Virus record (IMG/VR): IMGVR_UViG_3300009285_016356
Coordinates: 1 to 36,634 of that record
DNA length: 36,634 nt
Reading direction: 5' to 3' (one strand)
Origin: a virus
Positions within the stretch are counted from its first letter, which is position 1; each line of letters starts with the position of its first letter. The position numbers and the translations under genes were made by a program. Below the pieces are notes generated by a model, which was not told the origin of the DNA, made no database searches, and saw only the letters and a program-made list of their open reading frames with translations. Shown one piece after another: positions 1 through 36,634 of this stretch.

Positions 1-780
1 TTGAAGGCTGCAGGCATCGCAGCAGAGCGCATCGACGGGGTGAACGGACTCGCGGTGCCGCACGACCTGCGCGAGTACTTCTTCGAGAACGACAAGCTTT
101 GCTCTTCGCTGAAGCCAGGCGAGGTGGGTTGCTATGCGAGCCACCTGAAGGCACTCAAGACTCTCCTCGCGCGCGGGCTCGATTATGCTCTCGTCGTCGA
201 GGACGACGCCATCCTGCCGCACGATCTTCCGCAGATCGTGCAGACGGTGTTGGCCAATGCCCCGCCGGCCTGGGACTACATCCACCTGTCGGGCGACGTA
301 CAGCGCGCTTTCAAGCCCGTCGCATCGCTGGGAGTGACCGGCAAGCTGGTCCGCTATTCGCGTGTCCCTGGTGGCACCGTCGGCTATTTGATCAGTCGCG
401 AAGGCGCGCGGAAGTTCCTCGTGCCATCGAAGCGCATATGGCCGATCGATACCGATTTCCGGCGGCCGTGGACATTCCGGTTGGACATATTCGGGGTGCA
501 TCCGAGGGTCATCAATCATAGCGACGACCTGGGCTCACCGATCCAGGCGCTGGGGGGCAGGGCCCGTCAGCGCCGCGGGCTTCCGAAGCCTTCGCGGCAT
601 TCCTTGACAGGAAATCCGCTTCATAGCCTGGGCGGTGCCTATCACAATATCCGCTCGCTGGGTCTGGTTTGGTGGGCGGTCTGCTGCTGGCGGAACTTGC
701 AGCGGAAGCTCTTGGGCTCCAAGGCGAGCGCCGCGCGAGAGCAGGAAGCGGCCGTCGCTGTCAGATCGGGTGCGCTGTAG
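1..780 (+). CDS. Glycosyltransferase family 25 (LPS biosynthesis type), probably 5'-truncated by the window
   Basis: The frame is open from base 1 (a TTG) to a TAG at 778-780, so the true start is probably upstream. Residues 40-52 carry the GT25 signature (GEVGC..SHLKAL), and residues 65-70 give VVEDDA, the acidic nucleotide-sugar/metal-binding stretch of the family. A second acidic segment follows (PIDTDFRR). Members transfer galactose or other sugars onto lipopolysaccharide cores or capsule at the inner face of the cytoplasmic membrane. The basic C-terminal tail, about 80 residues, is not recognisable. It is host DNA outside the prophage, in tandem with a capsule-type gene, which suggests a surface polysaccharide locus. 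The family is clear; the acceptor sugar cannot be told. Confidence 0.85.
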   Translation: MKAAGIAAERIDGVNGLAVPHDLREYFFENDKLCSSLKPGEVGCYASHLKALKTLLARGLDYALVVEDDAILPHDLPQIVQTVLANAPPAWDYIHLSGDVQRAFKPVASLGVTGKLVRYSRVPGGTVGYLISREGARKFLVPSKRIWPIDTDFRRPWTFRLDIFGVHPRVINHSDDLGSPIQALGGRARQRRGLPKPSRHSLTGNPLHSLGGAYHNIRSLGLVWWAVCCWRNLQRKLLGSKASAAREQEAAVAVRSGAL

Positions 781-899
781 CGCGTAAGTGCGTGCGTCTT
801 GCTCGCGTGTAAGTCTACAGTTCGAGCCAACTCGCGGGACAATACTCTCAACGTTCGCGTGTGCGTGTCTCGGGTGAACAATTTGCTGGTGCTCGATTT

Positions 900-2066
900 A
901 TGTTTGGCCTGATCAAGCTGCCAAAGGCGCATCCTGAAGTCGTGGCGACGCTTCGGTCTGCCATCGACGACGCCGTCGAGATAAGGTCTATCAAACCGAA
1001 TTCCCCGTTCGACATTGCAAGAGGACTGGCTCCATCGTCGAGCCCTCATATCGATCAGCTTGCCGATCTGTTCGAGTTGATGCGCGAAGGGGCAAAAGAA
1101 CCGTATCACCACAGGTTGATCCAAGACGTGGATCGCAGAACGGCCTCATGGCTTCTACACCGCATGCGCTTTGAGTTGAGAGCGCGGACTGCACGCCATA
1201 GAATCGAGGAAGCGAAGCTCCGAGGTGCGGTGACCTGGAATGGTCAGGTAGATGACGCAGCGATTGTCGCTCACGTGCTTCAACGGCTTGGCGTTCCAAC
1301 GCTCTACGCTGAGCTTTCTCCCTTCAAAGGACGCTATTTTCTCGATTTCGAAGGCGTAAATGCCGCCTCGTCGCTGCAGAGCGTGCGGCCCGAAGAACTC
1401 GATCCGTACGAGGATGAAGAGGATCTGTTTGGTCGCTTGAAAGACAGCTACCTTGGGCGACGAACGTCATCGAGCGCTGTGCAGGATCCCAGCGGCTTGC
1501 CGCGCGACTTTGTTTTTGCCGCTCTGCAAGTTCCTACCGACACTCAAATCATACTCCATGGCGGCGCGATACGCCGTCAAACTGAGTACGTGTCTTTGCT
1601 CGGCGAGTTGCTGCCGTTGTTGCCCCCTGGTACCGCGCTCGTCGTCAAACCTCATCCCATGTCACCGTATAGCGACGCGTATTTGAGGCGTGCCATAGGT
1701 CGAGAGGTTTTCGTAGCCAGCGGCTATGAGACGCGCGACCTGCTCGAGCGTTGCAGGGCGATCGTAACGGTCAACAGCAGCATAGGTGTGGACGGGTTCT
1801 TGTTCGACAAGCCGGTGATCGCAGTTGGGAATGCGCCTTGGGTCAAACCCGCGCTTGCGATGCGCGCGAGCACGGCCGTGGAAATCGCGACGTCTATTGC
1901 AAGCTTGCCCAAGTTCGAAAAACGTCTGCGCCAGAGGTTTCTGGCGCACTGGTTTCACGCCTACACATGGCAGCAGTTCGAGAAGCCGGCCGTGTTGAGG
2001 GAATTCGTCGCCCGGAAGCTTGAGGTCGCGCAGCAGCGTCTAGCCCCCCCGGCGATGGCTTCATGA
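900..2066 (+). CDS. Capsular polysaccharide biosynthesis protein (KpsC/KpsS-like, Capsule_synth family)
   Basis: The middle and C-terminal parts match the Capsule_synth family (Kdo transferases and relatives): a W-N-G segment, a D-x-x-GVN-x-x-SSL segment, then a GT-B-like C-terminal half with an ILHGG motif, VVKPHP (a typical donor-site motif) and TVNSSIGVDGFLFDKPVIAVG. KpsC/KpsS start capsule export by adding beta-Kdo to phosphatidylglycerol. At 388 aa it is near the usual size of a KpsS-type protein. The ATG at 900 is used here; a GTG at 861 in the same frame would add 13 residues, and neither has a clear ribosome-binding site. It lies 119 bp after the GT25 gene and is the last host gene before the prophage. 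Confidence 0.8.
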   Translation: MFGLIKLPKAHPEVVATLRSAIDDAVEIRSIKPNSPFDIARGLAPSSSPHIDQLADLFELMREGAKEPYHHRLIQDVDRRTASWLLHRMRFELRARTARHRIEEAKLRGAVTWNGQVDDAAIVAHVLQRLGVPTLYAELSPFKGRYFLDFEGVNAASSLQSVRPEELDPYEDEEDLFGRLKDSYLGRRTSSSAVQDPSGLPRDFVFAALQVPTDTQIILHGGAIRRQTEYVSLLGELLPLLPPGTALVVKPHPMSPYSDAYLRRAIGREVFVASGYETRDLLERCRAIVTVNSSIGVDGFLFDKPVIAVGNAPWVKPALAMRASTAVEIATSIASLPKFEKRLRQRFLAHWFHAYTWQQFEKPAVLREFVARKLEVAQQRLAPPAMAS

Positions 2067-2114
2067 GCCGAAACGTGCGCCCGGTGTCGGCAGCGTTGGC
2101 CATGTGATTGGGAG

Positions 2115-2162
2115 TGGCGATCCCGGCAGGATTCGAACCTGCGACCCTCTGCTTAGAAGGCA
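2115..2162 (-). other. attL: 3' fragment of tRNA-Arg(TCT) left by prophage integration
   Basis: Read on the minus strand, these 48 bases are the 3' half of a tRNA: anticodon loop CTTCTAA (anticodon TCT, arginine), a variable region, a T-arm with GCAGG/CCTGC around TTCGAAT, the 3' acceptor strand CGGGATC, discriminator G and an encoded CCA. The 5' half is missing: no GATCCCG acceptor strand or D-arm is found between 2163 and 2230. The break lies at the anticodon stem, a standard tyrosine-recombinase attachment point. With the integrase gene 95 bp away this is the left attachment site; an intact tRNA-Arg(TCT) is expected at the right prophage end, outside the window. Confidence 0.85.
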
Positions 2163-2256
2163 AGGCCGCTGCCATGGGATTCAACGCCCATTCCGAGGTT
2201 TCTCGGTCTGTTCGCGACACCATATATCAGAGGCTTAGCACACACATCGGAATGGC

Positions 2257-3468
2257 TTAAGCCGTCTCGCGCGCGGGTGTTTCGGTCTGCTCGTCGAGCC
2301 ATGCGCGGCGCTTGCGGGCCGCAATGAGGCGCTGGGCTTCCGACCGTTTGATGTACCGGCGCTTGGCGTTCGGCGTGGTGTGGCCTGACATCGCCATTTC
2401 CTGCGTCTCGGTCAGATCGGAATCGGCAATCTCGTTCAGGCCGGCGCGGCGGCAGGCGTCCAGTGTGAGCCAGTCCGGCAGGCCGGCGGCGCGCGCCGCA
2501 TCGCGAACCCGGGCGCGGGCGTCCCGCATCTTGAACGACCGCGCCGGGCCAAGTGTGCCTTTGTATCGGTTGACGATCGGCCGAAACAACACGATGGCGA
2601 CGCCGAGGCGGGGGAGCTGGTCGAGGTAAGCGGTCAGCAGGGGGCTGAACTCGCCGTCGCCGTCCGACAGGGCCGCCCAGGTCATGACGCCGGTCTTATG
2701 GTGCTCGATGCGCACGAAGTTGGGCCGCTCGGCCGGGCGATAGTCGGTCCAGGCCAGATGGCCGGCAATGACGTTCTCCGGCCGCTGCATCCACTCAAGG
2801 CATACCAGCGGGGCGACGGCCAGATGCAGCTCGCCCGCGTCGACGAGCGCCTTGTGGAGCGCGATCGCCTGCTCGCGGGTGGCTGCCGGGCGCTCGCCGC
2901 TGCCATAGACCAGCTCGACATCGCGAAATGGGTTCACCGCCGGCACGTCATTCGGATAGAGCCGCGCGACGACGTCCCACGCGCGCGCCGTTCGCAAAAT
3001 GCTCAGGTTGGCGGCGCGCGTGCGCGTGCCGCGCTTGCCGGTGCGCAGCCGGGCATACAGCTTGTCGACGGCGCGCGCGTCGATCGTCTTGACGGCTGCT
3101 TCGCCGACGGTGCCGCCGGACTTTCGTTCCAGGGCGGTGATGTATCCAAACGCGCGCTCATAGTCGGGCTGTGACCGCATAGATACCTTGGCCCAGGCCG
3201 GCGATCGCTTGTAGCGCTCAATCAGCCAGTTCAGCGTGCCGAAACCCGGCTGCAGGTCAAGCTCGCGCGGTTCGCCGCGACCGGCGCGCCAGTCGTCCAA
3301 ATGACGGTTCAGCTCGTCGGCGCGCGCCTTGGCGGTGGCGTAGTCATGACCGAGATTTTCGGCGTGCAGCTTGAACCCCTGCCGGAAGTCGGAGGCGAGC
3401 GGTCGCCAGTAGTAGGCGACGGCACCCGAGGCCAGCCGTTTCTCGACCATGTAGCGGGGCCAGCCCAT
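2257..3468 (-). CDS. int: Tyrosine recombinase (phage integrase)
   Basis: A 403-residue site-specific recombinase. The N-terminal arm-binding and core-binding regions (about 1-180) precede a catalytic domain with the expected order of residues: R229 (MQRPENV), the beta-hairpin K259 (HHKTG), R340/R341 (LDACRRAG, where the usual first His of H-x-x-R is Asp), H363 (SGH) and the nucleophile Y372 (RRYI). It integrates and, with an excisionase, excises the prophage. The ATG at 3468 is preferred over the longer upstream reading because it overlaps the stop of the excisionase-like gene (TAATG), giving translational coupling. It is the last gene of the leftward operon and lies next to attL, the classic int-att arrangement. 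Confidence 0.93.
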   Translation of the reverse strand: MGWPRYMVEKRLASGAVAYYWRPLASDFRQGFKLHAENLGHDYATAKARADELNRHLDDWRAGRGEPRELDLQPGFGTLNWLIERYKRSPAWAKVSMRSQPDYERAFGYITALERKSGGTVGEAAVKTIDARAVDKLYARLRTGKRGTRTRAANLSILRTARAWDVVARLYPNDVPAVNPFRDVELVYGSGERPAATREQAIALHKALVDAGELHLAVAPLVCLEWMQRPENVIAGHLAWTDYRPAERPNFVRIEHHKTGVMTWAALSDGDGEFSPLLTAYLDQLPRLGVAIVLFRPIVNRYKGTLGPARSFKMRDARARVRDAARAAGLPDWLTLDACRRAGLNEIADSDLTETQEMAMSGHTTPNAKRRYIKRSEAQRLIAARKRRAWLDEQTETPARETA

Positions 3469-3701
3469 TACAAGTCGTCGGCGAGGGATAGGGCCCGGCC
3501 GGGGCCGGTCCGCGTCGGATACCTGTCGAGGTGGTCCTTGTCCCATTTCCGGCTGCGCCCTACGCCCGCGATCGGGGCAGGGTACTCCGTCCCGACCTTC
3601 CGAAGGAAGGCCTCGACCGACACTTCATCCACATAGGCGGCGGCCGTCTTGGCCCTCATGAACCGGGGCCAAGCGCCAGGAGGGGCAGCGGGGCTAGTCA
3701 T
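3468..3701 (-). CDS. Excisionase-like helix-turn-helix protein
   Basis: This 77-residue protein contains a MerR/AlpA-type segment (about 15-62): a helix with KTAAAYVD, a turn, then FLRKVG, and the basic SRKWDKDHLDRYP, which resembles the 'W.k.dld.yi' ending of excisionase/AlpA domains. Such proteins bend DNA at the attachment site and set the direction of recombination. The gene directly precedes the integrase with a one-base overlap, and its ATG overlaps the stop of the upstream gene by four bases (ATGA), so it is embedded in the operon. An internal ATG at 3659 would give a shorter form with the whole domain. The function is inferred from domain type and position. Confidence 0.7.
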   Translation of the reverse strand: MTSPAAPPGAWPRFMRAKTAAAYVDEVSVEAFLRKVGTEYPAPIAGVGRSRKWDKDHLDRYPTRTGPGRALSLADDL

Positions 3702-4936
3702 ACGGCCCCCGCCGGCTCAGGGAGGCGCTGGGGAGCGGCATCGTCGAGGAAGCCACGTCCCGGCATGCCATTGTGTTCGATGCCGTCGAGGAGGCGGCCG
3801 GCGGCTTTCTTGCCGACGCGGAACGCCAGCATGGCTCCCGTCCCAGCTAAGAATGCATTGCGGCCGTTGGGGTCGCAGTGCAGCCCGTCGTGGCGCAGGC
3901 AAAGGGTCTCGACCGTACAAGTTCGACCGTAGCAATCGTCGAGCGCGTCCTGGCTTTCGTTGCTCTTGGCCAGCCGGTTACTGCGATACACGCGGTTGAT
4001 ATCGGTGTCCGACATTTCGCAGACCGGCCACCAATCCCCCCACTGCTTGAAGAAGAACGGTACGCCAGCAGCGACGCACTGGTCGCGCAGGGAGCGCGCC
4101 CAGTCGGGATGCATCGGGCGCGAGCCGTGCTGGCTCTCGCCGCCGACGATGACCCAATCGAGACCGCTCTTGAGCACGCCGTCGCATCCACCTGACGGGT
4201 CGTAATGGAGTGGGCACTTCCAATCGTCCCAGATGATGCTCGGGTCAGCGGAAGGGTCGCCGCGCCAAAGGCGGGCGGGGCTCATGTCGCACTGATCGCA
4301 GACCCGGTGATTACGCAGGTCGATCGGTCCGAGCAGCGGCTCAAGCGAGACGAAGCGCACGGCCGCCGGCGTCGCCAGCAGGTCAGGAACGCGCGCGTCG
4401 GCTTCCTGCTGACGCTCGGCCGAGACGCCGAGCCAGACGTTGGGGAGGGGCCAAGTAGGAATGAACGGCTCGCGTCTATAGACGTCGTCGCGTGCGGGAT
4501 TGAATGCAACCATCCAGTGCCATTGGCGGTGCGGCGCCATCTTTGAGGCACAGTACGCCTGCATCCGAGCCGAGCGCTTCGTCAGCACCTGAAACGTGTG
4601 CTGCGGGCACAGCGCCATGACGGCGAACACCTTGTCGATCCACTCGTCGGGCACGGACTCGTGGAACAGGTCGCCGTGCGCGCAGACGAAGATCATGCGC
4701 GACCGCTTCCACTTCAGCGGCTCCAGCAACGCCTTCTCATTGAAGCGCACCTCTCCGGTCCACACCGGTCCGGCCTTCGACGGCTTGGTGAGGCCGGCGC
4801 GCGTCGGATGGTTCTTGAGCCGCGTGCCGGCGAGCTTCATCGCGTAGCAGTTGGTGCAGCCCGGCGAAACGATGGAGCAGCCCGTGATCGGGTTCCACGT
4901 CGCGTCGGTCCATTCGATCGTGGAGTGCTCAGCCAT
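3698..4936 (-). CDS. Phage Gp37/Gp68 family protein (DUF5131)
   Basis: Residues 4-30 carry the family's opening: HSTIEWTDATWNP followed by cysteines C20, C27 and C30 (the last two as CTNCYA). Later family blocks are visible: FVCAHGDLFHESVP, TKRSARM, PLPNVWLGVS, FVSLEPLLGPIDL, WVIVGGESQHGSRP, GVPFFFKQWG. The protein is common in phages and mobile elements; the N-terminal cysteine cluster suggests metal or Fe-S binding, but the reaction is not established. The start at 4936 is chosen because it overlaps the upstream gene by eight bases (ATGGCTGA) and begins exactly at the conserved N-terminus; the open frame extends about 320 bases further upstream without homology. A C-terminal segment of about 100 residues (after FFFKQWGDWWP) includes a cysteine-rich stretch. 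Confidence 0.88.
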   Translation of the reverse strand: MAEHSTIEWTDATWNPITGCSIVSPGCTNCYAMKLAGTRLKNHPTRAGLTKPSKAGPVWTGEVRFNEKALLEPLKWKRSRMIFVCAHGDLFHESVPDEWIDKVFAVMALCPQHTFQVLTKRSARMQAYCASKMAPHRQWHWMVAFNPARDDVYRREPFIPTWPLPNVWLGVSAERQQEADARVPDLLATPAAVRFVSLEPLLGPIDLRNHRVCDQCDMSPARLWRGDPSADPSIIWDDWKCPLHYDPSGGCDGVLKSGLDWVIVGGESQHGSRPMHPDWARSLRDQCVAAGVPFFFKQWGDWWPVCEMSDTDINRVYRSNRLAKSNESQDALDDCYGRTCTVETLCLRHDGLHCDPNGRNAFLAGTGAMLAFRVGKKAAGRLLDGIEHNGMPGRGFLDDAAPQRLPEPAGAV

Positions 4937-5216
4937 TGGCGCCTCCATTGTGCCGGCGCTCCAGCTTGTCCCACTCATCGTCGGAGGTCGGCCATGCGGT
5001 CGAGCGGAGGATGTCGAGCGCGCTGTCGATCTTGGCGCGCACGTCTGCCAAACGCGCCCGCGCCATCGACGGGTCGCTGAGAACACCCCAGCCGTTGAAC
5101 GAGTAGTTGAAGCCCTGAAGCAGGCGGTGCGCTTCGGTGACCGCCTCGAACACGGCGTCCGTCCGCTTCGAAAGCTCGTTGATGGAGCATTTCTCGGCAA
5201 CGATGTTCTCAGCCAC
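4929..5216 (-). CDS. Small hypothetical phage protein, 95 aa
   Basis: It starts with GTG at 5216, which sits in an eight-base overlap (GTGGCTGA) with the stop of the upstream 40-residue gene, and it ends in an identical type of overlap with the Gp37/Gp68 gene. The protein is largely helical (NELSKRTDAVFEAVTEAHRLL; ARLADVRAKIDSALDIL) with no recognisable catalytic motif. It could be a small partner of a neighbour. The strict overlaps and the GC-rich third codon positions support it as a real gene; I do not recognise the family. Confidence 0.65.
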   Translation of the reverse strand: MAENIVAEKCSINELSKRTDAVFEAVTEAHRLLQGFNYSFNGWGVLSDPSMARARLADVRAKIDSALDILRSTAWPTSDDEWDKLERRHNGGANG

Positions 5217-5331
5217 GGATCGTCCTCCATGCGTTGATCAGCGCGCAACGCAGCCACCAGCGGGGGCCGAGCGCGCGCACGTTCCAGAGGAAAGATTGCA
5301 GCGAGCGCAGGGGCGGTGGGCGGTCAGTCAT
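5209..5331 (-). CDS. Very small protein, 40 aa
   Basis: ATG at 5331 to TGA at 5209-5211 encodes a 40-residue basic protein rich in Trp, Leu and Arg (FLWNVRALGPRWWLR, INAWRTIRG). The start lies just inside the end of the upstream Cys-rich gene and the stop overlaps the GTG of the downstream gene, so it fills the only gap in an otherwise fully overlapping operon. The amphipathic, Trp-rich sequence could be membrane-associated. It has no recognisable family, and it is supported mainly by position. Confidence 0.55.
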   Translation of the reverse strand: MTDRPPPLRSLQSFLWNVRALGPRWWLRCALINAWRTIRG

Positions 5332-5560
5332 CGGCCGCCTCGTCGGTCGCGCTGCCGGTGCCGTCACAGCCATCGCACGAGCATGGCTCCGCATCGGGGC
5401 CGCACATGCAATCGGTGACGGCAGATTTACAGCAGAGGCAGACATGGCCGGTGCCATCGCACGTGGTGCAGGAATCGCAGAGTGCATCGAACGCCGCGAG
5501 CACCCTGCCACCATAGCTGCCGTCGTTCGCTTCGACGGGCTTGCGCTTCGGGATCGCCAT
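5324..5560 (-). CDS. Cys-rich zinc-ribbon-like protein, 78 aa
   Basis: After a short basic N-terminus the protein has repeated CxxC-type pairs: CDSCTTCDGTGHVCLCC, then CMC, CSCDGCDGTG. The CDGTG units are like those of DnaJ-type zinc-binding repeats. It probably binds one or two zinc ions; the acidic tail (ATDEAADD) is disordered-looking. It starts 3 bp after the stop of the membrane-protein gene upstream and overlaps the 40-aa gene downstream, so it belongs to the leftward operon. The role is unknown; zinc-binding adaptor or DNA/RNA binding are both possible. Confidence 0.65.
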   Translation of the reverse strand: MAIPKRKPVEANDGSYGGRVLAAFDALCDSCTTCDGTGHVCLCCKSAVTDCMCGPDAEPCSCDGCDGTGSATDEAADD

Positions 5561-5563
5561 GAC

Positions 5564-5758
5564 TCAGAGCCCTTTCCATTTCGCTCGGTCGCGGGCGTCT
5601 TCGTCGCCCTCATAAACCGCGAATAGCTCCAGCTTCCGCCATGCCCAAATGAGAGCCAGCAGTGGTGCGATCAGCGCGAGAAACAGCAGGAAAACCAATC
5701 CGCCGACCAGCGGCGGGAGCGCCAAGATCGCTCGACAAACGCCTCTCAGAATCCGCAT
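5564..5758 (-). CDS. Small membrane protein, 64 aa
   Basis: Residues about 10-40 form a long, very hydrophobic stretch (ILALPPLVGGLVFLLFLALIA, then PLLALIWAW), one long or two short membrane helices, followed by a charged cytoplasmic-type tail (EGDEDARDRAKWKGL). The ATG at 5758 shares one base with the stop of the preceding gene (TGATG). Small membrane proteins of lysogeny operons often act in superinfection exclusion, but nothing here shows that specifically. Confidence 0.65.
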   Translation of the reverse strand: MRILRGVCRAILALPPLVGGLVFLLFLALIAPLLALIWAWRKLELFAVYEGDEDARDRAKWKGL

Positions 5759-6000
5759 CAGACCAGCCCCTTATCGCGGGCAAGCCATTCGGGCATGGAG
5801 ATCTCGCCGCAGCCGTCGATGCTGACCTGCCCGAGCGGCAGAGACATCCGGCGCGGGTTGCGGCCGTGCGTCATGATGTTGAGCACGTAGCCGTCCGAGT
5901 TTAGGATGTCGCACGTGATGCCGGTGCGCTCGCCGGTTATGTCCGCCGGCAGCGGCGGCCGCCGCCGCCGAGCGCCTTCGTGGTGGTGGTGTCTCGTCAT
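5758..6000 (-). CDS. Small hypothetical protein with His/Arg-rich N-terminus, 80 aa
   Basis: The start at 6000 is preferred because an AGGGGG ribosome-binding site lies a few bases upstream; a TTG at 6018 is in the same frame. The N-terminus has four consecutive His and an Arg cluster, then a compact domain (ITGERTGITCDILNSDGYV, MTHGRNPRRMSLPLGQV, IDGCGEISMPEWL) that looks like a small beta-rich fold. No family is recognised. The one-base TGATG overlap couples it to the membrane-protein gene downstream. Confidence 0.6.
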   Translation of the reverse strand: MTRHHHHEGARRRRPPLPADITGERTGITCDILNSDGYVLNIMTHGRNPRRMSLPLGQVSIDGCGEISMPEWLARDKGLV

Positions 6001-6054
6001 CTTGCCCCCTGAAATCAAAAAGGGGTGCGGGCCGCCGTGCCCACACCCCGCCCT

Positions 6055-6363
6055 CTACTTCCCCGCTGCAACCTGTTGCTGCGCCCCGCCGGAACCCAGG
6101 CGCTCGATGTCGTCAAGCTTGGCGAGCAGAGGGATGGCGCGCTCTTGTGCCTCGCGCGTCATCTGCCGCTCGCGCCAGCTCAGGCGCTGGCTTTGCCCGT
6201 GCAGCGTTGCGATCCGCAGCAACGCTTCGACCGTGGTTTTGATTTCGTTGCGCGCGCTCCACAGCCGCTCGCGTGCGCCGCTCTCGGCCGCCTCCGGCGT
6301 GCGCGCGTACGCAGCCAACGCACGCGCCATTTCATCGCCGGAGGTGTCCCGTGTGACTGACAT
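6055..6363 (-). CDS. Hypothetical phage protein, 102 aa
   Basis: A helical protein (ARALAAYARTPEAAESGARERLW, split by short turns; IKTTVEALLRIATLHGQ; LSWRERQMTREAQERAIPLLAKLDDIERL) consistent with a coiled-coil or small DNA-associated protein. It lies 8 bp after the upstream 185-aa gene and 54 bp before the next, and has the operon's codon use. No known family or catalytic motif was found. Confidence 0.6.
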   Translation of the reverse strand: MSVTRDTSGDEMARALAAYARTPEAAESGARERLWSARNEIKTTVEALLRIATLHGQSQRLSWRERQMTREAQERAIPLLAKLDDIERLGSGGAQQQVAAGK

Positions 6364-6371
6364 CGTTGACG

Positions 6372-6929
6372 CTACGCTGCCGCCGCGTCGCGGGCGGCCT
6401 GGAGGCGCTGGGCCACGTCGGCGAGCGAGTCAGGGCCGCCGATGGCACCGAGCGCGAACAGCACCTTGGTTGGGCTTGCGTCGTGGGCGATCTCGCACAG
6501 CATCTTGCGCGCGATTTCCGTGGCGAAAGTCTCATCGCACTCGGCTGCTGGCGTCCCGGTGAGGCGGGCGAAGCTCTGCATGGCGATGCCGGCGGTGTGG
6601 GCAGTGTTGGCGACGATCAGGTCGATGGGCTTGTGGAGCTTCGTGCCGGCAGGCTTGGTGGAAGCGGGTTCCTCCTGCCGGGGTGCTGTCGTGTCGCTCG
6701 GGGCCGGGCCGATCACGAGGCAGACTTCTTCGCCCGGGACGAGATGGACGACGCGCTCGTTCGACTTCTGGGGCTCGGGGCTGGATACACCGGCCCCGGC
6801 ATGGCCGGTCGTCGCTGGTCCGGCGTCGTTCGCTGGCGCCTCGGCCGTGAACGTGCCGGTGTGGCCGTTGGCATTCTCGCCACCGTGCAATTGGCCGCCA
6901 GAGATCGTGATGCTTGCACTTTCGGACAT
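6372..6929 (-). CDS. Hypothetical phage protein, 185 aa; first gene of the leftward operon
   Basis: The first 100 residues are low complexity, rich in Gly, Ala, Pro and Thr. The C-terminal 80 residues look folded (KPIDLIVANTAHTAGIAMQSF, ETFATEIARKMLCEIAHDA, VLFALGAIGGPDSLADVAQRL). A helix containing LIVANTAHTAGIAMQ followed by a four-helix-like region is all that can be said. It is the promoter-proximal gene of the operon and starts about 40 bp downstream of the repressor-controlled promoter near 6970-6998, so it is probably expressed as an early or lysogeny gene. Confidence 0.6.
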   Translation of the reverse strand: MSESASITISGGQLHGGENANGHTGTFTAEAPANDAGPATTGHAGAGVSSPEPQKSNERVVHLVPGEEVCLVIGPAPSDTTAPRQEEPASTKPAGTKLHKPIDLIVANTAHTAGIAMQSFARLTGTPAAECDETFATEIARKMLCEIAHDASPTKVLFALGAIGGPDSLADVAQRLQAARDAAAA

Positions 6930-6969
6930 TGTTCGCCTCCGCTATGGTTAAGGTCAGTGCAGTTACAAG

Positions 6970-6998
6970 CGGTAGGATATTTCCCATCGCTCGTCAAT
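6970..6998 (-). promoter_or_regulatory. Leftward promoter with internal operator half-site
   Basis: On the minus strand: TTGACG (6998-6993), a 17-base spacer, and TACCGC (6975-6970). The spacer contains GATGGGA AATA TCC, a degenerate copy of the ATGGGA-N4-TCCCAT operator that fills the spacer of the rightward promoter at 8246-8274. Both promoters therefore have the same architecture. It would drive the operon 6929 to 2257. The -10 is non-canonical, but the parallel with the rightward promoter supports it. Confidence 0.55.
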
Positions 6999-7000
6999 GC

Positions 7001-7023
7001 TTCCCATCACTGTTATGGGAAGC
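7001..7023. promoter_or_regulatory. Operator-like inverted repeat (CTTCCCAT / ATGGGAAG)
   Basis: A perfect 8-base inverted repeat, CTTCCCAT at 7001-7008 and ATGGGAAG at 7016-7023, separated by 7 bases. A further TTCCCAT stands 20 bp to the left at 6982. The hexamer ATGGGA/TCCCAT recurs at 8253-8268 near the repressor and Cro-like genes, so these are probably repressor-binding sites. The repeat lies 25 bp upstream of the secreted-protein start at 7048 and could control it and the leftward promoter together. Confidence 0.6.
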
Positions 7024-7047
7024 TCGCCATTGGAACGGGGGTGGGGG

Positions 7048-7569
7048 ATGTGGAAGTTCTGTTGTCGGGTATTGGTGGCGGCGCTACTGTTTCCGGTCGC
7101 ACCAGCGGTTGCGCAGTGGATGCACATGGCCGGCGAGGACGATCCCTTCGCCGGCGGCGCTCAGCAGATCGCTGGAGGCGTAGCGGACACAGGCGAAATG
7201 GTCATGTTCCGTTGCACAACTGGCAGCGATCTCGCGATGCTGTTCGTTTCAATCGAAAAGCCACCAGAGGATGCCGCCATCCTGGCGATGCTGGCCGCAT
7301 CCAAGGCCACGCTGCTCGTGATTGTGGACAACGATCCCGTCGTCGTTCTTCCTGCTGTCATCGACACGACGCCGGATCGACAACGTCTGCGCTACGTGTC
7401 CTCGTCCCCGCTCGTAGAAAGCATCACCGCGCGCGCTGCCGCGGCTAAGCGTCGGGTGGCTGTCGCGGTGGAAATCAACGGCAAGCGCGTATACAGCACG
7501 GCGGTCGCCGCGCGCGGTTCGGGACGCGAGCTCGGGAAGTTGACGCGAGCATGCAGGCTGGGGAGTTAG
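7048..7569 (+). CDS. Secreted hypothetical protein beside the repressor (possible lysogenic conversion gene)
   Basis: The ATG at 7048 follows a strong GGGGGTGGGGG ribosome-binding region and begins a classic signal peptide: MWKFCCR, a hydrophobic core VLVAALLFPVAPAVA, and a likely cut after AVAQ. An upstream in-frame ATG at 6997 would place the operator inside the coding region and spoil the signal peptide. The mature part, about 150 residues, is a beta-rich domain with two cysteines (MFRCTTG near the start, TRACRLGS at the end), perhaps a disulphide. The gene overlaps the stop of the repressor gene tail to tail by 3 bp and sits next to an operator. Periplasmic proteins in this position are often lysogenic conversion or exclusion factors; this is inference. 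Confidence 0.6.
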   Translation: MWKFCCRVLVAALLFPVAPAVAQWMHMAGEDDPFAGGAQQIAGGVADTGEMVMFRCTTGSDLAMLFVSIEKPPEDAAILAMLAASKATLLVIVDNDPVVVLPAVIDTTPDRQRLRYVSSSPLVESITARAAAAKRRVAVAVEINGKRVYSTAVAARGSGRELGKLTRACRLGS

Positions 7570-8186
7570 TCGCTCTCGCCGCGCTCCATTTTGCGGAAAA
7601 CGCCCTTAATATGGGCCTCGAACGGGCTGCTCGTGTCGTTGAGGCTCAGTATCTCGTTGTCCGCTGTTCGGTTCGTAATGAGCAGCCCTGGCCTCACAAA
7701 CTGACGGATGATGGTGCGGCCTTCGAGAAGCTCGCTGCGGCTGTAGAGTTGTGCCACGACGATCTGTTCTGACTGGAGGCGGTTTACCGCGTCAGCCGTC
7801 ATATCAAACGTCAGAATGTCGCCATCCATGATGCGCAGCGGGTGGTTTTCAAGGGCGTTGCCAACCATGCGGAACTGAGCGCGGTGAAGCTCGGTGACAA
7901 TACCGTGCGCCGGAGAGTATGGGACGGCCTCGTCTCCCAACCCCGGCGTAACCGAATTCTTCCTTGCGCGCACGATTCCCTCGACCCCCAATGCCTCGTC
8001 GGGGATACCTAATACATCGGCGACCTTAAGCTTTTGCTCCATCGTCAGATCCTTCGGCGAACCGCGTCGCACGAACTGAGAAAAATAGGTCTCGTTCTGG
8101 CCCATCTCGATGGACAGCCACTTGAGATCCTTGCCCAGTTTGACCAGGCGCTTGACGATGACTTCGCGAGTATCGATGGGGGGCAT
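7566..8186 (-). CDS. Phage repressor: N-terminal helix-turn-helix plus S24/LexA-like C-terminal domain
   Basis: 206 residues. Residues about 8-65 form an XRE-like DNA-binding domain (DLKWLSIEMGQNETYFSQFVRRG). The C-terminal half has the S24-like layout with DGDILTFDMT, QIVVAQLYSR, TIIRQFVRPGLL, and the ending HIKGVFRKMERG. At the place of the catalytic Ser (normally G-D-S-M) there is GNAL, and the position of the catalytic Lys appears to be Arg (TIIRQF), so autocleavage seems lost. It would hold the prophage silent by binding the ATGGGA operators on both sides. ATG 8186 is used; a GTG lies one codon upstream. It is divergent from the Cro-like gene. Confidence 0.85.
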   Translation of the reverse strand: MPPIDTREVIVKRLVKLGKDLKWLSIEMGQNETYFSQFVRRGSPKDLTMEQKLKVADVLGIPDEALGVEGIVRARKNSVTPGLGDEAVPYSPAHGIVTELHRAQFRMVGNALENHPLRIMDGDILTFDMTADAVNRLQSEQIVVAQLYSRSELLEGRTIIRQFVRPGLLITNRTADNEILSLNDTSSPFEAHIKGVFRKMERGESD

Positions 8187-8245
8187 CACAGATGCCTACA
8201 TCGTTCGCAATGGTAATGGTCCCGTCGCCTGCACTCTAGCGGCGG

Positions 8246-8274
8246 TTGACCAATGGGAAGAATCCCATTACCCG
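8246..8274 (+). promoter_or_regulatory. Rightward early promoter with palindromic operator in its spacer
   Basis: TTGACC (8246-8251), a 17-base spacer, then TACCCG (8269-8274). The spacer holds AATGGGA AGAA TCCCATT (8252-8269), a perfect 7-base inverted repeat. A repressor bound there would block RNA polymerase directly. It leads into the Cro-like gene and probably the long early operon. The -10 matches the consensus poorly, but the leftward promoter has the same form. Confidence 0.6.
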
Positions 8275-8282
8275 TTGTCCCC

Positions 8283-8546
8283 ATGAAGCAGCACGACCCT
8301 CTTCTCGAACTCGTAAATCGGTTCCTCGCCGACAGCGGCATGGAACCGACGACGTTCGGTGAAAAAGCGATGAACGACGGGAACTTCGTCCGCGATCTAC
8401 GCAAGGGACGTGAAGCTCGGCGGAGAACTCGCGAAAGGGTCGAGCGATTCATCGCGGAATGGCAAGCACAACGTCCGGACGAGCGGTCGGAATCGACGGC
8501 GCGTGTGGCTGGTGTGTCTGCCACGAAGCAGCAGACGGCAGCGTAA
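8283..8546 (+). CDS. Small Cro-like DNA-binding protein, 87 aa
   Basis: The protein begins LLELVNRFLADSGMEPTTFG, followed by MNDGNFVRDLRKGREARRRT, a pattern found in small alphaproteobacterial phage regulators that resemble a shortened XRE helix-turn-helix: helix, 'TTFG', then an NDG-x-FV-x-x-LR recognition segment. The C-terminal 25 residues are disordered-looking. An ATG at 8253 is in frame but lies inside the operator and upstream of the probable transcription start, so 8283 is preferred. Position directly opposite the repressor and behind the operator-containing promoter suggests a Cro role. Confidence 0.7.
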   Translation: MKQHDPLLELVNRFLADSGMEPTTFGEKAMNDGNFVRDLRKGREARRRTRERVERFIAEWQAQRPDERSESTARVAGVSATKQQTAA

Positions 8547-8611
8547 GGCGGATGCATCGGGCGCCGGATCGGCACCTAGCGCCAGATTGAGTATCGCGTC
8601 CGCCCCACCTT

Positions 8612-8819
8612 GCCGTCCCTAGACGACGAGACCAACCGGATGGGCCCCGTAGCAGCCGCCCGGTTGGGAGACTTGAGGGGATCAGTTCCGCGTACCCCGT
8701 AATTTTTCGAGTGGTGGCGTTCGGCCGCGCGAGCCGCGGTCGCGCCCTGCCACTCAGCAGGTGGTTGCGCCGTCCCGCGCTTCGCCCGGCTCAGTTCAGC
8801 GTGCCGGGTCAGGGACGGC
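8612..8819 (+). ncRNA. Candidate structured RNA between the Cro-like gene and the tRNA
   Basis: The stretch 8547-8830 has no plausible gene. It contains strong inverted repeats: CCAACCGG (8632-8639) with CCGGTTGG (8660-8667); GAGTGG (8709-8714) with CCACTC (8750-8755), enclosing GCGCGA/TCGCGC; CCCGGC (8785-8790) with GCCGGG (8803-8808). AGGGACGGC (8811-8819) can pair either with GCCGTCCCT at 8612-8620, closing the whole region, or with the second copy GCCGTCCC at 8769-8776. The two pairings exclude one another. It is either a multibranched RNA or a switch. The strand is assumed from the surrounding operon. Confidence 0.4.
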
Positions 8820-8830
8820 GAAAGGATTAT

Positions 8831-8906
8831 CGCGGGGTAGAGCAGCGGTCAGCTCGCTTGGCTCATAACCAGGAGGCCGTGGGTTCGAATCCCACCCCCG
8901 CTACCA
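8831..8906 (+). tRNA. tRNA-Met(CAT), initiator-like, phage-encoded
   Basis: A complete 76-base cloverleaf. Acceptor CGCGGGG (8831-8837) pairs with CCCCGCT (8896-8902) except for position 1:72, which is C:T; D-arm GAGC/GCTC around an 8-base loop; anticodon arm CTTGG/CCAGG with loop CTCATAA, anticodon CAT at 8864-8866; T-arm GTGGG/CCCAC around TTCGAAT; discriminator A and encoded CCA. Three features are those of initiator tRNAs: the unpaired 1:72 position, A11:T24 in the D-stem, and two of the three G:C pairs above the anticodon loop (the third is T:A). It is read in the direction of the early operon. Confidence 0.93.
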
Positions 8907-9012
8907 GTTTCTGCGTTGGCCATGTGGACGTGCGTTTCTCTCTCAAACTCCCGGCCGGGCGCCTCGAACGCGCGGCCGGGCTCTTTGGGAGATCAGGCGA
9001 CGGCGGGGACAC

Positions 9013-9642
9013 ATGCTGGTGTGGGAACAAGCGGCGGGACTGATGGCGGCGGGTGCGCTCGTCTCGTGCCTCGTCGCCATGCGCCTGCTGCCGCGGCGGG
9101 AGTCCACGGCACGACCGGCGAGTCCACAGTCCGGAGTCCAGGCCGCGCCCATGGCGGACCGTCCGAGTCCGCGGGCGCCGGTGCCCGCGTCCATGGCCCA
9201 GGTGCGTGGCCCCATCGGCGACGATCCGCCGTTTCGCATGCAGATGAATGCGCACGCGCACGCCGTCGAGTTCCTGCGCTGGATGCGCGATCACGGCTTT
9301 GCCGGACGCTATTCCGCGGCTGATCTGGCCGCCTACTACGACTGGTTCGTCGTCGACTTCCGCGTCTTCCCGCTGCCGCACGTGAAGCTGCTGGAGGCGG
9401 TGAACAAGATGCCGACGGTGAAGAAATCCCGCGACCGCATCAAGGACCCGCAGACCGGCAAGGTGGTGAAGCTCGCCTCCGGCTCGCCGATGCGGACGAT
9501 GTTCTACACGATCGCCGAAGAGGCGGTGCACGTGCCGGCGGGCGTCAGCGCGCTGGGCGGCAAGCGTTCGCCACAGCGCAAGGCGGCGCCGATCGCATCC
9601 GACGACGACATCTTTGCCGGCCTCGAAAGAGAGGCCGCATGA
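9013..9642 (+). CDS. Hypothetical phage protein with N-terminal membrane segment, 209 aa
   Basis: Residues about 6-24 are hydrophobic (AAGLMAAGALVSCLVAMRLL), a possible membrane anchor, followed by a Pro/Ser/Arg linker to about residue 70. The C-terminal domain (about 78-170) looks globular: HAHAVEFLRWMRDHGFAGRYS, DLAAYYDWFVVDFRVFPLP, VKLLEAVNKMP, KKSRDRIKDPQTGKVV. It could be a DNA-associated domain of the replication module, but I do not recognise it. The linker DNA has several GAGTCC and a GGACCGTCC copy. Its stop overlaps the next gene by four bases (ATGA). Confidence 0.6.
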   Translation: MLVWEQAAGLMAAGALVSCLVAMRLLPRRESTARPASPQSGVQAAPMADRPSPRAPVPASMAQVRGPIGDDPPFRMQMNAHAHAVEFLRWMRDHGFAGRYSAADLAAYYDWFVVDFRVFPLPHVKLLEAVNKMPTVKKSRDRIKDPQTGKVVKLASGSPMRTMFYTIAEEAVHVPAGVSALGGKRSPQRKAAPIASDDDIFAGLEREAA

Positions 9643-10082
9643 CGGGGTATGTCGACAAGGTCGATCGGGTGTCGCGCGCGTTCATCGTCGAGCGCAAAAC
9701 ATCTCGCGCCGTGCGCAAGGCTGCACCGCGTGGCTTTGCCTCCGGGCCGACCGAGGAGCAGATCCAGAAGGCCGTCGTGGAATGGCTCGACCGGCGCGGC
9801 GTCAAGGGAATGCACTTTTTCCACGTGCCCAACGGCGACATTCGCCACAAGGGCGCCGCCGGCCGTCTCAAAGGCATGGGTGCCAAGGCGGGCGAGCCCG
9901 ACCTCGTGCTGCTCTATCGCGGCCACGTCTACGGCCTGGAGCTTAAAGCGCCGGGCGGCACACAGTCAGCCGAGCAGGAACACATCGAACGCCAGTGGGA
10001 ACAGGCGGGCGGGACGTATGCCGTCGCGCGCGGGCTCGACTATGCGCTCGATACGCTGAGGGAATGGGGGCTGCTGGAATGA
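9639..10082 (+). CDS. VRR-NUC domain endonuclease
   Basis: Residues about 38-140 match the VRR-NUC (virus-type replication-repair nuclease) fold, a PD-(D/E)XK relative. The hallmarks are visible: FFHVPNGDIRHK, GRLKGMGAKAGEPDLV with D88, GLELKAPGG giving E101 and K103, and Q113 (SAEQEHIE). The family cuts branched DNA; in phages it probably resolves replication or recombination intermediates. It is one of the first proteins of the early operon, overlapping both neighbours by ATGA. Domain assignment is firm; the substrate is inferred from the family. Confidence 0.88.
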   Translation: MTGYVDKVDRVSRAFIVERKTSRAVRKAAPRGFASGPTEEQIQKAVVEWLDRRGVKGMHFFHVPNGDIRHKGAAGRLKGMGAKAGEPDLVLLYRGHVYGLELKAPGGTQSAEQEHIERQWEQAGGTYAVARGLDYALDTLREWGLLE

Positions 10083-10375
10083 GCGTCATACGCGAACCGG
10101 AGCAGCGGACGCCTGCCGGGGCCGTTGTGCACTGGCACGACACGCCGCTGTTCGAACATATCCGAGACGCCCGCGTCGCGAAGTTGAAAGCAACCGACGC
10201 CGACGAGGCAGAGGACATCTGCCAGCACTTCGCCGGGCTTGAGGATGTTGCCGACTACTACTTCATGCGCACGCCGAGCACCGGGCGCGGCTGCTTCATT
10301 TGCCGCGCGTGCTGTCAGAACAACGTCGAGCTGGAGCTGCTGGTGATGCACGAGCCTCCAGTGATGGACGGCTGA
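10079..10375 (+). CDS. Hypothetical phage protein, 98 aa
   Basis: The ATG at 10079 overlaps the nuclease stop by four bases. The protein has an acidic helical centre (ATDADEAEDICQHFAGLEDVADYYFM) and a CFICRACC cysteine cluster near residue 80, perhaps a partial metal site together with the earlier Cys of EDICQH. No family is recognised. The next gene begins 184 bp downstream, after a run of RNA hairpins, so this may end a transcriptional subunit. Confidence 0.6.
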   Translation: MSVIREPEQRTPAGAVVHWHDTPLFEHIRDARVAKLKATDADEAEDICQHFAGLEDVADYYFMRTPSTGRGCFICRACCQNNVELELLVMHEPPVMDG

Positions 10376-10384
10376 CAAAAAAAT

Positions 10385-10535
10385 GAGCCTCGACGGGTTG
10401 GCGCCCGCGAGGCTCGCAATGTTCGGAGCGACTGGAAAGCGCTCCGTAGACGGGCAGGGGGCTGCCCGTGCGACGCGAAGAATCTCATTCGCGGCGTTAA
10501 CGGTCAAGCCCCCGTGGGACACGAAGCTGGGGGCT
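10385..10535 (+). ncRNA. Candidate structured RNA: five consecutive hairpins upstream of the replication gene
   Basis: The gap 10376-10558 lacks a gene but holds five perfect inverted repeats in a row: GAGCCTCG/CGAGGCTC (10385-10392, 10408-10415, with CGGG/CCCG inside); GGAGCG/CGCTCC (10425-10430, 10440-10445); ACGGGCAG/CTGCCCGT (10450-10457, 10462-10469); CGCGAA/TTCGCG (10474-10479, 10488-10493); AGCCCCC/GGGGGCT (10507-10513, 10529-10535). An A-run precedes the first stem, so that stem could also end minus-strand transcription. The regular series looks like a folded RNA, possibly the leader of the replication gene. Confidence 0.5.
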
Positions 10536-10558
10536 GTGTGGCGCACGAACTATCAGGC

Positions 10559-11722
10559 ATGTGCTGGCTTATCGACTTCCCGTCACCGGCAATGCGGCTG
10601 GTGATGATGAAGATCTGCGACTGCGCCGATCAAGACGGCTGCAACGTATTTCCGGCGGTTGCGACCATCCAGCGTGAAACCGGTCTGAAAGCGCAGAGCA
10701 CCGTGCGCGATGCCATCGCCGCCTTTGAGGAAGCCGGGCTGCTGATCGTCAAGGGCAACCAGTTTGGCGGCAATACGACGACCGTGCGCGAGCTGGATAC
10801 CGACAAGCTGCGCCTCGTCACAGGACAACGGCGCAAGGGCGAAAAACCGTACTGCTCGACGCACGTTCTGCGTTGCGGCGAGATCGAGATCCCCGGCGAT
10901 CCGGAGGCTGAGCGTGGCGATGTCGTCGTGGTGTTTGTCCCCGGCGCGGCGCTGCCCAGCTACGTTGAGAAACGTAAGGCGAGTCGCACTGCGCAGGTGA
11001 TGGCCATATTCCCGCGGGCCAATGGCGATGTGCCGGCCGGCTATGAGCCGCCGCCGTCTATCGTCCAGGCTTGGCGCGGAGCCACCCCTCCGCTCAGCGG
11101 AGAGGTGGCGACCGACGTTACCCCTCCGATGAGCGGAGCCCCCCCCTCCGATGAGCGGAGCCCTCCCCTCCGCTCAGCGGACCCCACCCCTCCGCTGAGC
11201 GGAGCCAACCCTTCACTTGAACCTTCACCTGAAAGATATTCCCCCCTTTCCCCCCGCCCGCGGGGGGAACAGTGCGATGTGTGGATTGACGAAGTTCGGC
11301 AAGACAAGCCGGGCTGTGGACGAGCGTTGGACAAGCTGTTCGCCCCGCTGTTGGCAAAGCTGCCGTTCAAGGCCACGAACCCGCGGCATCGGCTGAGCGT
11401 GCTCGCCGAGTTCGCCGAGGCGCAGTCCGACGAGGTGCTGGCCGAGGCGCTCCGGCTGCTGCTGATGCCGGGTCGCAAGGGCTCACCGACCACCGACGTG
11501 CGGCAGCGGCACATCGAGAAGGCAATCGCCGACGCCCGCGCCTTGATCGACAGCCGCGGGCTGGCCGAACGTGGGCCGCTGCTGTTCCCAGGGACCGCGC
11601 CACACGCCGAAGCCCTCGCAAAGGTCGCGGCCGTCGACCCGACATGGGCCGCCGAGCTACGCGGCCAGCCCTACATCAAGCGCAGCACCCTGCGCGCCTA
11701 CGGCGTGGAGCAGGCACCATGA
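10559..11722 (+). CDS. Phage replication initiator-like protein with N-terminal winged helix (lambda O type organisation)
   Basis: 387 residues from ATG 10559 (the frame extends to a GTG at 10514). Residues about 1-75 are a winged-helix domain of the kind found in phage replication proteins (MRLVMMKICDCADQDGC, VFPAVATIQRETGL, STVRDAIAAFEEAGLL). A Pro/Ser-rich linker (about 175-235) is encoded by DNA with five iteron-like repeats. The C-terminal part (about 255-340) is helical (LLAKLPFKATNPRHRL, EALRLLLMPGRKGSP). Lambda O has the same plan: a DNA-binding N-terminus with origin iterons inside its own gene. The identification is by domain and repeats, not by strong family signature. Confidence 0.65.
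   Translation: MCWLIDFPSPAMRLVMMKICDCADQDGCNVFPAVATIQRETGLKAQSTVRDAIAAFEEAGLLIVKGNQFGGNTTTVRELDTDKLRLVTGQRRKGEKPYCSTHVLRCGEIEIPGDPEAERGDVVVVFVPGAALPSYVEKRKASRTAQVMAIFPRANGDVPAGYEPPPSIVQAWRGATPPLSGEVATDVTPPMSGAPPSDERSPPLRSADPTPPLSGANPSLEPSPERYSPLSPRPRGEQCDVWIDEVRQDKPGCGRALDKLFAPLLAKLPFKATNPRHRLSVLAEFAEAQSDEVLAEALRLLLMPGRKGSPTTDVRQRHIEKAIADARALIDSRGLAERGPLLFPGTAPHAEALAKVAAVDPTWAAELRGQPYIKRSTLRAYGVEQAP
11085..11204. repeat. Five iteron-like 18-bp repeats, putative phage replication origin
   Basis: Copies of CCCCTCCGCTCAGCGGAG or its variant CCCCTCCGATGAGCGGAG start at 11085, 11121, 11143, 11165 and 11187. The last four are exactly 22 bp apart, two helical turns. The core CTCCGCT-C-AGCGGAG is itself an inverted repeat. 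Because 22 is not a multiple of three, the copies fall in different reading frames (PPLSG, PPMSG, PSDERS, PLRSA, PPLSG), so the DNA and not the peptide is conserved. An AT-richer stretch with a CTTCA-CTGAA repeat (11211-11240) and a GC hairpin (11250-11267) follow, as expected at an origin. Confidence 0.65.
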
Positions 11723-12279
11723 CACAGCAGCAGCTCCGCTCCGATCTTCCCGTGTCGGCAGCCGCCACGCCAACCCTGCCGACGCGGGCCCCGTTCTCCG
11801 AGCCGGCCGAGCGCGAGGATCCGCGCAACGCCCTGCTCGACAGCGCCACGCGGCAGATCGTCGACCTCATCGAAAGCGCGGTGCGTAACGACGTGCTCGT
11901 GCCGCTGCTTGCGCGCATCGAGAGCCAAGTGCCGGCGCTGTCCCGCGTGTTGGCACCGGTCCTGCCTCCCAGCATCCCCGCGCCGGCAAAGGCTTCGTGC
12001 GGAAGCCCGGCGCCGCAGCAGCCCGCCGCGCCGGCGCGGGGTATCGACACCACCGCGGCTGAACTCCGCCTGACGAAGCTCTTGGCAGCGCTCCGGGTCG
12101 GCAATCCGAAGACGCCGGCTGCGCGCGATCTGGTCGACGGCGCCAGGATGGACGTGCTGTCGGAACTCGCGGCGTTGCGCGCGGCCAGATCGGTGATCGA
12201 AGCGCGCGGGGAGCCGCAGGCGCCACGCCACAGCGAGCCGGTCACGTACATCCTCGACGACGCAGGGAGCGGGCAATGA
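11719..12279 (+). CDS. Hypothetical phage protein, 186 aa
   Basis: It starts in an ATGA overlap with the replication gene and ends in another with the methyltransferase gene. The N-terminal half has a helix (LLDSATRQIVDLIESAVRND) and a Pro/Ala linker; the C-terminal half (TTAAELRLTKLLAALRVGN, ARDLVDGARMDVLSELAAL) is helical. Its place directly after the initiator is where lambda-type phages keep a helicase loader (P), but no such similarity can be seen, so the function is left open. Confidence 0.6.
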   Translation: MTQQQLRSDLPVSAAATPTLPTRAPFSEPAEREDPRNALLDSATRQIVDLIESAVRNDVLVPLLARIESQVPALSRVLAPVLPPSIPAPAKASCGSPAPQQPAAPARGIDTTAAELRLTKLLAALRVGNPKTPAARDLVDGARMDVLSELAALRAARSVIEARGEPQAPRHSEPVTYILDDAGSGQ

Positions 12280-13217
12280 CCGAGATCCACAAGCCCAAGG
12301 GCTCATACGCCGTCATGGCCGAGCGTCGCGACCCGACCGACAGCCTAGATTTCTTCCCCACGCCGCCGTGGGCCACACGCGCGCTGATGGAGCACGTGCT
12401 GTCGCCGAACGACTTCGACGGTTGCGACGTGCACGACGCCTGCGCCGGTGAGGGCCACATGGCCGAGGTGCTGCGCGAATACTTCGACGAGGTGCATGCC
12501 TCCGACGTGCGCGATTACGGCATGGGCTACGGCGTCGGCTCGTTCGTCGGCGATGGCGCCGACGTCTACCGCCTGCCCGAGCGGGCCGACTGGAACATCA
12601 TGAACCCGCCGTTCAAGCTGGGCATCGACTTCGCGCGCCAGGCGCTGCGCCAGGCGCGCATCGGCACGGCGCTGCTGGTGCGCACGTCTTGGCTGGAATC
12701 GTCCGAGCGCTACCGCCTGTTCGCCGAACGCCCACCGACGACCGTCGGCGTGTTCTCCGAGCGCGTGCCGATGACCAAGGGGCGCTGGGACCCGGAAGCG
12801 TCGACCGCTACCAGCTACGTCTGGATCACATGGAAATGGCCGTTCCGCGTTGCTGGCGACAAGGCGGACCTGATTTGGATACCGCCCGGCCAGCGCAAGG
12901 CGCTGACGAAGGCCGACGACGTCGAGCGCTTCGATACGATCGTGAGCCGCGCCGACCGCATCACGTGCGGCGTGCACTGGTCCGAGCCGGACGGCTGGCA
13001 CGTCTATCTCGACACCGGCAACGCGTTCCTGCCGATGAAAGCCGATGCGATGCACAAGATCGGCCTGCGCTACCGCGCCCAGCCGCATGCGCACCACGCC
13101 GTGCAGCGGCTTTGCGAGTCGATGATCGACTGCGCCGCCGAGGCGAAGGATCGCCGCGCCAGCGGAGCGCGGCCGAACGCAAACGACCACCACGCAAACG
13201 GAGGACTAGCAGCATGA
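12276..13217 (+). CDS. N6-adenine-type DNA methyltransferase with extra C-terminal domain
   Basis: Residues 26-33 (FFPTPPWA) resemble the usual opening of phage adenine methylases. Motif I is at 54-61 (DACAGEGH, SAM binding), D77 ends the following strand, and the catalytic NPPF is at 110-113, the gamma/beta-type N6-adenine motif. The methylase domain covers about 25-200. A separate C-terminal part, about 230-290 (GWHVYLDTGNAF, MHKIGLRYRAQPHAHHAV, CESMIDCAAEAK), aligns with the stand-alone protein at 14253-14591. Phage methylases commonly protect against host restriction or mark DNA for replication. ATGA overlaps on both sides. Confidence 0.85.
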   Translation: MTEIHKPKGSYAVMAERRDPTDSLDFFPTPPWATRALMEHVLSPNDFDGCDVHDACAGEGHMAEVLREYFDEVHASDVRDYGMGYGVGSFVGDGADVYRLPERADWNIMNPPFKLGIDFARQALRQARIGTALLVRTSWLESSERYRLFAERPPTTVGVFSERVPMTKGRWDPEASTATSYVWITWKWPFRVAGDKADLIWIPPGQRKALTKADDVERFDTIVSRADRITCGVHWSEPDGWHVYLDTGNAFLPMKADAMHKIGLRYRAQPHAHHAVQRLCESMIDCAAEAKDRRASGARPNANDHHANGGLAA

Positions 13218-13651
13218 ACATGATGAGCACGATCGCCGCGGCGCCACGCCCGGCCGACACGAGCAAGCTGGACCGCATGGAACTGCGGCAGCAGATCGCC
13301 GCGTTCGAAGACACCCGCGCGGCCATCGTCGCCGAGATCGCAGCCGCCGAGGCACCATTCCTCGAACGCATCACGGCCATTCAGCAGGAGATGCTTGCGG
13401 CCACTCAGGCGCTCACCGAGCGGCTGGCAGCTCACGATGCGAGCGGCGACGACATCGACAGGGACGAGGTGTTCGAGACGGACGACGACGGCATCCCCAA
13501 GCGCTGCTGCGTGTCCGGCCTGGTGCTGCTGGAGCGCGATCGCCTCGTCGAGGACCCGCACGGCAACTTCGCGCTAGCCGACGCCATCGCCGGCTGGCCG
13601 GCCGAGCCGCAGGACCTGCCCGACGACGACGCCGACGACGAGGAAGAGTGA
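13214..13651 (+). CDS. Hypothetical coiled-coil phage protein, 145 aa
   Basis: Residues about 20-85 form a long helix with heptad-like spacing (MELRQQIAAFEDTRAAIV, EIAAAEAPFLERITAIQQEM, ATQALTERLAAH), followed by an acidic region containing KRCCVSGLVLLERDRL and a very acidic tail (DDDADDEEE). It may be a DNA-mimic or a partner of the methylase; this cannot be settled from sequence. The start lies in an ATGA overlap with the methylase gene. Confidence 0.6.
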   Translation: MNMMSTIAAAPRPADTSKLDRMELRQQIAAFEDTRAAIVAEIAAAEAPFLERITAIQQEMLAATQALTERLAAHDASGDDIDRDEVFETDDDGIPKRCCVSGLVLLERDRLVEDPHGNFALADAIAGWPAEPQDLPDDDADDEEE

Positions 13652-13654
13652 GCC

Positions 13655-14026
13655 ATGGGGGACGAGGTCGACATGGGCGGCAACAGTGCCGCCCAGCTAG
13701 CCGGGTTCATCGAGCGCATCGAGAGCCTGGAGGCAGAGAAGGTCGAGGTCACGGCCAAGATCAAGTCAGAGAAGGAGCTGGCGAAAGCCGCCGGCTTCGA
13801 CCCGAAGGTGCTCAACCACCTGCTGAAGGAACGCAAGTCCGACATGCAGGTGACCGCCGAGTTCCGCGCGACGGTCGAGACGTACCGCAAGGCGCTCGGC
13901 CAGTTCGGCGACACCGAGCTGGGCGAGTGGGCGTCGGCTTTCCAGGCGGCACAGAAGACGGCATCGCAGAAACGCCCGCCTGCGCGGACGCGACGCGACG
14001 ACAGCGGCAGCGGCAAACCGAACTGA
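13655..14026 (+). CDS. GapR-like DNA-binding protein (DUF2312 family)
   Basis: The core (about 12-88) fits DUF2312/GapR: a first helix QLAGFIERIESLEAEKVEV, KIKSEKELAKAAGFDPKVL, LLKERKSD, and ATVETYRKALGQ, matching the order of GapR (FVERIERLEEEK, AKGNGFDVKVLR, VRLRKQD, LYLQALG). GapR is an alphaproteobacterial nucleoid protein that encircles overtwisted DNA and helps topoisomerases. A phage copy could aid replication or compete with the host protein. The tail (PPARTRRDDSGSG) is extra and basic. It starts 3 bp after the previous gene. Confidence 0.82.
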   Translation: MGDEVDMGGNSAAQLAGFIERIESLEAEKVEVTAKIKSEKELAKAAGFDPKVLNHLLKERKSDMQVTAEFRATVETYRKALGQFGDTELGEWASAFQAAQKTASQKRPPARTRRDDSGSGKPN

Positions 14027-14037
14027 CGGGGGCGAGG

Positions 14038-14256
14038 ATGACGGGGACCGACTTCCGACCGATGGATGAGCTGCGCAGCGAAGGCGCACACGTCGAGATG
14101 AAGCTCGACGACGGGCGCCAGGTCGTCGGGTGGCTGTACTGCGGCCATCCGCTGAGCGAGCGCTCGTTCTGGACGCGGGCCAGCAATGGTCGGCTCGGCA
14201 TGGTGTCGCCGGTCGGCTGGCGCGAGTTGCCGACCACGCAGCAGGTGGCGGCATGA
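14038..14256 (+). CDS. Small hypothetical protein, 72 aa
   Basis: The start at 14038 has GGGGGCGAGG just upstream. The protein looks like a small beta-barrel (VEMKLDDGRQVVGWLYCGHPL, SFWTRASNGRLGMVSPVGWREL, with an SH3-like pattern of alternating hydrophobics). No family is recognised. Its ending overlaps the next gene by four bases, and codon use is typical for the operon. Confidence 0.6.
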   Translation: MTGTDFRPMDELRSEGAHVEMKLDDGRQVVGWLYCGHPLSERSFWTRASNGRLGMVSPVGWRELPTTQQVAA

Positions 14257-14591
14257 GAGGATTCCTCACGGGCATGACGGGAGCCGATGCCGTCGCCTCG
14301 TTCGCCGACGCTATCATGTCGAGCGACGGCAACATCGAGACCGGCGAGCTGTGGACTCTGCAGGACGGGTGGCGCGCCTACATGCGCGTTGGCCAGAAGG
14401 CCTTGACGCTGCCCCCGCGCACCATGCGGCGGCTCGGGGAGTCCTTTCGCGACCACCCCGACGCGCCGGAGGACGTTCGCGCGTGCGGCGAGGCGATGAT
14501 CGAGTGCGCCAACGCTGCCAAGGCCAAGAACGACCGTCACGAGATACCAGACGGCGCTGCCGCCGCCGTGTCGGCGCAAGGGAGGGCATGA
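14253..14591 (+). CDS. Small phage protein sharing a domain with the adenine methyltransferase C-terminus, 112 aa
   Basis: It starts in an ATGA overlap. Residues about 39-95 (GWRAYMRVGQKA, LTLPPRTMRRLGESFRDHP, CGEAMIECANAAKAKNDR) line up with the C-terminal part of the methylase at 12276-13217 (GWHVYLDTGNAF, CESMIDCAAEAKDRR) with the same spacing. The same domain thus exists alone and as a fusion three genes apart. It may bind a common partner or DNA. The N-terminus (MTGADAVASFADAIM) is helical. No biochemical role is known to me. Confidence 0.6.
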   Translation: MRGFLTGMTGADAVASFADAIMSSDGNIETGELWTLQDGWRAYMRVGQKALTLPPRTMRRLGESFRDHPDAPEDVRACGEAMIECANAAKAKNDRHEIPDGAAAAVSAQGRA

Positions 14592-15355
14592 TGGCCGTAA
14601 TCAAGCCGATCCTGTTCTCCAAGCCGATGGTGCGGGCGCTGCGCGAGGACGCCAAGACGCAGACCCGGCGACTGCTCAAGCCGCAACCCGATCCGCGAAC
14701 CACGGATTGCACCGTGTGCCGCAATAAGTGGATGGGTGAGGGTAGCGCCACGGGCGGCAGCGGCACTGCGCAGTGGGACCCGTGGCGGGATCTGAAATTC
14801 ATGATCGGCGACGTCCTCTGGGTGCGCGAGGAATGGCGCACCGACGTCAGCTTCGACCACCTGTCGCCGAAGCAGATCGAGGAGCGCTGCATCATCGCCG
14901 GCCACAAGCGCGGCTGGGCGCCGATCGCCTACGATGCGGGCGGCTACTCGCCGAGCTGGGGCAGCAACGGCTGGCACGAGCTGGGGCGGCGGCGCGCGTC
15001 GATGCACATGCCGCGCTGGGCGTCGCGCATCACACTCGAGCTGACGGGCGTCAAGGTCGAGCGCCTGCAGGACATCAGCGAGGCGGACGTTAAGGCCGAG
15101 GGCATCGAGTACGCGACCCGGCCGTTCGGCGACTGGAGGCTGATACCCGGCATTTGGGATCTGGCTGGCGTCGATCAAACCGGCTTACAGCGCGAGCCGC
15201 CGGCGGCGATCAAGTACGCCTACCTCTGGAACACCATCAACAAAGCCGAGGGCGACCGCTGGGCCGACAACCCCTGGGTAGTCGCGCCGACCTTCAAGGT
15301 GCATCGCGTCAACGTCGACGCGTTCCTGGCGCAACGAGAAAGGGCAGCGGCATGA
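14588..15355 (+). CDS. ASCH/PUA-like domain phage protein, 255 aa
   Basis: The N-terminus KPILFSKPMVRALREDAKTQTRRLLKPQP and the later GDVLWVREEWRTD, SMHMPRWASRITLELTGVKVERLQDISEADVKAEGI are the diagnostic blocks of a widespread phage protein related to ASCH domains (a PUA-like RNA-binding fold). The first block is the beta-strand/helix that contacts substrate in ASCH folds. Function in phages is not established; binding of modified nucleotides or RNA is the usual suggestion. Two adjacent ATGs (14588 and 14591) are possible; the first overlaps the upstream stop. Confidence 0.75.
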   Translation: MMAVIKPILFSKPMVRALREDAKTQTRRLLKPQPDPRTTDCTVCRNKWMGEGSATGGSGTAQWDPWRDLKFMIGDVLWVREEWRTDVSFDHLSPKQIEERCIIAGHKRGWAPIAYDAGGYSPSWGSNGWHELGRRRASMHMPRWASRITLELTGVKVERLQDISEADVKAEGIEYATRPFGDWRLIPGIWDLAGVDQTGLQREPPAAIKYAYLWNTINKAEGDRWADNPWVVAPTFKVHRVNVDAFLAQRERAAA

Positions 15356-15636
15356 ACGAAGACGGAAAGAACGAGGTCGATCTGGGCGACATGGTGCGCT
15401 GGGACGACCGCCGGCAGGAGCTGCTGACGATGCGGCACAACCTCGGCCGCTCGCTGTTCGTCGACGTCAACGCGTGGGGCTTCACGCTGCGCATCTTCCG
15501 CGTCGACGCGCCGAAGGTGTTTGCCGACATGGAGGCCTCCGTGGCGACCGAGCTGGCCGAGCTGGAGGCGAAGTTCGCCGGGCTCGGCATCATCCCGTCG
15601 GAATGGACGGCGCCAGAGGGGGGCGAGGGGCTATGA
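15352..15636 (+). CDS. Hypothetical phage protein, 94 aa
   Basis: It starts and ends in ATGA overlaps. The sequence shows a beta-rich middle (NLGRSLFVDVNAWGFTLRIFRV) and a helical C-terminus (DMEASVATELAELEAKFAGLG). No family or catalytic residues are recognised. Its coupling between the ASCH-like and the Cys-rich gene suggests co-expression only. Confidence 0.55.
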   Translation: MNEDGKNEVDLGDMVRWDDRRQELLTMRHNLGRSLFVDVNAWGFTLRIFRVDAPKVFADMEASVATELAELEAKFAGLGIIPSEWTAPEGGEGL

Positions 15637-16505
15637 CGATGATCGGCAAGATGCGCTCGGTGCGCGATAGCCGCGATCCTCTGATGAAGTCTCTGGTGCA
15701 GCCAAGCCGACACCCCATCCGCGGCCAAGTGCGGCTCGCCAAGGGCGGGGTGCGGACGCTCGTTCATGGAGGCAGCGCTCGACCGGCGATGTACGTGTGC
15801 GCCCGCTGCAGCTTCGCCTATTCGCCTAACCACTTCCACGGGCCGGAGGACGCACGCCACGCGGCCGCACGCGAGCAGGCCGAGCGGTGCTGCGATAACC
15901 GGTGCCGCACGTGCCGTGCCCCTGTGCAGCGCTTTCACGCCCGCTGCGAGGACTGCAGCCGCAAGGACAGCACCCGGCAACGGCGCGCATGGGCCAAGCG
16001 GGCCAAGGTGGTGACGCTCGCCGAAACGGATTGGATCTTCGCCGAGGGCTACGGGTACAACGAAGGCTACTTTGCGGAGATGAGCGAACTGGTCGAGTGG
16101 TGCGCGGACGAGGGCTGCCATCTTCCGTCCTACGTCAACCCGTGCCGCGAAATCATCCCGAGCCTGGACGCTGATCACATCCTCGAACAGTTGGACGAGG
16201 ATCTGGGCTGCGAAGAAAGCGCTCTTGATCGTGTCGACGGCGTGGACGAACTCGTTGCAGCGATCGAGGCGTTCAACACCAAGAATGCCAACAACCACGT
16301 CGCTTGGATGGCGGACTCGACGCGCGTGATCATTCTCGACGCCGATGCCTTCAATGCCGAGTTCGGCACTGACGATCACGGGCGGCCTGACATGGGCTGG
16401 CGCGACAAGCCGCCGAGCGTCGACCCCATCACCATGGACAAGTACCGCCTACGCCTCGCCGAATTGACCGGCGCCGCGAACACGGTCGAGCCGGAGGCAG
16501 CATGA
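15633..16505 (+). CDS. Cys-rich, probably zinc-binding phage protein, 290 aa
   Basis: Between about residues 52 and 110 there are four closely placed cysteine pairs: CARCSFAYSP, CCDNRCRTC, CEDC, interrupted by a His-rich stretch (NHFHGPEDARHAA). This suggests a two-zinc ribbon. The C-terminal 180 residues look globular (DWIFAEGYGYNEGYFAEM, VEWCADEGCHLPSYVNP, AFNTKNANNHVAWMADSTRVI) with no catalytic signature that I know. It lies directly before the cytosine methyltransferase with an ATGA overlap and may act with it. Confidence 0.6.
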   Translation: MTMIGKMRSVRDSRDPLMKSLVQPSRHPIRGQVRLAKGGVRTLVHGGSARPAMYVCARCSFAYSPNHFHGPEDARHAAAREQAERCCDNRCRTCRAPVQRFHARCEDCSRKDSTRQRRAWAKRAKVVTLAETDWIFAEGYGYNEGYFAEMSELVEWCADEGCHLPSYVNPCREIIPSLDADHILEQLDEDLGCEESALDRVDGVDELVAAIEAFNTKNANNHVAWMADSTRVIILDADAFNAEFGTDDHGRPDMGWRDKPPSVDPITMDKYRLRLAELTGAANTVEPEAA

Positions 16506-18352
16506 GCGACCGGCGCACACACACGACTGAAGTCGAGATCCGCCACGCGCATCTGTTCTGCGGCATCGGGGGCGGCGCCAAGGGCTTCAACAAGGGGCAG
16601 GCTCGCGTCGGCTCAATGGTCGCGCGATTCCGCTGCCTCGGCGGTGTCGACGTCGACGCGGCGGCGGTGAAGGACTTCGGCCGCATCGTCGGCGTGCCGG
16701 CGACGCGGCTCGATATGTTCAGCCGAGAGCAGTATCGCGCTTTTCACGGCCGAGATCCTGGCGCCGACTGGCGCGAGGCGACGCCTGACGACATCCGCGG
16801 CGCTTTCCAGAACGAGCACCCGCACATCGTGTTCCTCTCGGCGCCGTGCAAAGGCTTCTCGGGGCTGCTGTCCGAGACGCAATCGAAGACGGCCAAATAT
16901 CAGGCGCTCAACGGGCTGACGCTGCGCGGCGTGTGGCTGATGCTGGAGGCCTACGTCGACAACCCGGTCGAGTTGATCGTATTCGAGAACGTGCCTCGCA
17001 TTGCCACGCGGGGCCGGCCGCTGCTCGACAAGATCGTCGCGCTGTTCCGCGCCTACGGTTACGCGGTGGCGGAAACGACCCACGACTGCGGGGAACTCGG
17101 CGGGCTCGCCCAGAGCCGCAAGCGCTTCCTGCTCGTCGCCCGGCACACGAGCAAGGTGCAGCCGTTCCTCTACGAGCCTCCCAAGCGGTCGCTGCGCGGC
17201 GTTGGCGAGGTGCTGGACAAGCTCCCGGTGCCAGGTCCCGACGCCATCCTGCCTATGCACCGGGTTCCGTCGCTGCAGTGGCAGACGTGGGTCCGCCTCG
17301 CGTTCGTCGAGGCGGGCAGCGACTGGCGTTCGCTCAACAAGCTGCGCGTCGAGGGCGGCGTGCTGTCTGACTACGCGATTGCACCGGACGCTGATTGGCA
17401 CGGTGGGGTTCTCGGCGTGAAGGGCTGGGGCGATACGTCGGCGACGGTGACGAGCCGCAGTTGCCCGACGACGGGCGCCTATGCCGTCGCGGACCCGCGT
17501 GTCGACGGGCACGAAAAGTCGGTGCAGCTCGGCGTGCGGCCATGGGACCAGGCGGCGGGGGTCGTCACCGGCAAGATGTTTGCGGGGGGTGGTCCGCACT
17601 CCGTCGCCGATCCGCGGATGCTGGGCGGCCCCCGGTTCAACAACGTCTATCGCATCGTGCGCTGGGATCAGGTGTCGCCGGCCGTCGCTGGCGCCGGCGG
17701 CCCTGCAAACGGCCTCGCTGTGGCGGACCCGCGCTCAGACACGGGCTTCGCCGGTGCCGGCAAGTATCGCGTGACCGAATTCGGTGAAGCGGCCGGCACG
17801 GTCATCGCCGCGTCGACGACGGGGCAGGGCGCTTTCGTCGTCGCTGATCCGCGTCCGGAAGCCTTCCGCGACGGCAAAGAAGCTTACACGACCGCCGGAC
17901 ACTACGGCGTCATGCCGTGGGACGGATCAGCCGGCGCCGTCACGGCCAACGGCCAGCACGATAACGGCCGCTGGTCGGTCGCGGACCCGCGCGCCGTCGA
18001 CGCGCTGCCGGCGAAAGAGGACCGACTGTTCACCGTCATCCGCGCCCTCGACGGCACGTGGCACCGTCCGTTCACGACGCTCGAACTGGCGGCGCTTCAG
18101 AGCCTCGTCGATCCGGAGGAGGTGCTGGAGCTTGAAGGGCTGAGCGATAGCGCGTGGCGCGAGCGCATCGGCAACATGGTGCCGCCCGCTGCGGCCGAGG
18201 CGATCGCCAGCGTGATGGGCAAGACGCTGCTGCTCGCGTGGGCCGGCGAGACTTTCATGCTGTCGGCCGAACCCATCTGGGTGCAGCCGATCGCCGTGGC
18301 GCTGATGGCGGCCACGGCAAACGGGCTCGTCGACCTGGGGAGGCGGGCTTGA
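16502..18352 (+). CDS. C5-cytosine DNA methyltransferase with repeat-containing target domain
   Basis: 616 residues. Motif I HLFCGIGGG is at 17-25, the catalytic motif IV SAPCKGFSG has C116, motif VI FENVP at 161-165, and motif VIII-like QSRKRFLLVARH near 205. The target region (about 305-500) consists of five repeats of about 35-45 residues, each ending in VADPR (such as WDQAAGVVTGKMFAGGG..SVADPR). Motifs IX/X follow (ALQSLV, RIGNMVPPAAAEAI). It transfers a methyl group to cytosine C5, probably protecting phage DNA from restriction. A C-terminal segment of about 50 residues is hydrophobic. ATGA overlap with the upstream gene. Confidence 0.92.
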   Translation: MSDRRTHTTEVEIRHAHLFCGIGGGAKGFNKGQARVGSMVARFRCLGGVDVDAAAVKDFGRIVGVPATRLDMFSREQYRAFHGRDPGADWREATPDDIRGAFQNEHPHIVFLSAPCKGFSGLLSETQSKTAKYQALNGLTLRGVWLMLEAYVDNPVELIVFENVPRIATRGRPLLDKIVALFRAYGYAVAETTHDCGELGGLAQSRKRFLLVARHTSKVQPFLYEPPKRSLRGVGEVLDKLPVPGPDAILPMHRVPSLQWQTWVRLAFVEAGSDWRSLNKLRVEGGVLSDYAIAPDADWHGGVLGVKGWGDTSATVTSRSCPTTGAYAVADPRVDGHEKSVQLGVRPWDQAAGVVTGKMFAGGGPHSVADPRMLGGPRFNNVYRIVRWDQVSPAVAGAGGPANGLAVADPRSDTGFAGAGKYRVTEFGEAAGTVIAASTTGQGAFVVADPRPEAFRDGKEAYTTAGHYGVMPWDGSAGAVTANGQHDNGRWSVADPRAVDALPAKEDRLFTVIRALDGTWHRPFTTLELAALQSLVDPEEVLELEGLSDSAWRERIGNMVPPAAAEAIASVMGKTLLLAWAGETFMLSAEPIWVQPIAVALMAATANGLVDLGRRA

Positions 18353-18354
18353 GC

Positions 18355-18606
18355 CTAGCTGTAGCAGACGTGCCGCGGAGTGATGACCGCAACGCCATCC
18401 TCAAGCATGCCGAGGTCGGCCATGCCGTCGGCGAAAGCCTCGATCTCGGCAACACGAGTCGCGAAGGCGGCGTCCTGATGGTGCCAGCGATGGCCGTACG
18501 GCAGCAGCCCGGTCAAGTCGGCGAGCGCGCCGCGCGTCATGAAGCCGGGAACGCCGCGGCTGGTGCGGAAATCGGTGCCGCTCATGTCGGCCTTGAAGAA
18601 TTGCAT
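18355..18606 (-). CDS. Hypothetical protein, 83 aa, antisense to the early operon
   Basis: The ATG at 18606 is preceded by CGGGGGCTC and the stop TAG lies 2 bp from the end of the methyltransferase gene (tail to tail). Nearly all third codon positions are G or C, which is not so for the other frames here, so the minus strand is coding. The protein (MSGTDFRTSRGVPGFMTRGALADL, LLPYGHRWHHQDAAFATRVAEIEAF) is helical, with a GHRWHHQD segment; no family is recognised. It is the only minus-strand gene inside the rightward early operon. Confidence 0.65.
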   Translation of the reverse strand: MQFFKADMSGTDFRTSRGVPGFMTRGALADLTGLLPYGHRWHHQDAAFATRVAEIEAFADGMADLGMLEDGVAVITPRHVCYS

Positions 18607-18671
18607 TTGAGCCCCCGCTCTCGATTCGGAACCCGCAACGATGACTTCGATCAGCATGGGGCGCAAGCAGC

Positions 18672-19073
18672 ATGACCAACCCCCGCGCTCCGCTCGACGA
18701 CTATGCCCGGCACTGCATCGCCGATTGCCCGAACACCATCGTCTCGTGGTTCCTCTCCGCGTCGTTCCTCTACTACTGCCGGGACATCTCGCTGCTGACC
18801 GACGCCTATTACGACGAACTATGCCGCGATCTGGCCGCGCGCTGGGACGGCATCGAGCACCAGCACAAGCACCTCGTCGACCGTGCGGCGCTCGACGCCG
18901 GGACCGGGTTCTATCTGACCGAGGACAGGTATCCGCTGCGCGTGATCGGCGCGGCGGAGTTCATTCTGCGTGAGGGCCCGCCGATCATGGGCGGCCGCAC
19001 CGACGAGACCGAGGCGCCGCCGGCGCCCGCGCCGCAACGCCAAGCCAGACCACAGGGGGAGCTGTTCGCATGA
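18672..19073 (+). CDS. Phage protein resembling the Ia segment of NAD-dependent DNA ligase, 133 aa
   Basis: Residues about 24-65 (FLSASFLYYCRDISLLTDAYYDELCRDLAARW) follow the pattern of the N-terminal Ia subdomain of LigA (YY..D.P..sDaeYD.L..eL..le), which binds the nicotinamide half of NAD+. The adenylation domain is absent, so it cannot be a ligase on its own. The C-terminus ends with PQGELFA after a Pro/Ala linker, similar to a clamp-binding-like tail. It might modulate host ligase or bind NAD; both are inference. ATG 18672 has GGGGCGC upstream and the end overlaps the next gene. Confidence 0.55.
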   Translation: MTNPRAPLDDYARHCIADCPNTIVSWFLSASFLYYCRDISLLTDAYYDELCRDLAARWDGIEHQHKHLVDRAALDAGTGFYLTEDRYPLRVIGAAEFILREGPPIMGGRTDETEAPPAPAPQRQARPQGELFA

Positions 19074-19525
19074 GCAAGATCTATGTCGCATCGAGCTGGA
19101 GGAACCCGTTGCAGCCGCTCGTCGTGGCCGCGCTGACGGCCGCCGGGCATGAAGCATATGACTTCCGCAACCCGCCGGGCGGAATCCCCAACGGCTTTCG
19201 TTGGTCTGAGATCGACCCGAACTGGGAGGCATGGAGCGCCGCGGCATATCGCGAGAAGCTGAAGCATCCACTCGCACAGCGCGGGTTCACCAGCGACTTC
19301 GACGGCATGAAGTGGGCGGATACCTGCCTGCTCGTTCTGCCGTGCGGCCGCTCGGCCCACCTCGAGCTGGGTTGGTGCGCTGGCGCCGGCAAGCGAACGA
19401 TCATCCTCACGCGCGATGGTGAGGAGCCAGAGCTTATGGCTCTGCTCGCGGATCACATCTGCGTATCGATGCCGGAAGTTCTCACCCTGCTGGAGACACC
19501 GGCCACGCAACAGGCGGTCGCATGA
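19070..19525 (+). CDS. Nucleoside 2-deoxyribosyltransferase-like protein
   Basis: The opening KIYVASSWRNPLQP, followed by GHEAYDFRNPP, GFRWSEIDPNWEAW, a WAD-x-x-LLVLPCGRSAHLELGW block (E99 as the likely catalytic Glu) and GAGKRTIIL, follows the nucleoside 2-deoxyribosyltransferase superfamily. These enzymes exchange or hydrolyse the base of deoxynucleosides; related folds occur in nucleotide-signal and NAD-cleaving proteins. In a phage it would fit nucleotide salvage or defence interference. ATGA overlaps with both neighbours. Confidence 0.75.
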   Translation: MSKIYVASSWRNPLQPLVVAALTAAGHEAYDFRNPPGGIPNGFRWSEIDPNWEAWSAAAYREKLKHPLAQRGFTSDFDGMKWADTCLLVLPCGRSAHLELGWCAGAGKRTIILTRDGEEPELMALLADHICVSMPEVLTLLETPATQQAVA

Positions 19526-20046
19526 AACCGCTTCGTTTCACCGCCGACGATGCCGAGCGCGCCTATGAGGCCTGGACCTGCAACTGCGGACCGGCTGCGC
19601 TCGCCGCCATCTGCGGGCTGACGCTCGACGAGGTGCGCTCGCACCTTAAGGGCTTCGACCAGAAGCACTACACCAACCCGACGATGATGTTCGACGCGCT
19701 CAAGAGCATCGGCATTTTCTTCACATACGCCCGTGGTCACCTCGGGACAGAGCGTTGGCCGAGCTACGGCCTCGCGCGCATCCAGTGGGACGGACCATGG
19801 ACCGCGCCGGGCGCCAATCCGAAATGGGCTTACCGGCAGACGCATTGGGTCGGCGCGGCGTTCCGGCCCGGGCATCTTGGCCCGCCAAGCGTCGGCGTCT
19901 GGGACGTCAACGCGCTGGGCAACGGCACCGGCTGGTGCTCGCTCAAGGATTGGTCGGAAACGCTGGTGCCGCACATCCTGAAGGAATGCGTGCCGCGCGC
20001 GAGCGGCGGCTGGCACATCACCCATGCGATCGAGGTGGCGAGATGA
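19522..20046 (+). CDS. Papain-like/C39-like cysteine peptidase-type protein, 174 aa
   Basis: The pattern CNCGPAALAAICGLTLDEV (candidate nucleophile C22), a helix, then QTHWVGA with H108 and VWDVNA with D128/N130 follows the order Cys-His-Asp/Asn of papain-like and C39-like peptidases. Length fits a single catalytic domain with no signal peptide, so it would act in the cytoplasm. Possible roles are cleavage of a host protein or, if inactive, protein binding. The assignment rests on residue order only and has not been checked by structure prediction. Confidence 0.5.
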   Translation: MKPLRFTADDAERAYEAWTCNCGPAALAAICGLTLDEVRSHLKGFDQKHYTNPTMMFDALKSIGIFFTYARGHLGTERWPSYGLARIQWDGPWTAPGANPKWAYRQTHWVGAAFRPGHLGPPSVGVWDVNALGNGTGWCSLKDWSETLVPHILKECVPRASGGWHITHAIEVAR

Positions 20047-20255
20047 TGACTTACAAGGAGTTCATGGCTCTGCCGAGGGGCGGCTGGCTCGAAGCGGATG
20101 CAAGTGAGGACGTCATTGTCCTGCGCGACATCAAGACGGGCGAAGCGGTGGTCGAGATAGCCGCGGAACTGAACAGCGGCGAAGCCGCTCAGGCCGCAAG
20201 GCGGCCCAGCGCGAGCGCCGGCCATCCAAACAACGGCGAGCAGGCGGAAGAGTGA
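20043..20255 (+). CDS. Small hypothetical protein, 70 aa
   Basis: It starts with ATG ATG at 20043, overlapping the previous stop. The first 45 residues form a small domain (YKEFMALPRGGWLEADASED, VIVLRDIKTGEAVVEIAAEL); the remainder is polar and disordered (ARRPSASAGHPNNGEQAEE). No family is recognised. Confidence 0.5.
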   Translation: MMTYKEFMALPRGGWLEADASEDVIVLRDIKTGEAVVEIAAELNSGEAAQAARRPSASAGHPNNGEQAEE

Positions 20256-20268
20256 GGCGGAGCTAAGC

Positions 20269-20529
20269 ATGCCACCCAGAACACAAGGCACCATGCCAGC
20301 GGGCGCGGCGACGGTCGGCAGTCTCATCGCAGAGGGCCGTCGCATCCGCGGCACCTGCAGCGACTGCGGGCATAAACGTCTGCTCACCATGGAGGCGATG
20401 GCGGCGATCAACCCCGCCACGCTGTTGAGCGAGGTGCACCGCAAGATGTTCTGCGGCGCGTGCGGGTCGAAACAGGTCATCGCCACGTCGGAGACGCTGC
20501 GCGATGTGCGGCAGGGAAGGGAGCGGTGA
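20269..20529 (+). CDS. Zinc-ribbon-like phage protein, 86 aa
   Basis: Two cysteine pairs, CSDCG (about residue 30) and CGACG (about 62), are about 30 residues apart and separated by a helical stretch (TMEAMAAINPATLLSEVH), a typical one-zinc ribbon. Small proteins of this design are common in alphaproteobacterial phages. The start is 13 bp after the previous stop with GGCGGAG before it. Its stop shares a base with the next ATG (TGATG). Confidence 0.6.
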   Translation: MPPRTQGTMPAGAATVGSLIAEGRRIRGTCSDCGHKRLLTMEAMAAINPATLLSEVHRKMFCGACGSKQVIATSETLRDVRQGRER

Positions 20530-20846
20530 TGGGACCTAATACGCAAGAGTGGCTGCTGTCGCAGGCCAAGCACATGATGCAGCCGGGCGATGACGCACTC
20601 CCGGGTGTGTCGCCGACCGCAAAGTGTCTCGCGCTCGACATGATTGGGATGCTCTCGGCAGTTTGGGAAGTCGACGAGCAGGACGGCCGGCGCATCGTGA
20701 TATCCGATTGGGCCGTGCACCGTATGGCGCTTGCCATAGCTGCTATCGGTGCCGTTGGCGTCGATCAGTTCGACGGGTGCACGGGAGACGAGCGAAGGGA
20801 AAAGCTCGCATTCGTGTGCGGCGTCTTGCAAGCGGCGGTGCGCTGA
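20529..20846 (+). CDS. Hypothetical phage protein, 105 aa
   Basis: It begins and ends with TGATG overlaps. The C-terminal half is helical and hydrophobic (WAVHRMALAIAAIGAVGVDQF, KLAFVCGVLQAAV). A soluble helical protein or a membrane-associated one are both possible. No family is recognised. Confidence 0.5.
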   Translation: MGPNTQEWLLSQAKHMMQPGDDALPGVSPTAKCLALDMIGMLSAVWEVDEQDGRRIVISDWAVHRMALAIAAIGAVGVDQFDGCTGDERREKLAFVCGVLQAAVR

Positions 20847-21172
20847 TGGACCACGCCGAGGAGCAATCCATGTGGCGCGCCATCGGGGCGTGCGAGCAGT
20901 CCTGCGACGACAACGAAGCAGCAAACGAGCGTATGCAGAATGCCGTCTCCGCCGACCTCGTTCGCATGCAACTCCAAATATCCGAGCTCCGGCTGAGCGA
21001 TCGGCTGGCTTTCGTGCTGGTGCTGATGTTCGGCATCGGTGTCGGCGTCTTTGCCGCCACCAACGCATGGAAGGCGGAGGCCGAAGCGGCGAAGTGGACG
21101 CCGACGACCTACATCTGCCCCGGCCCATTGGGCATCGATCCGAAGCCGCATGGCTGGAAAGGCGGCGTGTGA
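20846..21172 (+). CDS. Single-span membrane protein, 108 aa
   Basis: The N-terminal 50 residues are polar and helical (QSMWRAIGACEQSCDDNEAAN, LVRMQLQISELRLSDR), then a clear membrane helix at about 54-73 (LAFVLVLMFGIGVGVFAATN), then a short outer part with one Cys (TTYICPGPLGI). TGATG overlaps bind it to both neighbours, the next of which is also a membrane protein. The role is unknown. Confidence 0.55.
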   Translation: MDHAEEQSMWRAIGACEQSCDDNEAANERMQNAVSADLVRMQLQISELRLSDRLAFVLVLMFGIGVGVFAATNAWKAEAEAAKWTPTTYICPGPLGIDPKPHGWKGGV

Positions 21173-21738
21173 TGGCACTCGACAAGCCAGTGGTGACGCA
21201 CAACCTGCCCGACCTTTTCGGGAACTCTGCCGCGCCGCCGATCGACCCCGATGCCGCGCTCGTGCAGCACGTCGTCGACGTGATGATCCGCTTCAACGGC
21301 AAGCTGGCGAACATCCTGATCGACTCCTACTCCGACATGGCGCAACTGAGCTGGGTCGCAGCGATGTTCTGCGGCATCGGCGTCGCCGCAGTCGGTGTGC
21401 TCGTCGTGTCCTACGTCCTGCACGGGCTGAGCAAAATGGGGGAGGCGCGCCGCCACGGTCGCACGGCCGAGCGCCTGGCGCGGCTGGCGTGGGATGAGCT
21501 GTCGCCGGCAGACGTGCTCTATGCCGAACGCCATTGGCCTGAGCCGTTCGCGCTCGCGCGCTACATCGACGGACGCCGCAGACACCGCGACGCCCGTAGC
21601 CGCTGGCTGGACCCGGACCTTACGGGCACCGAGCGCGTGCATCAGCGCTGGGAGTTCGCGAATGTCAGCAAGCGCACCCCTGCGAAGGAGCATCTCGGCG
21701 GCTGGCTGCACGACGAGGCGGAGGCGGAGCGCACATGA
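21172..21738 (+). CDS. Membrane protein, 188 aa
   Basis: One strong membrane helix is visible at about 60-85 (WVAAMFCGIGVAAVGVLVVSYVLHGL), followed by a long charged cytoplasmic-type C-terminus (RRHGRTAERLARLAWDELSPADV, RYIDGRRRHRDARSRWLDPDL). The C-terminus includes many Arg and aromatic residues and may bind nucleic acid. It is coupled to another membrane-protein gene upstream (TGATG) and to the next gene (ATGA). No family is recognised. Confidence 0.55.
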   Translation: MALDKPVVTHNLPDLFGNSAAPPIDPDAALVQHVVDVMIRFNGKLANILIDSYSDMAQLSWVAAMFCGIGVAAVGVLVVSYVLHGLSKMGEARRHGRTAERLARLAWDELSPADVLYAERHWPEPFALARYIDGRRRHRDARSRWLDPDLTGTERVHQRWEFANVSKRTPAKEHLGGWLHDEAEAERT

Positions 21739-21998
21739 GCGAGGACTTCACAGCGCTGCACAAGCGTATCGTCGAGGCGGTCGTCGTCCAGATCGTCAAG
21801 GAACCGGTCGCAGCCGGCTTTGGCGTCGACGAGGTGCTGACGGTGCTGGAAGGCGTCATCGTCGGCGTCATGACGCTGAGCATCAAACCCTTCGGCGACG
21901 CGGAAGTGCTGGAGATGCTGTTCCGCAGCGCACAGGACCGCCTCGCGGCGGACCGCGCGGCACGGCTGGCCGAGATAACCGCAGCGGGGGAAGCGTGA
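21735..21998 (+). CDS. Small hypothetical protein, 87 aa
   Basis: ATGA overlap at the start and a GTGA overlap at the end. A helical, moderately hydrophobic protein (RIVEAVVVQIVKEPVAAGFGVD, VLTVLEGVIVGVMTLSIKPFG, VLEMLFRSAQDRLAADRAARL). Nothing identifies its function. Confidence 0.5.
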   Translation: MSEDFTALHKRIVEAVVVQIVKEPVAAGFGVDEVLTVLEGVIVGVMTLSIKPFGDAEVLEMLFRSAQDRLAADRAARLAEITAAGEA

Positions 21999-23002
21999 CC
22001 GATCTGTTCTATCCCGTCACCCCCGACATGCCGGCGATCGGCGTGCGCGTCGTCGTCGTCTGGGCAGGCCGCGAATTGAGCGCAGCACGCACCCGCGACA
22101 AGAACAGCGGCGCCGTGCGCTGGGTGACGACCGAGCACGGTCAACTCGTAACGCTGCCACCAAGGGGCCTAGAGAGCCGCTGGGGCGAGGAGCCGGACGC
22201 CTGGCGACCCGAGCACCCCGACAGGTGGAAGGCGGCCCTGCCAGAGCCGCTGGCGTCCTGGACATCATCGCTTGCGGCGAGCGACGAGGCCGCGGCCGCG
22301 CGCCAGGTCGCCCGCGAGCGTGAACAGTTCATCGCCGGCCTCGGCGGCAACCGTTATGCGGCGATGACCGCGCAAGCCGAGCAATCGGCACGGACGCGCG
22401 CGGAGATCGAGGCCGAGCTGGGCGCCGTCGACGAAGCGCGCGCATCCGAACGGCAATGGTGGCTTGGCGAGCTGCTCAGCTATTCGCCCGCCGGCGAGAT
22501 CTCGGTGCGCGAGGCCGAGGGCCGGCTCGCCCGCGCCATCCTCACCGACGGCATCAAGGGCAAGCACGGCGGGCCCGCGGGAATGAGCGAAACCTCGAGC
22601 GCGCTGTCGGGCTTCGTGCATGAAACGCTACTTTCGAGCGACGCCGACGGCATGCTCGAGCGCTTCGAGCCAACGCCGCGGGATCTCGCCGACTATACGA
22701 CGGCGTTCGCATGGTTCACGGCGCTCAACCCGCCGGAGCTGTGGCACCACTCGCGGAAAGCGTGGACGCTCAGCCAGGCGCAGTGCGTGCTGGTGTGGCG
22801 CATGATCATGCCGCCGCTGTCGTGGCGCTCGATCGCCAAGAACGCCGGCGGCAGCCATGTCGGCGCGCAGCAGATCTACGGCGCCGCGCTCGCCGGCGTC
22901 ACGCGGGCGGCGAACGGCCAGGCGGTGCTGCAGCACGTGAAGGTGCGCGACCGCATGGCGGCGCTGAAAGAGCGGAATCGGAGAGCGAGGGCGGAGGCAT
23001 GA
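21995..23002 (+). CDS. Phage protein with C-terminal helix-turn-helix-like region, 335 aa
   Basis: It starts with GTG at 21995 in a GTGA overlap. The N-terminal 40 residues look like a beta-domain (IGVRVVVVWAGRELSAARTRD). The middle (about 85-165) is coiled-coil-like (ARQVAREREQFIAGLGGN; SARTRAEIEAELGAVDEARA). The C-terminus (about 225-320: AFAWFTALNPPELWHHSRKAW, QCVLVWRMIMPPLSWRSIAK, GSHVGAQQIYGAALAGVTRA) resembles the helix-turn-helix of DUF6362-like phage proteins that lie upstream of terminase genes and may act in late regulation. The resemblance is weak and from pattern only. Confidence 0.5.
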   Translation: MTDLFYPVTPDMPAIGVRVVVVWAGRELSAARTRDKNSGAVRWVTTEHGQLVTLPPRGLESRWGEEPDAWRPEHPDRWKAALPEPLASWTSSLAASDEAAAARQVAREREQFIAGLGGNRYAAMTAQAEQSARTRAEIEAELGAVDEARASERQWWLGELLSYSPAGEISVREAEGRLARAILTDGIKGKHGGPAGMSETSSALSGFVHETLLSSDADGMLERFEPTPRDLADYTTAFAWFTALNPPELWHHSRKAWTLSQAQCVLVWRMIMPPLSWRSIAKNAGGSHVGAQQIYGAALAGVTRAANGQAVLQHVKVRDRMAALKERNRRARAEA

Positions 23003-23619
23003 GCAAGCAGGCGGACATTCACATTCAGACACTGAAACAGCAATACAACCTCGCAACGGCAGCCGAGCTGCCGCCGCGGGAGAAACCCGCCGACGAGCAC
23101 GTGCAGACGCGCGTGCGCTGGTCGCGTGAGAAAAAGCACGCCTTTCGCGAGATGCGGCCGGCGGCGCTGTGCATCGTCGCCACCGACGGGCCCGTCTCGA
23201 TCGTCACCTATGACGCCGGCGGCAGGGTGACCGGCCGGTTCGGGCACAATCGAGGGTGCTGGCCCGCACGGGTCGCAAGCACGGCAGCGTGGGAGGACAA
23301 TATCTCCGGCGCCTACGACAAGAACCCGTTCGTGCACACCGGCGTGCAGATCCGCGTCTGGTGCGGCGACGAGCGCAAGCGTGACCGGCTGGCCGAGGCC
23401 GTGACGGGGCTGCTGGCGGAGATGAGCGAGGAGGCCATGGGGCAGGTGCTGCGCGCCGGCTTCATCGACATCGGGCCCGAGGTCGACCTTGGCCTGCTCG
23501 AGCTGCGCATTCACGACATCGCCGAGCGGCTTGGCATCGGCGTGTGGGACGACGAGGCGTTGAGCACCTGGCTCGACGAGGCGGTGGCGCGGGAAGCGCG
23601 CAGACGTGTAGGGCGCTGA
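22999..23619 (+). CDS. Hypothetical phage protein, 206 aa; last gene of the early operon
   Basis: ATGA overlap with the previous gene. The middle has an unusual aromatic, Arg-rich segment (GRFGHNRGCWPARVASTAAW), then a helical C-terminal domain (RDRLAEAVTGLLAEMSEEAMG, LLELRIHDIAERLGIGVW, LSTWLDEAVAREARRRVG). No family is recognised. Its TGA is part of a long inverted repeat (23617-23682), suggesting that transcription or translation ends here in a structured way. Confidence 0.55.
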   Translation: MSKQADIHIQTLKQQYNLATAAELPPREKPADEHVQTRVRWSREKKHAFREMRPAALCIVATDGPVSIVTYDAGGRVTGRFGHNRGCWPARVASTAAWEDNISGAYDKNPFVHTGVQIRVWCGDERKRDRLAEAVTGLLAEMSEEAMGQVLRAGFIDIGPEVDLGLLELRIHDIAERLGIGVWDDEALSTWLDEAVAREARRRVGR

Positions 23620-23682
23620 CACGAGCGGATGGTTAGGGCCGACGGCGGCGGACAGTAGCGTGAGCCGCCGCCGCTCGTGTCA
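23617..23682 (+). terminator. Large hairpin beginning at the stop codon, putative terminator or RNA element
   Basis: TGACACGAGCGG (23617-23628, containing the TGA stop) pairs perfectly over 12 bases with CCGCTCGTGTCA (23671-23682). Inside, CGGCGG (23643-23648) pairs with CCGCCG (23665-23670). No T-run follows, so simple intrinsic termination is not certain. It closes the long rightward operon; the next gene begins 39 bp later and is thus set apart. Confidence 0.5.
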
Positions 23683-23720
23683 GAGAACAGCGTGCATGCG
23701 TTCAACCGGAGAACCGGACG

Positions 23721-23945
23721 ATGAGCAACGACAACCGGCCGGTCATGGCCAATGGCGATGAGCCGATGCTGCAATTCTTCGCCTACGAGCATCTGCCGGC
23801 GACACTGCAGGAGATCAGCCAGCCGTTCGGCGACCTTGCCCGGCAAATGGTCATGACGCTGCCGCGCAATCCTGAGCGCACGGCAGGGCTGCGCAAGCTG
23901 CTCGAGGCGAAGGACTGCGCCGTGCGGGCCAAGCTGTTCAAGTAA
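23721..23945 (+). CDS. Acb2/Tad1-like cyclic-nucleotide sponge (putative anti-CBASS protein), 74 aa
   Basis: Residues about 18-72 follow the helical-hairpin domain of the Acb2/Tad1 superfamily: FFAYEHLPATLQEISQPFG, DLARQMVMTLPRNPERTAG, LRKLLEAKDCAVRA. The conserved order aromatic-HLP, 'S-x-P-F-x-x-LA', a Pro-x-x-x-E-R turn and 'L-x-x-L-x-E-A-K-D' is clear. Acb2 oligomers bind cyclic di- and trinucleotides made by CBASS enzymes and so prevent abortive infection. The N-terminal 15 residues are a polar leader. It is a single gene between hairpins, as is usual for anti-defence cargo. Ligand binding in this member is inferred. Confidence 0.72.
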   Translation: MSNDNRPVMANGDEPMLQFFAYEHLPATLQEISQPFGDLARQMVMTLPRNPERTAGLRKLLEAKDCAVRAKLFK

Positions 23946-23978
23946 CCGTGCGTAGATCTAAACCGAGGGGAGACGAAA

Positions 23979-24203
23979 ATGCTGAAACGTGACGAGATTG
24001 CCAACCCGAACAGCTGCCTCAACAAGGCGGCCGATGACGAGCCGGTTTTCGTGCTGCGTGGCCGCGACGCGCTGGCGCCGGAGATCGTGCGCGATTGGGC
24101 CAACCGCGCCGAGGCAAATGGCGCGTCGGCCGACAAGGTCGACGAGGCGCGCGCCCTCGCTGACAAAATGCACGCGTGGCCGGCGCGGCGGATGCCGGAT
24201 TGA
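23979..24203 (+). CDS. Small conserved-looking phage protein, 74 aa
   Basis: It starts with GAGGGGAGACGAAA upstream of the ATG, a strong ribosome-binding site. The sequence (LKRDEIANPNSCLNKAADDEPV, FVLRGRDALAPEIVRDWANRA) looks like a protein I associate with Acb2-like genes in phages, with one Cys and a helical C-terminus (ADKVDEARALADKMHAW). The function is unknown. The stop overlaps the ATG of the next gene (TGATG). Confidence 0.6.
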   Translation: MLKRDEIANPNSCLNKAADDEPVFVLRGRDALAPEIVRDWANRAEANGASADKVDEARALADKMHAWPARRMPD

Positions 24204-24367
24204 TGGAGCCGCATTGGGCCACAGGGGCGCTGGCGTTTCTCGCCGGCGCCAACGCCCTTCTCCTCGTCGAACTCAGGTCGCTCATCCGTCGCGTCGACGC
24301 ACTCAGTCGCGAGGTTTGGAAGTTGAAGGCGGCGGGTCAAGTCATCCCGCCGTCTCGCAACGATTGA
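24203..24367 (+). CDS. Small membrane protein, 54 aa
   Basis: ATG 24203 is in a TGATG overlap. Residues about 6-25 form a membrane helix (ATGALAFLAGANALLLVELR), followed by a short amphipathic helix (SLIRRVDALSREVWKLKAA). This could be a small holin-like or superinfection protein, but no lysis gene is next to it and nothing confirms either role. Confidence 0.5.
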   Translation: MEPHWATGALAFLAGANALLLVELRSLIRRVDALSREVWKLKAAGQVIPPSRND

Positions 24368-24427
24368 GTGGGCAATAGCCATGGCCCTTTGGCGTGGGGC
24401 ATCTGTCGAAGCGCTCCGGCTCATCCG

Positions 24428-24589
24428 TCATCGGGACCTCTCGAACATACGCCACCGCTCGCGGTTGGCCGCCTTCCATGCATCAGTCTTGACCTTGATC
24501 TCAACGCCGGTTGGGGGAAGCGTTGCCAATTCGTGTGCCTCGGCTACTGTGCGAGGACGTGTCGGCCTCCAGGTCTCGTCGATTGCCAT
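24428..24589 (-). CDS. Tiny protein (53 aa) ending in RWRMFE; resembles a ligase C-terminal tail
   Basis: ATG 24589 to TGA 24428 encodes 53 residues: a polar start (MAIDETWRPTRPRTVAEAHEL), then TGVEIKVKTDAWKAANRERW and RMFERSR. The second half is like the 'W-x-K-x-K-x-x-x-W-R-x-A-N-R-x-R' tails I associate with ATP-dependent DNA ligase-like proteins, but the catalytic part is absent. It lies back to back with the glycosyltransferase start, with one base between the two start codons. Its last six codons share a 17-bp identity with the tiny gene at 25693-25806. It is either a genuine microprotein or a gene remnant. Confidence 0.45.
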   Translation of the reverse strand: MAIDETWRPTRPRTVAEAHELATLPPTGVEIKVKTDAWKAANRERWRMFERSR

Positions 24590-24590
24590 A

Positions 24591-25634
24591 ATGAATAAAA
24601 TAGACATCGTACTGCCCGTGCGAAACGGGGCGCCCTATATTGCGCAGGCGCTGACAAGTCTGTGCGCAGAGGCCGAACTCATCAATCGATTGCTTCTAAT
24701 CGATGATGGCTCGACAGATGGTACCGTAGATATCGCTCGCAAATTTGAAGGCGCGGTATCGATGGAGATCCTGCAACGGCCACCTCAGGGAATTGTTGCA
24801 TCATTGAATGCTGGGCTCGCTGCGGCGACCACCGATTATGTCGCGAGGATGGATGCCGACGACATCTGCCTGCCCAACAGACTTAAGCGCCAAATCGAGT
24901 TCCTCGACGCGAATCCAGAGATAGCCGTTGTCGGTGCTCAGGCGGCGTTCATCGACCAGTACGGCGCGCTCACCGGCCAAACAACGAATTACCCGCTTTG
25001 GCCGCGGCAGGTGCGCAGCAAGTTGTTGAGCAAGGGATGTGTCGTTTGCCACCCGACCGTGCTCTTTCGTCGTAAAGCCGTGTTACAGGTCGGCGGCTAC
25101 CGGGCCGCCTTTGAGTTAGCCGAAGACCATGATCTGTGGCTTCGGTTGGCTGACACGCTTAGCGTTGCCAACATTCCGGATGTTTTGCTTCACTATCGCG
25201 TACACCCCGATCAGATAACTAGATCGCGCAATCTACGGCGGGCGTTTACGAGAGATCTGGCGGTTTGGTGCGCGCGTCAACGGGCGTCTGGAAATGCCGA
25301 GCCAACAGAATTAGTTCAGTTCGCGGGCACGCCGCTGGAGCTGGCATCTCATACCGATGCGCCTCCCTTTGTAGCGAGGCTTGCCAAAGTCCACGCATCA
25401 ATAGCTGAGTTTGAGGTCGGGAAGTCCAAGCCGACTCTCTCGGAGCTCGAAGAGATCCTAAGTCTGGTCAGAGGGCGCCACATCGGCGGGGGCAGGCGAG
25501 GCCGATATAAACTTCTGAGTTCAGTGCGCCGCGAATTGGCGCGACGCGGTAAGTGGCTTTCTGCGACGAAGGCAGCCTTTACAGAGATAAGATGCCGAGT
25601 GACTGACGCCGCCGTGTTTCGGGTTTTCTCGTGA
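24591..25634 (+). CDS. Glycosyltransferase family 2 (cargo/serotype-conversion gene)
   Basis: 347 residues from ATG 24591; the frame extends upstream but without homology. The GT-A fold is plain: IDIVLPVRNGAPYIAQAL, LLLIDDGSTDGT (38-44), NAGLAAATTDYVARMDADD with the DxD metal motif at 88-92, then VGAQAAFIDQYG, HPTVLFRRKAVLQVGGY and LAEDHDLWLRLAD with the catalytic-base ED region. The last 100 residues are unassigned. The DNA is more AT-rich than its neighbours and codon use differs, pointing to recent acquisition. Such prophage genes usually modify the host O-antigen or capsule and block superinfection. The product sugar cannot be told. Confidence 0.85.
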   Translation: MNKIDIVLPVRNGAPYIAQALTSLCAEAELINRLLLIDDGSTDGTVDIARKFEGAVSMEILQRPPQGIVASLNAGLAAATTDYVARMDADDICLPNRLKRQIEFLDANPEIAVVGAQAAFIDQYGALTGQTTNYPLWPRQVRSKLLSKGCVVCHPTVLFRRKAVLQVGGYRAAFELAEDHDLWLRLADTLSVANIPDVLLHYRVHPDQITRSRNLRRAFTRDLAVWCARQRASGNAEPTELVQFAGTPLELASHTDAPPFVARLAKVHASIAEFEVGKSKPTLSELEEILSLVRGRHIGGGRRGRYKLLSSVRRELARRGKWLSATKAAFTEIRCRVTDAAVFRVFS

Positions 25635-25692
25635 CGTATGGGCGCCAATAGGAGCCGCTGCCGAATGGCGTGGCTGCAACCGTGTCTCTCTT

Positions 25693-25806
25693 TCATGGGC
25701 TCTCGAACATACGCCATCGGCGCTCGTGCAGCCATTCGCGGCCGCTGGGCGGCTCGCGGCGCAGGACAGGGGCGGACGGCTCGATGAAGCGTGATTTGCT
25801 CGGCAC
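25693..25806 (-). CDS. Tiny protein (37 aa) like the N-terminus of an ATP-dependent ligase joined to an RWRMFES end
   Basis: GTG 25806 to TGA 25693 encodes 37 residues: FIEPSAPVLRREPPSGREWLHE followed at once by RRWRMFESP. The first part resembles the entry of the LigD-type adenylation domain (FIEP.L..L...PPSG..WLHEIK.DG); the catalytic lysine region is missing and the C-terminal RWRMFE is shared with the 53-aa protein at 24428-24589. This suggests a ligase gene reduced by internal deletion, or a small protein family built from its ends. There is no clear ribosome-binding site. The stretch 25635-25692 holds nothing else. Confidence 0.4.
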   Translation of the reverse strand: MPSKSRFIEPSAPVLRREPPSGREWLHERRWRMFESP

Positions 25807-25852
25807 GCGGAGAATGTAAGATCATCAACGGCCGAATCAATGGAGATGCAAC

Positions 25853-26125
25853 ATGGACAACTTTGAAATGCAGATAGCGTCCGCTTCGGATGCGATCGCG
25901 GTCAAGACCGTCGTTAGCGCGCTTCTCGCTGTGGTCGCGCATCAGCAGGCTGGACCAGCGTTCGATGCTTGGTTGAACGCAATTCGAGAGCACTCGACCA
26001 AGGCCATCGATCGCATGAAAATCACCGCGTCGGGGCCTATCGACGAAGCAGCGTTGCGGCAGGAAATCAAGGACCGCATCGGCCTGCTCTTCGACGGCGT
26101 TTCGACAATCAAACTGGCTGCATAA
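25853..26125 (+). CDS. Hypothetical protein, 90 aa
   Basis: ATG 25853 follows TGGAGATG at a suitable distance. The protein is helical throughout (SASDAIAVKTVVSALLAVVAHQ, AFDAWLNAIREHSTKAIDRM, DEAALRQEIKDRIGLLFDGV). No family is recognised. It is a single plus-strand gene facing the minus-strand operon and ends beside a shared hairpin. Confidence 0.55.
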   Translation: MDNFEMQIASASDAIAVKTVVSALLAVVAHQQAGPAFDAWLNAIREHSTKAIDRMKITASGPIDEAALRQEIKDRIGLLFDGVSTIKLAA

Positions 26126-26133
26126 ACAAAAAA

Positions 26134-26162
26134 CCCCGGCGCTGGGGGCACCAGCGCCGGGG
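26134..26162 (-). terminator. Intrinsic terminator for the minus-strand operon
   Basis: CCCCGGCGCTGG (26134-26145) and CCAGCGCCGGGG (26151-26162) form a perfect 12-bp stem with a 5-base loop. On the minus strand it is followed by a T-run (TTTTTTGTTT), the form of a Rho-independent terminator for transcripts coming from 27326. Without a T-run on the plus side it may stop plus-strand transcription only weakly. Confidence 0.85.
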
Positions 26163-26200
26163 CAACTATTAGGAAATACCGAATAGTTCGATCGGCAAAT

Positions 26201-26221
26201 TTGTGTACCCTGGGTACACAA
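26201..26221. promoter_or_regulatory. Perfect 21-bp palindrome after the membrane-protein gene
   Basis: TTGTGTACCC (26201-26210) and GGGTACACAA (26212-26221) are exact inverted copies around one T. It lies 1 bp beyond the stop of the gene at 26223. A smaller inverted repeat, ACTATT/AATAGT (26165-26170, 26182-26187), lies next to it. No T-run follows, so a protein-binding operator is more likely than a terminator. Confidence 0.5.
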
Positions 26222-26222
26222 T

Positions 26223-27326
26223 TCAGCCGGCCATCAGGCTCTTGCACCTACCGCGCTGGGTGCGGGCGGGGATGAGACCGTCCGCCTCCCACTCGCGCAC
26301 CCACTCCGACACTCGCTGCTTGCGGACGCCGGACAGTCCGGAGAGCGCCTGCTGCGAGGGGACCGTCCGGCCGCTGTCGAGTTCGGCCAGCACGTAGTCG
26401 AGCACGTCCTGCTTGGACAGTCCGCCGCCCACCGGGGGAAGCGGACAGTCCGGCTTGCGGACCGTCCGGACGCCGCCGTCACGGGGACCCTCCGAACTAT
26501 CCGGGATTTCCGGATAGTTGCGCGGACCGTCCGCCTGCACGAACCGCTCGCGGATGGCGGACAGTTCGGCATCGGTAACGCCAGCGAGGACAGTCTGCGC
26601 CGGGAGAGCAGGAGCAATGTGCATTTTCCGCACATTGCTCGCCGGCCGGTGAGAGGGCCGGAACACGTAGTGCACCGCAAGCGTGAACCCATACTCGACA
26701 AGGATGGTGATCAGGATCGGCATCACCAGCATGCTGATCGCCTTAGCCTTGGTGCCGTTGCGGCCGATGGCGTCGGTCAGATTGCCAAGCGCCTCGGCGG
26801 ATGCGTCGGCCGGCTTTACCTTGAGTGCATCGAGCTGGGCCTGAATGCCGGCGGCATTGTCGGTCCAGAACTTCACCACGGCGCGGGCGCCGCGGCATTT
26901 GGTGCCTTCGCCGGACTTGCATTCGGCATCGGCTTCCTTCTGGCGCTGGGCGATCGTTGCCTCCGCGTCAGCCTTCTTGCGAGTGAGATCGCCGCGCTTG
27001 TCGACGGCCTTGTCGTGGTCGTCTCCAGCGACGATCTGGCCTTCGGTCTGCCGGCCGAGAGAGTTCCACCCGATGACACCCGAGCCGGCTAGCGCCAGGA
27101 TGAGGAAGCCAAAGCCGGCCATGATGTGCCGTTTCTTGAACGCTGACGTCATGGCCATCCAGGCCGTGGTGGTAGCGATCACGATGCCGGCGGTCTGGAA
27201 GTGCTTTTGCGTGAAGTCGACGCCGCCGAAGATGACGTCGCCGAACAGGAGGGACGTGCCGACGGCACCGAGGGCGCAGGCGGTGACGATTGCGGCCAGC
27301 CGGCCGCCCATGTTATCGATGGTCAT
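26223..27326 (-). CDS. Membrane protein with C-terminal winged-helix-like domain, 367 aa
   Basis: ATG 27326 has AAGGAAGGA upstream. Three membrane helices lie at about 10-28, 45-62 and 68-86, then a helical, charged region (about 95-175) with two Cys (C136, C144), a fourth helix at 196-222 (AISMLVMPILITILVEYGF), and a cytoplasmic tail. Residues about 303-352 (SKQDVLDYVLAELDSG, SQQALSGLSGVRKQRVSEWV, REWEADGLIPA) look like a winged-helix DNA-binding unit. The layout suggests a membrane-tethered regulator or a DNA-membrane linker. The 3' coding part contains the GGACNGTCC cluster. It is the last gene of the ribozyme-punctuated operon. Confidence 0.65.
   Translation of the reverse strand: MTIDNMGGRLAAIVTACALGAVGTSLLFGDVIFGGVDFTQKHFQTAGIVIATTTAWMAMTSAFKKRHIMAGFGFLILALAGSGVIGWNSLGRQTEGQIVAGDDHDKAVDKRGDLTRKKADAEATIAQRQKEADAECKSGEGTKCRGARAVVKFWTDNAAGIQAQLDALKVKPADASAEALGNLTDAIGRNGTKAKAISMLVMPILITILVEYGFTLAVHYVFRPSHRPASNVRKMHIAPALPAQTVLAGVTDAELSAIRERFVQADGPRNYPEIPDSSEGPRDGGVRTVRKPDCPLPPVGGGLSKQDVLDYVLAELDSGRTVPSQQALSGLSGVRKQRVSEWVREWEADGLIPARTQRGRCKSLMAG
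26275..26596. repeat. Cluster of GGACNGTCC palindromes inside a coding region
   Basis: Perfect copies of GGACAGTCC or GGACCGTCC start at 26331, 26360, 26415, 26443, 26459 and 26524; one-mismatch copies start at about 26275, 26485, 26559 and 26588. Several are extended to CGGACNGTCCG. The starts fall in all three codon phases of the overlapping gene, so the peptide does not explain them. They may be binding sites for a phage or host protein. One further copy is seen at 9156. Confidence 0.6.
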
Positions 27327-27411
27327 GTGGACTGTTCCTTCCTTGGTAGGGTGGGATGCACACACGGCCCGGGGGCGTTGACGCGCCTGCCGGGCCACTT
27401 CGTTTCTGATG

Positions 27412-27478
27412 GGCCTCATCAGCGAGGGCGTACCCCTCGGACCATCGCCGCCCCTTTCGAGGCGGCTAGGTTTCGGCC
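27412..27478 (-). ncRNA. Type II hammerhead ribozyme, copy A
   Basis: On the minus strand, in order: GGCC (stem II 5' strand), GAAA, CC-TA-GCCGCC, an 8-base loop, GGCGGC-GAT-GG-TC (stem III, ending in the GTC cleavage triplet, C at 27440), stem I hairpin CGAGGG/CCCTCG around GTACG, CTGATGA (27422-27416), and GGCC closing stem II. All core positions match the hammerhead consensus. It lies 47 bp after the stop of the 27526-27747 gene and about 85 bp upstream of the membrane-protein start; a GGCCCGG/CCGGGCC hairpin (27366-27396) follows in the leader. Confidence 0.82.
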
Positions 27479-27525
27479 TTAACGAGTCGGGCGCTTGCGC
27501 TTGAGCGTGGCGACAAACTGGCGCC

Positions 27526-27747
27526 CTAGCTCCGGATGGAGACGACGACCGGCCGATCGGCCGCGGTGATGGTCGCGGTCGCCTCGATCGGCGTGATGTC
27601 CGGCAGCGTGAGATTGAGCGCCACGACGCGGAAACCCTCATCGTGGCCGTGGTTCTCGACCAGGGCGTCGGCCGCCGTCTGCGCGTCGACGTCGCTCGCC
27701 TCGAGGTCGCCGGCGGCGTTGTAGGCTATCCAGAGCATCGCATTCAT
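27526..27747 (-). CDS. Small hypothetical protein, 73 aa
   Basis: ATG 27747 is preferred because AAGGGA lies at the right distance upstream and the hammerhead copy B just before it; an ATG at 27771 would place the start inside the ribozyme. The protein (MNAMLWIAYNAAGDLEASDVDA, DALVENHGHDEGFRVVALNLTL, TITAADRPVVVSIRS) is a small alpha/beta domain with no known family. It is the third gene of the operon. Confidence 0.62.
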   Translation of the reverse strand: MNAMLWIAYNAAGDLEASDVDAQTAADALVENHGHDEGFRVVALNLTLPDITPIEATATITAADRPVVVSIRS

Positions 27748-27763
27748 AGCGTCGTCCCTTGTT

Positions 27764-27829
27764 TGGCTCATCAGGCCGGCACTCGCCGGCGACCATCGCG
27801 GGGCGCTGGGCCCCCGCTAGGTTTCGCCA
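27764..27829 (-). ncRNA. Type II hammerhead ribozyme, copy B
   Basis: Minus strand: TGGC (stem II), GAAA, CC-TA-GCGGGG, an 8-base loop, CCCCGC-GAT-GG-TC (stem III, GTC cleavage triplet with C at 27791), stem I GCCGGC/GCCGGC around a 4-base loop, CTGATGA (27774-27768), and GCCA pairing back to TGGC. The core is perfect. It begins 6 bp after the stop of the 38-aa gene and ends 17 bp before the ATG of the 73-aa gene, leaving room only for that gene's ribosome-binding site. Confidence 0.85.
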
Positions 27830-27834
27830 TCACG

Positions 27835-27951
27835 CTATCGCGCGCGGTTGACGGCCCAAAAATGCCAGCAGGTTAGCGCGAGGACGTTTTGAGCGCGGTG
27901 CAGGGCGCGGTACTTGCGGTCGACCGCATTGTAGAGTTCGCCTACTTTCAT
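27835..27951 (-). CDS. Tiny protein, 38 aa, between two ribozymes
   Basis: ATG 27951 has GGGAGAG upstream; TAG at 27835-27837. The sequence (MKVGELYNAVDRKYRALHRA, then LTCWHFWAVNRAR) is basic and aromatic-rich, a probable amphipathic helix. Its position exactly between hammerhead copies C and B, each directly abutting, argues that it is a real gene and a separate message after cleavage. No family is recognised. Confidence 0.6.
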   Translation of the reverse strand: MKVGELYNAVDRKYRALHRAQNVLALTCWHFWAVNRAR

Positions 27952-27965
27952 GGTGCTCTCCCGTG

Positions 27966-28029
27966 GGCTCATCAGAGGCGGCATCCCCGCCTGATCATCG
28001 CGGGGCGCGGGGCCCCGCTAGGTTTCGCC
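27966..28029 (-). ncRNA. Type II hammerhead ribozyme, copy C (variant cleavage triplet)
   Basis: Minus strand: GGC (stem II), GAAA, CC-TA-GCGGGG, a 7-base loop, CCCCGC-GAT-GA-TC (stem III), stem I AGGCGG/CCGCCT around a 5-base loop, CTGATGA (27975-27969), GCC. The triplet is ATC instead of GTC, so one pair next to the core (C:G in copies A and B) is a C-A mismatch. It may cleave more slowly. It starts 1 bp after the stop of the first operon gene and ends 14 bp before the ATG of the 38-aa gene. Confidence 0.75.
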
Positions 28030-28030
28030 T

Positions 28031-28267
28031 TCACGCCGCAACCTTGTCGGCGGTCAGCACCGGCGACATCGAGTAGCGGCCATGGGGGTCGCAGCACTCG
28101 GTGTTGTCGTAGATGCGCACCCGGCGAGCGCGAATCGTGCCGCTGCTGTTCAGCCAGACCGTTTTCTCGGTGCGCTTGACGACTTCGAATTTGAACACGC
28201 ATTCGTAGTCGCAGATCGAGCGAACGGTGTAGGTGCGGCCGACTTCAAATTTTGCGATGGTGGTCAT
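28031..28267 (-). CDS. Small hypothetical protein, 78 aa; first gene of the ribozyme operon
   Basis: ATG 28267 is preceded by ACGGAGCC. The frame reaches further upstream but into the promoter. The protein looks like a small beta-barrel (FEVGRTYTVRSICDYECVFKF, KTVWLNSSGTIRARRVRIY) with paired cysteines (CDYEC, ECC). It is the promoter-proximal gene and the only one of the four without a hammerhead upstream. No family is recognised. Confidence 0.62.
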   Translation of the reverse strand: MTTIAKFEVGRTYTVRSICDYECVFKFEVVKRTEKTVWLNSSGTIRARRVRIYDNTECCDPHGRYSMSPVLTADKVAA

Positions 28268-28311
28268 TTGGTTGGCTCCGTGAGTTAAGTGGCTTTGCGA
28301 TGTTGGGGTTT

Positions 28312-28384
28312 TATTTATATTACAAAACAAAATGGGTCAAGGGGGGGAGCGACCCTTGACGCAATTTATTTTGTAACGTAATTC
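28312..28384. promoter_or_regulatory. Divergent promoters with nested palindromes
   Basis: Two promoters face away from a common centre at 28348. Minus: TTGACC (28340-28335), 17-base spacer, TAAATA (28317-28312). Plus: TTGACG (28356-28361), 17-base spacer, TAATTC (28379-28384). The same centre is the axis of two inverted repeats, GTCAAGGG/CCCTTGAC (28336-28343, 28353-28360), which include the -35 hexamers, and TTACAAAA/TTTTGTAA (28320-28327, 28369-28376). This fits an operator for the adjacent ribbon-helix-helix protein. The AT-rich block contrasts with the GC-rich surroundings. Confidence 0.7.
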
Positions 28385-28392
28385 TCGGCCCC

Positions 28393-28632
28393 ATGCAGAT
28401 ACACGGGACACCCGCCGACATGGCCACACCAACACCCCGCGGACGCGGTCGACCTTCGACCGGACAGCGCAAGGAAGTGATCGGCGTGCCGATGGCGCCG
28501 GACGATGCCGAGATCCTCGAGGCGGGTGCAGCGGCGCTAGGGCGGGCAAAGGCTGACGTCGCCCGGGCGCTGATCAAGGACGAGATGGCCTGGGCGGACG
28601 TGGTCAAGGCGGCAAGGAAGGGCCGGCGGTGA
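28393..28632 (+). CDS. Ribbon-helix-helix-like regulator, 79 aa
   Basis: The pattern GRGRPSTGQRKEVIGVPMAPDD followed by AEILEAGAAALGRAKADVAR and ALIKDEMAW is that of small ribbon-helix-helix repressors: a basic arm, a short beta-strand (EVIGVPM), then two helices. ATG 28393 lies only a few bases from the predicted transcription start, so the message may be nearly leaderless; ATG 28420 is an alternative. It is next to the palindromic divergent promoter and probably regulates it, hence also the ribozyme operon. The regulatory link is inference. Confidence 0.65.
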   Translation: MQIHGTPADMATPTPRGRGRPSTGQRKEVIGVPMAPDDAEILEAGAAALGRAKADVARALIKDEMAWADVVKAARKGRR

Positions 28633-28847
28633 TGGATCGCGATCCGCTCGAAGGCATGGAAACGGTGCCGTGCTCATTCTGCGGCGGCGGTGGCACCATG
28701 CGCGAAAACAAATCGCTGCGCATGATCCATATCGAGGACGGCATCGAGAGCGAGCCCGAGGTTGTGCACGTCGTCATCGGCGAGCCGTGTCCGACGTGCG
28801 TCGGGCGTGGCCGCGTCGGCACCTTCGGGCGGAAGCTGAACAGTTAG
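28632..28847 (+). CDS. DnaJ-type zinc-ribbon small protein, 71 aa
   Basis: ATG 28632 in a TGATG overlap. Two CxxCxGxG-like motifs, CSFCGGGG (about residue 14) and CPTCVGRG (about 53), frame a 35-residue insert (IHIEDGIESEPEVVHVVIG); together they would bind one zinc as in DnaJ central domains. Such mini-proteins are common in phages. The function is unknown. Confidence 0.65.
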   Translation: MDRDPLEGMETVPCSFCGGGGTMRENKSLRMIHIEDGIESEPEVVHVVIGEPCPTCVGRGRVGTFGRKLNS

Positions 28848-28856
28848 GGGGCGGTG

Positions 28857-29369
28857 ATGGCATTGGAGCGCAGTCAGATCAGATGGATCAAGGACATGGG
28901 CCCGATCGAGCCAGAGGAGCATCTGAGCGAGGGCGCCAGGAAGATCGCCGAGGCAGTTAGGGCCACGCTGCAGCAGGGGCTCGAGGAGGCGTTCGTCGGG
29001 CTCTATACGTCGACGAATTGCGAGGATGCGCCAGCGCCGGACATTAAGGCCATGCTGGCCGACATCGAGCGCTGGGTGCGAAACGAGCGGCGCCAGCAGG
29101 TCGTTTTCGTGGTCGACGAGGCGCACGAGGGCCCGATGCTCCGGCACGACACCCCATGCGATGGGGTGCGCATCGAGCTGTCGTATGCGCAGGCCAGCCA
29201 GGTGCACGATCACTGGCTGCTCAAGCTTAGCCGCGTCATCGACGAGCACACGGCCGAATTCGTGCCGGCGAGCTATGTGTTTCCCGAGCCGGTGCAAAGC
29301 GTGCTGCCGGCGCCGCCGTACTACGTGCCGGCCGACGACGGCGCTGGGGGTGACGATGAGCAACGCTGA
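28857..29369 (+). CDS. Hypothetical phage protein, 170 aa
   Basis: A GTG at 28854 and an ATG at 28857 are both possible. The protein has an N-terminal helical region ([21 protein letters not shown]) and a middle segment ([18 protein letters not shown]), which recalls a Walker B/DEAH motif, but without any P-loop upstream, so an ATPase is not supported. It overlaps the next gene by 14 bp. Confidence 0.55.
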
Positions 29370-29577
29370 CGTTTGCCCTCGCTGCTATCCCCTGGTGAAG
29401 GGCGCAAGCAAGACCTGCCGCGAGCACGCGATCGAGACTGCGGCCGATGCCATGCACGCGCTGTTATCGGCGCGCGCCGAGGCGCTGGCCGGCTGTACGG
29501 AGGGCTCGCTGGAGGAGGCCGAGCTGGCGGCGATCGCCACCGCGCTCGACGACTACGAGGCGCACCGCGCGGCGTGA
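29356..29577 (+). CDS. Small hypothetical protein, 73 aa
   Basis: ATG 29356, with GGGGGTGACG upstream, lies within the end of the previous gene. An N-terminal Cys/His cluster ([18 protein letters not shown]) could bind a metal as C-x2-C...C-x2-H; the rest is helical ([37 protein letters not shown]). The family is unknown. Confidence 0.55.
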
Positions 29578-29583
29578 TGCACG

Positions 29584-29644
29584 AATGATACGCGCGCATC
29601 ATTTTGAAAAAGTTGTTTACAGATAGGGCCGAATCGGGTGATTC
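29584..29644 (+). promoter_or_regulatory. Palindromic operator and promoter with GANTC sites
   Basis: AATGAT (29584-29589) and ATCATT (29598-29603) flank CGCGCG, a near-perfect 20-bp palindrome. Downstream come TTTACA (29616-29621), a 17-base spacer and TGATTC (29639-29644) as a possible promoter. CGAATC (29630-29635) and GATTCG (29640-29645) form an inverted repeat and give two GANTC sites, the target of the alphaproteobacterial cell-cycle methylase CcrM, one overlapping the -10. Confidence 0.5.
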
Positions 29645-29652
29645 GACCGCTA

Positions 29653-29698
29653 GTCTCAACGAGACGTACGCCCGCAGCCATCCAGCCGCGGGCGTTTT
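29653..29698 (+). terminator. Small hairpin plus intrinsic terminator (possible tiny RNA or attenuator)
   Basis: GTCTC-AAC-GAGAC (29653-29665) is followed by CGCCCGC (29669-29675) and GCGGGCG (29688-29694), then TTTTGCGTTTCT. This is a Rho-independent terminator only about 45 bases beyond the probable transcription start, so the promoter at 29616-29644 would give a very short RNA unless read through. It could serve as a small RNA or as an antitermination point for late genes. Confidence 0.6.
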
Positions 29699-30213
29699 GC
29701 GTTTCTGCGGCACGCGGGTGAGGCAGCCAACTGCGGCGATGACCACCGAACGCGGGCCACGAAATCAAATGCCGGGGTGCATTCCCCGGTGGTCGGTGCG
29801 GAGATGCACGGGGGCGGCTGAGCCGTTTCTGGCCGATCTTAGAACAACGCCCCCTAGCCATTCACGAATGCCACGCGCCCCACGGTGCTGCTGGGATGAA
29901 CCCTCGGCGGCAGGTATCTAACCGATGGATCAGGCGGCTCTGCCGGCGGCGCAGCCGGCACGCCATGCCGTTTACGCCTCTGCTTTGGCGGCATGGCACC
30001 CATACTTGAGAGCGCTGAAGACCCGCACCGGCTGCCGCGTCGTCGAGCAGTAGGGCAGCCGGTGAGCGGGGAAGGCCATGAAGAAACCTGATTGCGCGAC
30101 CGCACCGCGGCCCGTGCAGAGCTGATCACCGGCCCGATCCTGGCAGGCACCCACTAAGCGCGATTGATTTTCGCACCAGGCCAACGCCAGCGAAGAAGGC
30201 CGGACCGATCACG
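29699..30213. other. Long non-coding stretch before the late genes, with strong stems
   Basis: No convincing gene lies here. Stems seen are CCGGGG/CCCCGG (29772-29777, 29784-29789); ACCGGCTGCC/GGCAGCCGGT (30027-30036, 30054-30063), ten perfect pairs; and CCGGTGA/TCACCGG (30060-30066, 30126-30132). A 15-codon frame at 30078-30125 has an excellent GGGGAAGG ribosome-binding site (MKKPDCATAPRPVQS), and a minus-strand frame 29854-29994 (MPPKQRRKRHG...VAFVNG, 46 aa) is a weak candidate gene. The region may be a leader or antitermination site for late transcription. Confidence 0.4.
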
Positions 30214-30477
30214 ATGCAAAAGCTGATGCTCAACGGCGAGCACGCCTGGGTTATTCGGTCGACGTGCCCGGGGCGGGCGGAAATGTTTTTCGAGAGCCAC
30301 ACGACCTGGAACGTGCAGCCGTCCGAGGCGACGATCTTCCGGTCGTTCGAGGCCGCCGAGCGCGAGATGGTGCGGGCGGCTTCGCTGGGGTTCAAGCTGC
30401 CGGGTGACGTTCACGAGGTCGTGCCGCTGCTAGGGGCGCTCGCAACATTCGCCACCAAGGCGCGCAGGAAGGGCTGA
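30214..30477 (+). CDS. Hypothetical protein, 87 aa, start of the late module
   Basis: ATG 30214. A small alpha/beta protein (HAWVIRSTCPGRAEMFFESH, ATIFRSFEAAEREMVRAASL, VVPLLGALATFATKARRKG). No family is recognised. It lies 3 bp before the tail-protein gene, so it is probably co-transcribed and may be structural. Confidence 0.5.
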   Translation: MQKLMLNGEHAWVIRSTCPGRAEMFFESHTTWNVQPSEATIFRSFEAAEREMVRAASLGFKLPGDVHEVVPLLGALATFATKARRKG

Positions 30478-30480
30478 GCG

Positions 30481-31038
30481 ATGGCCGCGCTGACGATGCA
30501 CTGGTCGGGCGACGGCATCCCCAGGCTGAGCATTGCCATGGAACGGCTGTCGGGCAACCAGAAGAACACCGCGCTGCGCCGGGCGCTCAACCATACCGGC
30601 GACAAGGTGCACACCATCGTGCTGCGCACGCTGTCCAAGCAGATCGGTGCGCCGCAGAACGTGATCCGGCGCTATGGCAAGATCAGCAAGCAGCGGGCTG
30701 CCGGCACAGGCCTCACGTACACCATACGGGCCAATGGTGGACCGATACCGTTGAAACATTTTCGGGCGTATCAGACCGCTAAGGGCGTGTCGGCCGCGCC
30801 TTGGAACAATCGCAAACTCTATCGCTCGGCGTTCATCATCGGCGGCGGCGGCAACGGCCACGCTTTCTGGCGCGTTGGCAGCGCGCGCCTGCCGATCAAG
30901 GGCATCACCGGCCCGAACGTGCCGAAGGAAATGGTGAAGGATGCGAGCGCTGCCGCGTTCCATTCCGTCACGTCTGCCGAACTGCCGCGGCGTGTGGCGC
31001 ACGAGATCAAAGTCATCACGAACGGCGTCGTGTCCTAA
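30481..31038 (+). CDS. Minor tail protein Z-like
   Basis: The N-terminal region (IPRLSIAMERLSGNQKNTALRR, ALNHTGDKVHTIVLRTLSKQ, IGAPQNVIRR) and the KHFRAYQTAKGVSAAPW middle follow the prophage minor tail protein Z family (lambda gpZ), which completes the tail tip/terminator end of long-tailed phages. Length, 185 aa, is close to gpZ. Its place upstream of the cos-like site and terminase genes, apart from the other tail genes, is unusual. The downstream 150 bp is non-coding and contains the putative cos. Confidence 0.7.
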   Translation: MAALTMHWSGDGIPRLSIAMERLSGNQKNTALRRALNHTGDKVHTIVLRTLSKQIGAPQNVIRRYGKISKQRAAGTGLTYTIRANGGPIPLKHFRAYQTAKGVSAAPWNNRKLYRSAFIIGGGGNGHAFWRVGSARLPIKGITGPNVPKEMVKDASAAAFHSVTSAELPRRVAHEIKVITNGVVS

Positions 31039-31040
31039 CG

Positions 31041-31066
31041 AGGGGGGCAGCTCGCGGGTCCCTTCC
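31041..31066 (+). other. Putative cosN packaging site
   Basis: The sequence from 31041 reads AGGGGGGCAG then CTCGCGGGTCCCTTCC. The nine bases CTCGCGGGT match the lambda cosN nick region exactly (lambda: GGGCGGCGACCTCGCGGGTTTTCGC, in which the G-rich left part is also similar). The site is 120 bp upstream of the Nu1-like gene, the same relation as in lambda. Stems (CCCCGC/GCGGGG) and AT-rich DNA with CAATTC/GAATTG follow in 31067-31188, as in a cosB-type region. Confidence 0.55.
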
Positions 31067-31188
31067 AGGCCCCCGCCCCCACCTGCGGGGCGGCGGCCGC
31101 CCGGGGCTCGCCAATTTTTTGGGTTGAAAAATCTCCAATTCCGATTCCGAATTGCCCGTGTTTGCTGGGCTTTTGAGGGGTGCCTCGA

Positions 31189-31752
31189 ATGGCCGGCAAG
31201 GCGGTGAAGAAGAAGCCGGCGAAATCTTCGCAAAAAAAACGGCAACCCGCGGCGCCTGAAACGGTGCCGGCAGCGCAGTTAGCCGCGATTTTGGCTTCTC
31301 CGCCGTTCACCGATCGATGGCTGCGGGAGCTGGCCGACAAGGGCTATCTGGTGAAAAGTGGCCGCGCCGAATACGAGCTCGCCGCGTCGGTGCAGGGCTA
31401 CATCCGGTTCATTCGCGAAACGGAAGTGGAGCGCCAAGTCGGGCAGCAGAACGCGCGCGCAGAGTTCGAAACGGAGCGAGCACGTAAGCTCAAGCTCGAA
31501 AACGACGAGAAAGAAAACATCTTAATCGAGACGCCGACGGCGATCGCCGCCATCGACTTCATCGTGGGAAGGCTGCGCACCGGGCTCGCCGGCGTGCCGG
31601 CCAGAGTTTCAGAGGACGTCGCCACGCGCCGGCGAGTAGAGAATGCCATCGACGACGTTCTCCTCGAAGTCAGCGACAACTTTGAAAAAGCTGCAACCCT
31701 TCTGGGTGAGGGGCGCGATCCTTTCGAAGCCGACGAAGCGGCAGCCGCCTGA
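31189..31752 (+). CDS. Terminase small subunit (Nu1-like)
   Basis: 187 residues. After a Lys-rich leader, residues about 30-75 (AAILASPPFTDRWLRELADKG, YLVKSGRAEYELAASVQGYI) form the winged-helix DNA-binding domain of Nu1-type packaging proteins. Then comes a long charged helix (ETERARKLKLENDEKENILI) used for dimerisation and contact with the large subunit. It binds the cos region and starts packaging. ATG 31189 is used; a GTG three codons upstream is possible. The large subunit gene begins inside its 3' end. Confidence 0.85.
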   Translation: MAGKAVKKKPAKSSQKKRQPAAPETVPAAQLAAILASPPFTDRWLRELADKGYLVKSGRAEYELAASVQGYIRFIRETEVERQVGQQNARAEFETERARKLKLENDEKENILIETPTAIAAIDFIVGRLRTGLAGVPARVSEDVATRRRVENAIDDVLLEVSDNFEKAATLLGEGRDPFEADEAAAA

Positions 31753-33739
31753 CGAGTGGGCGAAAGACAACCGGATCTATCCGCCCTCGTCGGACCGACC
31801 AGGTCCACGTGATGTGCAGCTTACGCCGTACATCGTCGACTATGTTCGGGCCTTCGAAAACCACCTCTATGAGACGGTGGCGCTGGTCTGCGGATCGCAG
31901 ATGGGAAAGTCGGAGGCGGATCTCGACGTCATCGGCCAGACGCTCGACCAACGGCCGGCGCCGATCATCTACGTCGCGCCGAGCGAGACGTTCCTGCGCG
32001 AGGAGATCGAGCCGCGGCTGACGGCGCTGATCGAGCAATCGTCGAGCCTCAAGGCAAAGGCCAGCGGCGGCAAGAAGTCGACAAAGTACAAGAAGATCGT
32101 CGCCGGCGTGGCGGTCCGGCTCTTGTGGGCGGGATCTGCCTCGCAGCTGTCGGGCACAACTGCCAAGCTGGCGCTCGTCGACGAGCTGGACCGCATGGTC
32201 AGCAACGTGCAGGGCGACGGCGATCCGCTAACGCTGGTCGACGCTCGAGGCTTTGCGCACAAGGACAGAAAGCGCGGCGTCACGTCGACGCCGAAATGCG
32301 GTAATGCCGACATCATCAGGGACGAGGCTTCGGGCCTCGAATTCTGGAAGCGCATGCCGCCGGAGGACATCGAAAGCCCGATCTGGCGCGTCTGGCAGCG
32401 CGGTACCATGCACCATTTCGCTTGGCCCTGTCCTGAGTGCGCGACCTACTTTGTGCCGCGCTTCAAGCAGCTGCGCATCCCTGAGAACGCGACGTCGGCC
32501 GAAGCAAAGCGCCATGCGCACGTCGAATGCCCGCACTGCGGCGGCGTGATAGAGGAACACCACAAGCCGGACCTCAACGCCCGCGGGCGCTATGTGGCGC
32601 CAGGTCAGGAAATCTCGCCCGACGGCACCGTCACCGGCGACCCGCCGGATACGTCGACCATCAGCTTCTGGGTGTCGGGGATCTGCTCGCCGTTCGTCAC
32701 GATCGGCGAGCGCGCCGCGGCCTACATTGAGGCCAAGGAATCGGGCAGCCAGGAAAAGCTGCAGGCGGTAATAAATACCGGCTTCGGTGAGCTGTGGGCG
32801 CCTGGCGCCGGCGACGTCCCCGAGTGGACCGAGGTCGCTGCACTTCGCCGGCCATACAAAAAGCTCGAGATCCCGGTCGGCGTTCGGGTTCTGACGCTTG
32901 CGGCCGACGTTCAAAAGAGGCGCATCGTCTACACGATCCGCGGATGGGGTGCTCGCGGCAGCTCATGGCTGATCGACTTCGGCGAGCTGCACGGCCACAC
33001 GACCGAGGACGACGTCTGGAACGACTTCGCCGAGCTGCTGCACCGGCCGATCGAAGATCGCGCCATCCGCATGGCTTTCATCGACTCCGGTTTCCGCCCC
33101 GGCAAGCCGGAGAACGTGCCGGTCAATAAGGTCTATGATTTCTGTCGGCGGTTCCCGCGCCTGGTCTACCCGACCAAGGGTCGCGCGACGCAGGACAAGC
33201 CGCTCATCCCGAGCAAGATCGAGGTCACCGCGCGCGGTTCGGCGCGAAAATACGGCCTCGACTTAATCTGGCTCGACACGGACCATTTCAAGAGCTGGGT
33301 TCACGAGCGCATCCGCTGGGAGCCTGATCAACCAGGCGCATGGCTACTGCCGCAGGACACCACCGACGACTACTGCAAGCAGATCGTCGCCGAGGCTCGC
33401 GTCAAGAAGCCGAACGGTCAACCTCAATGGGTCGCGCGCAGTCGCGAGAACCATTACCTCGACTGTGAAGCGATGCAGGCGGCCGTCGGGCACATGCTCA
33501 GCGTGCACCTGATGCGGCCGGACGACACCGAAAGCGCGTCACCGCCACCACCGCCGCCGGCTGAACCGGCGCCGGCGGCCGGCAACGTCGCGCAAGCTGC
33601 CCAACGTGCTCGAGCCGAGAAGCCACAAACGCCGTCGAAGCCGATCGTCGCGCCACGCGCACTCGCGTCGAAAGTCGACGCCGCAGCGGCGCGCAAGCAA
33701 CGCATCCAGGATCTCGCGGTGCGGATGAGGACACGATGA
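31706..33739 (+). CDS. Terminase large subunit (GpA family)
   Basis: A complete GpA-type packaging motor: the opening PPDEWAKDNRIYPPSSDRPGP, a P-loop-like VCGSQMGKSEAD, a Walker B-like LALVDELDRM, RGVTSTPKCG, a zinc-like segment (CPECATYF, CPHCGGVIEEHH), and the C-terminal nuclease region (TLAADVQKRRIVYTIRGWG, FIDSGFRPGK). It cuts concatemers at cos and drives DNA into the prohead with ATP. The start is uncertain: GTG 31706 fits the conserved N-terminus best and overlaps the small subunit by 47 bp; ATG 31643 is in the same frame. The Pro/Ala-rich tail (after about 600) is less conserved. Confidence 0.92.
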   Translation: MRGAILSKPTKRQPPDEWAKDNRIYPPSSDRPGPRDVQLTPYIVDYVRAFENHLYETVALVCGSQMGKSEADLDVIGQTLDQRPAPIIYVAPSETFLREEIEPRLTALIEQSSSLKAKASGGKKSTKYKKIVAGVAVRLLWAGSASQLSGTTAKLALVDELDRMVSNVQGDGDPLTLVDARGFAHKDRKRGVTSTPKCGNADIIRDEASGLEFWKRMPPEDIESPIWRVWQRGTMHHFAWPCPECATYFVPRFKQLRIPENATSAEAKRHAHVECPHCGGVIEEHHKPDLNARGRYVAPGQEISPDGTVTGDPPDTSTISFWVSGICSPFVTIGERAAAYIEAKESGSQEKLQAVINTGFGELWAPGAGDVPEWTEVAALRRPYKKLEIPVGVRVLTLAADVQKRRIVYTIRGWGARGSSWLIDFGELHGHTTEDDVWNDFAELLHRPIEDRAIRMAFIDSGFRPGKPENVPVNKVYDFCRRFPRLVYPTKGRATQDKPLIPSKIEVTARGSARKYGLDLIWLDTDHFKSWVHERIRWEPDQPGAWLLPQDTTDDYCKQIVAEARVKKPNGQPQWVARSRENHYLDCEAMQAAVGHMLSVHLMRPDDTESASPPPPPPAEPAPAAGNVAQAAQRARAEKPQTPSKPIVAPRALASKVDAAAARKQRIQDLAVRMRTR

Positions 33740-34008
33740 CCGAGCCAACCCCCTGCCTCCTGGTGCTGCGAAAGCTCAAGGAAGCGATCGACGCGCGCAT
33801 GACCGGCACGGGCGTGCAGAGCGTTGGCCACAAGGGCCGAACGCTCGAGTACGCAAACATGAACGTCGGCGAGATGATGAAATATTACATGCAGCTCTGG
33901 CGCCAGTGCCCCGCGGCGCAGGCCGAGCTGCCGGAGATGCAGCCGCTTGACGGGCCGACCGGCACGCGCGGGCGGCCGGCTATCTTTGTTGGCAGCAGGC
34001 GGGTCTGA
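33736..34008 (+). CDS. Head-tail joining protein, gpW-like
   Basis: 90 residues starting in an ATGA overlap with the terminase. The pattern LLVLRKLKEAIDARMTGTGVQ then SVGHKGRTLEYANMNVGEMMKYYMQL agrees with the gpW family (helix, short beta-hairpin, helix). gpW plugs the portal after packaging and makes the head competent for tail joining. Position between terminase and portal is exactly as in lambda. The stop shares a base with the portal ATG (TGATG). Confidence 0.8.
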   Translation: MTEPTPCLLVLRKLKEAIDARMTGTGVQSVGHKGRTLEYANMNVGEMMKYYMQLWRQCPAAQAELPEMQPLDGPTGTRGRPAIFVGSRRV

Positions 34009-35618
34009 TGGCGAGAACGCGTAAGGTCAGAGCCGCTGCGCCGAGCGTCCAGAAGCCGCGCGCAAGCATGGGCGAAACGGCTTACACGGGCGCCAGCCGC
34101 CGCGACCAAAACATCGCCATGTGGCAGCCGGGGCTGCGGTCGGCCGACGCTGAAATCATGCGCGACGCTGCGATGGTTCGCGCCCGAGCGCGCGACCTCG
34201 AGCGCAACCACCCCTACGCCAAGCAGGCGGTTCGGATCTCTCGGCTTGGCGTCGTGGGCAAACGGCTTCGCTATTCCTGCCGGCCCGATCATCGCTTTCT
34301 TGGCATCGACTTCGAGGAGGCGGTCCGCTGGGGGCAGGAATTCGAGCGCGTTTGGGAGAACTACGCGCACGGCCCGTCGTGCTTTATCGACGCCGGCCGG
34401 CGCATGAGCTTCACGCAGATGATGGGGCTTGCGCACGACCGCGACTTTGTCGATGGCGAAAGCTTCACGACGGCAGAGTGGGCGCCGGCGCGCAAATGGC
34501 GCACGTGCTTCCAGGCCGTCGACGTCGATCGCCTGTCCAATCCGCACGGCGCACCGGAAACGACGTATTTGAAGGGCGGCGTCGCGCTGAACGATCTGTC
34601 GGAGCCAGTCGGTTATTGGGTGCGCGACAGCCATCCGGCTGACATCGGCTTTCAGGGCGCGCGCATGCTGAGCTGGTCGTTCGTGCGCCGCGAAACCGAT
34701 TGGGGCCGCTCCGTCGCGCTGCACACGTTCGACGTTAGTCGGCCGGGGCAGACGCGCGGCATGTCCGAATTCGCCTCGGTCATCCGCGACATGAAGATGG
34801 GTCGCGAATACACCGAGACGGCGCTCGCCGCCGCCATCCTGCAGGCGTCCTACGCCGCGGTGATGACTTCGCAGCAGAATTACAAGGACGCGCTCGAGAT
34901 CATCGCGTCAGGCCCACCGGACTCGGCGCCCAGCATCGCCGACGTCGCGCTCGAAAATCTCGAGGCGGCCGTCGCTTACCACGACGAGGCAAAGATCCGC
35001 TTCAACGGCGCCAAGGTGCCGATCCTGTGGCCAGGCGAGAAGCTAGAGTTGCTCACGCCAGGCCAGAGCGCCAACAGCCTCGCCGATTTCCAGAGCCACG
35101 CCACCAAGTCTTACGCGGCCGGTACCGGCACCGATCCGATCTCGGTCAGCCAGGACTATTCCGATGTGAACTACTCGAGCGCCAAAATGGCCGTCGCATC
35201 GAACTGGCGGACCTACGAGGCTCGTCGCGAGCGCCTGGTCGGCGGACTCGCAATGCCGATGGTCGCGGCTTTCCTCGAGGAGGTCGTTTTCTCGGGGGCG
35301 ATGGCACTGCCAAAAGGCGTGTCGGAGCTAGATTTCTACGATGCACGCGACGCGCTGATCAAAGGCAAGTTTATCACCGCCGGCGCGCCCATGCTCGACC
35401 CGGTCAAGGAGCGCCAGGCGCAGAAGCTTGGCGTCGAAATCGGCGTCGACACCCTACAGGACATCTGCGCCGAGGAAGGCAAGGATTACCTCGACGTGCT
35501 CGACCAGCTGCAGCGCGAAGCAATGGAGCGCGAGCAGCGCGGCCTGCCACCGCCGTCGCCGCTGATGCTTCCGCCAGCGCCGGCCGACGCCGGTGAGAAA
35601 GAGGGCGCCTCGCAATGA
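34008..35618 (+). CDS. Portal protein, lambda gpB family
   Basis: 536 residues. The lambda-type portal signatures are present: ARDLERNHPYAKQAVRISRLGVVGK, RDFVDGESFTTAEW, the Phe/Asp-rich ILSW-like segment (RMLSWSFVRRETDWGRSV), GMSEFASVIRDMKMGREY, and GTGTDPISVSQDYSDVNYSSAKMA near 385. It forms the twelve-subunit ring through which DNA passes, and contacts terminase and gpW. The C-terminal Pro-rich end is typical. It overlaps the next gene by four bases. Confidence 0.93.
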   Translation: MARTRKVRAAAPSVQKPRASMGETAYTGASRRDQNIAMWQPGLRSADAEIMRDAAMVRARARDLERNHPYAKQAVRISRLGVVGKRLRYSCRPDHRFLGIDFEEAVRWGQEFERVWENYAHGPSCFIDAGRRMSFTQMMGLAHDRDFVDGESFTTAEWAPARKWRTCFQAVDVDRLSNPHGAPETTYLKGGVALNDLSEPVGYWVRDSHPADIGFQGARMLSWSFVRRETDWGRSVALHTFDVSRPGQTRGMSEFASVIRDMKMGREYTETALAAAILQASYAAVMTSQQNYKDALEIIASGPPDSAPSIADVALENLEAAVAYHDEAKIRFNGAKVPILWPGEKLELLTPGQSANSLADFQSHATKSYAAGTGTDPISVSQDYSDVNYSSAKMAVASNWRTYEARRERLVGGLAMPMVAAFLEEVVFSGAMALPKGVSELDFYDARDALIKGKFITAGAPMLDPVKERQAQKLGVEIGVDTLQDICAEEGKDYLDVLDQLQREAMEREQRGLPPPSPLMLPPAPADAGEKEGASQ

Positions 35619-36634
35619 CCAAGGCAGAGATCAAAGCGCGCCAGCAGACGCTACGCGATGCCGGCTTTGACGTAGCGGTCGACGGCGTCGAGGGCGACTC
35701 CACGCGCAAGGCGTGGGAGAAGTACCAGAGCAGCCAGGCGCGCGTCGACCAGGCGAAGGCGGCCGCCGAGGGTGCAAAGGCGGCGGCTGAAGCCGAGCGC
35801 GCCAAGTCGGAAGCGGAGGCGATACGCGCCAAGGCCGAGCTCGCCCGCCAGGAAGCCGACGAAAAGAAGCGTAACGACGAGGCGGCCGAGCGGCAGCGTG
35901 AGTTCGATCGCAAGCTCAAAGGGGACGCCGAACAAGAGGCGCGCGAGGCCCGCGAGGGCTTGCGCAAAGCCGGGATCAACGCCGCCGCACTCGGCATCGG
36001 CCTCGCCGGCGGCCTGGCATATGCCAAAGTGATCGACGCTCACCGATCGGCCGCCGTGACCGCCGCGGCTCCGAAGCTCGCCGGCTTGGCCAAGGATGCG
36101 CGGTCGGCTATCAGGCAATACGAGTCTGGAAAAAATCTGCCTGCGGCCGCCAAGAAGCTACGCGGCATCGTCAACGCCGCCGACAAAGCAAAATTCACCG
36201 CCCGCGCCCCCATCGGCATCGGCCCCGCGGCCGTGCTGCTCGCCGAGGGGGCCATAACTCGCTACATCATCGCGCCCGGGTTCAAGGACGAGACGACGCG
36301 GGAGGCATTTCAAGCGGTCGGCACCACTTCGGCGATCGCGGCGACCACCATCATCGGCAAGGGCACCGTCAACGTCGCGACGCCGGCCACGCCGGTTAAC
36401 GGCAAGGACCTCGGCGCGATCGAGCAGGCGCGCACGATCGCGGAAGCCGAGCGCAAGCACGTGGCAGCCAAAACGCCGGTGTCACGCGCAGCCAAGGCCG
36501 CCAGCAAGGTGAAGCCGGCGCTCAAGGTCGCCGGCGGCGGTGCGGTGCTCGCCATCGCGGGACCGGCTGTCGTCGCGTTGACGGCCTACGATGCCACCAA
36601 GAACTCTGCCATGGCAGCCGGCGAGGGTGATGGT
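35615..36634 (+). CDS. Peptidoglycan-binding, coiled-coil and membrane-active protein (partial, possible ejection protein)
   Basis: Starts at ATG 35615 (ATGA overlap) and stays open to the window end, 340 codons. Residues about 10-40 (LRDAGFDVAVDGVEGDSTRKAW, EKYQ) are a PG_binding_1-like repeat. Then comes a long Ala/Glu/Lys coiled coil (about 45-120), then Gly/Ala-rich hydrophobic segments (AALGIGLAGGLAYA; APIGIGPAAVLLAEGA; GGAVLAIAGPAVVALTAY), likely membrane helices. The lambda position would hold the capsid protease/scaffold, so this is a departure. A protein ejected with the DNA that crosses the cell wall would fit; the C-terminus is not seen. Confidence 0.65.
   Translation, partial: MTKAEIKARQQTLRDAGFDVAVDGVEGDSTRKAWEKYQSSQARVDQAKAAAEGAKAAAEAERAKSEAEAIRAKAELARQEADEKKRNDEAAERQREFDRKLKGDAEQEAREAREGLRKAGINAAALGIGLAGGLAYAKVIDAHRSAAVTAAAPKLAGLAKDARSAIRQYESGKNLPAAAKKLRGIVNAADKAKFTARAPIGIGPAAVLLAEGAITRYIIAPGFKDETTREAFQAVGTTSAIAATTIIGKGTVNVATPATPVNGKDLGAIEQARTIAEAERKHVAAKTPVSRAAKAASKVKPALKVAGGGAVLAIAGPAVVALTAYDATKNSAMAAGEGDG

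Follow-up and report, generated by a model that had tools for sequence, protein, structure and literature searches.

Genes and ribozymes of a minus-strand phage operon

The window, by which we mean the whole 36,634-nt stretch of viral DNA analysed, carries on its minus strand an operon with three hammerhead-like elements at its junctions, A (27412-27478), B (27764-27829) and C (27966-28029). The three copies lie within 618 bp, between small open reading frames (ORFs), and the contig that bears them also has terminase and portal genes of a phage; this arrangement fits the definition of a prophage hammerhead array. The first-pass annotation had also spoken of a lysogen; nothing in the analysis shows that the phage is one.

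In the direction of transcription, gene 1 (28031-28267, 78 aa) comes first, and its TGA stop codon ends 1 nt short of copy C's stem II. Relatives of this gene are present in L046, the locus nearest to the window (87% identity), and in L036 (49%), where the gene is flanked by hammerheads on both sides. Two of its distant relatives, in L318 and L319, have no hammerhead nearby, hence gene 1 does not need one everywhere. Copies C and B enclose a 38-aa ORF, the candidate gene 2 (27835-27951), for which no relatives were found and which may not be a real gene, so that the four-gene transcript proposed earlier is uncertain. Gene 3 (27526-27747, 73 aa), 97% identical in L046, is followed by a remnant gene tail (27482-27525, VATLKRKRPTR and a stop codon) that ends shortly before copy A and resembles the end of an L281/L296 gene preceding the same ribozyme type; this similarity is short and suggestive only. 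Gene 4 (26223-27326, 367 aa) has relatives at 27-38% identity in L010, L046, L025, L007 and L040. Wider scans for relatives of genes 1 and 3 yielded few loci. PHROGs assigned no function to genes 1-4 and Pfam none to genes 1, 3 and 4, and a distant blastn search of the operon against annotated phages gave no match.

Each ribozyme had been placed between the stop codon of one gene and the ribosome-binding site of the next, which is correct for C and B. Copy A, however, is preceded by the remnant gene tail, and on its downstream side 85 nt that include a second hairpin separate this copy from the start of gene 4. The second hairpin (27326-27411) is GC-rich and has no U-run, and a hairpin-like stretch is likewise placed after the related ribozymes of L010, L281 and L296. 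Neither intrinsic terminators, including U-run terminators, nor promoter motifs were found at the operon junctions. Elsewhere in the window we noted a tRNA gene (8831-8903, plus strand; Rfam RF00005, 63.8 bits), a DUF5131 protein (3698-5257; PF07505, E 1.1e-93), and capsule-synthesis-like (PF05159) and glycosyltransferase/O-antigen-conversion-like proteins at 861-2066 and 24381-25634, which are possibly host surface modification genes.

All three elements show the type II order: the 3' strand of stem II, C-GAAA, the stem III hairpin, TC, a 6-bp stem I hairpin, CTGATGA and the 5' strand of stem II. The conserved core (CUGAUGA and GAAA, A15.1-U16.1, and H at position 17, here C) is present in each of them. 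In the folds of A and B, three helices surround this core, with stems I and III closed by hairpin loops and stem II open; copy C has one mismatch in stem III. Stem II of copy A consists of 4 bp (GGCC/GGCC). As the first-pass annotation had stated, stem I differs between the copies with pairing kept (CGAGGG/CCCTCG in A, GCCGGC/GCCGGC in B, AGGCGG/CCGCCT in C), and the TA/GAT internal loop of stem III (UA/GAU in the RNA) is found in all of them. The cut sites it predicted, 27440, 27791 and 27993, are the C17 positions of A, B and C, and cleavage would fall between 27440 and 27439, 27791 and 27790, and 27993 and 27992, respectively.

A strict descriptor, with a minimum of 4 bp for stem I, 2 bp for stem II and 3 bp for stem III, detected only A and B in the 36.6-kb window, and a stricter version (5, 3 and 3 bp) gave 0 matches in 300 dinucleotide shuffles. 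Copy C failed the strict descriptor because of a C15.2-A16.2 mismatch in stem III (GATGATC, where A and B have GATGGTC) and was recovered by a relaxed type II descriptor; this relaxed scan and descriptors of types I and III revealed no ribozyme beyond A, B and C in the window. When the elements were folded with RNAfold, a check suggested by the first-pass annotation, the hammerhead was the best structure for A (-37.1 kcal/mol) and B (-34.4 kcal/mol), but not for C, which folds as a hammerhead once the mismatched A is replaced with G, the base in L046. Inspection by eye of the 4-5-nt loops I revealed no 4-bp match to the stem II 3' tails that could form the loop I pseudoknot; such a pseudoknot is not required of all hammerheads, according to Perreault et al. 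2011 (PMC3088659).

Covariation in relatives and a short-armed subclass

Scanned over the whole window at the gathering threshold, Rfam missed A, B and C and reported the tRNA only. With a permissive threshold, the Hammerhead_II model (RF02276) matched B with 22.7 bits and C with 15.0 bits, compared with the 37 bits required, whereas A had no match at E up to 10. To IMG/VR phage contigs we applied the search pattern CGAAACCTA..GATGRTC..CTGATGA, which fixes only the core together with the internal loop and the three proximal pairs of stem III, leaving stem I, stem II and distal stem III free. The search returned 44 matching stretches; those in L018 and L038 lacked hammerhead stems, appeared to be chance matches and were dropped from the pairing counts. 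The pairing set contained 43 distinct elements, the three window copies among them. Every stem I pair was formed in 42-43 of the 43 elements, while column shuffles led one to expect 18-28, and all 43 elements form the pairs of distal stem III. In a formal count over 39 of these elements, 97.9% of the cells were paired compared with 65.0% after shuffling, and the covariation score for the 39 elements was 0.761, compared with 0.156 for shuffled and at most 0.125 for slid partners.

A covariance model, R1, was built from 32 elements, with the window copies and their near relatives excluded. Its scan of the window gave exactly three matches, namely A (71.9 bits, E 2.8e-18), B (65.0 bits, E 2.6e-16) and C (60.2 bits, E 5.7e-15). 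The descriptors and the covariance model thus confirmed the three minus-strand type II hammerheads of the first-pass annotation, and its assignment of such ribozymes to the operon junctions is strongly supported by the pattern relatives, by their pairing and covariation, and by the independent model. We regard it as almost certain that A, B and C are hammerhead ribozymes. To judge from their sequences, A and B are very probably catalytically active, while the chances that C is active are about even; given its stem III mismatch, C may be a weak ribozyme. Decayed or inactive hammerhead-like hairpins that only stabilize or terminate transcripts could account for the mismatch and alternative fold of C and for the Rfam scores below threshold, but each of the three copies retains an intact core, covariation of the stems extends across phages and there is no U-run terminator, and we consider this explanation highly improbable.

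According to stem I, phage type II hammerheads fall into two groups: one with long arms (more than 18 nt), which takes in the published pseudoknot type of the 2011 consensus, and one with short arms (stem I of 6-7 bp with a loop of 3-6 nt), to which the window copies belong. Among the loci scanned against Rfam and matched by position, the Rfam threshold was passed by 1 of 42 short-armed elements versus about 30 of 35 long-armed ones. Rfam is therefore largely blind to the short-armed subclass, and the lack of Rfam matches above threshold in the window, which comes close to a refuting condition set by the first-pass annotation, reflects a gap in the model and not an absence of hammerheads. The internal loop was rejected as the cause, since short-armed elements with an ordinary stem III are also missed, and the threshold is reached by some of the long-armed elements that have the loop. 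An A stands five positions ahead of GAAA, immediately outside stem II, in 29 of 30 short-armed elements with the internal loop and in 31 of 34 other short-armed elements; from its conservation, this A may be part of a tertiary contact replacing the pseudoknot in short-armed ribozymes.

The stem III internal loop, whose two strands read CCU and AYGG, occurs in 66 of the 399 elements of our comparative set, a share enriched by the search pattern and drawn from both arm groups. Its variants are UA/GAU, UA/GAC, UG/GAC, UC/GAU and UA/AAU. When only the CC/GG base pairs were fixed in the search, CCTA/GAYGG was found in 10 of 36 elements. At 12 loci, loop-bearing and loop-free elements occur together in the same array. 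The same subtype is present in genome contigs of named hosts, including Inquilinus limosus, Microvirga lupini, Devosia, Bradyrhizobium and Pseudomonas. With caveats, we report the short-armed type II subclass, often with a conserved CCUA/GAYGG internal loop in stem III, as new, judged against the text of Perreault et al. 2011.

Arrays, probable message processing and possible gene exchange

The comparative set comprises 399 ribozymes from 248 distinct loci. Counted over the 344 phage hammerheads with enough flanking sequence, 250 have a stop codon within -12 to +6 nt of stem II together with a start codon no further than 45 nt downstream, compared with a mean of 17.7 for random positions taken from the same strand. 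The stops end mostly between -5 and +2 nt relative to stem II, which means that this stem and the stop codon adjoin or overlap. Most phage hammerheads thus fit almost exactly into the gap that separates a stop codon from the start codon after it, a placement that we report, with caveats, as new. At least two copies occur at 69 loci, nearly all of them phage, and at all 69 the copies lie on one strand.

The largest array found, in L110 (IMGVR_UViG_3300017605_000570, 2823-6745), packs eleven type II hammerheads of the long-armed group into 4 kb. Each of them separates ORFs, which are mostly small, and the stops overlap stem II at most of the junctions in this array. L266 carries nine hammerheads, two of which (at 7283 and 7776) are identical and have unrelated genes on both sides; this identical pair would reflect copying or homogenization of the ribozyme itself. 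In L270 (IMGVR_UViG_3300022548_000077, 10785-13093), five short-armed CCU/AYGG hammerheads within 2.3 kb surround a group of genes, and the products of some of these read as pentapeptide-repeat proteins.

Among the explanations considered, we judge it likely, on the evidence of sequence comparison, that the hammerheads cut the operon mRNA co-transcriptionally into hairpin-capped units, and, with somewhat less confidence, that such processing is their selected function. The nascent polycistronic RNA would be cut after C17 at each junction, leaving the upstream message with a 3' stem III hairpin and a 2',3'-cyclic phosphate end, and the downstream message with a 5'-OH stem I hairpin followed by a leader with the next ribosome-binding site. 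In bacterial RNA decay, the hairpin-closed ends of both messages should be protected. The type II layout, which places a closed hairpin on both new ends, would thereby slow down exonucleases and 5'-end-dependent decay and uncouple the genes; interference by a ribosome at the nested stop codon is a possible addition. It is from the observed structure, covariation, homology and location that we infer the cleavage of A, B and C and its effects on stability and translation.

The processing model is supported by the intact cores, the correct permutation, the covariation in 43 relatives, the R1 scores, the position between stop and start codons and the one-strand arrays. It is also supported by the junctions, which carry no terminator or promoter motif, and by the reported cleavage of homologous arrays in vitro and in E. 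coli (PMC3088659), in the latter case by one array, the Agrobacterium tumefaciens triple. It is weakened by the remoteness of copy A from gene 4, the doubtful gene 2, the mismatch in copy C and the inactivity in vitro of 4 of 18 consensus hammerheads of the 2011 study (PMC3088659). The earlier proposal that the operon RNA is cut into shorter messages is plausible and corresponds to the published view of such arrays, but the single messages from four genes are uncertain.

The recurrence of the CCU/AYGG internal loop and the position of the stops, at which a terminating ribosome would cover a stem II strand and GAAA, could also point to regulated cleavage, in which the stem III loop or the ribosome at the nested stop times each cut and the hammerheads act as switches, not as constitutive processors. 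For such switches we found no candidate ligand or protein, nor a partner to which the loop could dock; stem III is ordinary in many members of the arrays, and the nested stop could simply save space. We consider regulation unlikely.

Comparison of the window with L046, which lies on a 58.5-kb phage contig, revealed two shared blocks. One, 316 bp long with 98.4% DNA identity (27836-27522), opens immediately ahead of copy B and consists of copy B and gene 3; the other (81%) extends as far as the 3' edge of copy C. In the space from copy C to copy B, the 38-aa ORF of the window is replaced in L046 by an unrelated one of about 190 codons. That blocks of identity between phages open and close at ribozyme edges is likewise reported, with caveats, as new. 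Among 117 ribozyme pairs at least 95% identical, the flanks were shared on both sides in 91, downstream only in 10, upstream only in 4 and on neither side in 12, and in many of the discordant pairs identity breaks off no more than about 10 nt from the ribozyme, or at the ATG that follows. Homology breakpoints reached a density of 7.1 per kb at ribozyme junctions, compared with 4.4 per kb at other co-directional junctions and 2.2 per kb elsewhere. These counts are only suggestive, because they lack independence and because alignments tend to end at ribozymes, which are conserved.

Such comparisons suggest that junctions with ribozymes are sites of gene swapping between phages. The ribozymes might cut and yet have been selected as joints of exchangeable gene cassettes, not for message maturation. 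Small genes in many phages would then travel as units of nested stop, hammerhead and ribosome-binding site, the self-cutting junctions doubling as exchange joints, and the window and L046 would differ by one cassette swap between copies C and B. If this were true, any gene brought between two ribozymes would work at once as an independent, end-protected message. The identity blocks that begin and end at ribozyme edges, the twelve nearly identical pairs with unrelated flanks and the breakpoint densities speak for these joints; however, gene boundaries are the usual break sites of phage mosaics anyway, and conserved ribozymes attract alignment ends. We put forward the cassettes, and the single swap as part of them, tentatively, as a possibility somewhat short of even; they are compatible with mRNA processing, and both can hold.

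Comparison with known systems

What phage hammerheads are for has been a question since 2011. The large comparative set assembled here (399 ribozymes, 248 loci, arrays of up to 11), the placement between stop and start codons and the short-armed subclass missed by Rfam are of value in this respect, as is a possible link between self-cutting junctions and gene exchange, which is directly testable.

With RF02276, the window copies share the core and the permutation, and B and C match it partially; they differ in scoring below its gathering score of 37 bits, as the model mainly recognises long-armed elements. The stem III loop resembles the 11-nt GAAA tetraloop receptor (CCUAAG/UAUGG) in its CCU and AYGG strands, and C is tolerated for the bulged U in both, but the hammerhead loop is CCUAG/CGAYGG and has no A-A platform. 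A search for a docking GNRA loop or another partner identified none, and no literature match to the loop was found. With platform and partner missing, a tetraloop-receptor role was rejected and only the resemblance is noted.

Serial hammerheads in a phage operon had been thought not to be described, a claim of novelty that is unsupported, since Perreault et al. 2011 (PMC3088659) already reported clustered hammerheads flanking single prophage genes, with cleavage in vitro and in E. coli, and a 2017 review (PMC6155905) restated the same association, with small non-conserved ORFs. The 2011 clusters include the ardA triple array of A. tumefaciens and those of Azorhizobium caulinodans and Clostridium scindens (PMC3088659). 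The window differs from these arrays in its genes, its phage and its short arms, and in the stem III internal loop, which is absent from the text of the 2011 paper. It shares with them the presence of several one-strand hammerheads, type II among them, that flank single phage genes.
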